Source of the DNA: Alistipes sp. CHKCI003
GTDB taxonomy: Bacteria > Bacteroidota > Bacteroidia > Bacteroidales > Rikenellaceae
Reading direction: 5' to 3'
Length of the DNA: 64,000 nucleotides
NCBI RefSeq assembly: GCF_900021155.1
Contig: NZ_FCNT01000012.1
Coordinates: forward strand, 62,001 to 126,000
Below the pieces are notes generated by a model that did not search any database, was not told the origin of the DNA, and saw only the letters and a list, made by a program, of their open reading frames with translations. Made by a program: the position numbers and the translations under genes. Shown in pieces: positions 1-64,000 of this stretch; the first letter of the stretch is position 1; the number at the start of each line of letters is the position of its first letter.

Positions 1-122
1 GGCGAAGCATGTTCGCGCTGGGTGCGGAACAGCGAGACGGAATCGGCCGGCTGCGTAAAGGCGGCGACGGCATCCGTCATTCCGGCCGCAGAGAGCAGCA
101 AGATGCACAGGAGTCTTCTCAT
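1..122 (-). CDS. N-terminus of an exported protein, cut by the window edge
   Basis: The first 40 codons read from an ATG at 122 and continue past the left edge. They begin with MRRLLCILLLSAAG, a signal peptide, followed by a mature start containing TQPADSVSLFRTQREHA. The start codon overlaps the stop of the preceding lipoprotein gene in an ATGA, so it is translationally coupled and third in the TonB-receptor operon. In Bacteroidota, a TonB receptor plus small lipoprotein is often followed by a large outer-membrane beta-barrel protein (the DUF6850 type), and that is my guess, but the visible part is too short to assign a family. Confidence 0.7.
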   Translation of the reverse strand, partial: MRRLLCILLLSAAGMTDAVAAFTQPADSVSLFRTQREHAS

Positions 123-538
123 CGTTCGGCGGCGTCCGCACCTGCGGACGCGGAGTTTTCGTACCAGAGCAAATCGATGCGAACGGTTTCCCGATCGTCG
201 AGCAGCGCCGCACGTGTATCGGCCGTTACCTGCCGCATGTACGATTCGCCGGTGGATTTGACAATATATTCGACAGTGCTGCCGCTGCCGATTCCGATCG
301 AATAGATTCCCTTTTGCAGGCGCACCGAGAGCACTCCGTCGCGGAAGTCGGACGAGGCGATCGACCGTCTCGTGTTGGCGTTGGTGAAGACCGCCGTAGC
401 CTGCAAGCGCACCATTTGCAGGGAATCGGGCAGCTGGACCGCGAGCGTCGCATCGGTAAACAGAGCCTCCGTATCCTTTTCCACGCAAGAACAGAGCACG
501 GCGCCGCACGACAGGAGGGTTAAAAACATTCGCTTCAT
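119..538 (-). CDS. Small lipoprotein in the TonB-receptor operon
   Basis: A 139-residue protein with a lipoprotein signal peptide ending in LCSC (cysteine 18), followed by the acidic stretch VEKDTE. That resembles the lipoprotein export signal that sends Bacteroidota lipoproteins to the cell surface. The rest is predicted beta-rich, compatible with an immunoglobulin-like or transthyretin-like fold, with no catalytic motif that I can see. The ATG at 538 was chosen because it gives the signal peptide; an upstream extension to 616 would run into the receptor gene. It lies 4 bp after the receptor stop and overlaps the next start by ATGA. Probably an accessory ligand-binding or plug-associated lipoprotein, similar in position to DUF4876 proteins; function unknown. 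Confidence 0.8.
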   Translation of the reverse strand: MKRMFLTLLSCGAVLCSCVEKDTEALFTDATLAVQLPDSLQMVRLQATAVFTNANTRRSIASSDFRDGVLSVRLQKGIYSIGIGSGSTVEYIVKSTGESYMRQVTADTRAALLDDRETVRIDLLWYENSASAGADAAER

Positions 539-542
539 AGCG

Positions 543-3314
543 TCATAATCTGAAATTGACCTCCATGCCGAAATAGGGCGAAGCATGACGACGCACGCGC
601 ACGCCGTCGACCACATAGCTCGGCATGTAATTGAACATCTGCGTAACGAACATGGCCGCCATCACCTTCTCGCGGAAAAGTTTTTTGGTAACTTTCAGGT
701 TGGTAGTCATGTAGAAAGGCACGTTTTCCCACCGGTAAGCCGCCTCGTTGTAGGAGCGGATGAGCCATTTGAGCAAAGGATCGGCGGCCGACTCGTCCGT
801 ATAGGCATGGACCGCTCCGTCGGGGCCGAAATAAGCGAACGGGCGGCTGCTTTTGAAACCGTTGTACTGCCGGTAATGCCACCGGCACTGGAACGTGAAC
901 GAAAAGCCCAGCCCCAGACGGGGTATGTCGGTGTCAATCATGAAATTGGTGTGCCACATCTCCCGTATATAATTTCCGTCGGAAGCATAGATTCCGGTGT
1001 AGACCAGCGACTTGCCGTTGATGACCGTCTCGGGGTTGTAATATACCGGATCGCTGTTGTCGTATTCGGTGCGGAACCATGCGCCCGTGATCGTCAGGCG
1101 GGTGCGCAGCGACTCGATACGCTGCGAGGAAAAGGTGAACTCGACGCCCCGCTTGCGGGTACGGCTGCCGTTCGTAACAGTCGCCGACGCACGCACCAAC
1201 GTATCGATCGTATAGGGCATGCCGTCGAGCGAAGGAGGGCCCGTAAGCTGCGTGTCGTCCACTCCGCTGTAATCGTACTGCTTGCGGGTGTAGCTCGCAT
1301 AGCGGTTCGCCGTGCGGAAGCCCGACTCCATATCCTCCTCGAAATAGGTGAACGACAATCGGTTGCCATCCAGTGTGATGTCGCCGCGCACCTCCCATTT
1401 GAAATTGCGCGCCGCACCGAGCGAATAGTTCGTCGGATCGACGACATAAGTTACCATGTTGATGCGGCGGAAGGCGGGATCGGAGTGGTAGTAATTGAGC
1501 TGCTGGAAATCGTAGTAGAGCGGGGCGGGGTAGAGCTGGCTCATGGTCGGGGTTTTCGTGTGCCATCCCACGCCGCCCGAAACGGCGGTCTCCAGCGTGC
1601 GGCGGCCGAGCTTCGCCGCCGGGAAGGAGAAGCGCACGTTCGCACGGGGATCGAAATAGAATCGCCCCCGCAAGGCATATGCTTCGGAGAGGTTGAGCAT
1701 GGTCGTAACGCGCACGCCGGCCATCACGTCGAGCCGCGAGCGGCCGAGCTTGACCGACGTGTCGTCCTCGACGAACAGACCGAGATCGTGCTGCGCCGGA
1801 ATATCGCTGTATGCGCGCGGCCGCGTCGAAGCGTCGGACGAGAGAGGCCGCAGCATGTCGTAGACCTGTCCGCGCCCGAGATTTTTGTCCAGCGACCAGT
1901 CGGCACCCGCGATGATCGTGCTGCTGGTCGTGGCGCTCTCGATCCCGAACTTCGCCACAGCCTTGGCATAGGCGTTCAGGGGTTGTCCGTCGACCGTCAG
2001 ATCGGCGATGTAGCTGGGTTCGAGAAACTGGGCGTCGTGCTCGCCCGGGGAGAGACTGTTGGGCACGGCCGTCGGGCGCGTAACCTGACAGAACTTGCGC
2101 CGTTCGATACGGTCGCGGGAGTAATCGACCGAAGCGACGACCTCCAAGGCGCGGAAGAATCCGTCGTCCTTCGACATATAGTCGAAATCGGCGCTCAGAG
2201 CGAAGCGGTTGTATTCGGATTTGAATTCGTCGAGGTTGCCGTTGTTGCTCTCGGGATCGACCTTGCGGTTGTCGAACGATCCGGTATAATCGAGATTGGT
2301 CCCCAGTGCGATCGTATGGCCGGAAAAGCCGTCCCATGTCTTGTGGACACGCAGCGACCCGGTCAGACGCTTGTAGTTTTCGAGTTTGTTGCGGGGGTCG
2401 GCCTTCGAATCGAGCAGGTCGGCGCCGAGGTTGACCGTAAGGCGGCGGTCGGGAATCTCGAATCCCTTGCCCAGATAGAACAATTTGCTGTCCATATCGG
2501 CCTTGAAACGGGCTGCGAGTGCATTTCCGCCCCGTTTGCGCTCGATCTTGACCAGTCCGCTGGTCAGATCGCCGTACTCGACCGAGGGGATGCCGCGGAC
2601 GATCTCGACATGCCGGATCTCGTCGGTCGAAATCGACCGCATGTCGACACCTTTATTTATAAAGGTCTTGCGTTCGAGCAGCTGGTCGATCCCGGGAACG
2701 TACTGCATGTTGGCGTCGTTGCGCACGGGTGCGCCGTCGATGACGAAGGAGGTGCCGAGCGACGAGGTGGCGTAATCGTCGTCCGAAACGCCGATCTCGC
2801 GCAGGTGAATCGTATTGGGTTCCGACAGCTGCGGCGAAGAAGAGGAACCGCCCGGAAGCAGCGCCAGCAGGTCGGCGAAACTCGACGGCTGGATGTGCTC
2901 CATCGCCTTGCGGTCGATCGTCGAAGAACTGGTGCCGCCCTTCGATTCGGAGGCCGTAACGACGACGTCGCGGATGGCGAAGGCGAACGCACGCAGCCGC
3001 ACCTCATAGTGCGACGGTCCTTCACCGGCGGATTCGACCGTCATATGCCGGGTCTCATATCCGACATATGCGATGCTCGCATCGTACAGGCCGGCCGGAA
3101 GCGCGAAGGTGCATTTTCCGGTAAAGTCGGTCGTCGCGGCATGTATCTTGCCGCTGCCGCGAGCTTTCAGCTCGACTGTGGCGTATGCCAGAGGTTCCGA
3201 CAGGGTGTCCGTAACCTCGAACTCGATCTCGATGCCCGCAGCGGGCTGGCCGTATGCCGGAGACGCCAGCAATGCCATACCGAAAAAATATGTCAGACAA
3301 CGCAAGAATCGCAT
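543..3314 (-). CDS. TonB-dependent outer-membrane receptor
   Basis: A 923-residue TonB-dependent receptor for energised uptake of a substrate across the outer membrane. The signal peptide covers about residues 1-22 (MRFLRCLTYFFGMALLASP). A carboxypeptidase-regulatory-like domain follows at about 27-107 (GKCTFALPAGLYDASIAYVG), then the plug from about 113 (VVVTASESKG) to about 250, then the 22-strand barrel to a C-terminus ending in FRL. The start at 3314 was chosen because a good promoter -7 box at 3340-3347 leaves only a short leader; an ATG at 3326 is also possible. There is no SusD partner, so a glycan system is less likely than a metal, cofactor or peptide substrate. First gene of the operon reading to the left edge; substrate unknown. 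Confidence 0.93.
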   Translation of the reverse strand: MRFLRCLTYFFGMALLASPAYGQPAAGIEIEFEVTDTLSEPLAYATVELKARGSGKIHAATTDFTGKCTFALPAGLYDASIAYVGYETRHMTVESAGEGPSHYEVRLRAFAFAIRDVVVTASESKGGTSSSTIDRKAMEHIQPSSFADLLALLPGGSSSSPQLSEPNTIHLREIGVSDDDYATSSLGTSFVIDGAPVRNDANMQYVPGIDQLLERKTFINKGVDMRSISTDEIRHVEIVRGIPSVEYGDLTSGLVKIERKRGGNALAARFKADMDSKLFYLGKGFEIPDRRLTVNLGADLLDSKADPRNKLENYKRLTGSLRVHKTWDGFSGHTIALGTNLDYTGSFDNRKVDPESNNGNLDEFKSEYNRFALSADFDYMSKDDGFFRALEVVASVDYSRDRIERRKFCQVTRPTAVPNSLSPGEHDAQFLEPSYIADLTVDGQPLNAYAKAVAKFGIESATTSSTIIAGADWSLDKNLGRGQVYDMLRPLSSDASTRPRAYSDIPAQHDLGLFVEDDTSVKLGRSRLDVMAGVRVTTMLNLSEAYALRGRFYFDPRANVRFSFPAAKLGRRTLETAVSGGVGWHTKTPTMSQLYPAPLYYDFQQLNYYHSDPAFRRINMVTYVVDPTNYSLGAARNFKWEVRGDITLDGNRLSFTYFEEDMESGFRTANRYASYTRKQYDYSGVDDTQLTGPPSLDGMPYTIDTLVRASATVTNGSRTRKRGVEFTFSSQRIESLRTRLTITGAWFRTEYDNSDPVYYNPETVINGKSLVYTGIYASDGNYIREMWHTNFMIDTDIPRLGLGFSFTFQCRWHYRQYNGFKSSRPFAYFGPDGAVHAYTDESAADPLLKWLIRSYNEAAYRWENVPFYMTTNLKVTKKLFREKVMAAMFVTQMFNYMPSYVVDGVRVRRHASPYFGMEVNFRL

Positions 3315-3339
3315 CACAATTTCCATTCGCAAAGCGAGA

Positions 3340-3371
3340 CAAAGGTAGGCACGACGCACAAACGGAGCAAT
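3340..3371 (-). promoter_or_regulatory. Promoter of the TonB-receptor operon
   Basis: On the minus strand, TACCTTTG at 3347-3340 matches the Bacteroidota -7 consensus TAnnTTTG exactly. An ATTG at about 3371-3368 lies 20 bp upstream as a weak -33 box. Transcription would start near 3333, giving a leader of about 20 nt before the ATG at 3314. Confidence 0.55.
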
Positions 3372-3562
3372 CGTCAGTTTTAGGTATATTTCCGGTCCAA
3401 TCCGTCGGCAACCATGCACCGATGCGGCCCCCATATACCGAAAACAGGGGACGACGGGGCGCAAAAGCAGCATCCGGACGGAAAAGAGCGGATGCGGAAT
3501 CCCGCACGCGAGGGGAGGAGCCGTATGCGGCCGCACTGCCGACGGGAGGGAAATCGGATGCG

Positions 3563-3600
3563 AAAAAGGGCTGTCTTACACGTTTTAGACAGCCCTTTTT
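3563..3600. terminator. Perfect hairpin with A/T flanks, probable bidirectional terminator
   Basis: AAAAAGGGCTGTCT (3563-3576), a 10-nt loop, then AGACAGCCCTTTTT (3587-3600): a 14-bp perfect stem whose outer end is A-run/T-run, as in bidirectional intrinsic terminators. It lies beyond the end of the recombinase gene and would insulate the receptor promoter. Confidence 0.6.
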
Positions 3601-3752
3601 CATCCATACTGTATTCGGGAACTTTTCCGAATACGCAATTCCCAGAGGGTTGAAAATACTTGTTGGACAACCCTTATTCAATCGTACCGCCATTCCGGAG
3701 TTTGTCCGAACAGGCAATGCCCGAAGGGTAAAAAACTTGCCGGACAGCCTCT
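3563..3752. repeat. Tandem palindromic intergenic repeat, locus A
   Basis: Minus-strand orientation. Three boundary motifs related to GGGCTGTCT / GGRYTGTCC occur at 3595-3587, 3673-3665 and 3751-3742, spaced 78 and 77 bp, so there are two tandem units of about 78 bp. Each unit reads roughly boundary, CAAGTWTTTT, ACCCTYYGGG, an AT- and G-rich middle with TCGGA, then ATGAA or TTGAA just before the next boundary. Related copies are at 6871-6957, 14470-14548, 25536-25646 and 57262-57340. It fills the space between the recombinase 3' end and the upstream side of the receptor promoter. Confidence 0.75.
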
Positions 3753-3757
3753 CCCGC

Positions 3758-4426
3758 TCACGGACGGCCGCTCCGTCTGCGCTGCGCCCGGTCCTTGCGG
3801 CGGCACTCTTTTTCGTCCAGCACCTTCCTGACGTCCTCGTGCTCGTCGCGGAACTTGGCGAACGTGTCCCGCGAGATGCCGAAACGCCTGCATATATCGC
3901 CGATCGAGCGGTCGCGTTTCAACATGTCGACGATGATATGCCGGTTGTCGAGCAGGATGTTCCTCTTCGTATAGCTGCCTTTCTTTCGTCCGAGCACGGC
4001 CCCTTCGGCCTTTCTCAGGGCAAGAGCCTCTTTCGTCCGCATCGAAATCAGGCTGTGTTCGATTTCCGCCACCAATCCGAAGGCGAAGCAGAGCACTTTG
4101 CTGTTGATGGTATTGTCGAACGAATACCCCTCTTTGGTCGTGTAGAGGTTGATGCCCTTCTCCAGACACTTGCCCATGATGGCCATAATGTCCGTCAACG
4201 TCCGGCTCAGGCGCGACACCTCCGTGATAATGAGCGTATCGCCGTATTTCATGCGCTGCAACAGACCGCCGAGCTTGCGGTCGCTGCGTTTTTTCTTGCC
4301 GCTGACGACTTCCGTTACCCAATGGCTGACGAAAAGATTTCTACTGTCGGCGAAACGCCGGATTTCATCCTCTTGGTTAGCCAAGTGCTGTTTGCTGGTG
4401 CTAACTCTCAAATAGCCTACGATCAT
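3758..4426 (-). CDS. Serine site-specific recombinase (Mpi-type DNA invertase)
   Basis: A 222-residue small serine recombinase. The catalytic serine is S9 in GYLRVSTS; the domain continues with DTLIITEVSRLSRT, the conserved arginine-rich active-site helix, then the long E helix (EIEHSLISMRTKEAL). A C-terminal helix-turn-helix follows at about 165-190 (IGDICRRFGISRDTF), and the tail is very basic. This organisation and length match the Bacteroides master DNA invertase (Mpi) and related invertases that flip promoters of surface loci. It stands alone, in the same direction as the TonB-receptor operon and separated from it by the repeat array. No flanking resolvase partner or transposase is present. 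I could not find a convincing invertible segment beside it, so the target sites may be elsewhere. Confidence 0.88.
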   Translation of the reverse strand: MIVGYLRVSTSKQHLANQEDEIRRFADSRNLFVSHWVTEVVSGKKKRSDRKLGGLLQRMKYGDTLIITEVSRLSRTLTDIMAIMGKCLEKGINLYTTKEGYSFDNTINSKVLCFAFGLVAEIEHSLISMRTKEALALRKAEGAVLGRKKGSYTKRNILLDNRHIIVDMLKRDRSIGDICRRFGISRDTFAKFRDEHEDVRKVLDEKECRRKDRAQRRRSGRP

Positions 4427-4950
4427 ACTTATTTAACTATTTTACGGAAGCTGCATTGCCCCCGTTTTCACCGAGTAATATTAAGGCATTATAGCAGCAA
4501 ACAGCGTATTTCAGAACAATAATGGTGCAAATGTATGAAAGAAATAGGTCGTTCTATGGCAGAATACGAAGAGCAGACATGGAAATCGGCTTCCGAGGCT
4601 GTTCTTTCCCCTGCCTGCAAAGGCTGCTCGACACACCGCACCGACGGACGGCGATCCATGCGCGGGTTCATCGACACGGATTGCAGCGAGACGGGGCGGA
4701 GCGCAATGCAGCGGCAGGCCCCGTTCGGAAGCGCCGAAAATTTTTTCGTTCTTTAGCCGCTTGTTTGCAGAACCATAGCCCGACGACGCTCTTCCGAAGG
4801 GTCGGCATGCCCTTTTATGGCATCAATGATGTATGTGAACATACGCCCGTAAGGTCGAATGATCGCACGTTCCGACGGCTAACGAGGCGATACAAACGAT
4901 TACGGTTCAACCGATTTTTTCACTAAATCAACTAAATTTACAAAACTGCC
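4427..4950. other. Intergenic region between divergent recombinase and spondin genes
   Basis: 524 bp without a convincing gene; the short open frames here have no recognisable composition. It must hold both divergent promoters. Only one clear -7 box was found (minus strand, 4535-4528). No inverted-repeat pair that would mark an invertible promoter was recognised by eye. Confidence 0.5.
4528..4535 (-). promoter_or_regulatory. Possible promoter of the recombinase gene (-7 box)
   Basis: Minus-strand TACATTTG matches TAnnTTTG about 100 bp upstream of the recombinase start. No clear TTG was found at the -33 position, so this is only a candidate. Confidence 0.35.
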
Positions 4951-6198
4951 ATGAAAAAACAGTACTTTTCCGCCGCACTCGCAGCGACTTTGCTTTTCGC
5001 AGGCTTCGGCTTCACGGCCTGCGACGACGATGACGACAATGTCGCTCCCGGGACCCGGCCGACGATCAAATTCGAAAACGTAGTCGCCACGAAAAATTAC
5101 GTTCAGAGCGGCAGCTTCGACGCCGTGAACCCCGGTGCCAGCACGACCTTCACGTTCCACGCCGCCAAGGGCGAGCGCCTGATGCTCGCGTCCATGTACG
5201 GTTATTCGAACGACCTTTTCTTCGCACCCGAAAATCCGGGCATCCGGCTCTTCGACGATTCGGGCGTTCCGTACACGGGCGTCATTGCCGATGCCGTGAA
5301 ACTCTGGGACAACGGTACACGTGTCAACGAACAGCCCGGGCCGGATGTCAACCATCCGGGAGTGGCTCAGGCGGGCGTCGTAACCGAAGTCAACGGCACG
5401 GACGCGGAGGGGCACAGCTACCTGCCTGCCTCCAGCCTGTTTCAGGTGAGCCTGAGCTTCGATGCCGTGCAGTCGCTCTTCACCTGCACGATCACGAACA
5501 TCTCGGAAGGCACGGCCAATGAGACCCCCTTCTCGGCCGGCGTCTACGTCGTATCGAACATTCTCGACGACAAGCTCGTGATGGACGAACCCTTCTTCAG
5601 CGCCGGTCAGAAATCGGGCGCCGAGCTGACCAAGCTGGCCGAGGAGGGCGATGTCGATCCGCTCAAGACGCTCGTAACGAGCCAGACCGGGATCATAACC
5701 ACCCTTATGAGCGCCATCGTCGTCGTGTATACGGGCGACACCAACCCCATCTACACACTCGGCGAAAAGGATGCGCAGCTCGGTCTGTCGGCACTCGCAC
5801 AGCGCGGCGACCCCGCGCCCTTGCAGGCTTCGCTGGAAAAAGTACCGCAGGTCCGCAAGATCTACGTCATCAAACAGACCGTGCAACCCAAGGAGAGCAT
5901 GGAGTGCACGTACGAAGCGGCAGCCAACGAGAAAATCGCTTTCGCCACCATGTTCGGCTATTCGAACGACTGGTTCTTCGCCAACAACGCGGAACTTCCC
6001 GCGCTGACCAAAGGCGACGTTACGAGCAAGACGGTGCTGCTGGACGACGGCACGGCCGTGAGCCAATACCCGGGAGCCGGCAATGCGCAATCCATCTTCG
6101 ACGGGACGGTGATGCCCGAAGACGAAGCGATCAGCGTCGTGGGCGACACGTTCCCGGTACCGTCCGTGGACCAGATCGTGAAGATTACGATCTACTGA
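4951..6198 (+). CDS. Surface lipoprotein with spondin-type modules
   Basis: A 415-residue lipoprotein. The signal peptide ends in FTAC (cysteine 24), and the cysteine is followed by five aspartates, a strong acidic signal for surface display in Bacteroidota. The body contains the typical Spondin_N phrases in two sets. One set is near residues 85-115 (YGYSNDLFFAPENPG, later KLWDNGTRVNEQPG). The other is near 330-390 (FGYSNDWFFAN, LLDDGTAVSQYPGAG), with SAGVYVVSN and an ALAQRGDPAPL-type segment between. So it appears to carry one and a half to two spondin modules. Bacterial spondin proteins are secreted and of unknown role; adhesion or matrix binding is an inference from the eukaryotic domain. 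Monocistronic, followed by an intrinsic terminator at 6223. Confidence 0.85.
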   Translation: MKKQYFSAALAATLLFAGFGFTACDDDDDNVAPGTRPTIKFENVVATKNYVQSGSFDAVNPGASTTFTFHAAKGERLMLASMYGYSNDLFFAPENPGIRLFDDSGVPYTGVIADAVKLWDNGTRVNEQPGPDVNHPGVAQAGVVTEVNGTDAEGHSYLPASSLFQVSLSFDAVQSLFTCTITNISEGTANETPFSAGVYVVSNILDDKLVMDEPFFSAGQKSGAELTKLAEEGDVDPLKTLVTSQTGIITTLMSAIVVVYTGDTNPIYTLGEKDAQLGLSALAQRGDPAPLQASLEKVPQVRKIYVIKQTVQPKESMECTYEAAANEKIAFATMFGYSNDWFFANNAELPALTKGDVTSKTVLLDDGTAVSQYPGAGNAQSIFDGTVMPEDEAISVVGDTFPVPSVDQIVKITIY

Positions 6199-6222
6199 GG
6201 CCGGACACCGTACCGACCGCAG

Positions 6223-6254
6223 CCGGAGCCGCACGACGCGCTCCGGTTTTTTTT
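6223..6254 (+). terminator. Intrinsic terminator after the spondin lipoprotein
   Basis: CCGGAGC at 6223-6229 pairs with GCTCCGG at 6240-6246, followed by eight T residues at 6247-6254. It lies 25 bp after the stop codon. Confidence 0.85.
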
Positions 6255-6361
6255 GCCGCGCACGACGCACGAGGACACGCACGGTAGCGCATACAGCCGC
6301 CGCAGCGACGCAAGCGGCATATTTTTTGCCTCCGTACGGTCGTATCAAAACTTTTCGAGCT

Positions 6362-6592
6362 ATGTCGATTCTTCGTTCACAAGAGGGTAAAGGTACCGTC
6401 GCCGTCGAAAAACAGACGGCGAAAATTCCTTCGATCGTTTATTTCGCCGCGGGGATGATTCCTCTGGCGGCCTCCGCGTGTCTGATGCACCGCAAACGTC
6501 CGCATGCAGCGCTGGCGGTGGGGCAATGGGCGGCACCTCTGCTGATTATGGGGCTGTACAACAAACTGGTCAAAACAGAAGGCCACGACTGA
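6362..6592 (+). CDS. Small membrane protein of unknown function
   Basis: A 76-residue protein starting MSILRSQEGKGTVAVEKQ. After a polar N-terminus of about 25 residues it has two hydrophobic segments, about 27-47 (IPSIVYFAAGMIPLAASACLM) and about 53-70 (ALAVGQWAAPLLIMGLYN), so it should be a two-helix inner-membrane protein. The ATG at 6362 is preferred over an in-frame codon at 6326 because the upstream residues are unlikely to be coding. I do not recognise the family. It is followed by a GC-rich hairpin at 6616. Confidence 0.6.
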   Translation: MSILRSQEGKGTVAVEKQTAKIPSIVYFAAGMIPLAASACLMHRKRPHAALAVGQWAAPLLIMGLYNKLVKTEGHD

Positions 6593-6615
6593 CGGCCGCA
6601 CCGGCGGAGAAGGGG

Positions 6616-6645
6616 GGGGGAGGTGTCGACGAAGACACCTCCCCC
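6616..6645. terminator. GC-rich hairpin, probable terminator
   Basis: GGGGGAGGTGTC (6616-6627), a 6-nt loop, then GACACCTCCCCC (6634-6645): a 12-bp perfect stem, 23 bp after the stop of the small membrane protein. It lacks a proper T tract (only TT follows). Confidence 0.55.
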
Positions 6646-6870
6646 TTCCACGTGTGCCGGAACCGGCAAAATACGAAGCACCGGGCTCACGGCGAAGGGA
6701 GTGTGCCTGCCGTGCGATTCCGGGCCGCGATACCGGAAATACTGAAGCGGTCTCCCGTCATGGCACGCGCCGGTCCTTTTCCCGGAGCAAGGCGAAGGAG
6801 CCGACGTCCGGACGGCCGCACCGGCGACACGTTTTTCTACCGCGCGAAGAGTTCGCCCCGCCTTCCGCTC

Positions 6871-6957
6871 CTTAGGGAAACGCATGTCCGGAAAAGACAC
6901 CGAACGGCGGTACGAACAAAAAGAGGCTGTCCGACAACATTCGGACAGCCTCTTTTT
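6871..6957. repeat. Palindromic intergenic repeat, locus B
   Basis: A single unit of the dispersed family. An interior resembling locus A (a GGGAAACGCATGTCCGGAAAAG segment, read as GGGAA, TCCGGAAAAG) ends in a hairpin from 6918 to 6957 in which GAGGCTGTCCGA pairs with TCGGACAGCCTC, flanked by five A on one side and five T on the other. It lies between convergent genes and probably acts as a bidirectional terminator. Confidence 0.7.
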
Positions 6958-7102
6958 CGGTCGAGCCGTGAGAAAGGAAATGCACCGTCTGCTGCTTTTC
7001 GCATACCTTCGTGCCGGACGTTCCCGCAGCTCGCGGAGCGGGGCGGCGCACCCTTTCGCGGCGAAGCGCGCCGGCGCTGCGGCGAAAGACGCCTGCGGAC
7101 CG

Positions 7103-7579
7103 CTACATGCCGGTGCCGTTCATCGCAAGAATATAGGCGTTGAGATAGGTGGCGAAAGCCAGCCAACAGAGATAGGGTGCGAACAACCAAGCGGCACCGG
7201 TACGCACCTTCGCGCTGCGCACTGCATACAGCAGCGCCAACGCATCGAGCACCACGATGTCGATCATGCCCAACAGCGGGCTGCGGCACACGAAAAACAG
7301 GATGCTCCACAGGAAATTGAACCCCAACTGGAAAAACCAAATCGTCATCACGCCTTTGCGCGCATGCGCACCGGAGTTCAGCACCAGACCTGCGGAGATG
7401 CCCATGCAGAGATAAATGATGCTCCATGCGATCGGAAAGACGACGTCCGGGGGTGTCAAAGCCGGCTTTATCAGATAGGGATACCAATATTCGATCGAAT
7501 CGCTCTGCAACCATCCCGCAAGCCCGCCCAGCACGAAGCAGAGGAGCGTCGGGAGAATATATGCCATCGCTTTTTTCAT
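7103..7579 (-). CDS. tspO: TspO/MBR family membrane protein
   Basis: A 158-residue, five-helix membrane protein of the tryptophan-rich sensory protein / translocator protein family, which binds porphyrins and sterol-like ligands. Diagnostic motifs are KPALTPPDVVFPIAW at the helix 1-2 loop, WFFQLGFNFLWSILFF in helix 3 and PYLCWLAFATYLNAYI in helix 5. The ATG at 7579 gives the family's usual length; extension to 7756 would add an unrelated arginine- and glycine-rich leader. It is 106 bp downstream of the exporter operon in the same direction and may be co-transcribed or separate. Role in this organism unknown. Confidence 0.93.
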   Translation of the reverse strand: MKKAMAYILPTLLCFVLGGLAGWLQSDSIEYWYPYLIKPALTPPDVVFPIAWSIIYLCMGISAGLVLNSGAHARKGVMTIWFFQLGFNFLWSILFFVCRSPLLGMIDIVVLDALALLYAVRSAKVRTGAAWLFAPYLCWLAFATYLNAYILAMNGTGM

Positions 7580-7685
7580 GGTTCGGACGTTTTTAAGTGC
7601 GACGTTGCAAAATCGGTGCCCGATTTTTCGCGGGCGGCTTCCGCAGGGGACCGGTCCGCACGGCCCCGCCGCCCCGGGCTCCCGA

Positions 7686-8795
7686 TCACGACCGTTTGCG
7701 GTAGCTCGCCGCGGCCCATGCGTTCGAAAGCACCGCGAACACGGCCAGCGCAGCATAGTCGGCCCGCAGTTCGGCGACGGTCGACCCCTTGAGATAGACC
7801 GCCCGCATGATTCCGACGAAATAACGGGGCGGCAGAAACCGGGTCAGCGTCTTCGCCCAGCCGGGCATGGACTCCACGGGCGTGATCAGGCCGCTCATCA
7901 TCATGAAGATCATCACGAAAAAGAACATCACGAACATCGTCTGCTGCATGGTCGACGAGTAGTTGGCCGCAATCACGCCGACGCCCGACATGGTGAAAAC
8001 GAAGAGCGCGGCGGCCAGATAGACGGCCCCCAGCGACCCCGCAGGCGACAGTCCGTAGACGATCCGCGCCAGCAACATCGCCAGCGTCAGCACGGCGAAC
8101 CCGACGACCCAATAGGGGATGAGTTTCGCCAGCGTGAAGCTCAGACGGCTGACGGGCGTAACGTTGATCTGCTCGATCGTGCCGGTCTCCTTTTCGCCCA
8201 CCAGATTCAGCGCGGGCAGAAAGCCGCACAGCATGATGAGGAGCATGATCATCAGCGCCGGAATCATGTAGAAGCGGTATTCCAGCGTCGGATTGTAGCG
8301 GTTCTGCACCACGACCGGTTCCGCGAGCGGCTGCAATCCCCGATCGGCGCGCAGTTCGGAGAGGGTCTGCGTCAACGTCTGCATCAGATATTGCATGCCG
8401 AGGCTCCCCTTCACGGCATTGACGCCGTTGGCCGAAATCCGCACCCGCTCCGCAGGGCCTCCGGCCGCCGAGCGCCCGAAGCCGTCGGGGACCTCGACGA
8501 CGACGTCCGCCGCGCCCTCGTCGAGCGCTGCCAGAGCCGCGTCGTAGCGGTCGAACGTACCTCGCAGCGTGAAACAGTCCGAAGCGGCGATTTTCCGGAC
8601 GAGCCGCTCCGAAGCGGACGAACGGTCGCTGTCGACCACCGCCACGTCGATGTGCCGCACGTCCATGGTCGTAACCCACGGGATGACGAGCATCACCACG
8701 AGCGGAAAGAGCAGAACCAGCTTCGGCAGAAACGGACTGCGCACGAACTGGCGCAGTTCCTTGTCGAGTAAAACACGGAGGGTTCTCATCGTCAT
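7686..8795 (-). CDS. ABC-2 type permease (YbhR-like), exporter operon
   Basis: A 369-residue ABC-2 family permease. One transmembrane helix lies at about 20-42 (FLPKLVLLFPLVVMLVIPWV), a large extracytoplasmic domain follows (about 45-175), then five C-terminal helices. The family signature VGEKETGTIEQINVTPVSR is just before the second half. It starts with MTMRTLR at 8795, overlapping the preceding permease stop by ATGA. With the partner permease it should form a heterodimeric channel working with the two ATPases and the periplasmic adaptor upstream. Last gene of the seven-gene TetR-controlled operon. Homology to the E. coli YbhS/YbhR pair suggests export of drugs, Na+/Li+ or lipidic compounds; the substrate cannot be read from sequence. 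Confidence 0.92.
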   Translation of the reverse strand: MTMRTLRVLLDKELRQFVRSPFLPKLVLLFPLVVMLVIPWVTTMDVRHIDVAVVDSDRSSASERLVRKIAASDCFTLRGTFDRYDAALAALDEGAADVVVEVPDGFGRSAAGGPAERVRISANGVNAVKGSLGMQYLMQTLTQTLSELRADRGLQPLAEPVVVQNRYNPTLEYRFYMIPALMIMLLIMLCGFLPALNLVGEKETGTIEQINVTPVSRLSFTLAKLIPYWVVGFAVLTLAMLLARIVYGLSPAGSLGAVYLAAALFVFTMSGVGVIAANYSSTMQQTMFVMFFFVMIFMMMSGLITPVESMPGWAKTLTRFLPPRYFVGIMRAVYLKGSTVAELRADYAALAVFAVLSNAWAAASYRKRS

Positions 8796-9889
8796 TCGAG
8801 TTTGTCGTTGAATTTCCGGATCGCCGCGGCGGTCAGCACGGCCGTCATCGCGGCGAGGATAGCGACCTCCTTCATCACGGCGGCGAACGGAAGCCCTTCG
8901 ATCATCAGCTTGCGGACCGCCTCGATGTACCAGCGGGTCGGCACGGCGCACGACACGACCCGAAGGATGCGGGGCATGTTCTCGATCGGAAAGGCCAGCC
9001 CCGAAAGCATGACCACGGGCATCAGGAGCAACATGCCCGAGATGAGCAGCGCCGTGGCCTGTTTGTCGGCGAAGGTCGAGATGAGCAGTCCGAAGGCCAG
9101 CGCCAGCAAGAGGTAGAGCAGCGACAGGCAGGCGATGCCCGCGAGATTGCCCGACAAGGGAACCTCCAGCACGCAGCGCGCCAGCAGTGGGATCGTCGCC
9201 AGATTGAAGCACGAAAGCAGAAAATAGGGCACCATCTTCGCCGCGACGATCCGCAGCGGCCGCACGGGCGACACGAGCAGCACCTCCATCGTGCCCGTCT
9301 CCTTTTCGCGGACGATCGACACGGAGGTCATCATGGCGCAGATGAGCATGAAGATCATGCCCATGATGCCCGGCACGAAATTGTACGAACTCTTCATCTG
9401 CGGATTGTAGAGCAGGCGCGTCTCCGGAAGCGGGCCGCTCCGCACGTCCGCCGTCAGCACGCTTTGCAGGTACCCCGCACCGGCCGACGCCGTATTCGTG
9501 TTCGAAGCGTCGAAGACGAGCTGCACGGCTTCGCCGGCCGCTTCTCCGAGCTCCAGTGCATTCATCCGCCGGTCGTAGTCCGCGGCGAAAACCGCCACGG
9601 CATCCGCTTCGCCCGAGCGGAGCACGGCGTCGATCTGCGTGCCGTCGACATAACCGCGAAGCGTGAAACAGGGGTTGGCCGCAATCCGTCGGACCGCCTG
9701 CCGGACCCCTTCGGTGCGATGGGGCGCCACGACGGCCACGCGGACGTCGGTTACCTCGGTGGACATGGCGAACCCGAACAACAACACCTGAATCACAGGC
9801 ATCAGCAGCACGATCAGCATCGTGCGCGGATCGCGCAGAATGTGGAGCGTCTCCTTTCTGACAAACGACATGAATCCCCTCATGATCAT
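8792..9889 (-). CDS. ABC-2 type permease (YbhS-like), exporter operon
   Basis: A 365-residue ABC-2 permease with the same design as its neighbour: an N-terminal helix (MLIVLLMPVIQVLLFGFAM), a large periplasmic domain of about 130 residues, five C-terminal helices and the motif IVREKETGTMEVLLVSPVRP. The start at 9889 overlaps the upstream ATPase stop by ATGA, and its own stop overlaps the next permease start by ATGA, so the pair is translationally coupled. The two permeases are clear paralogues and probably pair in the membrane. Confidence 0.92.
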   Translation of the reverse strand: MIMRGFMSFVRKETLHILRDPRTMLIVLLMPVIQVLLFGFAMSTEVTDVRVAVVAPHRTEGVRQAVRRIAANPCFTLRGYVDGTQIDAVLRSGEADAVAVFAADYDRRMNALELGEAAGEAVQLVFDASNTNTASAGAGYLQSVLTADVRSGPLPETRLLYNPQMKSSYNFVPGIMGMIFMLICAMMTSVSIVREKETGTMEVLLVSPVRPLRIVAAKMVPYFLLSCFNLATIPLLARCVLEVPLSGNLAGIACLSLLYLLLALAFGLLISTFADKQATALLISGMLLLMPVVMLSGLAFPIENMPRILRVVSCAVPTRWYIEAVRKLMIEGLPFAAVMKEVAILAAMTAVLTAAAIRKFNDKLE

Positions 9890-10626
9890 TCGGATCGTTT
9901 CGCGCCGCGGGCCAACGTGCGGAACACTTCGTCCATCGTCGCTACGGCATATTGTTTTTTCAGCGCGGCCGGAGTCCCCAGCGCACGGATCCGACCGTCC
10001 ACCATGACCGAGACGCGCGAGCAGTACTCCGCCTCGTCCATGTAGTGCGTCGTAACGAACACGGTCGTTCCGCCGGCCGCGGCTTCGTAAATGAGCTCCC
10101 AGAACTGGCGGCGCGTGATGGGATCGACGCCGCCGGTCGGCTCGTCGAGAAAGACGAGCTCGGGCCGGTGGAGCGTCGCCACCGAGAACGCGAGTTTCTG
10201 CTTCCAGCCGAGCGGCAGCGCCCCCACGAGCGTGCGGCTCTCGGAGCGGAAATCGAGACGGCGGAGAATCTCCACCGCACGCCGCAGGATCCGCCTGCGG
10301 CTCAGACCGTAGATTCCGCCGTAGAGACGGATGTTTTCCAGCACCGTCAGATCGTCGTAGAGCGAGAAACGCTGGCTCATGTAGCCGATGCGGCGTTTGA
10401 TCCGCTCGCTCTCGCGCATCACGTCGCAGCCGGCCACCGTGCCGCTGCCCGAAGTGGGGTAGCTCAGCCCGCAGAGCATCCGCATGGCCGTGGTCTTGCC
10501 TGCGCCGTTGGCGCCGAGGAACCCGAATATCTCGCCCCGGGCGACGTCGAACGAGATGCGGTCCACGGCCGTGAAGCCGCCGAACTTTTTGCTCAGTTCG
10601 CGGACGGAAAGGATCGGATCATTCAT
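9886..10626 (-). CDS. ABC transporter ATPase 2, degenerate signature motif
   Basis: A 246-residue ABC ATPase. Walker A is GANGAGKT at 38-45, the Q-loop region is GYMSQRFSLY, Walker B is LVFLDE at 157-162 and the switch histidine is H194 (VTTHYMDEA). The ABC signature, normally LSGGQ, reads LPLGWKQK at about 138-144, so it is degenerate. In E. coli YbhF two such domains are fused; here this corresponds to the C-terminal half. It overlaps the upstream ATPase gene by 8 bp and the downstream permease by 4 bp. See the finding on complementary degeneracy with ATPase 1. Confidence 0.93.
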   Translation of the reverse strand: MNDPILSVRELSKKFGGFTAVDRISFDVARGEIFGFLGANGAGKTTAMRMLCGLSYPTSGSGTVAGCDVMRESERIKRRIGYMSQRFSLYDDLTVLENIRLYGGIYGLSRRRILRRAVEILRRLDFRSESRTLVGALPLGWKQKLAFSVATLHRPELVFLDEPTGGVDPITRRQFWELIYEAAAGGTTVFVTTHYMDEAEYCSRVSVMVDGRIRALGTPAALKKQYAVATMDEVFRTLARGAKRSE

Positions 10627-11539
10627 GGCGCATCAATCGGATGAATACGTCCTCGATTCCCGCCTCCGCGGGGCGCAGCTCCGCATTGCGAAACCCTTTG
10701 CCGGCCAGCTCCGCGACGAACCGTTCCGCCGAGAATCCCCGTCCCGGAATCAGGTGGTGGACCGCCCCGAAGGGATAGCACTCCCGCACCCCGTGCGCCG
10801 CACGCGCCGCCAGCAGCAGCCCGTACATATCCGGACCCGAGAGCGCATAGAGCGCCCCGTCGAAGCGCGCGGCCGTACCGGCCGGCGTGTCGACCGCCAG
10901 CACGCGCCCCTTGTCGCACAGGGCGATGCGCCCGCAGCGCTGCGCCTCGTCCATGTAAGGCGTCGAGACGAGCATCGAGATGCCCTTGGTCCGGAGCTCG
11001 GAGAGCATGTCCCAGAATTCGCTGCGCGACACGGCATCGACGCCCGTCGTGGGCTCGTCGAGCAGCAGCACCGACGGACGGTGGATCAGCGCGCAGCACA
11101 GCGCGAGTTTCTGCTTCATGCCGCCCGAAAGCTTGCCGGCGCGGCGTCGGCGGAAGGGTTCGATCTGCCGGTATATCGGAGCGATCAGATCGCTGTGATC
11201 CGCGATCCGCACGCCGAAGAGCGACGCGAAAAAATCCAGATTCTCGCCGACCGAAAGGTCGGGGTAGAGCGAGAAGCGACCGGGCATGTAGCCTACGCGG
11301 GCACGTATGCGGCGTGCATCCCGTCCGATGTCGAAACCGTCGACCGACGCCGTTCCCGCATCGGGCGTCAGCAGCGTCGCTATCAGGCGGAACAGGGTGG
11401 TTTTTCCCGCACCGTCCGGGCCGATCAGTCCGAACAGCTCGCCGCGCCCCACCCGGAACGACACGCCGTCGAGAGCCGTCAGCGCCCCGTAGCGTTTGGT
11501 CAGCCCCGAAACCTCAATCGCACAGTCGGACCGTTCCAT
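10619..11539 (-). CDS. ABC transporter ATPase 1, lacking the switch histidine
   Basis: A 306-residue ABC ATPase. Walker A is GPDGAGKT at 40-47, the signature LSGGMKQK at 137-144 is canonical, and Walker B is VLLLDE at 157-162. The position of the switch (H-loop) histidine is proline: VSTPYMDEA, P194. About 85 residues follow the core, which is typical for drug-exporter ATPases. The ATG at 11539 (MERSDCAIEV) overlaps the end of the adaptor gene by 26 bp and was preferred over the upstream codon at 11695, which lies far inside that gene. It corresponds to the N-terminal half of E. coli YbhF. Confidence 0.92.
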   Translation of the reverse strand: MERSDCAIEVSGLTKRYGALTALDGVSFRVGRGELFGLIGPDGAGKTTLFRLIATLLTPDAGTASVDGFDIGRDARRIRARVGYMPGRFSLYPDLSVGENLDFFASLFGVRIADHSDLIAPIYRQIEPFRRRRAGKLSGGMKQKLALCCALIHRPSVLLLDEPTTGVDAVSRSEFWDMLSELRTKGISMLVSTPYMDEAQRCGRIALCDKGRVLAVDTPAGTAARFDGALYALSGPDMYGLLLAARAAHGVRECYPFGAVHHLIPGRGFSAERFVAELAGKGFRNAELRPAEAGIEDVFIRLMRHE

Positions 11540-12404
11540 ACAAACCGAGTTTGAGACGTCCGTCGTTCTCGACGGCGATTTTGACGGCATACACCAGATT
11601 GGCCCGCGAATCGCGCGTCTGGATAGTCTTGGGCGTAAATTCGCTCTCGGAAGCGATCCAGACGACGCGGCCCTCGTACTCGTATTGCTCCGCACCGCCG
11701 AAATCGGCCGTTACGCACACCTCGCGGCCGAGTGCGAGCGAGGCGAGCTGATCCGAAGTGAAATAGGCGCGCAGATAGACCCGGCTCAGGTCCGCGACTT
11801 TCATCAGCGGACGCCCCACGGAAGCCAGCTCGCCGGCCTCGGCGTATTTGGCCAGCACCGTCCCCGTTACGGGCGACGCGATGCGGCATTTGGCGAGCCG
11901 GTCGTCGATCTGCGCGATCTGCAGATCGATGGCCGAAGCGTTCTCGTCGACAGCCGCGGCGTTGTTGCGCAGGGTCGAAAGCGCCGCGTCGAGCTGACCG
12001 CCGAGGACCCTGAGCTGCGCGTCTATGTCGTCCAGCTGTTTGGCCGTCGCCGCTCCGTCGCGGAGGAGGTTCTCCGCGCGGCGGCGCTCGGTCCGCTGTT
12101 TGGCGATCTGCTCGCGCAGCGCGGCGACCTGCTTCGAAATGTCGGGACGCCCCGACCGCACGGAGGCGCGCTGACGTTCGAGACAGAGCTTTTGCAGGCG
12201 GAGCTGCACGGTGTCGATGACGCCGACCGGCCGTCCCGCTTCGAGCAGATCGCCCTCCTGCACATCGAAACTCAGGATCCGGCCCGCCGCTTCGGCCGAG
12301 ACCGTGATCTCGGTCGCCTCGAAAGTGCCTGCGGCGTCGTAGTCTCCGCTGCGGTCGCAGGCGGCCGCAAGCAGCATTGCGGCGCATAGGTACATTCGTT
12401 TCAT
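11514..12404 (-). CDS. Lipoprotein periplasmic adaptor (HlyD/YbhG family)
   Basis: A 296-residue membrane fusion protein linking the inner-membrane ABC exporter to the TolC-type channel. The signal peptide ends in LAAAC (cysteine 16), making it a lipoprotein-anchored adaptor. A biotinyl-lipoyl-like half motif (GTFEATEITVSAEAAGRI, then VQEGDLLEAGRPVGVI) is followed by a long coiled-coil hairpin at about 75-170 rich in Q, E, R and A, then the second lipoyl half (ASPVTGTVLAKYAEAGE) and a beta-barrel domain. The start at 12404 overlaps the TolC-like stop by ATGA. Confidence 0.93.
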   Translation of the reverse strand: MKRMYLCAAMLLAAACDRSGDYDAAGTFEATEITVSAEAAGRILSFDVQEGDLLEAGRPVGVIDTVQLRLQKLCLERQRASVRSGRPDISKQVAALREQIAKQRTERRRAENLLRDGAATAKQLDDIDAQLRVLGGQLDAALSTLRNNAAAVDENASAIDLQIAQIDDRLAKCRIASPVTGTVLAKYAEAGELASVGRPLMKVADLSRVYLRAYFTSDQLASLALGREVCVTADFGGAEQYEYEGRVVWIASESEFTPKTIQTRDSRANLVYAVKIAVENDGRLKLGLYGTVRLCD

Positions 12405-13681
12405 CGGTTCAGAGTATGTCTTAATTCGCAAATCGTTTTTACGAGTTCGATTTCGTGTGCGCTGCGTGCCGTGGCCGCCGCGGCTTCCTCGGTGATCCTG
12501 CGCAGCAGGTCGTCGGTGTCGATCACGCCGTTGTCGAGTTTCGCCTCGGCCGCACGGCGCACCGAGCGGCGCAGCGCGACGATGCGGTCGTCGTCGGCCA
12601 GCGCGCGGCGCAGACGTGCGATCTCGCCGCTCTCCCGTTCGCTTCGCAGCCTCGTGTTGAAGAGGAATACGTCGCGCTCCACCTCCACTTCACGGCGTGC
12701 CGTGCGGAGTTTGTCCAGCGAGTTCCTCTTCGTGTAATAGGCCCCGAAATTCCACGTCATGCGCACGCCGACCGTCGCATTCCACGACCAGTCGCTTTTC
12801 ATCATGCTCTCCAGAAAGTCGAGGCCCGGATAGCCGTAATACCCCTGTGCGAAGAGTCCGAAACGCGGCCGCACCGAAGCCTTCACGCTCCGCTCCTGTG
12901 CGGCGAGCGCCTCGGCCTTCGCATCGAACAGAGCCAGCTCGGGCCGCGCCGGCTCTCCGGCCGCCGGCTCCGCGGCATCGGGGCACACCAGATGCGCCCG
13001 GCCGAGCTCGCGACCGATGAAGAGCTCCAGCATGCGGCGATAGCTGCCGCGCGAAGCCTCGACCTCGGCGAGCTGTTGTCCGGCCGCGAGCAGTTCGGCC
13101 TCGACGGCATCGCAATCGGCCTGCGTCGCCGCGCCGTTACGCCGCAGCGAGCGCATCTTTTCCAGATTGCTGCGCAGCAGACCGAGGGTATGGTTCGTCT
13201 GCACGATCCGCTGGTCGAGCAGCAGGATGCCGAAATAGAGTTCGTCCACGCGCCCCTCCACCTCGTAGAGAGCGACATCCGCCGCACGCGCCCGCTGCGC
13301 CGCATCGGCTTCGGCGATCCGCTTGTCGGCGGCCGTCTTTCCGCCGTCCCAGACGGTCTGGTTCAGCTCCAGCGCGACCTTGTACTGATCCTTGTTCAGC
13401 CCGGGCAGCTCGATTCCCTGTCGGACGAGCATCTCCCGGAGCACGTCGGGGTAGGAAGCCACCGCCGTCTGCCACGTGGCCTGCGCCGAGAGCGCGAATT
13501 GGGGCAGATAGGCGCGGCGGGCGTTCGAGAGCGTATATTCCCGCGCGAGCCGGATCAGATCGTATCGGCGGATTTCGGGATAATGTTCCCGCGCGAGGCG
13601 CCGGCACTCCTCGAGCGTCGGCTGTGCGGCTGCCGCGACGGCCGACAGCAGCATGGCGCATGCGATAAGGATTCGTCTCAT
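12401..13681 (-). CDS. TolC-family outer-membrane efflux protein
   Basis: A 426-residue outer-membrane factor. The signal peptide is residues 1-19 (MRRILIACAMLLSAVAAAA), followed by TLEECRRLAREHYPEI, the usual start of TolC-like proteins. The helical repeats contain VALELNQTVWDGGKTAADKR in the first half and GVRMTWNFGAYYTKRNSLDK in the second, the two membrane-barrel hairpins. It should be the trimeric exit duct for the ABC exporter encoded downstream. It follows the TetR gene by 3 bp. Confidence 0.93.
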   Translation of the reverse strand: MRRILIACAMLLSAVAAAAQPTLEECRRLAREHYPEIRRYDLIRLAREYTLSNARRAYLPQFALSAQATWQTAVASYPDVLREMLVRQGIELPGLNKDQYKVALELNQTVWDGGKTAADKRIAEADAAQRARAADVALYEVEGRVDELYFGILLLDQRIVQTNHTLGLLRSNLEKMRSLRRNGAATQADCDAVEAELLAAGQQLAEVEASRGSYRRMLELFIGRELGRAHLVCPDAAEPAAGEPARPELALFDAKAEALAAQERSVKASVRPRFGLFAQGYYGYPGLDFLESMMKSDWSWNATVGVRMTWNFGAYYTKRNSLDKLRTARREVEVERDVFLFNTRLRSERESGEIARLRRALADDDRIVALRRSVRRAAEAKLDNGVIDTDDLLRRITEEAAAATARSAHEIELVKTICELRHTLNR

Positions 13682-13684
13682 GAC

Positions 13685-14332
13685 CTACGATTTTCTAAGC
13701 CGCCGCATGACGACCTCGACGACTTCCGCCCTGCGCCGTTCGAAAAACAGACTCCGGTCCGCGGTGTAATCCCCGAGTATGGGCTCGATGATGGGGTAGG
13801 CGATGAACGAAAAGACGTTGAGCGAGATGATGTCGAGCATCAGCATCCTCACATCCACCCCCCCCTCCGTTTCGCCCCGGGCGGCCGAAGCGTCGAGCTC
13901 CGACTGCAATTCACGGATCATCGCATCGGTGATCCCGCGGATACGCACGCGCATGGCTTCGTAGCGTTCGGGCCGCGAAAAGACTTCGTTGCCGATGAAA
14001 CGCGGCATATCCGGATTGGCGGCGATGAAATCGAAATGCGTCTCGATTCCCTCCTTCAGACGCTCCAGAAGCGGCAATTCCCGCCGTCCGAAAGCCGCAA
14101 GCACGGTTTGCCCCATGAGCCGCAACTTCTCGTCGAGTATGCGGTCGAAGAGCTGTTCCTTCGTGCGGAAATAGTAGTGCAGCAGAGCGTGCGTTACGCC
14201 CGCCGCCTCGGCGATCGACGTGGTGCGCGCACCGGCGAATCCCTTGGCGAGAAATTCGCGTTCGGCCGCCTCCAGAATCGCCTGCTCTCTGTTCGGCTGT
14301 GAAACAACCGTCGGTTTGCCGTTGTTTGACAT
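13685..14332 (-). CDS. TetR-family regulator of the exporter operon
   Basis: A 215-residue TetR-type repressor. The N-terminal helix-turn-helix is at about 18-62 (ILEAAEREFLAKGFAGARTT, then IAEAAGVTHALLHYYFRTKEQLFDRIL); the C-terminal ligand-binding domain is helical. It is the first gene of the operon, before the TolC-like gene, the same position as cecR in E. coli cecR-ybhGFSR. An inverted repeat TTGACA-N17-TGTCAA overlaps its own start codon, and a near-perfect promoter lies just upstream, so autoregulation is likely. The ATG at 14332 is inside that inverted repeat. Confidence 0.92.
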   Translation of the reverse strand: MSNNGKPTVVSQPNREQAILEAAEREFLAKGFAGARTTSIAEAAGVTHALLHYYFRTKEQLFDRILDEKLRLMGQTVLAAFGRRELPLLERLKEGIETHFDFIAANPDMPRFIGNEVFSRPERYEAMRVRIRGITDAMIRELQSELDASAARGETEGGVDVRMLMLDIISLNVFSFIAYPIIEPILGDYTADRSLFFERRRAEVVEVVMRRLRKS

Positions 14333-14354
14333 TTTTATTTAACAATTTTGTCAA
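14326..14354. promoter_or_regulatory. Candidate operator for the TetR regulator
   Basis: TTGACA (14326-14331) and TGTCAA (14349-14354) form a 6-bp perfect inverted repeat with 17 bp between. It lies immediately downstream of the promoter -7 box and over the tetR start codon, a place where bound repressor would block transcription. Only inferred from symmetry and position. Confidence 0.4.
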
Positions 14355-14356
14355 TG

Positions 14357-14386
14357 CAAATATACATTCTCTTTTCCGATTTACAA
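14357..14386 (-). promoter_or_regulatory. Promoter of the exporter operon
   Basis: Minus-strand TATATTTG at 14364-14357 matches the Bacteroidota -7 box, with TTG at 14386-14384 exactly 19 bp upstream as the -33 box. The leader to the tetR ATG is short, about 15-20 nt. Confidence 0.7.
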
Positions 14387-14469
14387 CACCTACGCCGATA
14401 TTTTTTTCGGTCTGCACGAACGGCACGCCGAACGAGAAAACGGAATATCCTGCATACCAACATGATACG

Positions 14470-14548
14470 AAAAGAGACTGTCCGCAACATCAGACAGCCT
14501 CTTTTTCATGCGTTCGGCTTTCGGGAACACCTTTCGGACATACGATTC
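14470..14548. repeat. Palindromic intergenic repeat, locus C
   Basis: The hairpin AAAAGAGACTGTC / GACAGCCTCTTTT (14470-14506, one A/C mismatch) ends in a T run and is followed by a segment with TTCGGGAACACCTTTCGGACATACG. That matches, in order and spacing, the segment after the locus A hairpin (TTCGGGAACTTTTCCGAATACG). It would terminate ldhA transcripts before tetR. Confidence 0.65.
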
Positions 14549-14855
14549 TCGAAGAGCCGAACACGATTCGCGGCCAGCGTCCTCGTCCTGCGAAGAGGCA
14601 GAAAACCCGTGCGAGGGGAGGGGAGCCGTTCACCGCCAGTTCGTGCCGCCGCAGCCCTCTTTCGGCCGCATGCGTGCGCCTCCCGCTGCCGACCGACCCG
14701 ACCCGGCGAATCCCTTCCGCCGGCCGGCGAACGATCTTCAGAAGTTGCGCATGCGACCTGCACTGCCGACAAACCGCACGCGGCCGGCCGACCGGACGGC
14801 ATCCTGCGAACGACCGGTTCGCCCGAAGCGGCACTCTCTCCTTCGCGGGAGAAGG

Positions 14856-15881
14856 TTACCTGCACCGCCCGGCAGCGGGCATCGCCTCGGCTTTCACTTC
14901 GTTCACGAGAACTCTCCCCTCGGCGAAATCGCGGATATTGCGCAACGTCGTGCGGGCGATATTGTCCAGCGCCTCCCGGGTGAAGAACCCCTGATGCGAC
15001 GTTACGATCACGTTGTTGAACGACAGCAGCCGCGCCAGCACGTCGTCGTCCATGACGCGGTCCGAGGTATCCTCGTAGAAATAGCCGGCCTCCTCTTCGT
15101 ACACGTCGAGCCCCGCCGCACCGATCCGTTTCTCCTTCAGTCCGTCGATCAGGGCTTCGGTGTGGATCAACTGTCCGCGGCCCGTGTTGACGAGCATCAC
15201 CCCGGGTTTCATCTGCGAGACCGCCACGTCGCCGATCATGTAGCGCGTCCGATCGGTCAGCGGACAATGCAGCGACACGATGTCCGAACGCCGGTAGAGC
15301 TCTTCGAGCGACACGTAGACGATCCCCGCCTCCTTCGCATAGGCCGGATCGGGGCAGAGGTCGTTGGCCACCACCTCCATGCCGAAACCTTTGAGGATGC
15401 GGATCAGCTCGCGTGCGATCCGGCCCGTACCGACGATGCCGGCCGTCTTGCCGTACATGTCGAATCCCATCAATCCGTGGAGCGAGAAATTGCCGTCCCG
15501 CGTGCGCCAGTAGGCGCGGTGGATCTTGCGGTTGAGCGCCAGCATCAGCGCCACGGCATGTTCGGCCACGGCATGCGGCGAATAGGCGGGAACCCGCACC
15601 ACGGGAATCCCGCAGCGGGCCGCCGCTTCGAGATCGACGTTATTGAAACCCGCGCACCGCAGCGCGATCAGCTTCACGCCCAAATCGGCCAGACCGCAGA
15701 CGGTCTCGGCATCGACCGTGTCGTTGACGAAGACGCAAACCGCGTCGGCCCCCTTTGCGAGGGCGACGTTGTCGGCATTCAGATGGCTGCGGTGGTAGCC
15801 GATCTCCAATCCGCAATCCCTGCCGATCCGCTCGAACGACTCCCGGTCGTAGGGCTGCGTTCCGAACATCGTTATTTTCAT
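14856..15881 (-). CDS. ldhA: D-lactate dehydrogenase
   Basis: A 341-residue NAD-dependent D-2-hydroxyacid dehydrogenase, very close in order of motifs to E. coli LdhA: VKLIALRCAGFNNVDLEAA, VRVPAYSPHAVAEHAVALML, RKIHRAYWRTRDGNFSL, the NAD site GIVGTGRIARELIRIL, NTGRGQLIHTEALIDGL and the histidine-bearing VTSHQGFF. It reduces pyruvate to D-lactate to regenerate NAD+ in fermentation. The start MKITMFG at 15881 lies 20 bp after the aldolase stop, so fbaB and ldhA form a glycolysis/fermentation operon. Confidence 0.94.
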   Translation of the reverse strand: MKITMFGTQPYDRESFERIGRDCGLEIGYHRSHLNADNVALAKGADAVCVFVNDTVDAETVCGLADLGVKLIALRCAGFNNVDLEAAARCGIPVVRVPAYSPHAVAEHAVALMLALNRKIHRAYWRTRDGNFSLHGLMGFDMYGKTAGIVGTGRIARELIRILKGFGMEVVANDLCPDPAYAKEAGIVYVSLEELYRRSDIVSLHCPLTDRTRYMIGDVAVSQMKPGVMLVNTGRGQLIHTEALIDGLKEKRIGAAGLDVYEEEAGYFYEDTSDRVMDDDVLARLLSFNNVIVTSHQGFFTREALDNIARTTLRNIRDFAEGRVLVNEVKAEAMPAAGRCR

Positions 15882-15901
15882 GGCACGAACGACGTTTACG
15901 A

Positions 15902-16954
<1,053 letters not shown>

Positions 16955-17207
16955 AACATTTATAGTATTGATGGATGACTGTCCGCGTTCGACGGCAAAG
17001 AACGTACCCCGTTGCGCCGGCGGCAAGCCGGCGAATGCCGCCGCCGGATACGGCGAACCCCGGCGGACCGGATACGACGGCTGGGATTCAACACAATAGG
17101 GGCGAATTTCCCAAAAATACGGCCGGACGTTCGGTCATCGTGCGCACGACACCCGTCGAATGTGGTACCGTTGTTGTTTCAAAGGCATCGTAAAAACCGT
17201 ACAAGCC

Positions 17208-17423
17208 ATGGGAAAGTTCCTGTTCCGCAACGACCGCATCATCTTCTCGACCCGTAACAACGGATTCGCCGGGAACGAACGCGACGAAACCCTGATCGAA
17301 GAGAATCTCATCGACACCGAAATTCCGACCGACGACCGGATACCGGACGGGACGGACGAAATCGTCGAAGACGACCGGCCCGTGTACGACGAAGAGGGCT
17401 ACCGCAACAAACCCGGCGTATAG
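17208..17423 (+). CDS. Small acidic protein of unknown function
   Basis: A 71-residue protein beginning MGKFLFRNDRIIFSTRN, then strongly acidic (GNERDETLIEENLIDTEIP, ending EDDRPVYDEEGYRNKPGV). No signal peptide, membrane segment or known motif. It is divergent from fbaB and 45 bp upstream of the TMEM175-type channel gene in the same direction, so possibly co-transcribed. Codon use is similar to neighbours, but the size makes it uncertain. Confidence 0.5.
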   Translation: MGKFLFRNDRIIFSTRNNGFAGNERDETLIEENLIDTEIPTDDRIPDGTDEIVEDDRPVYDEEGYRNKPGV

Positions 17424-17468
17424 GCGCGACGCTGTGCTCGGAAAAGGACGGGACTGCCGCAGAAAAAG

Positions 17469-18044
17469 ATGAAAAAGGGCAGACTGGAGGCATTCAGCGA
17501 CGGGGTCATGGCGATCATCATCACCATCATGGTGCTTGAGATGAAACCGCCCAAGCAGACCGCGCTCAGCGCATTGCTTCCGGTACTGCCCGTGTTTCTG
17601 AGCTACGTTCTGAGTTTCGTATACGTTGCGATCTACTGGGTGAACCATCATCACCTGCTGCAAGCGACCCGCCGGATCAGTACCGCCGTCCTGTGGGCCA
17701 ACATGCATCTGCTGTTCTGGCTTTCGCTGATTCCTTTCGTTACGGGCTGGCTTGGCGAAAATCACCTCGAACCCGTACCCGTGGCGTTCTACGGAGGCGT
17801 CCTGTTCATGACGGCCGTCGCTTTCCGCATCCTCGAACGAGCCCTCATCCGCTCGCACGGGGCCGGAGCTCCGATCGCGAACACCCTGAACAACAGCCGG
17901 AAGGAGCGGGTATCGATCGTCCTCTACCTCTTCAGCATTCCCGTCGCATTTTTCCACATCGCACCGTCGATCGCCTGCTACGTCATCGTCGCCGTCATCT
18001 GGTTCATCCCCTCGAAAGGATTGGAGAAAGCCGTGGAAAAATAG
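17469..18044 (+). CDS. TMEM175-family potassium channel (DUF1211)
   Basis: A 191-residue, six-helix membrane protein. The N-terminus has the family hallmark RLEAFSDGVMAIIITIMVLE; the FSDG segment (F9-G12) in helix 1 lines the pore of bacterial TMEM175 channels. A second hallmark is FVYVAIYWVNHHHLL. Bacterial members form tetrameric K+ leak channels in the cytoplasmic membrane. The start MKKGRLEAFSDG at 17469 is the usual one. The following flavin reductase has its own promoter, so this is probably the end of the short transcript. Confidence 0.92.
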   Translation: MKKGRLEAFSDGVMAIIITIMVLEMKPPKQTALSALLPVLPVFLSYVLSFVYVAIYWVNHHHLLQATRRISTAVLWANMHLLFWLSLIPFVTGWLGENHLEPVPVAFYGGVLFMTAVAFRILERALIRSHGAGAPIANTLNNSRKERVSIVLYLFSIPVAFFHIAPSIACYVIVAVIWFIPSKGLEKAVEK

Positions 18045-18131
18045 ACCGATGCGGCCCGCTTCGCAATCCGGCCGGGTGCCCGCACCTCCCGTCCAGCGCG
18101 GGGCCGCCGCTTCGCCGCGCCGAAAATTTCT

Positions 18132-18139
18132 TAACTTTG
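18132..18139 (+). promoter_or_regulatory. Promoter -7 box for the flavin reductase gene
   Basis: TAACTTTG matches TAnnTTTG and lies 26 bp upstream of the ATG at 18166. No clear TTG is found at -33. Confidence 0.5.
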
Positions 18140-18165
18140 TACCGCAACTTCGATCCGGTTCGTTT

Positions 18166-18786
18166 ATGAAAGTATTATTGGTCAACGGCGGTCCGCACAG
18201 ACAGGGCTGCACCTTCACGGCACTCTCCGAAGTGGCCGGAGCTCTCGAAAAGCAGGGTATCGACACGGAGACGCTTTGGCTCGGCGTCGAGCCCGTGGCC
18301 GGATGCATCGGCTGCGGACGCTGCTTCGCCACAGGCCGCTGTTTCATCGGCGACGCGGTCAACGAGGTCATCGCCCGCTCCGCCGAATTCGACGGCTTCG
18401 TCTTCGGCACGCCCGTACATTTCGCATCGGCCACTGGCTCCCTCACGGGCTTCATGGACCGTCTTTTCTACGGCCGGACAACCCTGTTCGCCTACAAACC
18501 CGCCGCAGCCGTGGCGAGCTGCCGCCGGGCGGGTTCAACCGCCGCACTCGACCAGCTCAACAAATACTTCGCAATCAGCAGGATGCCCGTCGTTTCGTCC
18601 CAATACTGGAACATGGTGCACGGCACGACGCCCGAAGAGGTCCGGCGCGACGCCGAAGGGATGCAGATCATGCGGACGCTCGGCGTCAGCATGGCGTGGC
18701 TTCTGCGGTGCATCGAAGCAGGCCGGGCAGTCGGCATCGGCCTCCCCGAAGCCGAGGAACCCGTGCGCACGAATTTCATCCGGTAG
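18166..18786 (+). CDS. Flavodoxin-fold NAD(P)H:FMN oxidoreductase
   Basis: A 206-residue protein of the NADPH-dependent FMN reductase / flavodoxin-like family. It begins MKVLLVNGGPHRQGCTFTAL, the phosphate-binding loop for FMN, followed by CIGCGRCFATGRCF, a cysteine-rich segment common in iron-sulfur flavoprotein relatives, then FVFGTPVHFASATGSLTGFMDR, the second flavin contact. It probably transfers electrons from NAD(P)H to a quinone, nitro or other acceptor in the cytoplasm. Own promoter at 18132. The C-x2-C-x6-C cysteines could bind a cluster or be redox-active, but this is not established. Confidence 0.85.
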   Translation: MKVLLVNGGPHRQGCTFTALSEVAGALEKQGIDTETLWLGVEPVAGCIGCGRCFATGRCFIGDAVNEVIARSAEFDGFVFGTPVHFASATGSLTGFMDRLFYGRTTLFAYKPAAAVASCRRAGSTAALDQLNKYFAISRMPVVSSQYWNMVHGTTPEEVRRDAEGMQIMRTLGVSMAWLLRCIEAGRAVGIGLPEAEEPVRTNFIR

Positions 18787-18886
18787 CGGGAGCGGGGACG
18801 GCTCCCTCGCCGCAGGCCGATCTGCCGCGCGACCTCCGTTCATTTCCGACAGCCTCCGCAGAAACGCCTCGGCCGCCGAATGTCCG

Positions 18887-18919
18887 TTTTCGGATTACGA
18901 AGCAAAAATCCTATCTTTG
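18887..18919 (+). promoter_or_regulatory. Promoter of the DUF2490 gene
   Basis: TATCTTTG at 18912-18919 is an exact -7 match; TTTT at 18887-18890, 21 bp upstream, is a weak -33. The leader to the ATG at 18989 is about 60 nt. Confidence 0.55.
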
Positions 18920-18988
18920 CAGATAATCCGCATCCGGCACGCTCCTTGTCCGGGAAAATCGAACCGACCGTAAACCGAACACCGACTC

Positions 18989-19747
18989 ATGAACGCCACG
19001 AATCACCTTTTCCGGACAACAATGCTGTGCTGCGCGCTGCTGCTGCCCGTTGTTTCGACAGGCCAGATCGCGGAAAAATCGACCGAAAAGAGCGATTTCC
19101 AAGCGCGCACGGGCTTCAGCATCGACAAAAAAGCCGTCGCAGGACTTCACATCACATGGAGCGAAGAGTTGCGCCTCAAGGATGCGCTCGGGAAAATCGA
19201 TCGCATCTACTCGGTTCTGGCGGTCTCCTACGAATTTTGCCCGTGGTTCAAGGCGGGCGCGGACTACAACTTCATCGCCGTCAAACGGGACGAAGGCTGG
19301 GAATTCCGCAACCGTTCGAACATCGACCTCACGGCCTCGTACAAGCCCGCTCCCCGCTGGCGGCTCTCGCTCCGCGAACGATTCCGCATCACCTCGACCA
19401 ACAAGCGGAGCGATCCGGCACTGGAAGCCAATCCCGCTTGGATCATGCGTTCGCGGCTCATGGCCGAATACGACGTGCGGCCTCTTCCGATCCGGCCCTA
19501 CGTCTACCTCGAACTCTCGAACACGCTGAACGCTCCGAACATCACAGGCAACTACATCGACAAAATCCGCACCTCGCTCGGGGTGAAATACGCCCTGTCG
19601 CCGCGGAGCGAATTCGACTTTTTCTACCGTTTCGACCACAACCGCAGCAAACGTATCGAAGCGGCCGGCGCCGGGCCGGCGAGGTTCGTTACCACCCGCA
19701 AGGAGAACAATCACATACTCGGTGTATTTTACGAATATAGTTTCTGA
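18989..19747 (+). CDS. DUF2490-type outer-membrane protein
   Basis: A 252-residue exported protein. The signal peptide is about residues 1-26 (LCCALLLPVVSTGQ). The rest alternates hydrophobic and polar residues as in a beta-barrel, with RWRLSLRERFRI, RLMAEYDVRPLPIRPYVYLE and a C-terminal aromatic residue (GVFYEYSF), the usual BAM signal. This pattern matches DUF2490 proteins of Bacteroidota, small barrels of unknown function. Monocistronic with a good promoter. Confidence 0.78.
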   Translation: MNATNHLFRTTMLCCALLLPVVSTGQIAEKSTEKSDFQARTGFSIDKKAVAGLHITWSEELRLKDALGKIDRIYSVLAVSYEFCPWFKAGADYNFIAVKRDEGWEFRNRSNIDLTASYKPAPRWRLSLRERFRITSTNKRSDPALEANPAWIMRSRLMAEYDVRPLPIRPYVYLELSNTLNAPNITGNYIDKIRTSLGVKYALSPRSEFDFFYRFDHNRSKRIEAAGAGPARFVTTRKENNHILGVFYEYSF

Positions 19748-20127
19748 TCCGACACAAGGCAGCCCGTCCGAAGCCGCTCCGTCCATACGGCGAAAAGCCT
19801 CACAACACTCCCTGCGCACGATTCCGCATCGCCCCCGCCGTCCGGTGTCCCCGGACACGCCGGTGTGCGGCACGGGCGGCGAGTACCGAGTGCAGCGTGC
19901 AGAGGGTATGTAGTGGGTATGTAGAGCGTGCGCGGGCAACATCGGACGCAGCCGGCACACGATATTCGGGTTCCGGCACTCGGATCGCAGGACGGAAAAA
20001 GGAACAGTCCGCGCCCGAAGCTCTCCGAAAACGGAAACCGCCCCGTCGGGATGTTTCCCGACGCGGGCGGAATCCGGAGAATCGAGGCGAACGGACGACT
20101 TCTCCGCTTTTCGCGGCAAAAGTCTTC
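19748..20127. other. Intergenic region, nothing recognised
   Basis: 380 bp between convergent genes. Apart from a short direct repeat GGGTATGTAG at about 19904-19924 I see no gene, terminator or repeat-family copy here. Confidence 0.4.
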
Positions 20128-21477
20128 TCACTGCGCGTCCTTCACGAAACGCACGGAAACGCCGTTTGCGACCTGCGAATCCTGTATGACGGGCACGCCG
20201 CCGCCGAGCGTATTGATCTGAAGATATTTGCGCATTCCCGACTCGCCTTCGGTCGCACCCATCAGACAGCCGCGCACACCGAATCCGTTATTCTTCCCGG
20301 CGGCTTTCGAATACAGACCCGCCAGCGGAATAAAGTCCGTATACGGCTCCTCCAGTACGGCGACGAGCGCCTCGAAATCGGCCTCTTCGGGCAGTCGCCA
20401 GCCGTCGGGACAAAGGCCCTGCGCCGTTTCGTAATCGTACAGCATCCCGTATTTTTTCAGATTCTCGGACGAGGCGTCGGACGGATACCAGCATCCCGAC
20501 GGATCTCCGGTTACATGCCGCAGGTTTTCCGCCATCCAGATGCGTCCGCCCAGCTCGACGGTGGCATAGGTCTCGTCCATGCACACCATCGTATCGCCGC
20601 TCGCATCGTCCCCGCCCGGTTCGTCGTCGGGACTGTCGCCGCCTTCATTGCCGTCCGTGTCGGGTTTCAATTCGCCGCCGGTCTCCCAGTCGGCCACATC
20701 GCCGCTGAGCGTCGGGACCAGACGATCCTGCTCGACGACGAGCGAGACGGTGTAATACTTCCCCTGCAACAGCTCGGTGGCCTCGAACGACGCCGACCGG
20801 CTTTTGCCGTCGGCCGTGCGGGCCGTCAGCGTCAGAGCGGCCGTCTGCGGAACGACGACAGCCCGATACGACTCGTTGGGCACTTGCGCAAAGGCTTTGA
20901 TTTCGGCGGCGGGAGCACCGCTTCCGGCCTTCGCGGTCTGTGCCGCGAGGTCCACATCGGCACTGAGCACCGTCCCGCCGAGGCGGAGTTCCTCGACGGC
21001 CGAAGCGGTCCGGTTGGTAACGACGATCCTCACGGATGCCATGAGGTGCCGGAAGACCATTCCGACCGCCGACTCCGTGGGCGTAACGTTCGACTTGAGC
21101 GCAGACAGCAGGTCCGACGATTCGATGCCGGAGGATTGGTCGGCCGCGACGCTGAATCGGACGGGAGCGCCGTTCTCGGCATAGGGGTAATAGGCCGTGA
21201 GCGTGGCCGGATCGGAGGTTTGGTCGTACCAAGCGAGATCGGATGCGGAAAAAACGGTCCCGTCGTAAGACATTCGTACATTTTCGGCATAGATGCCGGA
21301 GGCGCGGGTGATGGTGAGGCCAATCTCGTCGCCTGTTTCGAAATCGAGTCCCGAAACGCGGGTGATGGCCGGCATGATCTTCACGCCGGAGAGCTCCGGC
21401 ACTTCGTGCGAACGCGAACAACCGCCCGCTCCGATCACGCCCGCCATGCCGCAAAGCATAACGATAGATTTTTTCAT
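20128..21477 (-). CDS. Fimbrillin-like lipoprotein with Fib_succ C-terminal domain
   Basis: A 449-residue lipoprotein. The signal peptide ends in GAGGC (cysteine 23). The N-terminal half resembles fimbrillin-family (Mfa-like) proteins: FETGDEIGLTITRASG, WYDQTSDPATLTAYYPYAEN, AVGMVFRHLMASVRIVVTN. An acidic, glycine-rich linker (GNEGGDSPDDEPGGDD) leads to a Fibrobacter-succinogenes-major-paralogue type domain: GRIWMAENLRHVTGDPSG, GLCPDGWRLPEEADFEALV, ending SVRFVKD. Probably surface-exposed; adhesion or matrix binding is an inference. The start at 21477 (MKKSIVML) gives the signal peptide, 28 nt after the predicted transcription start. Confidence 0.85.
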   Translation of the reverse strand: MKKSIVMLCGMAGVIGAGGCSRSHEVPELSGVKIMPAITRVSGLDFETGDEIGLTITRASGIYAENVRMSYDGTVFSASDLAWYDQTSDPATLTAYYPYAENGAPVRFSVAADQSSGIESSDLLSALKSNVTPTESAVGMVFRHLMASVRIVVTNRTASAVEELRLGGTVLSADVDLAAQTAKAGSGAPAAEIKAFAQVPNESYRAVVVPQTAALTLTARTADGKSRSASFEATELLQGKYYTVSLVVEQDRLVPTLSGDVADWETGGELKPDTDGNEGGDSPDDEPGGDDASGDTMVCMDETYATVELGGRIWMAENLRHVTGDPSGCWYPSDASSENLKKYGMLYDYETAQGLCPDGWRLPEEADFEALVAVLEEPYTDFIPLAGLYSKAAGKNNGFGVRGCLMGATEGESGMRKYLQINTLGGGVPVIQDSQVANGVSVRFVKDAQ

Positions 21478-21510
21478 TGTAAAGTTTGCCGTTAATATTG
21501 CTAAACAGAA

Positions 21511-21542
21511 CAAATATACGTCTTTTCAGCTTATCGGGCAAA
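21511..21542 (-). promoter_or_regulatory. Promoter of the fimbrillin-like gene
   Basis: Minus-strand TTTG at 21542-21539, a 20-bp spacer, then TATATTTG at 21518-21511: a complete Bacteroidota promoter. It lies between the MFS stop and the lipoprotein start. Confidence 0.75.
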
Positions 21543-21550
21543 CTTTCGCA

Positions 21551-22753
21551 TCAATTTTTGTAATACGATTCATCGAGTCCGAGCGTGAAGTTCTCCCGCC
21601 GGAACCAGATCAGAACCGCCGCAACGGCTGCGAGCGCGGCATTGAATAAGAACGGAAACCGATCGCTGTGCGTACCCGTCATGTGCCGGAACAGATCGAC
21701 GAGGAACGGACAGACCATCACGGCGAGGTAGTTCACCGACATCACGAACGACAGGGCGAGCGTCGCCGAACGGGGCGGAGCGATGGTGGCGGCCTTATCG
21801 TAGATGATCGGTTGCATGGCGCCGTAGCCGAGCCCCGCCAGCAGGCAGCCTGCTGCGAGCATGGTCCTGTCGCGGAAGATACCGCAGCACAGCAGACCAG
21901 CGCAGATCAGCAGCAGCGACACGAAATTGAGGTTGCGGCGAAGGCGGCGGATGATGCGGTCGATGAAAAGTCCGGGCAGCATGATGGCGAGAAAGAAGAG
22001 CGAGATCAGGACCCCCGAAAAGGAGCTGGCGATCTTATAGTCGTCGACGAGAAAGGCCGTATAGAACGTAACGACCAGTACGGTGTAGGTGATGAAAAAA
22101 TAGAGCCCCATCAGCTCGGCCAGCTTGCGGCGGTCGATCGACTTGTGCCGCAGCTGCGCGCTTTGCTCGGGCTCTGCGGCGGCGGGCTGGCGCCGCAGAA
22201 ACAGGGAGAGCGCGAGCGAGATGCCGGGCAGGGTGTAGACCAGAAAGGGCAGATGCCACTCGACATCGGCCAAATAACCCGTTACGATGGTGGCCAGCAC
22301 GAGCGTGAGATTGTTGATCGAGGAGCTGTATCCGAGCTGCCGGATGCGATAGTCTCCGGTGAAGTAATCCACGACGAGGCCCGTGGAAAAGGGAATCACC
22401 ATGCCGGCGCCGACCCCGAGCAGGCAACTGATGACGATGAGGCCGGTCATGCTTCGGGCGAACAGGCAGGCTGCGCCGCTCAGGAAAAAGAGCACGAGCC
22501 CCACGGTGAGCGTCCGGAGTTTGCCGGGCCCTTCGGACAGTTTGCCCGACAACAGCACGAACGGGATGATGAGCAGCGACGGCAGCGACGTGAGCATCTG
22601 GATCTCCAGATCGGTTGCCTTGGGGAAGATGCCGTTCAGGTCGCCGAGAATGGGCGAGACGGCCAAGCCGGGTAACGATGAAATGGCCGAAACCGACCAG
22701 ACGGCAAGCAGCACGACAAGCGGTATCGTACCTTTACCTGTTTCTATTTTCAT
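21551..22753 (-). CDS. Major facilitator superfamily transporter
   Basis: A 400-residue, twelve-helix MFS protein. The loop 2-3 region has SGKLSEGPGKLRTL, a variant of the MFS A-motif, with FIDRIIRRLRRNLNF as the matching loop in the second half; LGVGAGMVIPFSTGLVVDYF is the helix-5 glycine-rich stretch seen in drug/H+ antiporters. The ATG at 22753 (MKIETGKG) is preferred to 22825. It lies between two lipoprotein genes in the same direction, but the fimbrillin-like gene has its own promoter. Substrate unknown. Confidence 0.88.
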   Translation of the reverse strand: MKIETGKGTIPLVVLLAVWSVSAISSLPGLAVSPILGDLNGIFPKATDLEIQMLTSLPSLLIIPFVLLSGKLSEGPGKLRTLTVGLVLFFLSGAACLFARSMTGLIVISCLLGVGAGMVIPFSTGLVVDYFTGDYRIRQLGYSSSINNLTLVLATIVTGYLADVEWHLPFLVYTLPGISLALSLFLRRQPAAAEPEQSAQLRHKSIDRRKLAELMGLYFFITYTVLVVTFYTAFLVDDYKIASSFSGVLISLFFLAIMLPGLFIDRIIRRLRRNLNFVSLLLICAGLLCCGIFRDRTMLAAGCLLAGLGYGAMQPIIYDKAATIAPPRSATLALSFVMSVNYLAVMVCPFLVDLFRHMTGTHSDRFPFLFNAALAAVAAVLIWFRRENFTLGLDESYYKN

Positions 22754-22829
22754 AAGTCCGACACGTTTACTGGTATTATCCGCAACTGTCGTACCAAAAG
22801 CGCTGTCCGACAGCTCTCCCGCCATGAAA

Positions 22830-22861
22830 CACCCCCGCCGGAGGTATTTCCGGCAGGGGTG
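22830..22861 (-). terminator. Hairpin after the 22.9-24.3 kb lipoprotein
   Basis: CACCCCCGCCGGA, a 6-nt loop, TCCGGCAGGGGTG: a long stem with one mismatch, 40 bp after the lipoprotein stop. On the minus strand it is followed by TTTC. The stem closely resembles the inner hairpin of the 100-bp elements at 57651 and 61278. Confidence 0.65.
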
Positions 22862-22903
22862 GAATCGTAAAAAAACGGACTTCGGCGCGCCTTCCTTCCG
22901 CCG

Positions 22904-24310
22904 CTACTCCTTTACGCAGCGGATCTGCATGCCGCCGGCCCTGTGATAGGGCGACGAAGGTTCGAATCCGCTCCGGGCGGCATCCGACGCATCGAACCAG
23001 AATGTCATGGCCGACGCATCGAGCGCGTCGGTTCCCGAAGTCCAGTAATAGCCCATCCACGGCTTAGGTACCTCGACGCCCGTCTCGGGACTGTAAAGAT
23101 TCTGAATTCCCCCCGTCAGATAGGTGCGGAATCCGGCAGCGGGGTAGAACGCCGTCGCCGTACCATCGGTCAGTGTCCAGCCGTACATCGCTTCCGTACC
23201 GGCCGCCTTGTCGACGATCTCCAACCCGGCGAAATCCTCCGCCGACGGCACGCGCCACCCCTTCGGACAGGGATCGTTCTCCGTCTTCGTACGCCCCCAC
23301 AGTTCATCGGAATGCGCCGCATAGAGCCAGTCGTAAGCCGACTCCTCCACGCCGAGTATGAAACTCAGCGGATGGGAGGAGGCATAATCCGCCGTTCCCG
23401 TGCCGGCATCGGACCGCACGTATTCGATCGTAACGCGGATGCCGTCCGCGTCGTACATCGCGTGGTCCGTCCCACGGGCGGCATCGTAAGAGGCGGGCCC
23501 GACGAAGGGTACTCTGCGCCCCCACTGATAGAAGAGCCCGAACGAAGCGAGTATTTCGTCGTTCGTGGCATTCGTGTTGCCCAGTGCGCCCAGATTGAGC
23601 GACATGAAGGTCTTTCCGTTGGCGTAGGTCTGCTCCCCGACATCGTCGGCATCCACGATCCAGATATGCCACGTCCAGAGCAGAGCGCCCGCGGCATCGT
23701 ATGCCCCCACGAGGACATTGCCCTCCTTGACGCCGCCGTCCTCCGCACCTACGTAGAATGAGTATTTTCCGTTTGCGAATTCGCAGTACCGGATCAGCTC
23801 GGTCTCGGTCTGCCAGACGATACGCACGTCGTGCGTCGCGATCGGACCGCCGCTCTCGCCTTTCGTCATGGCGTCGAACGTATAGTTCGTATTCGGCTGC
23901 GAGACGATGAAGCAGTTGGACTGCACGGACCCGAGGTCGACGGCATCCGCCACGCTGACGAAAAGTTCCTGCGTAACGGCCCCTCCGTCGGGCGCCCGCC
24001 CGATGACCGTGGCCGTACCGGATTCGGCCCCCTCGCCGTCGCCGATTTTCGCAGGCGCCTGAGCCGTGAGGGTCATCGTCGCCATATCGGCCGTCAGCGT
24101 CCACCCCTCGGGAATGTCCGTAACGCTGACGCTCATGATGTCCGAGGCGGTGAATCCCAACGTACCGGTTCCGCCCGGAGTCTTCACCAGAATGGCACCC
24201 GGGCCCAGCGACAGCCACGGCGCGTCGTCCTTGCCGCACGAAGCGAAAATAGCAGCCGCGACGACAACGGCCAGACACCGTCTTACGCACTTAACGATCA
24301 AATTATCCAT
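22904..24310 (-). CDS. Surface lipoprotein with Fib_succ-type C-terminal domain
   Basis: A 468-residue lipoprotein with signal peptide to FASC (cysteine 25), followed by GKDD, a probable surface export signal. Residues about 30-120 look like Ig-like repeats (GGTGTLGFTASDIMSVSVTD). The C-terminal 330 residues are the Fib_succ / DUF1566-like module: GSVQSNCFIVSQPNTNYTFD, LLWTWHIWIVD, FMSLNLGALGN, FYQWGRRVPFVGP, DPCPKGWRVPSAEDFAGLE, YYWTSGT, ending MQIRCVKE. These proteins are common in gut Bacteroidales with no firmly known role. A promoter -7 box lies at 24357-24350. Confidence 0.87.
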   Translation of the reverse strand: MDNLIVKCVRRCLAVVVAAAIFASCGKDDAPWLSLGPGAILVKTPGGTGTLGFTASDIMSVSVTDIPEGWTLTADMATMTLTAQAPAKIGDGEGAESGTATVIGRAPDGGAVTQELFVSVADAVDLGSVQSNCFIVSQPNTNYTFDAMTKGESGGPIATHDVRIVWQTETELIRYCEFANGKYSFYVGAEDGGVKEGNVLVGAYDAAGALLWTWHIWIVDADDVGEQTYANGKTFMSLNLGALGNTNATNDEILASFGLFYQWGRRVPFVGPASYDAARGTDHAMYDADGIRVTIEYVRSDAGTGTADYASSHPLSFILGVEESAYDWLYAAHSDELWGRTKTENDPCPKGWRVPSAEDFAGLEIVDKAAGTEAMYGWTLTDGTATAFYPAAGFRTYLTGGIQNLYSPETGVEVPKPWMGYYWTSGTDALDASAMTFWFDASDAARSGFEPSSPYHRAGGMQIRCVKE

Positions 24311-24349
24311 ATCTTTTCCAATTTACCGGACAGCATTCGTAAACCGTTG

Positions 24350-24357
24350 CAAAGATA
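24350..24357 (-). promoter_or_regulatory. Promoter -7 box for the 22.9-24.3 kb lipoprotein
   Basis: Minus-strand TATCTTTG is an exact -7 match, about 40 bp before the ATG. A CAAA (minus TTTG) at 24371-24374 is closer than the usual -33 distance, so that half is doubtful. Confidence 0.5.
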
Positions 24358-24454
24358 CCAAAAAGCGCAACAAATCCTACGGCGTGCTTCGATAAATTAC
24401 ACTCGGGAATGATTCTTGCCCCATTTCGTGTAACGATTCTTAAATCCGAATAGT

Positions 24455-25222
24455 ATGTCGAAATTGAAAATCGAGACGGGAAGTTCGCCTGCTGCCGACC
24501 GTTTCAGCATAACGGTTACGGAGAAAGGACCCTACCTCGTCTACGGCCGGCCGCCGCTGGCCCTGCAATTCATCATGCCGAACGACCGGAACGAAAGCTG
24601 GTATTTTCAGGAGGGCAGACGCTTTTCGACCGAAGCCGAACCCACGGCCCTGTGCCGATGCGGAGCTTCGCACCGCAAACCCTACTGCGACGGCGCCCAC
24701 ACGAAGGCCCGCTGGGAGCCCGAGCTCACTGCCGAACAGGACTCGCTGCTCGACGACGTGGAGGTAACGGAAGGCGGTTCGGTCTCGATGACCGACAATG
24801 AGAAATACTGCGTTTTCGCACGTTTCTGCCATCCTCACGGCGACGCATGGTCGCTCACCGAGCGTTCGGCCGACCCCGGCGCCCGCACACTCGCCATCCG
24901 CGAGGCTTCGATGTGTCCGAGCGGACGTCTGATGGCTTGGGACAACAAATCCATGAAGCCCTACGAATTCAAATTCGAGCCGAGCCTCGGGCTGATCGAG
25001 GACATCACGATCGGCGCCAGCGGCGGATTGTGGATTCGCGGCGGCATCCCGCTGAAACGCGAAAACGGCCGCACCTACGAAATCCGCAACCGCGTCGTCG
25101 TCTGCCGCTGCGGGCAATCCGCCAACAAACCCTATTGCGACGGCACGCACGCCTCGATCAAATGGCGCGACAACCTCGAAGGGGAACCCGTGGGCGAAAC
25201 GCTGCCCGAGAAGGTTTATTGA
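24455..25222 (+). CDS. Double-CDGSH iron-sulfur protein
   Basis: A 255-residue protein with two CDGSH motifs: C67-C69-C78-H82 (CRCGASHRKPYCDGAH) and C217-C219-C228-H232 (CRCGQSANKPYCDGTH). Each should bind a [2Fe-2S] cluster through three cysteines and one histidine, as in mitoNEET-type proteins. Between them is a third cysteine-rich region (KYCVFARFCHPHGDAW, C119, C125, then MCPSG, C154) that resembles the iron-binding DUF1271-type segment found in bacterial members. No signal peptide, so cytoplasmic. Role in Fe-S or redox homeostasis is inferred from the family. Single gene between divergent and convergent neighbours. Confidence 0.92.
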   Translation: MSKLKIETGSSPAADRFSITVTEKGPYLVYGRPPLALQFIMPNDRNESWYFQEGRRFSTEAEPTALCRCGASHRKPYCDGAHTKARWEPELTAEQDSLLDDVEVTEGGSVSMTDNEKYCVFARFCHPHGDAWSLTERSADPGARTLAIREASMCPSGRLMAWDNKSMKPYEFKFEPSLGLIEDITIGASGGLWIRGGIPLKRENGRTYEIRNRVVVCRCGQSANKPYCDGTHASIKWRDNLEGEPVGETLPEKVY

Positions 25223-25698
25223 CGGCCGGGCGGCTGCCGCTCTCCGCCTTCCGCGCCAGAGACAACGACCGTCCTCCGAAAACGGTTCGGCCGAGCGGGA
25301 GGCGAATCAGATGCCGCACCGGAATAGAGCGGCGAGCCCGCTGTGCGGCCCTCGGCCCCGGCAGGCGGGATCAGCGGGGCAGCAGGCGGCAAAGAGCCGC
25401 AAGGGTACCGGCCGGCACAAAAGCCGAAGCCTTGCAGGAGAAGATGCACGTAGCGAAGATGCCGGCCGACGCCGAAATCCTACTCCCTGCCCGAAGTCCC
25501 GCACCAGAGGGAATCCGACCGGGCCGGTGGTTGTGAAGGGGCTGTCTAACACGTTTCCCAACCCTCTGAGAATTGCGTACTCCGAAAATTCTCGAATAGC
25601 AGTACGAATGAAAAAGGGGAGTCTAAAACGTGTCGGACAGCCCCTTGCGATATTCAGGCAGACAGCACCCCTGTGCGGACTCGCCGCCCGCACGCCCG
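25223..25698. other. Convergent intergenic region with repeat copy
   Basis: 476 bp between the CDGSH gene (+) and floA (-). The only structure recognised is the repeat family copy at 25536-25646; 25223-25535 shows nothing I can assign. Confidence 0.5.
25536..25646. repeat. Palindromic intergenic repeat, locus D
   Basis: Plus orientation. A boundary GGGGCTGTCT at 25538 and a second, partly deleted one (GGGGAGTCT) at 25616 lie 78 bp apart, the same period as locus A. The outer ends are inverted: GGGGCTGTCTAACACG at the left, CGTGTCGGACAGCCCC at the right. The interior CAACCCTCTGAGAATTGCGTA is almost identical to locus A read on its minus strand, and ACGAATGAAAAAGGGG matches too. Confidence 0.78.
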
Positions 25699-26673
25699 TC
25701 ATTGCTTCTTTTCGGGCTTGGCGATGGTTTCGCGCATCGTGGTGTCGGCCATGATATTCTTCATTTTGTAATAGTCCATCACCCCCAGATTCCCGCTGCG
25801 GAATGCCTCGGCCATCGCCAGCGGCACCTCGGCTTCGGCGAGGATCACCTTCGCGCGCGCATCCTGCGCCTTGGCCTTGTTCTCCTGTTCGAGCGCCACG
25901 GCCATCGCACGGCGCTCCTCGGCCTTGGCCTGCGCGATGTTCTTGTCGGCCTGCGCCTGATCCATCTGGAGCTGCGCGCCGATGTTCTTGCCCACGTCGA
26001 TGTCGGCGATGTCGATCGAGAGGATCTCGAATGCCGTCCCGGCATCGAGCCCCTTTTCGAGCACCACGCGCGAAATCGAATCGGGATTTTCGAGCACGAT
26101 CTTATGCGAATCCGCCGAACCGATCGACGAAACGATGCCTTCGCCCACACGTGCCAGCACCGTCTCCTCGCCGGCTCCGCCCACGAGCTGTTTGATATTG
26201 GCCCGAACCGTTACGCGGGCCTTGGCGATGAGCTGGATGCCGTCCTTGGCCACGGCCGCCACCGGCGGCGTGTTGATGACCTTCGGATTCACCGACATCT
26301 GCACCGCCTCGAACACATCGCGGCCCGCGAGGTCGATGGCCGTGGCCATCTTGAAGTCGAGCATGATGTTGGCTTTCTGAGCCGAGACGAGTGCATGGAC
26401 CACGTTCGTAACGTTGCCTCCCGCAAGATAATGGGCCTCCAGTTCGTTGGCATCGAGGTTCAGGCCGGCTTTCGTGCTCTCGATCATCGACGAGACGATC
26501 ACCGACGGCGGCACCTTGCGCCAGCGCATCAGTATGAGTTGCAGCAGACTGAGCCGCACGCCCGACACGAGCGCCGAGAACCAAAGCCCCACCGGGATGA
26601 AATAGAAGACGAGCCAGACGGCGAAGAGGCTCACGAAGACGATCAGTACGATCATTCCGATTTGAAGGTCCAT
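25699..26673 (-). CDS. floA: Flotillin-like protein FloA
   Basis: A 324-residue flotillin-like membrane-microdomain protein. One N-terminal hydrophobic hairpin (about 5-45) anchors it to the membrane; the SPFH-like domain follows ([40 protein letters not shown]), then an alanine/glutamate-rich coiled coil (about 235-295, [20 protein letters not shown]). It organises functional membrane microdomains. It follows nfeD by 5 bp; the nfeD-floA pairing is conserved in many bacteria. Confidence 0.95.
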
Positions 26674-26678
26674 GATAT

Positions 26679-27152
26679 TCAGATTTTATCAATAGGTTTC
26701 ACAATCACGCTGGCATTTTCGAACCCCACCACTTCGACCTCGGTCCGCGGATCGACATAAGTGCCGAGCGATTTGGCCTCGAAACTCCGGCCGCCGATCT
26801 CGACCTTGCCCATCGGCGAGAGCCGCGAAAGCGTAAGGCCGCGGTCGCCGAGACGCACCTGCTCCGACGCGGGAGCGGGCATGCTCGATGCGACTTTGTG
26901 TCGGAGCGAAAAGCGCTGCCACGTTTTGGCCCGCAGCGACAAGAGCGTCGCTGCCACGGCAAGCACGAGTACGACCCCGAGCGTTACCGTTCCGCCGAGG
27001 GGGCCGTAGTCGCGGAAAGCCATATAGACAGCGCTTCCGAAGCTCACGAGCGACAGCACGGCGCCGGCCGACACACCGGGCAGCAGCACCAACTCCGCCA
27101 CGAGAAAGAGCACGCCGAAGAGAATGAGGAGTACGATGACGAACATCTCCAT
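26679..27152 (-). CDS. nfeD: NfeD-like membrane protein
   Basis: A 157-residue short NfeD-type protein. Three hydrophobic segments occupy about residues 4-90, and a C-terminal OB-fold domain covers about 98-157 ([20 protein letters not shown], ending ASVIVKPI). NfeD partners with flotillin-type proteins and is encoded just upstream of floA here. The first ATG at 27152 (MEMFVIVLL) was chosen; a second at 27146 is equally possible. A longer frame begins at a TTG directly after the upstream stop and is unlikely. Confidence 0.9.
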
Positions 27153-27191
27153 ACGCAATAAAAATTGGTAGCCGGGACTAAAGATAATCAA

Positions 27192-28733
27192 TCAATTCGA
27201 ATTTTCGGCAAATTCGGTTACTTTTATTTCGAGTGCAGGATCCGCCTGCCGGATCGCTCCGGCGACTGCGGCGGCCGCGGCCTCCTCGTCGAACATTCCG
27301 AGTACGAAGCGGTCCCGACCGACGCGGGAGAGCTCGCGGCCCTGAGCTTCGGCGGCGATCGTCTCCTTCGCGGATTCGGAAAGCGGGCCTGCGATCTCGA
27401 CCCGGTAGGCGATCTTCGTCCGTTCGGGATCGCGCGTCAGATTGCGGTACTCGCCGTCGCGCCACACCACGACCTCGGGCCGGATGAAACCCTTGGACTT
27501 CATCTGCTTCTGAGCTTCGAGAGCCTCGGCTTCCGTGGCGAATCCGCCGGCGAAATAGCGCCACTTGCCCGCATCGTCGATCTGGTAGCAGAGCGGATAG
27601 GCTCCCTTGAACAGCGCCGCCGCCCGCTTCGTATTGAACGTACCGAGCAGAATCCGGTAGATCGTGCCGCGCGGATGGACCTTGCATTCGGGAATCGGAT
27701 GCTGATAGCTGTACGTCGGCTTCGCCGAAAATGCGATCGGCGCATAGTCGAGAAAATAGCGCTCCTGCAACTCGATCTTCGGCAGACGGTAGTCCACCAC
27801 CCTCAACTGCGCCGTTACGCCGCGCAGCGAATCGCGCGCAGCGTCCAGTCCGAGCAGTTCCGCCAGCCGGGTCTCGTAATCCACAGCCACCTGTTTGCGC
27901 AGGAAATAGTCGGTTACGGCATCGGACGCAGTCTCGCCCTTCAACTCGGAGAGCTCGCGGGCGGTTTCGGCCGCAAGCTCCTCTTCGTGCGCCAGAATAT
28001 CGTCCTGACCGAGCTTGTCGAGCAGATAGCCGTAGGCGTAGGTCTTATTGTCGAAGATGTAGTTCCACGTCATCGCCAGCGAATCGGCCAACACCTCGTT
28101 CAACCCCTGCATTGTACGGCATTTGCCATAGAGTTCGGCCGCCTCCTCTTCGGTCGGAGCCGCAGCGTACCGCTCGGCCAGACGCGACAACTCCTGATAG
28201 TTCGCATAGTAGCGGTTGATGTAATCCACCGCCTGCATCTCCAGCCGCTGCGCCTCCTTCAGCGCCGCGTAGTCCGCCGCCGACAACTGCTCTTCGAAAT
28301 AGCCGTTGTAAACCAAGTTGCGCACCTTCTCCGCCTCGGGCAGCTCGGGCACGGACACGCCGCCGGACGCCGCCGCAACACCGTGCGGCGCATCGAGATT
28401 CGAGACGACCCACTCCTGTTCGATCGCGGCGATACGGTCGACGAGCTCGCCTTTCGCGCTGCGGATGGCGAAAATCCGTTCTTCCAGCTCCATGATCCGC
28501 TGCCCGTAGAGCTGCCGGCCGGCCGCATCGTCGCGGAACCGGACGCGAACGGCCGCCAGCTCGTTCGAAACCGAATCCTCGCGCATCTGCAAACGCGCAT
28601 CTTCGCGCAGCAGCGACATATACTCCTCGTTATCCTCCAACCCTGCGATGCGGGGCGCAACCTGCTGGGCATAAGCGCCGCACAAACCGGCCGCCGACGA
28701 AAAAAGGATCATCCAAACCTTACGCAACATCAT
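27192..28733 (-). CDS. Exported SPOR-domain protein
   Basis: A 513-residue exported protein: signal peptide about 1-22 (MILFSSAAGLCGAYA), then a long helical region of about 300 residues rich in E, A, L and R with coiled-coil character. The C-terminal region has two SPOR-like repeats (GTIYRILLGTFNTKRAAALF, then WRYFAGGFATEAEALEAQKQ; YRVEIAGPLSESAKETI, then FVLGMFDEEAAAAAVAGAIR). SPOR domains bind denuded peptidoglycan strands at division or remodelling sites. It sits between trkH (18 bp upstream) and nfeD (39 bp downstream), tying cell-wall sensing to the flotillin genes. The ATG at 28730 is an alternative start. Confidence 0.85.
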   Translation of the reverse strand: MMLRKVWMILFSSAAGLCGAYAQQVAPRIAGLEDNEEYMSLLREDARLQMREDSVSNELAAVRVRFRDDAAGRQLYGQRIMELEERIFAIRSAKGELVDRIAAIEQEWVVSNLDAPHGVAAASGGVSVPELPEAEKVRNLVYNGYFEEQLSAADYAALKEAQRLEMQAVDYINRYYANYQELSRLAERYAAAPTEEEAAELYGKCRTMQGLNEVLADSLAMTWNYIFDNKTYAYGYLLDKLGQDDILAHEEELAAETARELSELKGETASDAVTDYFLRKQVAVDYETRLAELLGLDAARDSLRGVTAQLRVVDYRLPKIELQERYFLDYAPIAFSAKPTYSYQHPIPECKVHPRGTIYRILLGTFNTKRAAALFKGAYPLCYQIDDAGKWRYFAGGFATEAEALEAQKQMKSKGFIRPEVVVWRDGEYRNLTRDPERTKIAYRVEIAGPLSESAKETIAAEAQGRELSRVGRDRFVLGMFDEEAAAAAVAGAIRQADPALEIKVTEFAENSN

Positions 28734-28751
28734 CTCTCCCTGAGTTTTGAT

Positions 28752-30197
28752 CTATCTCCACCACTTTATGAAAAACAACTGGACCAATCCGAATATCTCC
28801 AGACGTCCGAACAACATGAGCAACGTATTCACGAACCGGCTCAACACCGGAAGCCCCGAATAATTATCGAGCGACCCCACTTCGCCGAAGCCGGGTCCCA
28901 CATTGCCGATGCAGGCCACCGCCGCCGAAAAACTGGTCAGCAGGTCCACGCCGCACATCGTGCTCACGACCGTACCGGCCAGCGTCAGCATCAGGTAGGC
29001 GACGATGAACACCATCACGGAATTCGTAACCTCGTTCTCCTGCATGATGCCGTCGAGACGGATGCGTATGACGGCGCTCGGATGCTGCTGCTGCTTCAGC
29101 CGGGCCCGCAGCATCTTGCCCGCGATCACCAGCCGGTTCACCTTGATGCCTCCGGCCGTCGAACCGGCACAGGCGCAGACGAGCGACCCGAAGATCAGGA
29201 CGATGATGGCGAACGGCGTCCAAAGGTTCGTATCGGCCGTGGCATACCCCGAAGTCGATACGAGCGAGACGAATTGGAAGGCGGCATACCGGAACGAGGT
29301 GAAAAAACCTTCGTAAGTACCGGCTATCCAGAGGCTTACGGCGATCGCCACGCTGCCTGCGAGCAGCATCAACAGATAGAAGCGCGTAACCTCCGAACGG
29401 AAAATATTGTTCCGTTTGCCCGTAACGGTCGCATAGATCACCCCGAAATGAATGCCCGCCACGGCCATCGTGAAGATCAGGATCGTCTCGATCATCGGAC
29501 TGTTCCAGAAGCCGATACTCAGGTTTTTGGTCGAGAAACCGCTGGTGGCGCAGGCCGACATCGCCTGACACAGGGCGTCGAACCAGTTCATCCCCGCCAT
29601 CTTCAGGCACAGGGTGGAGAGTGCCGTCAGTCCGACATAGACGACCAGCAGAATCTGCACGACGATCTGGGTCCGATAGCGGTAGTTGTCCTTGGCCAGC
29701 GTGGACATCTCGACATTCGAAAGCGTCAGTTTGTTGCGTCCGAGCGAAGGCAGGATCACCAGCGCGAACATCACCACGCCCATGCCGCCGATCCACGTCG
29801 AGCCCATGCGCCAGAACATCAGTCCGCGCGGCAGCGCCTCCACGTCGTTGAGGATCGAAGCGCCCGTGGTGGTGAAGCCCGAGACGCTCTCGAACCACGC
29901 ATTCACCAGCGTGAACTCTCCGCCCCACATCAGATAGGGGAACATGCCGACCACGCAGGCCGCGAGCCACGAACAGACGACGATGCAATATCCCTCCTTG
30001 GTGGTGAGCTGCTCGGTCTTCTCGACGAAGATCATCGGGAAAAGCCCCAGCAGCGTCGTCAGCGACGCGGAAAGCAAGAGAGGATAGAACGCGGAATCAT
30101 AGCCGCTGACCGCCGAAATACCGGCCGACAGCAGCATGAAGAGGGCGACGAAGAGCATCACCATCCCCACATAACGCAAGACCACGCTCAACCTCAT
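28752..30197 (-). CDS. trkH: TrkH-family potassium uptake channel subunit
   Basis: A 481-residue K+ transporter of the TrkH/KtrB superfamily with four M1-P-M2 repeats. The four selectivity-filter loops are visible: SVSGFTTTGASIL, CATSGFSTKN, SLVSTSGYATADTN and ACIGNVGPGFGEVGS. No trkA (regulatory RCK subunit) gene is adjacent. It overlaps nothing but follows the sensor-like protein by only 2 bp, so the two are surely co-expressed. Confidence 0.95.
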   Translation of the reverse strand: MRLSVVLRYVGMVMLFVALFMLLSAGISAVSGYDSAFYPLLLSASLTTLLGLFPMIFVEKTEQLTTKEGYCIVVCSWLAACVVGMFPYLMWGGEFTLVNAWFESVSGFTTTGASILNDVEALPRGLMFWRMGSTWIGGMGVVMFALVILPSLGRNKLTLSNVEMSTLAKDNYRYRTQIVVQILLVVYVGLTALSTLCLKMAGMNWFDALCQAMSACATSGFSTKNLSIGFWNSPMIETILIFTMAVAGIHFGVIYATVTGKRNNIFRSEVTRFYLLMLLAGSVAIAVSLWIAGTYEGFFTSFRYAAFQFVSLVSTSGYATADTNLWTPFAIIVLIFGSLVCACAGSTAGGIKVNRLVIAGKMLRARLKQQQHPSAVIRIRLDGIMQENEVTNSVMVFIVAYLMLTLAGTVVSTMCGVDLLTSFSAAVACIGNVGPGFGEVGSLDNYSGLPVLSRFVNTLLMLFGRLEIFGLVQLFFIKWWR

Positions 30198-30199
30198 CG

Positions 30200-31006
30200 C
30201 TATTGGGTTTTACCGGATTGTTTGACCAGCGCGATGAGGGCTTCGATCTTCTCTCTGAGCCCCAGCACCTCGTCCTTGAATTCGGCTTTGGCAGCGAACG
30301 GAGTGCGGAACGCGAGGTAATCGCCGAGACTCTTGTTCATCCGAACGATCGGATTGACGCAGTAGACCGACATGAAATAGTAGAGCATCAGCACGATGGC
30401 AATCATCACCGCAAGCGAAATCAGCACGGGCGTTACCGCACGATAGGCGTTTTTTTTCATCTGTTCGGCACGCGGCACCAGCGAACTCTGCGTCGAGGTC
30501 ATGTACGATTTGATCGCCGACGTCAGACGGCCGTAAAGCGTCTCGTAATCGCTTTGATACCAGCGCGAAGCGAGAGCGGCCGAATCCGCCTGCACGAGCG
30601 GTGCGAACGCAGTCCGGAACGGAGTTCCGTCGCCCGAAGCCAGAAAATTGTCGGTCAGAAGGCGCATCTCGGTCGTGGCGAACGCGAGCGAATCGAGAAA
30701 CGATTTGTCGAGCGCTTCGCTCTGGGCCACGGCCAGCGTATTTTCGAGGCTCTCCATGCGGTTACGGCACACGCTGTCGTAGGAGCGGTCGCCGAACACC
30801 GCGAGATGGATGAGCGCCACGTTCTGTTCGTGAGCCGCGTCGAGCATCCGCTTGGCCAATTCGATATTGCGTTTGTTGGCCTTGAGAATATCGCCCGTAT
30901 CGCGGCTCAGGTGGCTCAGCTCGAACAACGAAATCATGCCCGAAAAGAAAAGCAGACAAACGATGCTCAGAAAGCCGATCGCGACCCTTCTCCGAAGTCC
31001 TGTCAT
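30200..31006 (-). CDS. Two-helix membrane protein with chemoreceptor-like four-helix sensor domain
   Basis: A 268-residue protein. TM1 is at about 8-28 (AIGFLSIVCLLFFSGMISLF), a periplasmic helical domain of about 160 residues (30-190) resembles the 4HB sensor of methyl-accepting chemotaxis proteins, and TM2 is at about 192-215 (PVLISLAVMIAIVLMLYYFM). A HAMP-like segment follows (VYCVNPIVRMNKSLGDYLA) and about 40 more residues with a coiled coil. There is no kinase, cyclase or methylation domain, so the output must go through a partner; the neighbour trkH, 2 bp downstream, is the obvious candidate. First gene of the trkH-SPOR-nfeD-floA operon, with its own promoter. Function unknown. Confidence 0.75.
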   Translation of the reverse strand: MTGLRRRVAIGFLSIVCLLFFSGMISLFELSHLSRDTGDILKANKRNIELAKRMLDAAHEQNVALIHLAVFGDRSYDSVCRNRMESLENTLAVAQSEALDKSFLDSLAFATTEMRLLTDNFLASGDGTPFRTAFAPLVQADSAALASRWYQSDYETLYGRLTSAIKSYMTSTQSSLVPRAEQMKKNAYRAVTPVLISLAVMIAIVLMLYYFMSVYCVNPIVRMNKSLGDYLAFRTPFAAKAEFKDEVLGLREKIEALIALVKQSGKTQ

Positions 31007-31028
31007 ATCCCAACTGTTTTTACTCCTG

Positions 31029-31036
31029 CAAAGATA
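31029..31036 (-). promoter_or_regulatory. Promoter -7 box of the sensor-trkH-SPOR-nfeD-floA operon
   Basis: Minus-strand TATCTTTG, exact -7 consensus, in the 35-bp gap after mtaB. Transcription would begin near 31022, about 16 nt before the ATG. The -33 region lies inside mtaB and shows no clear TTG. Confidence 0.5.
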
Positions 31037-31041
31037 CGAAT

Positions 31042-32340
31042 TTAATCGAGAATTTCACCCGCGAGATCGTGCGATTCATCCATCGCGCCGAGCCGCACCC
31101 GGCAAACGGTGTTGACGCGGGCGCGGTCGTAGGGGGCTTTGACCCTGCGGTAGTTGCCCGTGAAGCCGAACATCATGCCGCCGCGCCGCGTACTCTCGAA
31201 CAGCACGCGATCCTCCGTACCCACGGCTTTCGCACAGAACGTGCCGTGCAGACGTTCGCACAACGCCTCCAGCTCGGCGCCCCGACGTGCGGCGACCGCA
31301 GGCTGCAACTTGCCGGGCAGCGCGACGGCCGGCGTCCCGGGACGCTCGGAGAAGGGAAAAATGTGCAGAAAAGCCGGCGCCGTGCGCTCCAGAAACGCAT
31401 AGGTCTCCCCGAAATCGGCCTCCGTTTCGCCCGGGAAGCCGACGATCACGTCGATGCCGATGAAAGCGTCGGGCATCAGACGGCGCACCGCCTCGATCCG
31501 ACCGGCGAAACGGGCCGTCGTATAGCGGCGGCGCATCAGCCCGAGGATGCGGTCCGAGCCGCTCTGAAGGGGAATGTGGAAGTGGTGCTGGAATTTGGGC
31601 GACGCAGCGCAAAATTCGACGATATCGTCGGTCAGCAGATTGGGTTCGATCGACGAGATGCGGTAGCGCTCGATCCCCTCCACCGCATCGAGCGCCCGCA
31701 GCAGGTCGATGAACTTCTCGCCCGTCGTGCGGCCGAAGTCGCCCGTATTCACCCCCGTGATGACGATCTCCTTCTGTCCGGCTGCGGCGATCTGCCGCGC
31801 CTCGGCCACGGCATCCGCAACCGGCAGGTTGCGGCTCGCACCCCGCGCATAGTGGATCGTGCAGTAGGCGCAGCAATAGTCGCAGCCGTCCTGTACCTTG
31901 AGGAACGCCCGCGTGCGGTCGCCGCTCGAAAAAGCCGCGAAGAACCGGGTCAGCGAATCCGTATCGCAACTGTAAACCCGCGCGCGGCCTTTGCCCGTGA
32001 GTTCGAGCACCCGTTTATATAAATCGCCCTTATCATTATTTCCCAACACTATATCCACACCGTCTATCGCCGCTATATCCTCCGGTTTGAGTTGGGCGTA
32101 ACACCCCGTAACGGCGATGATCGCCCCGGGATTGCGGCGATGGAGTTTGCGAATCAGGTTGCGGCATTTCTTGTCGGCGTGTTCCGTAACGGAACAGGTG
32201 TTGACCACGCATATGTCGGCCTCGGCCTCGGGCGCCACGCGCACGAAACCGCCCTGCTCGAACTCGCGTGCGAGGGTAGAGCTCTCCGAAAAATTCAACT
32301 TGCACCCCAAGGTGTGGAAACTGACTCTGCGCTGCTGCAT
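31042..32340 (-). CDS. mtaB: tRNA (ms2t6A37) methylthiotransferase MtaB
   Basis: A 432-residue radical-SAM methylthiotransferase that adds a methylthio group to t6A37 in tRNAs reading ANN codons. The UPF0004 domain carries cluster cysteines C13, C49 and C80 (TLGCKLN, NTCSVT, TGCYAQ); the radical-SAM triad is C153-C157-C160 (DGCDYCCAYC), followed by GASRNLPVAD; a TRAM domain is at the C-terminus. The ATG at 32340 gives the usual MQQRRVSFHTLGCKLN start. Divergent from the orphan ABC-3 permease. Confidence 0.95.
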   Translation of the reverse strand: MQQRRVSFHTLGCKLNFSESSTLAREFEQGGFVRVAPEAEADICVVNTCSVTEHADKKCRNLIRKLHRRNPGAIIAVTGCYAQLKPEDIAAIDGVDIVLGNNDKGDLYKRVLELTGKGRARVYSCDTDSLTRFFAAFSSGDRTRAFLKVQDGCDYCCAYCTIHYARGASRNLPVADAVAEARQIAAAGQKEIVITGVNTGDFGRTTGEKFIDLLRALDAVEGIERYRISSIEPNLLTDDIVEFCAASPKFQHHFHIPLQSGSDRILGLMRRRYTTARFAGRIEAVRRLMPDAFIGIDVIVGFPGETEADFGETYAFLERTAPAFLHIFPFSERPGTPAVALPGKLQPAVAARRGAELEALCERLHGTFCAKAVGTEDRVLFESTRRGGMMFGFTGNYRRVKAPYDRARVNTVCRVRLGAMDESHDLAGEILD

Positions 32341-32528
32341 ATTCCTGCCGTAAATTTCGGGCGAAATTACGAAAACTATGCGAAATCCGACAGTCGTGCC
32401 GACAAAAAATCGCCGTCCGCCCGATAAAACCGTCCGCACCGGAACAGCGCCTACACGACCGTCCGGACATGACACAACAAAAAAACGAGGTTCTCCGGCG
32501 GATTCGATCCATTTCCGATAAAAAAGCG

Positions 32529-32536
32529 TAAATTTG
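32529..32536 (+). promoter_or_regulatory. Promoter -7 box of the permease-lptFG-ribBA-fmt operon
   Basis: TAAATTTG matches TAnnTTTG, 21 bp before the ATG at 32558. The -33 box is not clear. Confidence 0.5.
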
Positions 32537-32557
32537 CACGTCAACGAGCAACGCTCC

Positions 32558-33391
32558 ATGGAGTTTTTCAACGACCTTGTCCGATACGGCTATCTCAGCC
32601 ACGCCCTTGCGGCCTGCATACTCTCCGGAATCACGTGCGGCATCGTAGGGACTTACGTCGTATGCCGCCGCATGGTCTTCCTCGCCGGCGGCATCACCCA
32701 CGCTTCGTTCGGCGGTCTGGGCATCGCCTTCTATCTGGGGATCAATCCGATCGCAGGCGCCATGATCTTCGCCGTACTCTCGGCTTTCGGCATCGAGTGG
32801 ACCTCCGAACGCGGCCGCATCCGCGAGGACTCGGCCATCGGCATCGTCTGGTCGGTCGGCATGGCTGCGGGCGCTCTGTTCATGAGCCTCCGCCCGGGTT
32901 ACTCGTCGGGCGATCTGGCGGCCTACCTCTTCGGCAGCATCATCACCGTAACGGACGGCGACGTCGCGGCGCTGGCCCTGCTCACAGCCGTCGTCCTCGC
33001 AGGCTGCCTACTCTGGCTCCGACCGGTGATCTACGTCGCCTTCGACCGCGCCTTCGCCCGCAGCCGCGGCATCCGCACCCGTGCGATCTCCTATCTGATG
33101 GCGGCGCTCGTCGCCGTAACGATCGTGCTCTCGATCCGCATCATGGGCATCGTGCTGCTGATCTCGCTCCTCACCATGCCGGTCGTGATCGCCGACACGC
33201 TCTCCGGCTCCTACCGTTCGATCGTCGTCGCAGCGCCCCTGATCGCCGTCGGCGCCAACATCGCCGGCCTCGTCGCGAGCTATCATTTCGAGGTTCCGCC
33301 CGGCGCGGCCATAATATTTACCCTCACTTTAGCGCTTATAATAGTAAAACTGCTATCTTTGCGTAACGAAAAACAGCCGGCACGCCGATGA
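32558..33391 (+). CDS. ABC-3 family metal permease, without partners nearby
   Basis: A 277-residue inner-membrane permease of the ZnuB/TroC/MntB (ABC-3) family with about eight helices. Motifs include GTYVVCRRMVFLAGGITHAS and FGGLGIAFYLG near the N-terminus and MGIVLLISLLTMPVVIADTL near residue 195. Members import Zn2+, Mn2+ or Fe2+ with an ATPase and a solute-binding protein, but neither is encoded nearby. The stop overlaps the LptF/G gene start by ATGA. The ATG at 32558 (MEFFNDLVRYGYLSHAL) is the family-typical N-terminus. Confidence 0.9.
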   Translation: MEFFNDLVRYGYLSHALAACILSGITCGIVGTYVVCRRMVFLAGGITHASFGGLGIAFYLGINPIAGAMIFAVLSAFGIEWTSERGRIREDSAIGIVWSVGMAAGALFMSLRPGYSSGDLAAYLFGSIITVTDGDVAALALLTAVVLAGCLLWLRPVIYVAFDRAFARSRGIRTRAISYLMAALVAVTIVLSIRIMGIVLLISLLTMPVVIADTLSGSYRSIVVAAPLIAVGANIAGLVASYHFEVPPGAAIIFTLTLALIIVKLLSLRNEKQPARR

Positions 33392-34884
33392 AAACCATCC
33401 ATAAACTCGTCCTGAAATCGTACCTCGGGCCCATGATCCTGACGTTCTTCATCGTCATGTTCGTGCTGATGATGAATTTCCTGTGGCGTTACATCGACGA
33501 GCTGGTGGGCAAGGGCCTCAGCGCGGGGATCATCATCGAACTGCTCGGCTACGCCATGACCAACATGATCCCCATGGGACTGCCGCTCTCGATGCTGCTG
33601 GCGGCCATCATGACCATGGGCAACCTCGGCGAGAACTACGAACTGCTGGCCATGAAGTCGGCGGGCATGTCGCTGCCCAAGATCATCCGGCCGCTCGTCA
33701 TTCTGGTAGGCGTCATCGCCGTGGGGAGCTTCTTCATCGCCAACAACCTCGTGCCGGCCGCCAACAAGAAACTGGCCAGCACCCTCTACGACATCCGCAA
33801 ACAGAAGCAGACGCTCGAATTCCGCGACGGCCTCTTCTTCAACGGGCTCGAAAACATGAGCATCCGCGTCGGCCATCAGGACCCGCAGACCAAGCTGCTG
33901 ACCGACGTGCTGATCTACGACAACAGCGCCGCGAACGGCAACATGCGCACGACGCTCGCCGATTCGGGCTACATCCGTCTGTCGGACGACAAACGCTTTC
34001 TGATGGTTACGCTCTTCCACGGCGAGAACTACGAGCAGACCCGCAACAACCAATGGTACAGCAAGAGCGCGCTGCGCCACGACAAGTTCGACCGGCAGGA
34101 TCTGGCCGTCTCCATGTCGGGCTTCGACATGCAGCGCTCCGACGCCAACAGCTTCTCGAACAACAGCCAGACGAAAAACATCGTGGAACTCGAACGCGAC
34201 ATCGACTCGCTCGGCAAGATCGTCAACACGGCGACGGCCCGCTCCTACGAGCCGCTGCTCAAAGATCAGATTTTCTCGAAAGACCCGACCATCCTCTTCG
34301 ACACGCTGGGGGTCGACAAACGCCGCTTCCGCGACTTTTCGGCCGCCGACTCCATCTCGAAACTCGGACTGCGCGAAAAAGCGCAGGTGTGGACGCAGGC
34401 CCGCTCGCTGTCGAAGAATTCGCGGGCGATGTTCAACTACGACGAACGAAGCGCCAAGGATGCACTCAACCTCCTATACCGCAGCCAGATCGAATGGCAC
34501 AGCAAATGGTCGCTACCCGTGTCGATCCTCATTTTCTTCCTGATCGGCGCGCCGCTCGGAGCCATCATCCGCAAGGGCGGCCTCGGCATGCCGATCGTCA
34601 TCTCGGTGATCTTCTTCGTGATCTATTACATCATCTCCATCACGGGACAGAAATTGGCCAAAGAGGGTACGTGGGCCGCGGTCTACGGCATGTGGCTCTC
34701 GACCTTCATCCTCACGCCCGTCGCCGCCTACCTCACCTACAAAGCCACCAACGACTCGTCGCTGCTCGACACCGACTGGTACATCGTCAAATACAAGGCC
34801 CTCAAAGGATGGTTCGCCGAACGCATCCGCCGCATCCTGTCGAAAATCAAATCCAAACATAATGACAAGCAAATTACTGAATAG
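33388..34884 (+). CDS. LptF/LptG-family lipopolysaccharide export permease
   Basis: A 498-residue YjgP/YjgQ-family protein. Three N-terminal helices ([20 protein letters not shown], then [31 protein letters not shown], the coupling region to LptB) and three C-terminal helices (from about 375) enclose a large periplasmic beta-jellyroll domain (about 125-370), longer than in E. coli because of an inserted helical stretch of about 100 residues. It extracts LPS from the inner membrane with LptB, which is elsewhere. It overlaps the upstream permease by 4 bp and ribBA by 23 bp. Which of F or G it represents cannot be told. Confidence 0.92.
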
Positions 34885-36082
34885 CATCGAAGAGGCCGTC
34901 GAAGATTTCCGCAACGGCAAGATCGTAATCGTCGTGGACGACGAAGACCGCGAAAACGAAGGCGACTTCATCGTCGCCGCCGAAAAGATCACGCCCGAAA
35001 TCGTCAATTTCATGCTCCGCGAAGGCCGCGGCGTGCTCTGCGCACCGCTCTCCGAGGAGCGCTGCGCGCAACTCGAACTCAACATGATGGAGGAGAACAA
35101 CACCTCGCTGCTGGGCACCCCCTTCACCGTTACGGTCGACCTGCTGGGCGAGGGTTGCACGACGGGCGTCTCGATCCACGACCGCGCGGCGACCATCCGC
35201 GCGCTGGCCGATCCGAAGACCAAGCCGTCCGATCTGGGGCGCCCGGGACACATCAATCCGCTGCGGGCCCGTCAGAAAGGCGTGCTCCGCCGCCCGGGAC
35301 ACACCGAGGCGGCCGTCGACCTCGCGCGCATGGCCGGCCTGCAACCGGCCGGCGCACTGATCGAGATCATGAACGAAGACGGTACGATGGCCCGGCTGCC
35401 GCAACTGCTCGAAATCGCAGAAAAACACGGACTGAAGATCATCTCCATCGCCGACCTGATCGCCTACCGCCTGCGCGAAGAATCGATCATCGAACGGGGC
35501 GCCACGGCCGACATGCCCACCGACCTCGGGCATTTCAAAATCACGGCATTCCGGCAGAAGAGCAACGGATTGGAGCATATGGCCCTCACCAAGGGCGAGT
35601 GGAGCGAAGACGAACCTGTGCTGGTGCGCGTACACTCGTCGTGCGCCACGGGAGACATCCTCGGTTCGTGCCGCTGCGACTGCGGCGCCCAGCTCCACGA
35701 AGCGATGCGCATGATCGAAAAGGAGGGTAAGGGGGCCATCGTCTACCTCAATCAGGAGGGGCGCGGCATCGGGCTGTTCAACAAGATCAACGCCTACAAA
35801 CTCCAAGAGGAGGGGCTCGACACGGTCGATGCCAACGTCCGTCTGGGCTTCGGCGTGGACGAACGCGACTACGGCGTCGGTGCCAGCATCATCCGCGATC
35901 TGGGGATCAAACACATGCGTCTGATGACCAACAACCCGCTCAAACGCGCCGGCCTCGAAGGCTACGGACTGAGAATCGACCGGATCGTACCCATCGTCAT
36001 CGAACCCAACAAATACAACCTCCACTATCTCGAAACCAAAGAGAAACGCATGCACCACGCGCTGGGCCTCTGCAAACACTAA
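34862..36082 (+). CDS. ribBA: Bifunctional DHBP synthase / GTP cyclohydrolase II
   Basis: A 406-residue fusion for both branches of early riboflavin synthesis. The RibB half (about 1-205) makes 3,4-dihydroxy-2-butanone 4-phosphate from ribulose 5-phosphate; its acidic loop [10 protein letters not shown] is at 26-35, with GHINPLRA and GHTEAAVDL further on. The RibA half (about 206-406) opens GTP; its zinc cysteines are C261, C272 and C274 (HSSCATGD, then RCDCG), followed by [17 protein letters not shown]. The start overlaps the lptF/G end by 23 bp. No FMN riboswitch precedes it because it is internal to an operon. Confidence 0.96.
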
Positions 36083-36096
36083 GAAGCTGCACACGT

Positions 36097-36477
36097 ATGA
36101 AAATCACCCATATCGCCCTCTGGACCGAACACCTCGAAGAGTTGCGCGAATTCTACGGCACCTATTTCGGCGGCCGCTCCGGCGGGAAATACGTCAATCC
36201 GGCCAAACGTTTCGAATCTTATCAGCTCGCGTTCGACGGCGAATGCCGTCTGGAGCTCATGCGCCGCTCGGACATCAACGGCGAAGTGCAGGAGGAGCGG
36301 ATCGGACTGGCGCATTTCGCTTTCGCCTGCGCGGACCGCGAGGCCGTCGTCGCCCTCACCGAACGGCTGCGGGCCGACGGCTACCAGATCGTCGGCGAAC
36401 CGCGCACCACGGGCGACGGATATTTCGAAAGCGTCGTCGCCGATCCCGACGGCAATCTGGTGGAGATAACCTGCTGA
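36097..36477 (+). CDS. VOC (glyoxalase/dioxygenase-fold) family protein
   Basis: A 126-residue vicinal-oxygen-chelate protein with two beta-alpha-beta-beta-beta modules. Motifs are MKITHIALWTEHLEELREFY (H5 as the first metal ligand), LAHFAFACADREAV and the C-terminal DPDGNLVEIT with the typical terminal glutamate. These are glyoxalase I-like metal ligands, but substrate specificity in this family cannot be read from sequence. Between ribBA (14 bp) and fmt (5 bp) in the same operon. Confidence 0.88.
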   Translation: MKITHIALWTEHLEELREFYGTYFGGRSGGKYVNPAKRFESYQLAFDGECRLELMRRSDINGEVQEERIGLAHFAFACADREAVVALTERLRADGYQIVGEPRTTGDGYFESVVADPDGNLVEITC

Positions 36478-36482
36478 GCGCC

Positions 36483-37445
36483 ATGGAAGCCAAAAAGATG
36501 CGCATCGTATTCATGGGCACGCCCGAGTTCGCCGTGCCGTCGCTCCGTGCACTGGTCGAAGCGGGCTATCGGGTGGTCGCGGTCGTTACCGCACCGGACA
36601 AGCCGGCGGGCCGCGGACGGAAACTCCACGAGAGCGAAGTCAAGATCGCAGCCCGCGAACTTGGACTTCCCGTTCTGCAACCCGAGAAACTCAAAGCGCC
36701 CGAATTCGTCGATGCCCTGCGGGCCCTGCAACCCGATCTGGGGATCGTGATCGCATTCCGGATGCTGCCCGAGGTCGTCTGGAAGCTGCCCCGTTACGGG
36801 ACCTTCAACCTCCATGCCTCGCTGCTGCCGCAATACCGGGGAGCCGCACCGATCAACTGGGCTCTCATAAACGGCGATACGAAAAGCGGAGTTACGACCT
36901 TCCTGCTGAACCACGAGATCGACAAAGGGGCCATTCTCGACCGAATCGAAGTGCCCATTCTGCCGGAAGACAACGCCGGGACCCTTTACGACAGATTGAT
37001 GCGCATCGGCTCGGGTCTCGTAACACGAACCGTGGATCGGATCGCGGCAGGGGAGACCCATCCTCTGCCGCAGGAACCTACCGACGACAGCGACCTGCGG
37101 CCGGCGCCCAAAATCTTCAAGGAGGATTGCCGGATCGACTGGACGTGGAAGGGCGACCGGATTCTCCATTTCATCCGCGGACTTTCGCCTTATCCGGCGG
37201 CTTGGACCCCGATGTTCCGTCAGAGTACGGAATCGGGGTCGGCGAAAATCTTTTCCGCCCGCTTCGAGGCATACACGCACGCGGCGAAAACAGGCACGGT
37301 CGAAAGCGACAACCGGACTTATATCCGTGTCGCCTGCGCCGACGGGTGGATCACGATCGACGAATTGCAGATCGCAGGCAAGAAACGGATGCAGGTACGC
37401 GATTTGCTGCTCGGACTGCGGGACATCAACGATTACACATTCTAA
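36483..37445 (+). CDS. fmt: Methionyl-tRNA formyltransferase
   Basis: A 320-residue enzyme that formylates initiator Met-tRNA with 10-formyl-THF. Residues 6-17 (MRIVFMGTPEFA) start the Rossmann domain; the catalytic signature is FNLHASLLPQYRGAAPI at 108-124, with N109, H111 and a conserved aspartate near 147 in HEIDKGAIL. The C-terminal OB-fold domain (about 210-320) binds tRNA. The ATG at 36483 was chosen; the second ATG (MRIVF) is 15 bp further and equally plausible. Confidence 0.96.
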   Translation: MEAKKMRIVFMGTPEFAVPSLRALVEAGYRVVAVVTAPDKPAGRGRKLHESEVKIAARELGLPVLQPEKLKAPEFVDALRALQPDLGIVIAFRMLPEVVWKLPRYGTFNLHASLLPQYRGAAPINWALINGDTKSGVTTFLLNHEIDKGAILDRIEVPILPEDNAGTLYDRLMRIGSGLVTRTVDRIAAGETHPLPQEPTDDSDLRPAPKIFKEDCRIDWTWKGDRILHFIRGLSPYPAAWTPMFRQSTESGSAKIFSARFEAYTHAAKTGTVESDNRTYIRVACADGWITIDELQIAGKKRMQVRDLLLGLRDINDYTF

Positions 37446-37461
37446 AAAACACGTGCACGCC

Positions 37462-38133
37462 ATGAAACCTTTTCTGATCTTAGCATGCTGCCTCGCGATC
37501 GCCGTACAACAACTTGCGGCGCAGGAAATCCACGAACAGCCGTTCAACGGCCTGATCGTCGACTCGAACGGCAAGGGTCTCAAGGCGACCATCCGTGTCA
37601 AACACAGTCCGGTCTTCACATACAGCGACCGCAACGGTAAATTCGGACTGCTCAATATCCATCCGACCGACACGCTGACCGTGCATTACAAAAAAGAAGA
37701 GATCGACATACCGGTCGACGGACGCGATGCGATCCGCATCACATGGCTGGGCCACGCAACAGAGAGCTCGGCGGCACCCGAACTGGCCGATTACGGCTAC
37801 GGTTATGTCAAACGGCGCAACCTCACGCAAAGCAGCAGCGGTTTCACGGGCGATCTCCTCGTGAAGCGGGGATTCACGGATCTCGGAACCGCCATCTCGA
37901 CGCTCGTCCCCGGGGTCGTGCAGCGCAACGGCCAGCTCATCATCAACGGAGGCAGTTCGCTCGTTCTGAGCAACGCCGCCCTGATTCTCTGCGACGGATC
38001 GCCTGTCGGCAACATCAACATGATCAACATCCACGACGTCGAAACGGTCGAAGTCCAGAAAAACGGCAGCATATACGGCTCCCGAGGTGCCAACGGCGTG
38101 ATCCATATCCGAACGAAAAAAGGCGGACAGTGA
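37462..38133 (+). CDS. Exported plug-only TonB-receptor-like protein
   Basis: A 223-residue exported protein: signal peptide about 1-21 (MKPFLILACCLAIAVQQLAA), then a carboxypeptidase-regulatory-like domain (about 28-90, GLIVDSNGKGLKATIRV, FTYSDRNGKFGLLNI). A complete TonB plug domain follows (about 120-220, DLGTAISTLVPGVVQRNG, ALILCDGSPVGNINMINIHD, then VQKNGSIYGSRGANGVIHIRT). The protein ends where a barrel would begin, with a normal stop and no barrel remnant after it. Such barrel-less plug proteins occur in Bacteroidota and their role is unknown. It is 16 bp after fmt and ends the operon. Confidence 0.85.
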   Translation: MKPFLILACCLAIAVQQLAAQEIHEQPFNGLIVDSNGKGLKATIRVKHSPVFTYSDRNGKFGLLNIHPTDTLTVHYKKEEIDIPVDGRDAIRITWLGHATESSAAPELADYGYGYVKRRNLTQSSSGFTGDLLVKRGFTDLGTAISTLVPGVVQRNGQLIINGGSSLVLSNAALILCDGSPVGNINMINIHDVETVEVQKNGSIYGSRGANGVIHIRTKKGGQ

Positions 38134-38311
38134 GGTCCGCTATTCCGGCACAGCGGAATCCGGGGACGCAAAGGATGATTCCCAAGGATACCAGCTCCGA
38201 ATCCGTTCGCAAGCGAATGGGAAAGCATACCCTTGCTGTACGACCGCACCGCATCGTTGCGCTATCGTTCGGATGAACGCATTGCTTTCTCCGATTAAAC
38301 CGGAGCTGTCG

Positions 38312-39144
38312 GCGGGCGCTATCCCTGCATTTTTCACGCAATTCTTTGAGCGATCCAAACGGTTCAGGATTATTCCGTGTATTCGTCATCGGTTTGATCC
38401 CGAAGACGATATCTTTCTCCACACAATCAATATCATCTTCACACGCTACAAAATTCACCGACAGATTCTTTACATTCCATCGGATAATCTTCGTGCTGTC
38501 GCCGGATGCAAATAAATAATTGCATCGCTTGTTTTTACCGGTCAAAGAGCCTCGGGACGGACGAAATCCCAATACGCCTCCGATGGTTCTGAAAAAAGGC
38601 GCAGGTCGCCGGGCATGCGGCTCCTCTTCCCGCAAACGCCTCCTTATACTCTTCGCCGCTTTACCGACATAAAGCAATGTCGTATTTCTTCGGACCGATT
38701 CTTTCGCAAACTCTCCCGGAAGCCCCTCTGTTTTCGATCCGAACGGCGTTAAGCTCCGGAAAATCAGAGATATCGTTCCCGGTCAAGATTGCGACTGTCC
38801 GGAATTTCTCTCTATTCAACAAAGTCGAAACATCGAATGAAGGCCCTCGTTCGGGCTTTCCGTCATTCTTATTTCGAGCAGAGGACGAAGCAGTCTTCGA
38901 GACATCTTCTACGACGATTTTTCCGATTCGGAATATACCAATTTCTACCGCTTTGGTATGCGTGCGGAATATCTCCATTTCGTAATTTCACTCTTAACGG
39001 CCGGTTGCGCCTCGATCCGCTATCTTTCAATAACCCAGCCTTATCCAAGATTCCGGCAGCTCCTACGGCACTCACCGCCGACTAATGATTTCGTTCCTTC
39101 CACGTATCAAGACATTCGGTGATCTGTCTGTAGTCGCTACTCAT
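38312..39144 (-). pseudogene. Decayed GIY-YIG-nuclease-like gene
   Basis: Three reading frames carry one continuous-looking protein. An ATG at 39144 begins MSSDYRQITECLDTWKER and meets a TAG at 39084-39082. The same frame continues with AAGILDKAGLLKDSG, LRNGDIPHAYQSGRNWYIPN. The sequence then passes to a second frame (KIVVEDVSKTASSSARNK, FRTVAILTGNDISDFPELNA, PKKYDIAL) and, around 38677, to a third (LYVGKAAKSIRRRLREEE, SLTGKNKRCNYLFASGD, DIVFGIKPMTNTRNNPEP). YVGKA-x3-IRRRLRE is the GIY-YIG-type active-site segment. One nonsense and two frameshift changes would be needed, so the gene is dead or badly sequenced. Base composition looks less GC-rich than its neighbours. The 3' limit is approximate. 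Confidence 0.65.
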
Positions 39145-39482
39145 GGCTTGTCTCTATCAAGAAGATTCCAGCAGAAAAAGCATAAGTCATCGTCGAACCG
39201 AATGGGAGGGGCAATGAATCCCCCTCCAAACCGTCCGAACGTCCGATCCATCCGATCTTTCTCCGTTCGGCCCCTGCTGCGAAAACGAAGTCCGGCCGCT
39301 TCTTCGTTACGCTCCTCCCGATCCGCTTTTTCAGACCTCGAAAAGAAAACGTCCGACTTCGGCAAACGCAACAACACAAATACAGTCGGGAGCAGCCCGC
39401 TCCGCAGGAAAATGACGCAGACGCCGCATGCACGACATTTGCCGCCGCCCCTCGATTTCCTCCGGCCGACTTACGGATCAGC
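39145..39482. other. Intergenic region, nothing recognised
   Basis: 338 bp upstream of the decayed gene. One long minus frame here has an odd cysteine- and arginine-rich composition and I do not support it as a gene. It presumably held the promoter of the decayed gene. Confidence 0.4.
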
Positions 39483-39518
39483 AAAAAAAAGGGGCGATGC
39501 CATTCGCTGCATCGCCCC
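39483..39518 (-). terminator. Intrinsic terminator of the 2-oxoacid oxidoreductase operon
   Basis: On the minus strand GGGGCGATGC (39518-39509) pairs with GCATCGCCCC (39500-39491), followed by eight T residues (39490-39483). It lies 20 bp after the gamma-subunit stop. Confidence 0.9.
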
Positions 39519-39537
39519 TTCCCCTTTATCAAAACAG

Positions 39538-40083
39538 TTATCGAATCTTCTTGATGATTTCACCGCCGTGTCTGATCGCCTCCTCGTTCTGCGGAAGCAT
39601 TTTCCATGCACGCTCGGGAAGCGATTTCTTCAGCCCGACCATCACGTTCTCCATCTTCACCACGGGGCATACCTTCAGGTAGCCGCCGAGGATCATCGTG
39701 TTGAACAGCTTGGCCTGCCCCATACGGGCGCATTCGGCCGTAGCGTCGATCGTAAAGACCGAAATATCGGTACGCTGCGGATGGCGCGTAATACCGTTCG
39801 TATCGTAGATCAGCACGCCGCCCGGTTTGACCATCGGCTCGAATTTTTCCATCGACTGCTGATTCAGAATGATCGCGGTATCGAACTCATGCGCGATCGG
39901 CGACGAAATTTTCTTATCGGAGATAATCACCGTAACATTGGCCGTGCCGCCGCGCATCTCGGGTCCGTAAGAGGGCATCCATGTAACCTCGTAATCCTGC
40001 ATCACGCCCGAATAGGCGAGGATCTTACCCATCGAAAGGACACCCTGTCCTCCGAATCCTGCAATAATCAAAGTTTCTTTCAT
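39538..40083 (-). CDS. 2-oxoacid:ferredoxin oxidoreductase, gamma subunit
   Basis: A 181-residue KorC/VorC-type subunit. It begins with MKETLIIAGFGGQGVLSMGK, the family start, then SYGPEMRGGTANVTVIIS and AECARMGQAKLFNTMILGGYL. With the alpha, beta and ferredoxin subunits encoded just upstream it forms the CoA-dependent enzyme that oxidatively decarboxylates a 2-oxoacid and reduces ferredoxin, or runs in reverse. Last gene, 10 bp after the beta-subunit gene, followed by a strong terminator. Confidence 0.94.
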   Translation of the reverse strand: MKETLIIAGFGGQGVLSMGKILAYSGVMQDYEVTWMPSYGPEMRGGTANVTVIISDKKISSPIAHEFDTAIILNQQSMEKFEPMVKPGGVLIYDTNGITRHPQRTDISVFTIDATAECARMGQAKLFNTMILGGYLKVCPVVKMENVMVGLKKSLPERAWKMLPQNEEAIRHGGEIIKKIR

Positions 40084-40093
40084 ATCCGTCCTC

Positions 40094-40855
40094 TTATTTT
40101 ACGTCCTTGATATCACCCAGCGGGTAGAAAGGCAGCATGTTCTGCTCCAGCCATTGATTCGAAGCCACGGGCGAGAGTTTCCAACCGCTGTTGCAAGTCG
40201 ACACGACCTCCACGAGCGAGAAACCGTTGCCGGCCATCGCATTGTCGAAGGCCTTGCGGATCGCCCTCTTCGTCTTGCGCACGTTGGCGGGCGTATGCAC
40301 GCTCTGGCGCGTGATGTAGGTCGCACCGTCGAGGTGCGCCATCATCTCGGCGATCTTATAAGGATAGCCGTTCAGACGCGGATCGCGGCCATAGGGCGTC
40401 GTCGCCGTCTTCATGCCGAGCAGGGTAGTGGGGGCCATCTGCCCGCCGGTCATACCGTAGATCGCATTGTTGATGTAGATCGCCACGACATTCTCGCCGC
40501 GCGCAGCAGCATGGATCGACTCCGCCGTTCCGATCGCCGAAAGGTCGCCGTCGCCCTGATAGGTGAAGACCATGTTCTCGGGGTGCAGACGTTTCACGGC
40601 AGTCGCCACCGCCAATGCACGTCCGTGAGCCGCCTCGATCCAGTCGATGTCGATATAATTGTAGGCGAATACCGAGCAGCCGACGGGCGAAACGCCGACC
40701 GTCTTGTCTGCCATGCCCATCTCTTCGATCACTTCGGCCACCAACTTGTGAACCGTACCATGACTACAGCCGGGGCAGTAGTGCATAACGTTGTCGAGTA
40801 TGAGCTTAGGCTTCGCGTAAACCAGATTCTCGTTTTTGATTTCAACCTCTGCCAT
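40094..40855 (-). CDS. 2-oxoacid:ferredoxin oxidoreductase, thiamine-diphosphate beta subunit
   Basis: A 253-residue TPP-binding subunit. CPGCSHGTVHKLV near residue 28 is the conserved cluster/TPP loop, and the TPP-Mg motif is QGDGDLSAIGTAESIHAAARGENVVAIYINN, with GDGD at about 100 and the terminal NN about 30 residues later. GMTGGQMAPTT follows. The active site forms with the alpha subunit. The 4-bp gap to the alpha gene suggests coupled translation. Confidence 0.95.
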   Translation of the reverse strand: MAEVEIKNENLVYAKPKLILDNVMHYCPGCSHGTVHKLVAEVIEEMGMADKTVGVSPVGCSVFAYNYIDIDWIEAAHGRALAVATAVKRLHPENMVFTYQGDGDLSAIGTAESIHAAARGENVVAIYINNAIYGMTGGQMAPTTLLGMKTATTPYGRDPRLNGYPYKIAEMMAHLDGATYITRQSVHTPANVRKTKRAIRKAFDNAMAGNGFSLVEVVSTCNSGWKLSPVASNQWLEQNMLPFYPLGDIKDVK

Positions 40856-40859
40856 AGTC

Positions 40860-41957
40860 TTATTTCTTATTTATCAGTTTTTCTTTCAATGCGTTCAGCA
40901 CCTCGTCCGGTGCGAACATCATACCGCCCTGACGGCCGTAGTGCTCCACGGGAGCCATGCCGTTCACTGCCAGACGCACGTCCTCGACCATCTGCCCGGC
41001 ATTGAGCTCGGCCGAAAGGAATCCCTTGACGCCGCGCTTGGCCATGTCGGCGAGCACCTTCTTGGGGAAAGGATAGAGGGTGATGGGACGCAGCAGACCG
41101 ACTTTCAGTCCCTCGGCGCGCGCCATCTCGACCGTAGCCGAACAGATGCGGGCCGACGATCCGAACGCCACGATCACGTACTCCGCGTCGTCGCAGTCGA
41201 TCGCTTCGTAGCGCACTTCGTTCTCTTCGAGCGCCTTATATTTGGCTTGCAGACGCAGGTTGATCTGCTCCATGATCTCCGATTTGAGCTCCAGCGAAGT
41301 AACCACGTTGCGTTCGCGGCCGGCAGGTTTGCCGTAGGCTGCCCACGACTTGCACTCTGCGGCGATCTCTTCGTTCGAACGACGGGGACGCTGCGGGGCG
41401 AGCACCACCTTCTCCATCATCTGACCGATGGCGCCGTCGGCGAGGATCATCGCCGGGTTGCGGTATTTGAATGCGAGGTCGAAACCGAGAGCCACGAAGT
41501 CGTTCATCTCCTGCACCGAGTTGGGTGCGAGCACGATCATGTGGAAGTCGCCGTGGCCGCCGCCCTTGCAGGCTTGGAAATAGTCCCCCTGCGAAGGCTG
41601 GATCGTACCCAGACCCGGACCGCCGCGCTGGCAGTTCACGATCAGACACGGAAGCTCGGCACCGGCCAGATAGCTCATCCCCTCCGACATCAGGCTGACA
41701 CCGGGGCTCGACGACGAGGTCATCACGCGCTTACCGGTCGAAGCGCCGCCGTAAACCATATTGATGGATGAAATCTCGGACTCGGCCTGAAGAACCACCA
41801 TACCGGTCGTCTCCCACGGTTTGAGCTCCATGAGCGTCTCCATCACCTCCGACTGCGGAGTGATGGGGTAGCCGAAATATCCGTCGCAACCGTAGCGAAT
41901 CGCCGCATGGGCGATCACTTCGTTGCCTTTCATTAGTTTTACCTCTTTTTCTGCCAT
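40860..41957 (-). CDS. vorB: 2-oxoacid:ferredoxin oxidoreductase, alpha subunit (VorB-type)
   Basis: A 365-residue alpha subunit with the pyruvate-flavodoxin-oxidoreductase N-terminal domain (AAIRYGCDGYFGYPITPQSEVME, SEISSINMVYGGASTGKRV, SLMSEGMSYLAGAELP) and the transketolase-C-like domain (YVIVAFGSSARICSATVEMA, LRPITLYPFP). The name VorB implies branched-chain 2-oxoacid use, but 2-oxoglutarate cannot be excluded. It catalyses substrate and CoA handling in the complex. Confidence 0.94.
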   Translation of the reverse strand: MAEKEVKLMKGNEVIAHAAIRYGCDGYFGYPITPQSEVMETLMELKPWETTGMVVLQAESEISSINMVYGGASTGKRVMTSSSSPGVSLMSEGMSYLAGAELPCLIVNCQRGGPGLGTIQPSQGDYFQACKGGGHGDFHMIVLAPNSVQEMNDFVALGFDLAFKYRNPAMILADGAIGQMMEKVVLAPQRPRRSNEEIAAECKSWAAYGKPAGRERNVVTSLELKSEIMEQINLRLQAKYKALEENEVRYEAIDCDDAEYVIVAFGSSARICSATVEMARAEGLKVGLLRPITLYPFPKKVLADMAKRGVKGFLSAELNAGQMVEDVRLAVNGMAPVEHYGRQGGMMFAPDEVLNALKEKLINKK

Positions 41958-41960
41958 AGC

Positions 41961-42188
41961 TTATTCAAATTTTTGACGATAAACCGTGATGCAGCTGTCG
42001 GGACAAATAACTGCGCACGACGCACAGCCCGTGCAGGCGTCGGGATTAGCCATCTGAGCTGCGGGGTACCCTTTGCTGTTTACCTCGACCGACAAGGCGA
42101 GCACGTTGCACGGACACGAAGCCACACAGACTCCGCACCCTTTGCAGCGCTCCTTATCGACAATGATAGTTCCTTTAATTTTAGCCAT
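41961..42188 (-). CDS. 2-oxoacid:ferredoxin oxidoreductase, ferredoxin-like delta subunit
   Basis: A 75-residue protein with two [4Fe-4S] motifs: C15-C18-C21-C25 (CKGCGVCVASC) and C52-C55-C58-C62 (CTGCASCAVIC). It passes electrons from the TPP site to external ferredoxin. First gene of the operon; the alpha gene starts 3 bp after its stop. Confidence 0.95.
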   Translation of the reverse strand: MAKIKGTIIVDKERCKGCGVCVASCPCNVLALSVEVNSKGYPAAQMANPDACTGCASCAVICPDSCITVYRQKFE

Positions 42189-42217
42189 AATATGCCGTTT
42201 GTGTTGTAAGTTGCTTA

Positions 42218-42225
42218 CAAATATA
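42218..42225 (-). promoter_or_regulatory. Promoter -7 box of the 2-oxoacid oxidoreductase operon
   Basis: Minus-strand TATATTTG matches TAnnTTTG, 30 bp before the ferredoxin-subunit ATG. The -33 position is AT-rich (GTTAA) without a clear TTG. Confidence 0.55.
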
Positions 42226-42303
42226 CGAAAAAATCGAAAACTTCATTAACATCCGAAACAAATAATCGCAAATAAATGTTAAAATCGGTTTTCGACCTTG
42301 AAA

Positions 42304-42338
42304 GACAGAGGGCCGGACCTTTGCGGCTCCGGCCCTGT
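42304..42338 (-). terminator. Terminator of the serC-serA-DUF1015 operon
   Basis: AGGGCCGGA / TCCGGCCCT with outer GACAG/CTGTC pairing and one bulged A. It lies 14 bp after the DUF1015 stop; the minus strand continues with TTTC. Confidence 0.7.
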
Positions 42339-42351
42339 CGGAATCTGAAAA

Positions 42352-43596
42352 CTACTCCTCGAACGAGTGGATCACGACGCCCGAGCGGAGTTTGGGCTCG
42401 AACCACGTCGTCTTCGGAGGCATGATATTGCCCGTGTCGGCGATGTTGATAAGCTGCTGCATCGAGACGGGGTAGAGTGCGAACGCCACCTTCATCTCGC
42501 CGCTGTCCACGCGGCGCCGGAGCTCCTCCAGACCGCGGATGCCGCCCACGAAATCGATGCGTTTCGACGTCCGCAGATCCTTGATGTCGAGAATACGGTC
42601 GAGCACGAGGTTCGAAAGCACCGTAACGTCCAGCACGCCGATCGGATCGTTGTCGTCGTAGGTGCCTTTCTTGGCCGTCATGCTGTACCACTGACCGTCG
42701 AGATACATCGAGAAGTTGTGCAGCCCGGTCGGGTGGTAGACATTACTGCCCTTGGGCTCCACCTCGAAATTCTCCTTCAGCTTCGCCAGCAGCTCGTCGG
42801 GCGTCAGACCGTTGAGGTCCTTCACCACGCGGTTGTAGTCGATGATGCGGAGCTGGTTGGCAGGGAACGTTACGGCAAGGAAATAATTGTACTCCTCTTC
42901 GCCCGTATGGTTAGGGTTCTTCGCCTTGCACTCCGCGCCGACACGTGCGGCAGCCGCCGTGCGATGGTGGCCGTCGGCGACATAAAGCGCCGGTATCGCC
43001 GCGAACAGCTCCGTGATGCGATCGTTGACCTTCTTGTCGTCGATCACCCAGAAGTGGTGTCCGAAACCGTCCTCGGCCGTGAAATCGTACTCGGCGGGAT
43101 GGTTCTTCACCCAATCTGCGACGATGCGGTCGATCTCGGCGTTATCGGGATAAGCGAAGAACACCGGCTCGATGTTGGCTTTCTGGTTGCGGACGTGGAT
43201 CATGCGGTCCTCCTCCTTGTCGGGACGAGTCAGCTCGTGCTTCTTGATCGCGCCCGACATATAGTCCTCGAAATGGCAGCCCATCACCAGACCGTACTGC
43301 GTGCGGCCCTCCATCGTCTGCGCGTAAATATAGTAGTGCTCGTCGGCATCCTGCTTGAGCCAGCCGTTGGCACGCCACTTCTTGAAATTCTCGACCGCCT
43401 TTTCGTAAACCTCGGGCGAGTGCTCGTCGGCGATCGGATCGAAATCGATCTCGGGTTTGATGATGTGCAGGAGCGAACGCTCCGTAGCCTCGGCTTTCGC
43501 CTCGGCCGAATTCAACACGTCGTAGGGGCGCGAAGCCACCTCCGAAGCGTATTCCTTCGGGGGACGGATTCCGCGGAAAGGTTTGATACGTACCAT
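42352..43596 (-). CDS. DUF1015-family protein in the serine operon
   Basis: A 414-residue DUF1015 protein. It begins MVRIKPFRGIRPPKEYASEV, then RPYDVLNSAEAKAEA (the family's N-terminal RPYDV), LYVADGHHRTAAAARVGAE near residue 215 (the conserved GHHR) and VLDRILDIKDLRTSKRIDFV. The GHHR element suggests an active site, but the reaction is unknown. Its fixed place after serC and serA in Bacteroidota suggests a link to 3-phosphoglycerate or serine metabolism. It follows serA by 24 bp. Confidence 0.92.
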   Translation of the reverse strand: MVRIKPFRGIRPPKEYASEVASRPYDVLNSAEAKAEATERSLLHIIKPEIDFDPIADEHSPEVYEKAVENFKKWRANGWLKQDADEHYYIYAQTMEGRTQYGLVMGCHFEDYMSGAIKKHELTRPDKEEDRMIHVRNQKANIEPVFFAYPDNAEIDRIVADWVKNHPAEYDFTAEDGFGHHFWVIDDKKVNDRITELFAAIPALYVADGHHRTAAAARVGAECKAKNPNHTGEEEYNYFLAVTFPANQLRIIDYNRVVKDLNGLTPDELLAKLKENFEVEPKGSNVYHPTGLHNFSMYLDGQWYSMTAKKGTYDDNDPIGVLDVTVLSNLVLDRILDIKDLRTSKRIDFVGGIRGLEELRRRVDSGEMKVAFALYPVSMQQLINIADTGNIMPPKTTWFEPKLRSGVVIHSFEE

Positions 43597-43620
43597 AAAG
43601 TCTTTCGGTTTTACGGATTT

Positions 43621-44544
43621 CTACTTGTTTACCTGAAAACGGGTGTTGCCGTTCTTCAGGAAGTCCACGATCTGATTGGCAGCGGCCAGACCGGCGTTGA
43701 TGTTGGCTTCGGCCGTCTCGGCCCCCATCTTCTTGGGCGTGGAGAAGAAACGCTTGCCGAACTTCTCGCTCATCTCGGCAGCGGCCTCGGGAGCAATGTC
43801 GGTGATGTATTTCAGGTCCTCGCGTTCGGTCATGGCGGCGATCACGCCGGCTTCGTCGATCACCTCCTTGCGGGCGGTGTTCACCAGCGTAGCGCCTTTG
43901 GGCATCGACTTCATGAGCTTCTCGCCGATCGACTTCTTGGTCTGCTCCGTAGCGGGGATGTGCAGCGACAGGTAGTCGGCCTTGGCATACAGCTCCTCGA
44001 CGGAATCCACCTTCTGCACGCCGTCGGCTTCGAAGACCTTGGCATCGGTGATGAAAGGATCGAACGCGATGACGTTCATGCCCAACGCCTTGCCCTTGCG
44101 GCCGACGAGCTTGCCGACATTGCCGTAAGCGTGAATGGCCAGCGTCTTGCCCTGCAATTCGCTGCCCGTACCGGCCGTGAACTGATTGCGGGCCATGTAG
44201 ACCATCATGCCCAGCGCCAGTTCGGCCACGGCGTTCGAGTTCTGCCCCGGGGTATTCATCACCACGATCTTGCGGGCCGTTGCGGCTGCGAGGTCCACGT
44301 TGTCGTAACCCGCACCGGCACGCACCACGATCTTAAGGTTCTTGGCAGCGTCGATCACCTCGGCGGTAACTTTGTCGCTGCGGATGATCAGCGCATCCGC
44401 GTCGGCCACGGCGGCCAGCAGTTGTGCCTTGTCCGTATATTTCTCCAGCAGAGCCACTTCATAGCCGGCCTGCTCTACGATCGCCTTGATTCCGTCCACG
44501 GCCTTCTTTGCGAAAGGCTTTTCGGTTGCTATCAGTACTTTCAT
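43621..44544 (-). CDS. serA: D-3-phosphoglycerate dehydrogenase, short form
   Basis: A 307-residue NAD-dependent 2-hydroxyacid dehydrogenase: MKVLIATEKPFAKKAVDGI, VVRAGAGYDNVDLAAAT (with the catalytic arginine), the NAD loop AIHAYGNVGKLVGRKGKALG, LHIPATEQTKKSIG and LVNTARKEVIDEAGV. It lacks the C-terminal ACT domain, so it is the short type without serine feedback control. It oxidises 3-phosphoglycerate in the first step of serine synthesis and lies in one operon with serC, 99 bp downstream of it. The ATG at 44544 is the family start. Confidence 0.94.
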   Translation of the reverse strand: MKVLIATEKPFAKKAVDGIKAIVEQAGYEVALLEKYTDKAQLLAAVADADALIIRSDKVTAEVIDAAKNLKIVVRAGAGYDNVDLAAATARKIVVMNTPGQNSNAVAELALGMMVYMARNQFTAGTGSELQGKTLAIHAYGNVGKLVGRKGKALGMNVIAFDPFITDAKVFEADGVQKVDSVEELYAKADYLSLHIPATEQTKKSIGEKLMKSMPKGATLVNTARKEVIDEAGVIAAMTEREDLKYITDIAPEAAAEMSEKFGKRFFSTPKKMGAETAEANINAGLAAANQIVDFLKNGNTRFQVNK

Positions 44545-44643
44545 CGGTATATTCTCCATTAAAGTGTAAAAATCGAGATCCGATGACGCCCGTTTCCGCG
44601 GTGTGAACGTGAAAAAGCGCGCCATCGTGATCCTAAAACATTG

Positions 44644-45726
44644 TTATTTGTGCATCTTCTCGAACTCCTGCATGCACTCTACGAGCGCCTTGACGCTCTC
44701 CAGCGGGCAGGCGTTGTAGATCGAAGCGCGGAAACCGCCCACCGAACGGTGGCCCTTGATGCCGACCATGCCCTTCTCCTTGGCGAAGGCCATGAATTCG
44801 CTTTCGAGCGCCTCGCGGCCCGGAGCCATCACGAAGCAGACGTTCATGAGCGAACGGTCCTCCTTCACGGCCGTACCGACGAACATGGAGTTGCGGTCGA
44901 TCTCGGCATAGAGCAGCTCGGCCTTCTCCTTGTTGCGCTTGTACATCTCCTCGACGCCGCCGAGCTCCTTGACCCATTTGAGGGTTTCGTGCATCACGAA
45001 GATGGGGAACACGGGAGGCGTGTTGAACATCGAGTGGTTGCGGGCCTCTTCGGGGTAATGCGTACCGTAGTTGACCATCGTCTGAAGCTGACGTCCCGAG
45101 CTGCCGATCAGGTCTTTGCGGATGATGACGAACGTTACGCCGGCAGGGCCAACGTTCTTCTGCGCACCGCCGTAGATCATGCCGTATTTCCTCACGTCCA
45201 CGGGGCGGCTCAGAATGTCCGACGACATGTCCGCCACGAGCGTAACGGGCGAGTCGATATCCTCGTGGATTTCCGTACCGTAGATGGTATTGTTGGTCGT
45301 GATATGGAAATAGTCGGCATCCGTCGGGATCGTGTATCCTTTCGGAATATAGGTATAGTTCTTGTCTTCGGAGGAAGCCACGATCTCCACTTCGCCGTAG
45401 AACTTGGCCTCTTTGGCCGCCTTCTTGGCCCAAACGCCCGTCTGGAGATAGGCGGCCTTCTTCTTGAGCAGGTTGGCCGGCACCTCGAAGAACTGGGTGG
45501 AAGCACCGCCGCCGAGGAAGATGACGGCGTAGTCGTCCGGAATATTCAGCAGGTCTCTCCAGAGCTGCTCGGTCTCGGCCATGATGCGCTCCCAGCCCGG
45601 GGTGCGGTGCGAAATCTCCAGAATACCGATACCCGTGTTGTCGAAATCACGGATAGCCTCGATGGCCGATTCGATCGCCTGTTTGGGCAACACGCAGGGT
45701 CCTGCATTGAAATTGTGTTTTTTCAT
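44644..45726 (-). CDS. serC: Phosphoserine aminotransferase
   Basis: A 360-residue PLP enzyme for the second step of serine synthesis: it transfers the amino group from glutamate to 3-phosphohydroxypyruvate. Family landmarks are [33 protein letters not shown] and the PLP lysine K190 in [12 protein letters not shown], then [15 protein letters not shown] near the C-terminus. First gene of the operon with a complete promoter upstream. Confidence 0.96.
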
Positions 45727-45780
45727 AATAGTTTTTTATTAGTTTTAGCGTTTTGGTTGCAAACTGTTAGTTTATCAAGA

Positions 45781-45811
45781 CAAATATACAGACTTATTTT
45801 GCAATAAACAA
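45781..45811 (-). promoter_or_regulatory. Promoter of the serC operon
   Basis: Minus-strand TTG at 45811-45809, a 20-bp spacer, then TATATTTG at 45788-45781. The leader to the serC ATG is about 50 nt. Confidence 0.7.
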
Positions 45812-45910
45812 CGAACGGGCGAATAATTTTTCACGGAAGCCCGAAACATCGTCCGAATCACCGTCCGGCACATTCCGGACGGACGCGCGGCGCATTTAGT
45901 CGGATCATCG

Positions 45911-45942
45911 TTTCCATTTCCGGATTAAAATTACTATTTTTG
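45911..45942 (+). promoter_or_regulatory. Promoter of the yicC-gmk-nadD operon
   Basis: TTTC at 45911-45914 and TATTTTTG at 45935-45942 with a 20-bp spacer. The -7 box matches the consensus; the leader is about 90 nt. Confidence 0.6.
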
Positions 45943-46039
45943 CAAAAATATAATCCGGATCCGGACGGCCTGCGGAATACCTTATTATTTATACGGTTTC
46001 GCCGCGTCCGGTCCCGTATCTGTCAAATTTTCGTGCGCA

Positions 46040-46924
46040 ATGATCAAATCCATGACAGGCTTCGGCAAAGGCGAAGCCTCCGTACAGAATAAGAAGATTA
46101 CCGTCGAAGTCCGCTCGCTCAACTCCAAGCAGCTGGATCTTACGGTCAAACTCCCGTCGGCATACCGGCGTGCGGAATACGACCTGCGCAACCTCGTATC
46201 CAAAGCGTTGCAACGCGGCAAGGTCGATCTGTTCGCAAGCGTCGAAAGTCCGGCTGCGGAGACTTCCGCCCACATCAACAAGCAAGCCTTCGACACCTAT
46301 TATACGCAGATCGCCGCGGCATGCGCGGAGCACCCGGGCCTTTCGGACGCGGAAGGGGTGAAAGCCTCGATCGTACAGTCCGTGCTGCGGCTGCCCGACG
46401 TGATCGCGGCCGACGGCGACACCGTGTCGGAGGCGGAACATGCGGCCCTGCTCCGTGCGACGGAGGACGCCCTGCGCCGGCTCGACGAATTCCGAACGCA
46501 GGAAGGGGCCATCCTCATCGCCGACCTGTTGCACCGTGTGGACAAGATCGAGACCTATAAAAACGAGGTAACGCCTTTCGAAAAGGCCCGCACGGAGACC
46601 ATCCGCGCACGCATCCTCGACAATCTGTCGAAGCTGCCCGTCGAGACGGACACGAACCGTCTGGAGCAGGAGATGATCTTCTACCTCGAAAAACTCGACA
46701 TCACGGAAGAGAAGGTGCGGCTGTCGAATCACTGCAAATACTTCCGCGAAGTGGCCGCGGGCGAGGAGTGTCCGGGCCGCAAGCTGGGCTTCATCGCTCA
46801 GGAAATGGGCCGCGAAATCAACACGATGGGCTCGAAGGCCAACGAGACGAACATCCAGATTCTCGTCGTCAGGATGAAGGACGAGCTGGAAAAGATCAAG
46901 GAACAGGTACTCAACATTCTCTGA
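46040..46924 (+). CDS. yicC: YicC-family endoribonuclease
   Basis: A 294-residue YicC/YloC protein. The N-terminus MIKSMTGFGKGEASVQNKKI and RSLNSKQLDLTVKLPSAYR are characteristic, as is the C-terminal half ETDTNRLEQEMIFYLEKLDI, CPGRKLGFIAQEMGREINTM, GSKANETNIQILVV. Homologues are RNA endonucleases involved in RNA turnover. It sits 2 bp upstream of gmk, a pairing also seen elsewhere (yicC-gmk). Confidence 0.95.
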   Translation: MIKSMTGFGKGEASVQNKKITVEVRSLNSKQLDLTVKLPSAYRRAEYDLRNLVSKALQRGKVDLFASVESPAAETSAHINKQAFDTYYTQIAAACAEHPGLSDAEGVKASIVQSVLRLPDVIAADGDTVSEAEHAALLRATEDALRRLDEFRTQEGAILIADLLHRVDKIETYKNEVTPFEKARTETIRARILDNLSKLPVETDTNRLEQEMIFYLEKLDITEEKVRLSNHCKYFREVAAGEECPGRKLGFIAQEMGREINTMGSKANETNIQILVVRMKDELEKIKEQVLNIL

Positions 46925-46926
46925 CC

Positions 46927-47487
46927 GTGGGCAAAGTCATCATCTTCTCCGCCCCGAGCGGATCGGGCAAGACGACCATCGTGCGCGAGCTGCTCCAGCG
47001 CTACCCGCAATTCGAATTCTCGGTCTCGGCCACCTGCCGCGCTCCCCGCGGTCAGGAGCAGCACGGCCGGGACTACTATTTCCTCACGCCCGAAGCCTTC
47101 ATGCAGGCCGTCGAGGAGGGCAAGTTCATCGAGTGGGAGGAGGTCTATGCCGGATGCCGCTACGGCACGCTGCGCAGCGAAGTGGAGCGCATCTGGAGCA
47201 AGGGCAACGTCATCCTCTTCGACGTGGACGTCGTCGGAGGACTCAACCTCAAACGCATCTTCGGCGACGACGCCTGCGCGGTATTCATCATGCCGCCCTC
47301 GATCGACGAGCTGCGCCGCCGGCTCGAATCGCGCGGCACGGACACCCCGGAGGTGATCGACCGCCGCGTGGCGAAAGCCGAATTCGAACTCACGCAAGCT
47401 CCCGCATTCGACCACATCGTCGTGAACGACGATCTTGCGGAAGCCGTGGCCGAGACTACCCGAATCATCAACGAATTTATCGGTTAA
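46927..47487 (+). CDS. gmk: Guanylate kinase, GTG start
   Basis: A 186-residue enzyme that phosphorylates GMP and dGMP with ATP. The P-loop APSGSGKT is at 9-16; the GMP-binding SATCRAPRGQEQHGRDYYF and EWEEVYAGCRYGT and the lid region follow. No ATG lies near the conserved N-terminus, so the start is the GTG at 46927, 2 bp after yicC; GTG is read as Met then GKVIIFS. Confidence 0.94.
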   Translation: MGKVIIFSAPSGSGKTTIVRELLQRYPQFEFSVSATCRAPRGQEQHGRDYYFLTPEAFMQAVEEGKFIEWEEVYAGCRYGTLRSEVERIWSKGNVILFDVDVVGGLNLKRIFGDDACAVFIMPPSIDELRRRLESRGTDTPEVIDRRVAKAEFELTQAPAFDHIVVNDDLAEAVAETTRIINEFIG

Positions 47488-47491
47488 TACA

Positions 47492-48304
47492 TTGAAAAAC
47501 ATACTTTTATACTTCGGTTCGTTCAATCCCGTCCACAAGGGACACATCGCCTTGGCGGAATATGCCGCAGAGCGCGGATTGTGTGACGAGGTCGTACTCG
47601 TCGTCTCGCCGCAGAACCCGCTCAAACCGTCGGACGCACTGGCGCCGGAGCTGGACCGCTTCGAGATGGCCGAAATCGCCTGCGCCGCATCGAAATACCC
47701 CGACCGCATCAAGCCGTCGGCCGTGGAGTTCCTGCTCGAAAAACCGTCGTACACGGTCCGGACGCTCCGCTACCTGCGCGAGACGCACGGACACGACATG
47801 CAGTTCTCGATCCTGATGGGTGCGGACAATGCCGAGCGACTCGACCGCTGGAAGGAGTACGACGAGATACTGGATCATTATAAAATATACGTATATCCCC
47901 GCCGCGGCGCCACGGCCGGCCGCTTCGCCGACCGCGTGGTCTGCCTCGCCGACGCGCCGCTGTACGACTTCTCGTCCACTGCGATCCGCGAAGCGGCGGA
48001 ACGGGGCGAACAAATCGCGCCGATGGTCGGCAACGAAGTAGCGGACTACATCCGCCGCAAGGGGTTGTGGGATCCGGCCGCTCGCCTCGAAGCGCTCACG
48101 GCCGCAATCGACGCGGGAGGAGCCGAAGCGGCGCTCTACGTCGAGCGGGGCAAGCTCCGCTACCGGCGTGCGGAGTGGGGCAAGGCACTCAACGATTTCA
48201 ATGCGGCCTTGCGGATCGACGACGCCCACCGCGAAGCGCGCGAGCTGGCCGGTATGGTGGAGGAGATTCTGGCCTTCCGCTACAAAGACTACTACAATCC
48301 CTGA
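47492..48304 (+). CDS. nadD: Nicotinate-nucleotide adenylyltransferase with C-terminal TPR extension
   Basis: A 270-residue protein. Residues 1-193 are NadD, which adenylates nicotinate mononucleotide in NAD synthesis: the nucleotide-binding GSFNPVHKGH is at 9-18, VSPQNPLK at 39-46, and the C-terminal SSTAIR at 161-166. Residues 194-270 are an extension with a tetratricopeptide-like helix pair (EAALYVERGKLRYRRAEWGK, ALNDFNAALRIDDA) not present in ordinary NadD. No ATG fits the conserved start, so translation probably begins at the TTG at 47492, 4 bp after gmk. The stop is 1 bp before the ddl ATG. Confidence 0.9.
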   Translation: MKNILLYFGSFNPVHKGHIALAEYAAERGLCDEVVLVVSPQNPLKPSDALAPELDRFEMAEIACAASKYPDRIKPSAVEFLLEKPSYTVRTLRYLRETHGHDMQFSILMGADNAERLDRWKEYDEILDHYKIYVYPRRGATAGRFADRVVCLADAPLYDFSSTAIREAAERGEQIAPMVGNEVADYIRRKGLWDPAARLEALTAAIDAGGAEAALYVERGKLRYRRAEWGKALNDFNAALRIDDAHREARELAGMVEEILAFRYKDYYNP

Positions 48305-48305
48305 T

Positions 48306-49292
48306 ATGACACGTCTGAAAATTGCGCTCATGGCGGGCGGCGACTCGTCCGAGAGGGAGATCGCGCTGCAAAGCGCCGCCCAGATCGAGGCCGCGCTCGA
48401 TCCCGCGAAATACGATACGACCCTGATCGACCTCCGCGGCCGCGACTGGCACCACACCGCACCCGACGGCCGGCAGTGGCAGGTGGACAAGAACGACTTC
48501 TCGATCGTCGTCGACGGCGTGAAGACGGTATTCGACTATGCGCTCATCCTCATCCACGGCACCCCGGGCGAGAACGGGCGGCTGCAAGGCTACCTCGACA
48601 TGATGGGCGTGCCCTATTCGTCGTGCTCGACGACCTCCTCGGTCCTCACGTTCGACAAAATCACCACCAAGCGCACACTGGCGGGACGGGGTATTCCGCT
48701 CGCCCGCGAAATCTTCATCCGCCGGGGGGATGCGGTCGACCCCGCGGCTGTCGTGCGCGAACTCGGTCTGCCGCTTTTCGTCAAGCCCAATGCCAGCGGA
48801 TCGTCGTTCGGCGTAACGAAAGCGAAGAGCGAGGCCGAAATCCTGCCCGCGCTCGACAAGGCGTTCGCCGAGAGCGACGAAGTGCTCGTCGAAGAGTGCA
48901 TCGCAGGCCGCGAAATGGGTTGCGGCGCGATGATCGCCGGCGGCAAGCCCTACCTCTTTCCGATCACGGAGATCGTTCCGAAAAAGGAATTCTTCGACTA
49001 CGAGGCCAAGTACACGGCCGGCCGTTCCGACGAAATCACGCCGGCCGACATCGCGCCCGAGGTGCGGGCCGCGCTGAACCGCATGACGCTCGAAGCCTAC
49101 CGTTCATGCCGCTGCTCGGGCGTGGTGCGGGTGGATTTCATCGTAACGCCCGACGGGACGCCCTACCTGATCGAAATCAACTCCATCCCGGGCATGAGCG
49201 CCGGCAGCATCGTCCCCAAACAGGTGCGGTGCATGGGCATGACGCTCGGGGAGTTGTACGACATCATCATCGCCGACACCTGCCGCAAATGA
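48306..49292 (+). CDS. ddl: D-alanine--D-alanine ligase
   Basis: A 328-residue ATP-grasp enzyme that makes D-Ala-D-Ala for peptidoglycan. It begins MTRLKIALMAGGDSSEREIA; GTPGENGRLQGYLDMMGVPY, LFVKPNASGSSFGVTKAKS (the ATP-binding lysine and glycine loop) and LIEINSIPGMSAGSIVPKQ (Mg ligands and substrate loop) are all present. Translationally coupled to nadD upstream and to the DUF3109 gene downstream by an ATGA overlap. Confidence 0.96.
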   Translation: MTRLKIALMAGGDSSEREIALQSAAQIEAALDPAKYDTTLIDLRGRDWHHTAPDGRQWQVDKNDFSIVVDGVKTVFDYALILIHGTPGENGRLQGYLDMMGVPYSSCSTTSSVLTFDKITTKRTLAGRGIPLAREIFIRRGDAVDPAAVVRELGLPLFVKPNASGSSFGVTKAKSEAEILPALDKAFAESDEVLVEECIAGREMGCGAMIAGGKPYLFPITEIVPKKEFFDYEAKYTAGRSDEITPADIAPEVRAALNRMTLEAYRSCRCSGVVRVDFIVTPDGTPYLIEINSIPGMSAGSIVPKQVRCMGMTLGELYDIIIADTCRK

Positions 49293-49864
49293 TCGAAATC
49301 GACGACAAAATCGTATCCGCCGACCTGCTGCGCGAATGCTTCGCCTGCGACCTTTCGCAGTGCCGGGGCATCTGCTGCGTGGAGGGCAACGCCGGCGCAC
49401 CGCTCGAAGCCGAAGAGCTCGGCGAACTGGAAGCGGAGTACGAACATTACAAGCCCTGCATGACCTCCGAAGGGATCGAGGCGATCGAACGGCAGGGATT
49501 CGCCGTACTCGACGAAGAGGGCGACCTGACCACACCGCTCGTCCGCGACGCCGAGTGCGCCTACGCCTGTCGGGAAGAGGGCATCACGCTCTGCGCCATC
49601 GAAAAAGCGTGGCGCGAGGGACGGACCCCGTTCCGCAAGCCCGTATCCTGCCACCTCTATCCGATCCGGCTGGTGAAGTTCTCGAACGGCGCCGTCGGCC
49701 TCAACTACCACCGCTGGGAGGTCTGCGCTTCGGCCCGCACATGCGGACGCCGTTTGGGCCTGCCCGTCTACAAATCGCTCCGCGAGCCCATCGTGCGCCG
49801 CTTCGGCGAGGAGTTCTACAAGGCTCTCGAAGCCGCCGAGGCATACCTCAAATCGCAAAATTAA
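49289..49864 (+). CDS. DUF3109-family cysteine-rich protein
   Basis: A 191-residue DUF3109 protein, related to the YkgJ-type Zn/Fe-binding proteins. Cysteines are grouped as CFACDLSQCRGICCVEG near residue 20, DAECAYACREEGITLCAIE near 95, and CHLYPIRLVKF and CASARTCGRR later, consistent with a bound metal or cluster. No signal peptide. The start overlaps the ddl stop by ATGA. The function of the family is unknown. Confidence 0.9.
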   Translation: MIEIDDKIVSADLLRECFACDLSQCRGICCVEGNAGAPLEAEELGELEAEYEHYKPCMTSEGIEAIERQGFAVLDEEGDLTTPLVRDAECAYACREEGITLCAIEKAWREGRTPFRKPVSCHLYPIRLVKFSNGAVGLNYHRWEVCASARTCGRRLGLPVYKSLREPIVRRFGEEFYKALEAAEAYLKSQN

Positions 49865-49876
49865 CCGACACACCGC

Positions 49877-51010
49877 ATGACCAAGCATCTATCCTGCACC
49901 CTTCTGGCCCTGCTGACGGCTTTCGGCGCAGCGGCGCAGAACGAACGGGCCGCCGCCCCGGACGCGAGCGGCGGTCTGCTCGCCGTCCGCACTTCCGACC
50001 GGCCGGAGAACTCCGCATCGGCCTCCGTCAAGACCGAAACCGAAACTGCGGCCGCACCCGATCCCATCGCCGACTCCATCGCGCAGCTCAACCTGCGTCT
50101 GCGTCCGAAATTCATCGAATCGACCTTCGCCACCGACGGCCTCGCGGTGATCGACACGCTGGCGACGGCCAACGATGCCGTACAGGTCGTCCTGTACGGC
50201 AACAACACGTGGAAATACATCCGCAACCGCGAGATCGCCAAGGACAGCACGATTTTCGAGAAATACTGGGACACCACGACGCTTTTCCCCTACAAGGAGG
50301 TCGACATGTCGGCCATGCCCTTCTCGGTGGTCATCGAACTCGTCGATTCGCTCCGCAGCTATTGCTGCCCCTATGTGGGCAAGCCCCATCCCCACGGAAA
50401 ATACGGGCTCCGCAGAAACCGGCAGCATCAGGGCATCGACATCCCGCTCAAGACGGGCGATCCGGTCCATGCGGCATTCAGCGGCCGTGTGCGGATCTCC
50501 GAGTACAACAGGGGCGGTTACGGCAATCTGGTTATCGTCCGCCACGACAACGGACTGGAGACCTATTACGGCCATCTCTCGGAGCGCATGGTCGAACCCG
50601 GAGAGTGGGTCGAAGCGGGCACGGTCATCGGGCTCGGAGGTTCGACGGGCCGCAGTACGGGACCGCACCTTCATTTCGAGACGCGCTACTACGGCCGGTC
50701 GTTCGACCCCGAACGGCTCATCGACTTCGAAAAAGGGTTGTTGTGCCGCGAGACGTTCCTGCTGAAAAAAACGTTCTTCAGCATCCACTCGAAGGCCGGA
50801 CAGAATTTCGACGACGAGATCGCCAACGAAGAACAGGACAAGAAGGAGGCCGCCGAACTGGCCGCCCGTCAATACCACAAGATCCGTTCGGGCGATACGC
50901 TCGGGCACCTCGCAGTGAAGTACCGCACGACCGTGAAAAAAATCTGTGCGCTGAACGGCATCAAACCCACGACGATCCTGCGGCTGGGGCGCACGCTGCG
51001 CGTGCGGTAA
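49877..51010 (+). CDS. Exported M23-family peptidoglycan peptidase with LysM
   Basis: A 377-residue exported protein: signal peptide about 1-20, a divergent N-terminal region, then an M23 lysostaphin-like metallopeptidase domain at about 160-285. Zinc ligands are H184 and D188 (HQGIDIP) and the HLHFE histidine H266, with H233 (YYGHLSE) and H264. A LysM domain is at about 332-377 (YHKIRSGDTLGHLAVKYRTT, ICALNGIKPTTILRLGRTL). All zinc residues appear present, so it may be an active cross-link endopeptidase rather than an EnvC-like activator. Last gene of the yicC operon, logically grouped with ddl. Confidence 0.93.
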   Translation: MTKHLSCTLLALLTAFGAAAQNERAAAPDASGGLLAVRTSDRPENSASASVKTETETAAAPDPIADSIAQLNLRLRPKFIESTFATDGLAVIDTLATANDAVQVVLYGNNTWKYIRNREIAKDSTIFEKYWDTTTLFPYKEVDMSAMPFSVVIELVDSLRSYCCPYVGKPHPHGKYGLRRNRQHQGIDIPLKTGDPVHAAFSGRVRISEYNRGGYGNLVIVRHDNGLETYYGHLSERMVEPGEWVEAGTVIGLGGSTGRSTGPHLHFETRYYGRSFDPERLIDFEKGLLCRETFLLKKTFFSIHSKAGQNFDDEIANEEQDKKEAAELAARQYHKIRSGDTLGHLAVKYRTTVKKICALNGIKPTTILRLGRTLRVR

Positions 51011-51409
51011 ACAGCGATAAACAGAGGCTTTCGGACACCGAACAGCAGGTCATACCGCACATCTTCGGACTTAAATCGCCCCTGCCGGAACCATATTCAC
51101 GGCAGGGGCGAAACCGTATGAAACCACTCGTTCGGACAACTGCGAAACCGCCGCGCAACCCGTTATCCCGCGAGAGCGGACATGCTCGTTGCGACAACCC
51201 CGCCACCGGGCTCGCAGCGGCAGTTGCAACTGAGGATCGCCCGCGGCGACAGGCTGCACCGGAATCCGAAATGCGGGCCGATCGGATCCAAAGCGCCTGC
51301 GAAAATGCCGTCCAGAGCGCACGCGGACGGTCTTGAAAAAGACTTTACGCCTCCCGCTGTTCCCTCCGCATCCGAAATGCGAACCCGTCTCCTGCAACGG
51401 CGCGGCCGT
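51011..51409. other. Convergent intergenic region with terminator
   Basis: 399 bp between the M23 gene (+) and proC (-). Apart from the hairpin at 51077-51110 I see nothing. Confidence 0.5.
51077..51110. terminator. Hairpin after the M23 peptidase gene
   Basis: CGCCCCTGCCG (51077-51087) and CGGCAGGGGCG (51100-51110), an 11-bp perfect stem, 66 bp after the stop. No strong T tract. It is similar in sequence to the hairpins at 22830 and inside the 100-bp elements. Confidence 0.6.
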
Positions 51410-52192
51410 CTACTCCTTCCGCTCGATGGCATCTATGGCGTCCAACACGGCACCGCGGAACCGCCGGCGCTCCAGTTCCGCCACCCCGACGATCGTCGTC
51501 CCGCCCGGCGAACAGACCGCATCCTTGAGCTGCGCGGGGTGCAAGCCCGATTCGAGCAGCAGCCGGCCCGTTCCGGCAACCATCTGCCCCGCCATGCGGT
51601 AGGCATCGGTGCGGGCTATTCCGTGTTTCACGGCGGCATCGGCGAGCGCTTCCATGAAGAGACACACGAACGCCGGACCGCACCCGCCGACCGTCCCTGC
51701 AATATCCAACAGTTCCGTGTCGACCGTAAGGACCAGCCCAATCTTCGACAACAGCTCCGTGATCCGTGCATAGTCCTCCTCGGAGAGAGAGTGGCGCCGC
51801 TCGCAGACGACGATGCCCTCGCCGACCGACACGGGCGTATTGGGAATCGTGCTCAGATGGGGCGTCCCCTCCGCAAGAACACGTTCGTATCGCCCGAACG
51901 TGTAGCCGGCGACGACCGACACCACGATCTTCCCGCGCAGCGCCTCCCGCACAGGCACGAGCACCTCCTCGACCTGATGGGGTTTCACGGCCACGACCAC
52001 CGCATCGGCGAATTCCGCGACCGCAGCCGCATCCCTCAGCGGCACGATGCCCCGGGCCTCCGCATTCCGCCGCAATTTTTCCCAGTCGCGCGCACAGGCT
52101 CCGATTCGGGCAGGCTGCACGGCTCCCGTTCTGACAAATCCGTCGGCAAGAGCCGAAGCCATGTTGCCGAATCCGATGAAACCGATATTCAT
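51410..52192 (-). CDS. proC: Pyrroline-5-carboxylate reductase
   Basis: A 260-residue enzyme for the last step of proline synthesis. MNIGFIGFGNMASALADGF is the NAD(P) Rossmann start, VVVAVKPHQVEEVL the second strand region, HLSTIPNTPVSVGEG and GTVGGCGPAFVCLFMEALAD the catalytic core, and GLHPAQLKDAVCSPGGTTI the ProC signature near the C-terminus. The ATG at 52192 is the family start; the frame remains open far upstream by chance. Confidence 0.95.
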   Translation of the reverse strand: MNIGFIGFGNMASALADGFVRTGAVQPARIGACARDWEKLRRNAEARGIVPLRDAAAVAEFADAVVVAVKPHQVEEVLVPVREALRGKIVVSVVAGYTFGRYERVLAEGTPHLSTIPNTPVSVGEGIVVCERRHSLSEEDYARITELLSKIGLVLTVDTELLDIAGTVGGCGPAFVCLFMEALADAAVKHGIARTDAYRMAGQMVAGTGRLLLESGLHPAQLKDAVCSPGGTTIVGVAELERRRFRGAVLDAIDAIERKE

Positions 52193-52617
52193 ATCTTTCA
52201 ACATTGATCCGTGTTCGATTGCAGGATCGCAGCACGCACCAACTCTGCGAGAGCCGCGACCCCGAAAATACATGCCGCCCCGGCATGCGCCGTCCTCCGC
52301 TTCGCCCGCTGCCGACAGTATCCGTTGCGCCGCGCGTACACGCCCCTCGGGTCTGCCGGCGATCCGGACGCATGCGTTCTCTCGCACACGGGATGTCCGG
52401 AGGAAGGGGGGGGGCACCGCTCGTTCTCCCGGAAGCTTTTGCGACAGCAGGACGCCGCGCATACCGGGCCTGCGGATTTCCGACGAGCAAGGACAAAGCT
52501 GTGCGATCGAAACATCCCCACCGTACCGCCGTCGAGGCGTTTTTCGATACATAGAAGCCGGCAGCCGCGAAACGGTTCCGACCGCGACGGCGCCGCCCCG
52601 ACGCCGCCGGCTGCGCA
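52193..52617. other. Intergenic region with a nine-G tract
   Basis: 425 bp between the yggS-type gene and proC, both on minus. It holds the proC promoter region (not resolved) and a run of exactly nine G at 52406-52414. No gene recognised. Confidence 0.45.
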
Positions 52618-53283
52618 TCATTTCGAATAATCCCGTTCGCCGAAAATGAGCGATCCGACCCTCACCATCGTCGATCCGCACTCCACGGCAAGAGGGTAGT
52701 CGTGCGACATGCCCATCGAGATCACGTTGAACCGCGGACCGAAATTGGGCTGCAAAATGTCGAAATCGCGTTTGAGGACCTCGAAATCCCGTCTCACACG
52801 GCACGGATCGTCGGTGTTGGTGGCGATTCCCATCACGCCGCGCACCTCGATATTGGCCATCCGGTTCAGTTCGACCGTCCCGACGTAGCGCATCAGCTCG
52901 TCGAACGCCCAACCCGACTTGGTCTCCTCCTCGGCGATGCGGATCTCCAGCAAAATACCGATCTTACGGCCGCAGCGGGCCGCTTCGCGCTGAATGGTCT
53001 CCGCCAGACGCGCGCTGTCGACCGACTGGATCATCGAAACGAACGGTGCGATATACTTCACCTTGTTGGTTTGCAGATGGCCGATCATGTGCCACTCGAT
53101 ATCCTTCGGCAGCTCCTCGTACTTGGCCCTGAGCTCCTGCGGACGGCTCTCGCCGAAGATGCGGTGGCCCGCGTCGTAGGCTTCGCGGATCATCGCCGCA
53201 GGGTGTGTTTTCGAAACGGCCACGAGAGTTACGTTTTCCGGAATCGTACTCCGGACGAACGATAATTGGCAGGCTATTGACAT
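52618..53283 (-). CDS. YggS-family PLP homeostasis protein
   Basis: A 221-residue pyridoxal-phosphate-binding protein of the YggS/PLPBP family. The PLP lysine is K25 in AVSKTHP; GESRPQELRAKYEELP, WHMIGHLQTNKVKYI and MGMSHDYPLAVECGSTMVRVGS are the family landmarks (the last binds the phosphate). It handles PLP homeostasis with no known catalytic activity. Divergent from the C69 dipeptidase gene. Confidence 0.95.
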   Translation of the reverse strand: MSIACQLSFVRSTIPENVTLVAVSKTHPAAMIREAYDAGHRIFGESRPQELRAKYEELPKDIEWHMIGHLQTNKVKYIAPFVSMIQSVDSARLAETIQREAARCGRKIGILLEIRIAEEETKSGWAFDELMRYVGTVELNRMANIEVRGVMGIATNTDDPCRVRRDFEVLKRDFDILQPNFGPRFNVISMGMSHDYPLAVECGSTMVRVGSLIFGERDYSK

Positions 53284-53299
53284 CTTTATGCTGTTTTGA

Positions 53300-53331
53300 T
53301 TGGGTAAAATTACGCAATTTTATTATCTTTG
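53300..53331 (+). promoter_or_regulatory. Promoter of the C69 dipeptidase gene
   Basis: TTGG at 53300-53303, a 20-bp spacer, then TATCTTTG at 53324-53331. The leader is about 15 nt before the ATG at 53352. The sequence around the -7 box (ATCTTTGCAAAGAT) is itself palindromic. Confidence 0.7.
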
Positions 53332-53351
53332 CAAAGATTAGACCCGAACCT

Positions 53352-55016
53352 ATGAAAAAACTCGTTCGCATTTTTCTCCTCGTCCTCTGCGGCGCATCCG
53401 TTTGCAGCCCTGCCGGAGCCTGTACCAACTTCATCGTTACGAAGGGAGCTTCGGCCGACGGCTCCGTCATGGTCAGCTACGCCGCCGACTCGCACGCCCT
53501 GTACGGCGCCCTCTACCTCACGCCGCGCGGCCGCTGGAAGGCGGGCACGCGGCTCCCCGTCTACGACTGGGACTCGGGCCGCTACCTGTGCGACATTCCG
53601 CAGGCAGCGGCGACCTACGGCACCGTCGGCAACATGAACGAACACTCGCTCATCATCGCCGAGACGACCTTCGGCGGCCGCTCCGAGCTCGAAGATCCGA
53701 CGGGCCGCATCGACTACGGTTCGCTGATCTACATCACGCTCCAACGGGCCCGGACGGCCCGCGAGGCGATCGCCCTCATCGCCGAGCTGGCCGACACCTA
53801 CGGCTATGCATCGAGCGGCGAATCGTTCTCGATCGCCGACCCCGGCGAAGCATGGATCATGGAGCTGATCGGCAAGGGATTCGAAGACGACGGCCGGGGC
53901 GGCAACGCCCGTCGGGGCATCGTCTGGGTCGCCCGCCGGATTCCGGACGGATACGTTTCGGCGCACGCCAACCAGTCCCGCATCACGACCTTCCCGCTCG
54001 ACGATCCCGAAAACTGCCTCTATTCGCCCGACGTGATCTCGTTCGCCCGCGAAATGGGCTACTACGAAGGACCCGACGAAACGTTCAGCTTCTGCGACGC
54101 CTATGCACCCGCCGACTTCGCCACGATCCGCGGCTGCGACGCCCGCGTCTGGTCGTTCTTCCGCACGGTGGCGGACGGCATGGACCGCTACACGGATTAC
54201 GCGATGGGCTACAATCCCGATAACCGGATGCCGCTGTGGGTCAAACCCCGCGCGAAGGTGGAGCCCAAAGTCGTCTTCGACTGCATGCGCGACCACTACG
54301 AAGGCACGCCGATGGACATGACCGCCGACATCGGCGCCGGCGGCCACGGTTGCCCCTACCGCTGGCGGCCGATGACCTTCGAGGTCAACGGCCGGGAATA
54401 CCTCAACGAACGCGCCGCGGCGACCCAGCAGACGGGCTTCTGGTTCGTGGCACAAGCCCGTCCCGAACTGCCGGACGACATGGGCATCCTCTGGTTCGGC
54501 GTGGACGATGCGGCGACTTCGTGCCTCACGCCGATCTACTGCTCCGCGACGCAGGTGCCCGAATGCTTCAGCGAAGAGAACGGTTCGATGCTGGAATACT
54601 CGCCGACCTCGGCATTCTGGCTCTTCAACCGGATCGCCCAGTTCGCCTATCTTTTTTACGACCGCGTGGCGCCCGTCGTGAGGGCCTCCGCCGACGAATG
54701 GGAGACCGCGCAACTGGAGGCCGTGCGGAAAGTCGACGCCGAAGCGCTCGGCATGTCGCCCGGAAAACGCGCGAAATACCTCACGGCCTATTCGACCCGG
54801 ACTGCGCAAAAGCTGTTCGACCGATGGAATGAACTGGACAAATACCTGCTCGTGAAGTTCATCGACGGCAACGTGAAGGGCGAAGACGCCGCAGGCTTCA
54901 TCGACAACGGCAACGGACGCGGCATTCCGGGCCGGATCGAGCAGCCCGGCTACAACGACAGGTGGAAGCGGGCTGTGGCGGCGGATCACGGCGACGTGCT
55001 GAAAGTCGTCGAATAA
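53352..55016 (+). CDS. Exported C69-family dipeptidase
   Basis: A 554-residue N-terminal-nucleophile peptidase. The signal peptide (MKKLVRIFLLVLCGASV, to A23) ends right before C24 in ACTNFIVTKGASADGSV; cleavage exposes C24 as the catalytic N-terminal cysteine, the hallmark of family C69. YGTVGNMNEHSLIIAETTF and a tryptophan- and tyrosine-rich C-terminal half follow. It would hydrolyse dipeptides in the periplasm or outside the cell. The ATG at 53352 is chosen because the frame upstream overlaps the promoter. Confidence 0.92.
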   Translation: MKKLVRIFLLVLCGASVCSPAGACTNFIVTKGASADGSVMVSYAADSHALYGALYLTPRGRWKAGTRLPVYDWDSGRYLCDIPQAAATYGTVGNMNEHSLIIAETTFGGRSELEDPTGRIDYGSLIYITLQRARTAREAIALIAELADTYGYASSGESFSIADPGEAWIMELIGKGFEDDGRGGNARRGIVWVARRIPDGYVSAHANQSRITTFPLDDPENCLYSPDVISFAREMGYYEGPDETFSFCDAYAPADFATIRGCDARVWSFFRTVADGMDRYTDYAMGYNPDNRMPLWVKPRAKVEPKVVFDCMRDHYEGTPMDMTADIGAGGHGCPYRWRPMTFEVNGREYLNERAAATQQTGFWFVAQARPELPDDMGILWFGVDDAATSCLTPIYCSATQVPECFSEENGSMLEYSPTSAFWLFNRIAQFAYLFYDRVAPVVRASADEWETAQLEAVRKVDAEALGMSPGKRAKYLTAYSTRTAQKLFDRWNELDKYLLVKFIDGNVKGEDAAGFIDNGNGRGIPGRIEQPGYNDRWKRAVAADHGDVLKVVE

Positions 55017-55353
55017 ACCGACGGCCCCCGCATGCCTCAAAAGCCGATTTTCGGCGGCGGCACCGCAGAAGCCGAGAGCGATGGGGGGGGGCTGTGCACC
55101 TCTTCCGCAGAACCGGAACCTTCCCGGAACGCGGAGACGCCGCACCGCACGACCGGCCGCCGGAACGGCAAGGATGTCGGCCTCGGCCGACACTCCTCGG
55201 CGAGCCGAGGGGCCGCACACAGAAGGGGGGGGGCACAAGGACACAGAAACATAAGACGCCGAACGCCCGTTAAACCCCGAAGCCGGAATGCGGCATCGGC
55301 GGCGGAGCAGGCCGATGCGAACAAAGAACCATTACAACAACCGATCATAACCT
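55017..55353. other. G-rich intergenic region before lpdA
   Basis: 337 bp with two runs of exactly nine G (55083-55091 and 55225-55233). No gene, and no clear -7 box for lpdA was found. Confidence 0.45.
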
Positions 55354-56730
55354 ATGAAATACGACATCATCGTAATCGGAAGCGGCCCGGGCGGATACGT
55401 GGCCGCGATCCGCGCCTCGCAGTTAGGCAAAAAGACCGCCATCGTCGAACGTGCCGAAGCGGGCGGCGTCTGCCTCAACTGGGGCTGCATCCCGACCAAG
55501 GCGCTCCTGAAGAGCGCACAGGTCTACACCTACTGCAAGAATGCGGCCCACTACGGACTGGAGCTCGCCGGTGAGGTGCGGCCCGATCTGGAGAAGATCG
55601 TCGCCCGTTCGCGCGGCGTCGCCGAAACCATGAGCAAAGGCGTGGCCTTTCTGCTGAAAAAGAACAACATCGACCTCATACAGGGTTTCGGCCGTCTCAA
55701 AGGCGACGGCAGGGTAAACGTGGACGGTACGGAGTACGAGGCCGATCACATCATCCTCGCCACGGGCGCCCGACCGCGCGAGATGCCGTTCATGCCCATC
55801 GACGGCAAACACGTCATCTCGTCGCGGGAGGCACTGACACTCACCGAGCTGCCCGAGACGATGATCGTCGTCGGCACGGGAGCCATCGGCAGCGAGTTCG
55901 CCTCGCTCTATGCCTCGCTCGGCACGAAAGTAACCGTCATCGAGTATCTGCCCCGAATGCTGCCGCTCGAAGACGAGGAGGTCTCGAAAACCATGGAACG
56001 CTCGTTCCGCAAACTCCGTGCGACTGTGCTCACCTCGACCACCGTGAAGTCGGTGAAGGTGAATGCCGACGGCAAATGCGAAGTGGAGATCGAGGGCAAG
56101 AAGGGTACGGAAATCCTCACGGCGGATGTCGTGCTGTCAGCCGTCGGCATCAAGTCCAACATCGAGCGCATCGGTCTGGAGGAGCTGGGCATCCGCGTCG
56201 AGCGCGACAAAATCGTGGTGGACCGATTCTACCGCACCGATGCACAGGGCGTCTACGCCATCGGCGACATCGTGGGCGGTCCGGCACTGGCCCATGTGGC
56301 ATCGGCGGAGGCCATCTGCTGCGTGGAGGCGATCTGCGGGCTGAATCCTTCGCCGGTGGACTATTCGACCGTTCCGTCGTGCGTCTTCACGACGCCCGAA
56401 GTGGCATCGGTGGGTCTCACCGAGCAGCAGGCGCGGGAACAGGGGCTCGCCTACAAGGTCGGACGTTTCCCCTTCACCGCTTCGGGCAAAGCCACGGCCG
56501 CAGGCGACCGCGACGGCTTCGTGAAACTGATCTTCGGGGAGGACGACAAACTGCTCGGCGCACACCTCGTGGGGGCCAACGTTACGGAGATGATCGCCGA
56601 GCCCACTCTGGCGAAGGCGCTCGGCGCGACGGCCCATCGGATCGCGCGCACGATCCACGCTCACCCCACGATGAACGAAGGGGTGATGGAGGCATCGGAA
56701 GCGGCAATGGGAGCGGCCATCCATTTATAA
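55354..56730 (+). CDS. lpdA: Dihydrolipoyl dehydrogenase
   Basis: A 458-residue flavoprotein disulfide reductase. The FAD site is IGSGPGGYVAAI at 9-20, the redox-active disulfide is C40-C45 in GGVCLNWGCIPTK, the NAD loop is VVGTGAIGSEFASLYASLG near 175, and HAHPTMNEGVMEASEAA at the C-terminus carries the catalytic histidine. It reoxidises dihydrolipoamide in 2-oxoacid dehydrogenase or glycine-cleavage complexes; no E1/E2 or gcv gene is nearby, so it is a stand-alone E3. Confidence 0.94.
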   Translation: MKYDIIVIGSGPGGYVAAIRASQLGKKTAIVERAEAGGVCLNWGCIPTKALLKSAQVYTYCKNAAHYGLELAGEVRPDLEKIVARSRGVAETMSKGVAFLLKKNNIDLIQGFGRLKGDGRVNVDGTEYEADHIILATGARPREMPFMPIDGKHVISSREALTLTELPETMIVVGTGAIGSEFASLYASLGTKVTVIEYLPRMLPLEDEEVSKTMERSFRKLRATVLTSTTVKSVKVNADGKCEVEIEGKKGTEILTADVVLSAVGIKSNIERIGLEELGIRVERDKIVVDRFYRTDAQGVYAIGDIVGGPALAHVASAEAICCVEAICGLNPSPVDYSTVPSCVFTTPEVASVGLTEQQAREQGLAYKVGRFPFTASGKATAAGDRDGFVKLIFGEDDKLLGAHLVGANVTEMIAEPTLAKALGATAHRIARTIHAHPTMNEGVMEASEAAMGAAIHL

Positions 56731-56884
56731 ACAGTCCGTTCCCCGCCGCGTCCCGCTTCGGCCGGAAAACCCGTTTCTCCGGCAGTAAAGAACCGTCAGT
56801 CGCAAGGAATCGGGAGCCCCAGCGGGATGCGACGGTCGGCAGAAACGGATAGGCAACAAGAACCGATAACCATCAAGGAAGCGG

Positions 56885-57037
56885 CCGAAAGGAATCGGAG
56901 GAACCGGCAGAACGCGGCGATCCGCAAAAACCGACAGCCAGAGGAGCCGATAACCGAAAGGAGCCGACGGCCGAAAGTACCTTAAGCCGAGGGTCCCCTA
57001 AGCCGACGACGGCAACAGGAACCGACGGCCGAAAGGA
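56885..57037. repeat. Degenerate short direct repeats, purine-rich
   Basis: CCGAAAGGA occurs at 56885-56893, 56954-56962 and 57029-57037, with CCGAAAGTA at 56971-56979. CCGACGGCCGAAAG is shared by 56964-56977 and 57022-57035. Between them, variants of RCCGAYRRC recur every 15-25 bp. The period is irregular. Confidence 0.5.
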
Positions 57038-57261
57038 ATCCGCATCCGACAATTATCGGCAGCTCTTTCGGTCGGTTGAACGGTCTCGTGTCGTCATCGG
57101 AGCGAGCATACGGAGCGACGGACAAATACGGAAGCAGCCATACCCAGCAACGACTAAGGGGCTATACTCTCGGGCGATACCGAAGCGCCCCGAAACGGGC
57201 GAACGGCAAAGCGGCAGAAGCGGTCGTACCGGTTTTCGTCCTCTTCGCTACAGGGCTCGCA

Positions 57262-57340
57262 GATTCGGATATTCTCGAAAGCGGTGCGAACGCAAGGAGG
57301 CTCGTCTAACAAGTTTTCCAACATTCCGGCCGGGATAGGG
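57262..57340. repeat. Degenerate palindromic-family repeat, locus G
   Basis: ATTCGGATATTCTCGAAAGCGG, GCGAACGCAAGGAGGCTCGTCT and AACAAGTTTTCCAACATTCCGG run in the same order as locus D (TCCGAAAATTCTCGAATAGC, ACGAATGAAAAAGGGGAGTC, then boundary and TTTCC). Assigned by eye to the 78-bp family, with more divergence than A or D. Confidence 0.45.
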
Positions 57341-57650
57341 CTTGCCTTGTTGCGTGAAATCGTCGGATAAACAGGAAGGTTCGTTCCGATATGGCCGAAG
57401 CCGGAAAGCGTCGAAACGGCGAATCGCTGCGACAAGCAAAATTCGAAGGGCATAGATAATGCTTCATCGCCGAAAACACCGCCGCCTCACTTTCCGAATG
57501 CTCCGGAAGATCCGCTGCACGGTGATGAAATACATATGCCTCTCCGACGAAGTACGACCGACCGCACACGAAACGCAGCGGCGGAAATGCCCGCATCGCA
57601 AGGCATGCAGGAACGCTGCGGAACCGGCTGAACGAACGGCCATGAACGGA

Positions 57651-57750
57651 AGGAGCTGTCTAACGAGTCTGATTTCAACGACTTCACCCCTGCCGGAATG
57701 AATTCCGACAGGGGTGATTTCCGATTTTCGGGACTTGTTAGACAGCCCCT
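57651..57750. repeat. 100-bp nested palindromic element, copy 1
   Basis: The outer ends AGGAGCTGTCTAAC and GTTAGACAGCCCCT form a 14-bp inverted repeat with one mismatch. The centre holds CACCCCTGCCGGA and TCCGACAGGGGTG, an inner 13-bp hairpin. Copy 2 at 61278-61377 differs at only five of 100 positions. The outer ends match those of the 78-bp family. Confidence 0.85.
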
Positions 57751-57843
57751 TCCGATCGGTCGTACGGCACGAAAGCACTCGAAAGCATCCGCCTCCCCGA
57801 ACCACCGGCCGAGTCCGGCGCCGCAGCCGACGGGCGATCCGTC

Positions 57844-58026
57844 TCATTTCATTTTATCGCGGATGAAAAGCAGATAGACGACGATTCCGATCCAACTGAA
57901 AAACAACAGCACCAGTGCCAACAGCACCTTGAGAGGCGTCTCGATGCTCCGTTTTCGCGCAAACAGATCGTACACGCACCAGATGCAGCACAGTACGCCG
58001 ATCCAATAGATGATTTCCGCCCACAT
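57844..58026 (-). CDS. Small two-helix membrane protein (PLDc_N-like)
   Basis: A 60-residue protein with two hydrophobic helices: about 5-20 (IIYWIGVLCCIWCVYDLF) and about 33-52 (VLLALVLLFFSWIGIVVYLL), ending FIRDKMK. This is the pattern of the stand-alone phospholipase-D N-terminal (PLDc_N) membrane domain: two helices with a W-x-G-x-x-x-Y-x-L turn. The start at 58026 lies 14 bp after the truA stop, so it is co-transcribed with truA. Function unknown. Confidence 0.75.
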   Translation of the reverse strand: MWAEIIYWIGVLCCIWCVYDLFARKRSIETPLKVLLALVLLFFSWIGIVVYLLFIRDKMK

Positions 58027-58040
58027 ATATTCCGTCTGTT

Positions 58041-58799
58041 TTACAGTTTCCGTTCGAACACTTCGGACGGGTAGAGCACATCGCTCAGAAACAACCCCTG
58101 CGCAGGAGCTCCGCTGCTCGAACGGGCAAGATCGCGGCTCTCTACAATCGCACGAAACTGCTCCGGCGTATAGCGTCCGCGGCCCACATCGACCAGCGTT
58201 CCTACGACCGACCGCACCATATTCCGCAAAAACCGGTCCGCACGGATCGTAAAACACAAAACACCGCCGACATTTTCCGTCCACTCCGCCCGTAAAATGC
58301 GGCAAATATTGGTCCTATTGTTCGAATTGAGTTTTGCGAACGAAGTAAAATCATCGAATTCGAGCAGATATGCCGCAGCGGCATTCATACGCGCTACATC
58401 CAGCGGCACATAATACTGCCACGACGTGCCCCGCGTAAAAGGATTTTTGCGCGGCTCGATGAAGTAGCGGTACTCCCGTTCGCGCGCGCTGAAGCGGGCA
58501 TGCGCCTCGGGAGCGACGGGTGTGAGCGACAAAAGAGCAATATCCTCGGGAAGCAGAAAATTAGCCTTATAAAGCGTTCGTCCGGGGTCGGCGATCGGTT
58601 CCGCACTATCGAAATGAGCCACATAATAAAGCGCATGCACGCCGGTGTCCGTACGGCCCGCTCCCGTTACTTCGATCGGCTGACGCAACAGGGTGGAGAG
58701 GCCCCGTTCGAGCGTCTGCTGCACCGACGGCTGGTCGGGTTGACGCTGCCAGCCGCAGTAAGCCGCTCCGTTGTAGCTCAATTCGATAAAATAACGCAT
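58041..58799 (-). CDS. truA: tRNA pseudouridine synthase A
   Basis: A 252-residue enzyme that makes pseudouridine at positions 38-40 of tRNA. The catalytic aspartate is D51 in GAGRTDTGVHA; MRYFIELSYNGAAYCGWQRQ is the family N-terminus, with FLRNMVRSVVGTLVDVGRG near the C-terminus. The ATG at 58799 is chosen for that N-terminus; the frame stays open upstream without homology. Confidence 0.95.
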   Translation of the reverse strand: MRYFIELSYNGAAYCGWQRQPDQPSVQQTLERGLSTLLRQPIEVTGAGRTDTGVHALYYVAHFDSAEPIADPGRTLYKANFLLPEDIALLSLTPVAPEAHARFSAREREYRYFIEPRKNPFTRGTSWQYYVPLDVARMNAAAAYLLEFDDFTSFAKLNSNNRTNICRILRAEWTENVGGVLCFTIRADRFLRNMVRSVVGTLVDVGRGRYTPEQFRAIVESRDLARSSSGAPAQGLFLSDVLYPSEVFERKL

Positions 58800-59607
58800 T
58801 TCACTCGTTTTTATATTCGCCGTATTTCGCTCAGTGGCACAGGCCCTCTGCCGGTCCGGTCGAGACCGACGGGGACCGGCCGCCGGGGTATCCGGACAAA
58901 AATACGAAAAAAACACGGTTTCTGTCCGTCGAACACCCAAAAACCGCGGTACTACGAGAAAACAGCCCATCCGGCAAGCTGCACCTCCCCCGTTCCGGAG
59001 GAGCCGGACGCAGTCCGTTGCCGCAACCGCACGAGAAGGCGGCGCCGCGGCGAAGCATCGACAAGGCGGCATCGTGCGGAGCATCGGCCAACGGCCGGCA
59101 GCATGCGGCACCGGCACAGCCGACCTCGATGCACCTGTCCGGCGAATCGGGAAAAAACGAACACGGTTCCGCAATGTGCACACGCACGACGGCGACACGC
59201 TTACGGACCGCGACGCCGGACCATCCGGGCGAACGTACCGGGCGAATACCGAATCGTACACCGTCCACACCGGAGAGAGGAGTGAAGGAGAAAAACAGAA
59301 AGCTCAACAGGCGCGGCGGAACAGCACATCAAGAGTGAAGGGGCGGCGAAAGATAACCGCACAAACACCCGATGTAACCTGAAAAACAGACTTCGAACCC
59401 GAACGATAAAGGACACGAGCTCCCAACAACGACTGACAGCCGACGGAACAAGAAAGCGAGTTCCCGATCGACGAATAGACACGAAGCCGAAAGAGCAACC
59501 GGACAAGAAAACGAGAAGGCAGTGGAACGAGACGGCAAGCTCCCCTAAAAACGACAAACGCAAGGGGGCGGACGGACAAGAATATGCAGGCAGGTTCGAC
59601 GAAACCA
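58800..59607. other. Long non-coding region between truA and aspA
   Basis: About 800 bp upstream of truA and downstream of aspA (both minus). The truA promoter must lie at its left end but was not resolved. From about 59270 to 59590 the plus strand is strongly purine-rich. Minus frames of 90-135 codons across it are leucine-, serine-, phenylalanine- and cysteine-rich, as expected of a pyrimidine-rich strand, and I do not support them as genes. Confidence 0.5.
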
Positions 59608-59636
59608 CAGAGGCGACCCTCGAAAGGTCGCCTCTG
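59608..59636 (-). terminator. Terminator of aspA
   Basis: CAGAGGCGACC and GGTCGCCTCTG form an 11-bp perfect stem with a 7-nt loop, 23 bp after the aspA stop; TGGTTTCG follows on the minus strand. Confidence 0.75.
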
Positions 59637-59658
59637 TCTATGCGAAAACCTGCACGGG

Positions 59659-61092
59659 TCAGCGTCGCGGTTTGATGTCGAGTTTCACCGGACGGATCAT
59701 ATTCTCCGGTTTGAGTATCTCGTCGAGTTCCTCCTTGCTGAGGATGCCGTGTTCGAGCACCAACTCATACACGCCGCGCCCCGATTCGAGCGCCTCCTTG
59801 GCGATTTTGGTCGAATTCTTATAGCCGATGATCGGATTGAGGGCGGTAACGACGCCGATGCTGTCGTGCACGTATCGGCGGCAGCGCTCCTCGTTGGCCG
59901 TGATTCCGTCGATGCAGCGGATGCGCAGCGTATCGAAACCGTTCATCAGCAGATCGGCCGACTCGAAGCAGCACTGAGCCATCACTGGCTCCATGGCATT
60001 GAGCTCCATCTGTGCGGCTTCGTTGCTCATCGTAACGCACAATTCGTTGCCGATCACTTTATAGGCGATCTGGTTCATCACCTCGGGAATCACGGGGTTC
60101 ACCTTGCCGGGCATGATCGACGAACCGGGCTGACGGGCCGGCAGATTGATCTCGCCCAGACCGCAGCGGGGACCCGAGGCCAGCAGGCGCAGGTCGTTGC
60201 AGATCTTGTTCATCTTGGTGGCAACGCGCTTCATAGCCGCGGCATAGCCCACCATGCACGAGGTGTCGGACGTTACGCCCACCAGATCGCCCGCCAGACG
60301 GATGTCCCAGCCCGTGATTTCGGCGATGGCCTTCGTGCAGCGCTCGGCATATCCCGGAACGGCGCAGATACCCGTACCGATCGCCGTGGCACCCATGTTG
60401 ATCGTCAGGAACTCGCGTGCGGCATGGTCGAGGTTCTCGATTTCGGCTTCGAGGATGCTCGCAAAGCCGTGGAACGTTTGGCCGAGGGTCATCGGCACGG
60501 CGTCTTCGAGCTGCGTGCGGCCCATCTTGATTATGCCGGCGAACTCTTCCGCCTTGCGCATGAAAGCGGCGATCAGCTCCTTATAGTGCTGCATCAGCTT
60601 GAGGTGCGTGGCATACAGACCGATGTGGATGGCCGAGGGATAGGCGTCGTTGGTCGACTGCGAGCAGTTGACGTGGTCGTTGGGCGAGCAGTACTGGTAT
60701 TCGCCGCGCTCATGGCCCATGATCTCCAGCGCACGGTTGGCGATCACCTCGTTGGCATTCATGTTGGTGGTCGTACCGGCGCCGCCCTGAATCATGTCGA
60801 CGGGGAAATACTCGTGGAACTTGCCGTCCATAATTTCGCGGCAGGCCTGCGAAATGGCTTCGAATTGTTCGTCGGTCAAAAGGCCGAGGTCGTGGTTGGC
60901 GATGGCGGCGCCGAGCTTCACGACGGCCAGTCCGTTCACGAAGAGGGGATACTGGTCGAGACGGAAAGTGCTGATCGGGAAATTCTCCAGACCGCGCAGG
61001 GTCTGCACGCCGTACAAAACGTCGCAAGGTACCTCCACGCTGCCGAGCAGGTCGCTCTCGGTGCGGGTTTTAACATTCAGGTCAGTCTTCAT
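59659..61092 (-). CDS. aspA: Aspartate ammonia-lyase
   Basis: A 477-residue member of the fumarase/aspartase family that converts aspartate to fumarate and ammonia. The signature loop GSSIMPGKVNPVIPEVMNQI, the QGGAGTTTNMNANEVIANRA region and SQSTNDAYPSAIHI are present. ESDLLGSVEVPCDVLYGVQT is closer to aspartase than to fumarase C. In gut Bacteroidales this feeds fumarate respiration. Single gene with a terminator. Confidence 0.92.
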   Translation of the reverse strand: MKTDLNVKTRTESDLLGSVEVPCDVLYGVQTLRGLENFPISTFRLDQYPLFVNGLAVVKLGAAIANHDLGLLTDEQFEAISQACREIMDGKFHEYFPVDMIQGGAGTTTNMNANEVIANRALEIMGHERGEYQYCSPNDHVNCSQSTNDAYPSAIHIGLYATHLKLMQHYKELIAAFMRKAEEFAGIIKMGRTQLEDAVPMTLGQTFHGFASILEAEIENLDHAAREFLTINMGATAIGTGICAVPGYAERCTKAIAEITGWDIRLAGDLVGVTSDTSCMVGYAAAMKRVATKMNKICNDLRLLASGPRCGLGEINLPARQPGSSIMPGKVNPVIPEVMNQIAYKVIGNELCVTMSNEAAQMELNAMEPVMAQCCFESADLLMNGFDTLRIRCIDGITANEERCRRYVHDSIGVVTALNPIIGYKNSTKIAKEALESGRGVYELVLEHGILSKEELDEILKPENMIRPVKLDIKPRR

Positions 61093-61277
61093 AATTGTTA
61101 CGATATGCTTTTGTTTTCAAGTTGTAAAGTTTCTGTTTGCAAGCGAAATATCACATAAAGGTAATAATTATTTCCCATTCTCCAAAATTTAACCCGCAAT
61201 CCTCCGAATATTTCCGCGATCTCGGCCGGACGCCCGATCCCCCGAAAGACAAGGACCGACCGTATCTATCTGAAAAA

Positions 61278-61377
61278 AGGAGCTGTCTAACAAGTCTGAT
61301 TTCAACGATTTCACCCCTGCCGGAATGAATTCCGGCAGGGGTGATTTCCGATTTTCGGGACTTGTCAGACAGCCCCC
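61278..61377. repeat. 100-bp nested palindromic element, copy 2
   Basis: The second copy of the element at 57651-57750, in the same orientation: outer ends AGGAGCTGTCTAAC and GTCAGACAGCCCCC, inner perfect hairpin CACCCCTGCCGGA / TCCGGCAGGGGTG around AATGAATT. It begins 10 bp after the flavodoxin stop and 186 bp before aspA, so it could terminate flavodoxin transcripts. Confidence 0.85.
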
Positions 61378-61387
61378 GCTTGCACGA

Positions 61388-61954
61388 TCATTCGATCGCC
61401 CGCCGGGCCCAATCCGCGGCCTGCTCCGTACTTCCGTTGCACAGCCGCCCCTCTCTCCATTCGATTTCCGGATAGAGTGCCCCGAGCTTCCTGACGCTGC
61501 CCGCGATCGAACTGCTCCCGGAGGTGGCGAAAGGAATGACCGTCTTGCCGGAAAAATCATACTTTTCGAGGAACGTATTGACCGCGCGCGGACACGCATC
61601 CCACCAAATCGGATAACCGAGGAACACCGCATCGTACTCTGCCGGGTCGAGACTTCCACCGCCCAACGCAGGGCGCGAGTTCTCATCGGCCATCTCCTTC
61701 GAGCTGCGGCTGGATTCGTCGGTCCAATCCAGATCCGCCGGGGTGTAAGCCACGGCCGGCACGATCCGGTACAGATCGCCGTCGACCGCCCGGGCAATGG
61801 CCGAGGCCGCTTTTTCCGTGGTTCCCGTACAGGAGAAATAGGCCACGAGGATTTTCCCGCCCGGCTGCCGGACGGCATCCGCCGGCTGTTCTTGTGCTTT
61901 CGTCGGGCTGCTGAACACGAGTAAACTCATAATTAACAATACGATCTGTTTCAT
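61388..61954 (-). CDS. Exported flavodoxin
   Basis: A 188-residue flavodoxin with an N-terminal signal peptide (MKQIVLLIMSLLVFSSPTKA, cleavage near residue 21). The mature part has the FMN phosphate loop YFSCTGTTEKAASAIA and the second loop VFLGYPIWWDACPRAVNTFL, then FATSGSSSIAGSVRKL. An exported flavodoxin is unusual because most act in the cytoplasm. The ATG at 61954 overlaps nothing but is 2 bp after the preceding gene's stop, so the two are co-translated. Confidence 0.9.
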   Translation of the reverse strand: MKQIVLLIMSLLVFSSPTKAQEQPADAVRQPGGKILVAYFSCTGTTEKAASAIARAVDGDLYRIVPAVAYTPADLDWTDESSRSSKEMADENSRPALGGGSLDPAEYDAVFLGYPIWWDACPRAVNTFLEKYDFSGKTVIPFATSGSSSIAGSVRKLGALYPEIEWREGRLCNGSTEQAADWARRAIE

Positions 61955-61956
61955 CA

Positions 61957-62787
61957 CTATTTCAATTTAGCATATTCTTCATCGCTTACGGGCTCCAGCC
62001 ATTCGTTGCTGCAACCTTTGCCGGGGACCTCGATGGCGAGGTGCGAAAACCAACTGTCGGGTGCCGCTCCGTGCCAATGCTTCACACCAGCCGGAATATA
62101 GACCGCATCGCCCGGGCGCAGTTCGACCGCCTCTTGGCCCCACAACTGATAATACCCGCGACCGCCCACGCACACGAGCGTTTGCCCGCCCCCTTCGTCC
62201 GCCTCGTGCACATGCCAATTGTTGCGGCACCCCGGCTCGAAAGTTACGTTGACTACGGGTGCGCCCCCGGCCGCGACGGGCGCCAGATAGCTCCGGCCCA
62301 CGAAATACTCGGCATAGGCATCGTTCGGGCGGCCCACCGGAAAAAGGAGGGTCTGCGCATACGCTTCGAGCGAACCGGGAGCCGCACCGTCCGTCTCGTC
62401 CGCCCACACCTCCTTGGCCATGCGGAAAGCCGCCCAAGCTTTGGGCCAACCCGCATAAAATGCGGCATGAGTGAGAATTTCGGCCATCTCGGTTCGCGTT
62501 ACCCCGTTCTTCTTCGCCGATTCGAGATGGTATTCGAACGAGGAATCGGTCAACCCCTGCGACATGAGGGCGACCACCGTAACGACGGAGCGGTCCCGCA
62601 GCGAAAGCAGGTCGTTGCGGCTCCACACCTCCCCGAACAGCACATCGTCGTTCAGACGCGCGAATTCGGGTGCAAACGCTCCGAGCGCATCGCGTCCGGC
62701 GGTCTGCTTGATTTTTACTTGAGATTTTGCCATGATCGGAAAAAATAAAGTCAACAATAGCATGAATGAAGTCATCTGCGGTTTCAT
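61957..62787 (-). CDS. Exported carboxymuconolactone-decarboxylase/cupin fusion protein
   Basis: A 276-residue exported protein: signal peptide about 1-22 (MTSFMLLLTLFFPIMAKS), then an AhpD-like carboxymuconolactone decarboxylase domain at about 30-130 (LLSLRDRSVVTVVALMSQGL, TRTEMAEILTHAAFYAGWPKAW). A cupin domain follows at about 165-255 (NVTFEPGCRNNWHVHEADEG, GDAVYIPAGVKHWHGA) with the metal-binding histidines. The CMD part lacks the CxxC of AhpD peroxidases. Role unknown; carbon-skeleton or quinone metabolism and peroxide handling are both possible. The ATG at 62787 gives the signal peptide; 62775 is an alternative. Confidence 0.88.
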   Translation of the reverse strand: MKPQMTSFMLLLTLFFPIMAKSQVKIKQTAGRDALGAFAPEFARLNDDVLFGEVWSRNDLLSLRDRSVVTVVALMSQGLTDSSFEYHLESAKKNGVTRTEMAEILTHAAFYAGWPKAWAAFRMAKEVWADETDGAAPGSLEAYAQTLLFPVGRPNDAYAEYFVGRSYLAPVAAGGAPVVNVTFEPGCRNNWHVHEADEGGGQTLVCVGGRGYYQLWGQEAVELRPGDAVYIPAGVKHWHGAAPDSWFSHLAIEVPGKGCSNEWLEPVSDEEYAKLK

Positions 62788-63175
62788 ACGACACGATTTA
62801 CAATTCGACATTTCCGGGCACCCCGACCGGTCCTCCGTTTCCGATACGAAGATACGGACAAACTCACGCGGATATTTTGCCCCAAGGCTCAAATTTCTTT
62901 GTCCCGAAGATCAGTCCGCCGCCACCTTTCGGCCGGATGCCATTTTACCGGCATCACGGATGCCGCCGCCGTAACCGGCGGAGCATCGGCAGCGACCGCA
63001 GATCCACTCCCCGAGCAGCGGTCAGCATAACCTAAGCCGGATGACCGCAGCCCGAGCCGACGTCTGCGGCGCCGAATTCGGCAAAACGACCGTCAGCGCG
63101 GCAACGACGGCCGAAAACAACGCATGATAGTTCCGCAGCCCCTACGGCAACTTCACGTTCGCCGGCGGCAGCGCG
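62788..63175. other. Intergenic region between AraC gene and CMD-cupin gene
   Basis: 388 bp; should contain the promoter of the CMD-cupin/flavodoxin pair and possibly the AraC binding site. No clear -7 box or direct repeat was found by eye. Confidence 0.4.
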
Positions 63176-63988
63176 CTACCGCGACGGGGCGACGCCGTAG
63201 GTCTTCTTATATATTTTGGAAAAGTGCGAGAGGTTCTTGAATCCCACGTCGAAACAGACCTCCGTTATTTTCCGTCCGCCCGATTCGATCAGGTCGTGCG
63301 CAGCCTCCAGCCGGCGACGGATGATCCACTTTCGCGGCGTCAGGTCGCTGATTTTGGCGAAATCGCGCTTGAAAGTCGCCAAACTGCGCCCCGTGTAACC
63401 CGCGATCTCCTCCATCGACAGGTCGCACATGTAGTTCTCATTCAAAAAGTCGAGAATGTCTATCTTCCACGGTTCCACGAAATCGAACAACGAGGCATAA
63501 AGATTCCTGTCGGTGCGGAGCAATACGTACACGCCTTCGGTCATCTTCAGCTTCAGCACCTCATCGGACGGCTTTTCACCCGCCTCGAAGTAGGGTGCGA
63601 CCGACTCGAACAGCGACCGGATGTCCGGCCTGCTGCCCGGCAACACACGAAGGGCGCCCCTCTCGCGCCGGGAATCGGACGGAACAAGCCGCCGGTCGAG
63701 CCTCCGGTAAAACTCCCGCAGAAAAGGTCTCGAAAATTTCAGCACGACGGAGCGGTACGGCTTCCCGTCCGCGGGTTTCTTGTGCAGCCACATCCGGTTG
63801 TCGCGCCGCATGAAAGCGCACTCGCCCGCATGCAAAAGGGTTCTCCGGCCGCGCTCTTCGATCTCCAGCTCGCCCGAACACAGATAGACGAGCGTATGTT
63901 CCCTGTTTTCGTGAACACACCTCCGGTCATCGGTGAAATAACACGCAATAAGCACATTCGAGCAATCGAAAACATGGGACTGTTCCAT
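63176..63988 (-). CDS. AraC-family transcriptional regulator
   Basis: A 270-residue regulator: an N-terminal cupin-like sensor domain (about 10-105, VYLCSGELEIEERGRRTLLH, GECAFMRRDN) and a C-terminal double helix-turn-helix (about 165-268, MEEIAGYTGRSLATFKRDFA, then ITEVCFDVGFKNLSHFSKIY), which is the AraC signature. It is upstream of, and in the same direction as, the exported CMD-cupin and flavodoxin genes and probably activates them. The start at 63988 is 12 bp from the window edge. Confidence 0.92.
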   Translation of the reverse strand: MEQSHVFDCSNVLIACYFTDDRRCVHENREHTLVYLCSGELEIEERGRRTLLHAGECAFMRRDNRMWLHKKPADGKPYRSVVLKFSRPFLREFYRRLDRRLVPSDSRRERGALRVLPGSRPDIRSLFESVAPYFEAGEKPSDEVLKLKMTEGVYVLLRTDRNLYASLFDFVEPWKIDILDFLNENYMCDLSMEEIAGYTGRSLATFKRDFAKISDLTPRKWIIRRRLEAAHDLIESGGRKITEVCFDVGFKNLSHFSKIYKKTYGVAPSR

Positions 63989-64000
63989 ACCATCAGCATT

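Follow-up and report, generated by a model that had tools for sequence, protein, structure and literature searches.

Results

Organization of the locus

Two minus-strand genes of the window (the whole stretch of DNA analysed, 64,000 nucleotides), encoding a flavodoxin-family protein and a lyase of the aspartase/fumarase type, flank the 98-bp element studied here (Table 1). A 524-aa open frame on the plus strand (window 59584-61158), antisense to the lyase gene, was twice picked by simple gene callers; a dicodon gene-calling model and its self-training version, both of which assigned the lyase gene to the opposite strand, were dropped. A second copy of the element lies beside a small membrane-protein gene. 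An earlier note on this DNA had described a nested palindrome occurring twice, 3.6 kb apart, and both copies are present one base away from where it had placed them, with 57650-57749 and 61277-61376 being 96% identical over 100 nt. Alignment of the family set the limits of the element proper at 98 bp in both copies.

The 18-bp ends of the element pair with each other, and a hairpin with a 15-bp stem is nested within them. Folding of either strand of both copies gave these nested helices at −60.4 to −72 kcal/mol (z −9.1 to −11.1), with none of 200 shuffles as stable. Read on the minus strand, the 61279 copy presents a GC-rich hairpin and then a U tract after the gene, fitting the pattern of an intrinsic terminator; a simple terminator scan of 50-64 kb listed neither copy, and Rfam gave no match at gathering score in the window. 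Copies that are otherwise similar have either GAATGAATTC or its reverse complement, GAATTCATTC, at the centre of the inner hairpin, which would fit an inversion of the loop.

Table 1. Coordinates of the elements, their parts and the neighbouring genes in the window.
Feature	Coordinates	Strand	Basis
98-bp element, copy under study	61279..61376	+	Covariance model E 1.5e-27, family alignment
98-bp element, second window copy	57652..57749	+	Covariance model E 8.4e-27
Left terminal inverted repeat	61279..61296	+	Family alignment; equals IS end
Right terminal inverted repeat	61359..61376	-	Family alignment; equals IS end
Inner hairpin, 15-bp stem	61311..61344	+	Folding, pairing analysis
Inner hairpin, second copy	57684..57717	+	Folding, pairing analysis
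A6 on the plus strand; U tract directly past the element for minus-strand transcription from the flavodoxin gene	61273..61278	-	
CGGAA, complementary to TTCCG at 57750-57754; left side of a stem possibly left over from a replaced hairpin	57647..57651	+	One case, weak statistics
TTCCG, right side of that possible stem remnant	57750..57754	+	
Probable decayed 98-bp element ("terminator" 22830), 12 bp after a minus-strand gene	22799..22891	-	Model E 4.5e-7
Probable decayed 98-bp element ("terminator" 51077), 34 bp after a plus-strand gene	51045..51143	-	Model E 3.9e-5
Candidate decayed copy of the 98-bp element, 33 bp past a fimbrillin-like gene (Pfam)	20005..20094	-	Model E 2.1e-8
Flavodoxin-family gene, stop 11 bp from the 61279 element	61388..61957	-	Pfam PF12682, 4.6e-59
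Lyase gene (aspartase/fumarase type), other side of the 61279 element	59659..61092	-	PF00206, 6e-85
Gene for a small membrane protein, its stop 94 bp from the 57652 copy	57844..58026	-	PF13396, 2e-5
109-type sister MITE, end hairpin on the right	25538..25644	+	
109-type sister MITE, reverse orientation, end hairpin 3567-3596	3567..3674	-	

A dispersed family within one genus

Searches of the genome (G000; 105 contigs, 2.87 Mb in total) revealed that the two copies belong to a large family. The pattern GCTGTCTRACAAG, with at most one mismatch, occurred 62 times on each strand, compared to 2 and 7 times for a reversed-pattern control. The copy at 61276-61379 had 15 other near full-length matches (E 1.2e-44 to 5.8e-22), giving 16 with the query itself, on contigs 5, 9, 17, 26, 47, 51, 73 and 99. 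Among the matches listed for a covariance model built from 23 copies of the element (41 of 954 candidates scored), at least 28 distinct places lay in this genome. The closest relative of the 61279 copy was C5:96843 (98%) and that of the 57652 copy was C9:21129 (96.9%), compared to 95.9% identity between the two. Local duplication of the window copies was thus ruled out, each having a closer relative elsewhere, and by sequence they belong to a family scattered over the whole genome. The suggestion of the earlier note that their near identity reflects recent duplication or movement therefore divides: movement is favored by the IS1182-type ends, the dispersed copies and the copies within copies described below, and recent duplication of one from the other is not.

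With strict filters, the family was present in 14 of the 101 genomes searched, all of one genus. Two genomes of the same genus, G069 and G002, matched the model 29 and 23 times, each time more weakly than did the full copies in G000; these matches perhaps represent older bursts of the same family. Paired changes were seen in both helices: 14 of the 33 base pairs changed on both sides, a count equalled in one of 500 shuffles, and the covariation score, 0.185 versus 0.133, was reached by none of 500 shuffles and fell to 0.05-0.10 with slid partners, with shuffles that do not preserve the relatedness of the copies.

Two patterns searched in viral contigs gave no match, as did plasmids. Phage records contained two matches for the 98-bp element and none for the 109-bp MITE described below. 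The two records, L305 (MT839345.1) and L306 (MT837403.1), are unannotated, labelled "Bacteriophage sp." and derived from human feces in Mexico. They contain ssb and acetyltransferase genes with matches of 67-85% to genomes of the same genus, and by sequence they look like pieces of the chromosome of this bacterial genus.

Probable decayed copies in the window

The earlier note had remarked that the interior of the element resembles plain terminators at 22830 and 51077, and this resemblance is real, as judged by the covariance model with its rough E-values (Table 1). Both matches were full-length and included the ends, suggesting that the two are probably decayed copies of the family; that they are independent terminators is unlikely by the full covariance model, whose E-values are rough. 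A test using only the arms was weak, with p-values for the two arms of 0.04 and 0.45 at 22830 and of 0.009 and 0.82 at 51077, and at 22830 it picked the strand opposite to that chosen by the covariance model, so the case for decay at both places rests on the model. The match at 20005-20094, absent from the earlier note, scored better than either.

In 14 young copies the inner stem and the ends had diverged alike (5% and 6%). In nine old copies the inner stem was 89.5% paired and 20% diverged, versus 73.8% and 30% for the ends. We did not count this retention of the inner hairpin as a sign of selection because the old copies were found partly via that hairpin.

Ends shared with an IS1182-family insertion sequence

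The same genome carries an insertion sequence (IS) whose transposase matched the NCBIfam IS1182 model (NF033551) with 425.3 bits, well above the cut-off of 270. The ends of the 98-bp element, GGGGCTGTCTAACAA, agree with both IS ends at 14-15 of their first 15 positions, and each IS end alone folds into a hairpin. Five left and four right IS ends (the latter on C35, C65, C25 and C76) sit at contig ends and no unbroken IS copy was seen, as expected where a repeat breaks the assembly. The 98-bp element is short, lacks coding capacity, has terminal inverted repeats and is present in many dispersed copies. Together with the ends that it has in common with this IS1182-family insertion sequence, these features are best read as those of a MITE, presumably moved in trans by the transposase of that IS.

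The best 80 of 582 matches to the IS were at most 61% identical, and a match to its transposase was found in five of 61 genomes, its own included. Two genomes that contain elements, G002 and G023, gave no match to this transposase in the same search of 61 genomes, which speaks against simple, ongoing mobilisation across the whole genus. In Draconibacterium orientale and Massilibacteroides vaginae, IS1182-family copies (L248-L259 and L287-L292) have hairpin-like ends and are in several cases flanked by an A tract on one side and a T tract on the other, which would fit a location within terminators here as well.

Nesting with a sister family

The ends of the 98-bp element recur in a second MITE family, whose members are about 109 bp long and have a different interior and a 30-bp hairpin at one end. 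The 78-bp family to whose ends the earlier note had matched the element is probably the 79-bp body of this family. Through the shared ends, the 98-bp covariance model also gives a weak match to the 109-type element at 25538 (E 4e-4).

At two places, C12:7512-7692 and C80:8214-8395, a 98-bp element is intact save for its inner hairpin, and a 109-bp MITE stands in that place, bounded by TTTCAC and by GTGATTT (C12) or ATGATTT (C80). The stem was cut at the same position in both, with CAC on the left, and at both, as described for IS1272-like elements, a hairpin target has lost its top. A free copy at C77:19416 shares 98.2% identity with the C12 insert, compared to 88.2% for the C80 insert; with such different ancestries, the two events look independent.

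Conversely, five 98-bp elements occupy the place of the end hairpin of a 109-bp MITE (C51:202310, C5:73632, C99:14040, C99:17936 and C12:7434). The orientation of C99:14040 is opposite to that of C51:202310 and C5:73632, indicating at least two events of this kind; the other cases may descend from one composite that moved as a unit. The C12 locus is a 109-bp element inside a 98-bp element inside a 109-bp element. Solo hairpins of about 30 bp, consisting of two end sequences with nothing between, were seen at window 6921-6956, C5:100774-100803 and C51:3001-3030, and could be minimal elements, remnants or targets.

Position of the elements relative to genes

For the analysis of flanking DNA, 55 pairs of flanks were chosen by element length (95-112 bp or composite lengths) and four sub-parts were removed by hand; leaving out the two nested inserts and one duplicated flank gave 52 pairs. 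Genes were called with a home-made gene caller trained on six genes, five recognized by codon-position substitution patterns and one by eye, the last later confirmed by Pfam. This caller misses the small gene at 57844 and the gene at 58041, so that the facing distance of the 57652 copy was entered as 921 despite a stop codon 94 bp away.

Fifty-one of the 52 elements were faced by a called 3′ gene end, which lay within 50 bp in 24 cases and within 100 bp in 35. Where both neighbours were called (40 elements), 19 pairs were convergent, 21 tandem and none divergent, and 17 of the 21 tandem elements lay nearer the end of the upstream gene (one-sided binomial ~0.004). Among window gaps of at least 40 bp, 4 of 24 were divergent but made up only 1.1 of 17.4 kb of gap length (6%), which makes the absence of divergent cases a weak argument when taken by itself; this positional background comes from one window and the home-made gene caller.

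An A tract was present on the left of 15 of the 52 elements and a T tract on the right of 13, compared to backgrounds of 1.6% and 1.2% taken from the whole window rather than from intergenic DNA. Complementarity between the two flanks was weakly enriched in the 52 pairs (p 0.0056 at 8 bases, ~0.2 at 4-6 bases and 0.04 by energy), with p 0.0012 at 8 bases for all 55; the 57652 copy was the best single case, and the 61279 copy shows none. Target duplication, typical though not universal in MITEs, was absent: no direct repeat of at least 3 bases was found in any of the 52 pairs, as expected for IS1272-like elements.

Orthologous slots in the same genus

The region from 50.8 to 58.8 kb is syntenic in eight genomes of the same genus, and in six the synteny continues to 61.1 kb. 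At the 51077 slot, G019, G023, G024, G027 and G034 each have a strong hairpin, unlike the element, after the same gene; the hairpins are similar among G024, G027 and G034, and none was pinpointed in G008. In the gap at 57650, the three relatives compared (G019, G024 and G027) lack the 98-bp element and carry strong hairpins unlike it. The earlier note had proposed orthologous sites as a check on mobility, and here the outcome favored its suggestion. Reading of the loci in G019, G008 and G034 showed a different neighbour of the lyase gene, which precluded comparison at the 61277 site.

Two further slots came from the fecal records. The element lies ~15 bp after ssb (Pfam SSB 1.3e-35) in L305 and ~23 bp after it in G002, while other hairpins follow ssb in G023, G084, G019, G072 and G073 and a weaker one in G000; these are states found side by side rather than an established descent of the filled species from ones with other hairpins. 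The G023 hairpin, which shares some outer letters with the hairpin of the element, could be a remnant of it. In L306 the element starts 6 bp after the acetyltransferase gene, a slot at which G023 and G084 have other hairpins. In total, species of the same genus bear other hairpins at four orthologous slots.

Discussion

Proposed insertion by hairpin replacement

We propose that the 98-bp element is a non-autonomous IS1182-type MITE that inserts by hairpin replacement, mostly at terminators after genes, a reading that we consider likely from the sequences compared. Acted on in trans by an IS1182-family transposase, the element would insert into a hairpin stem, in most cases that of an intrinsic terminator lying directly behind a gene. 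The upper part of the target hairpin would be lost and the element would take over its place with no target duplication, while the outer A and T tracts would stay, in some cases along with a few base pairs of the former stem. The gene would probably keep a terminator, since the element itself folds into nested hairpins, so that insertion would cost little. The inner hairpin would in turn serve as a target for sister elements, giving rise to nested copies.

Several parts of this proposal can be read directly from the DNA, namely the shared ends, the dispersal, the sister MITE exactly in the place of the inner hairpin, the absence of target duplication, the position of the elements after genes and the different hairpins that related species carry at the corresponding slots. 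Hairpin replacement is thus supported by sequence at the nested sites and by position elsewhere. At ordinary gene slots, we infer replacement rather than a later take-over, and likewise that the element acts as a terminator.

An IS1182-type MITE might instead pick intergenic, A/T-rich targets after genes, the old terminator decaying later because the element supplies one, and nesting might arise by deletion or recombination between similar ends. The weak residual pairing of the flanks would fit such ordinary target choice, as would the comparison of relatives, which shows slot-by-slot differences rather than the event, and the shared ends offer some homology for recombination. Nevertheless, what is missing from the 98-bp elements at C12 and C80 is precisely the inner hairpin, with both arms retained; the break falls at one and the same point of the stem in the two, and their inserts differ in ancestry. 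These junctions do not lie at the shared ends, and target duplication is absent. We regard this explanation as unlikely. The earlier note had envisaged that mobile ends recently captured a host terminator such as that at 22830 or 51077, an account to which the terminator-like inner hairpin lends some appeal, as does the tendency of such hairpin elements to end up in or around hairpins. In the form in which it was put, however, capture is not supported, given the full-length matches of 22830 and 51077 to the element model, ends included, which make them look like decayed family members, although the arms-only test is weaker. Decayed full-length copies in other species of the genus further indicate that the interior is old, making recent capture highly improbable.

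We give least credence to a non-mobile, vertically inherited family of terminators or structured RNAs spread by gene conversion or duplication, which seems scarcely tenable. Paired changes in both helices and the location of copies after genes would be in keeping with it, and with no Rfam match in the window such an RNA could be an undescribed one; against it stand the ends common to an IS, the copies within other repeats, the different slots filled in different species and the restriction to 14 of 101 genomes under strict filters.

Relation to known elements

IS1272, TnSha1 and TnSha2, IS1182-family elements of Staphylococcus, are reported in the available parts of two studies to insert into hairpins with loss of part or all of the target and without target duplication; their targets include terminators, and hairpins A-E were confirmed by RNA-seq (PMC4923244, PMC5678879). 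The family described here is like them in its presumed IS1182-family transposase, hairpin targets, target loss and lack of duplication. In contrast to those elements, which from the same partial accounts are kilobases long and carry the transposase gene, it consists of gene-less 98- and 109-bp hairpins that replace each other's hairpins.

Other short repeats resemble the element in part. SPRITE, BOX and RUP of Streptococcus pneumoniae are short repeats that insert into one another, SPRITE being terminator-like, but neither IS1182 ends nor hairpin replacement is mentioned for them in the available part of the source (PMC10969869). The BrickBuilt MITE of Porphyromonas gingivalis is likewise an intergenic MITE of a Bacteroidota species (PMC10969869), but it contains a minisatellite (PMC4596501), and the accessible portions of these sources gave no link to IS1182 or to terminators. 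The 102-bp MITEPsy3 of Pseudomonas syringae pv. actinidiae is similar in length and high in copy number, but is ascribed to ISPsy25 and interrupts genes, and hairpin targets are not mentioned in the part of the paper available (PMC6053426). No description of MITEs of the present kind was found in a literature search whose scope excluded most subscription journals. The mode of transposition is known already; what appears to be new is the occurrence of gene-less IS1182-type elements in terminator slots that swap one another's hairpins.

These elements arrive at the same outcome as staphylococcal IS1272 in another phylum, with tiny gene-less elements and with nested copies that show which target sequence was lost. 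Should every insertion exchange one terminator for another, this would account both for the spread of a mobile element that does no damage and for the complete differences between related species in the terminators that follow conserved genes. Tentatively, the family may represent a transposon lineage that trades in terminators, supplying the function that it removes and offering its own inner hairpin as the next landing site, with continual replacement of terminators across the genus and old copies staying on as ordinary terminators.
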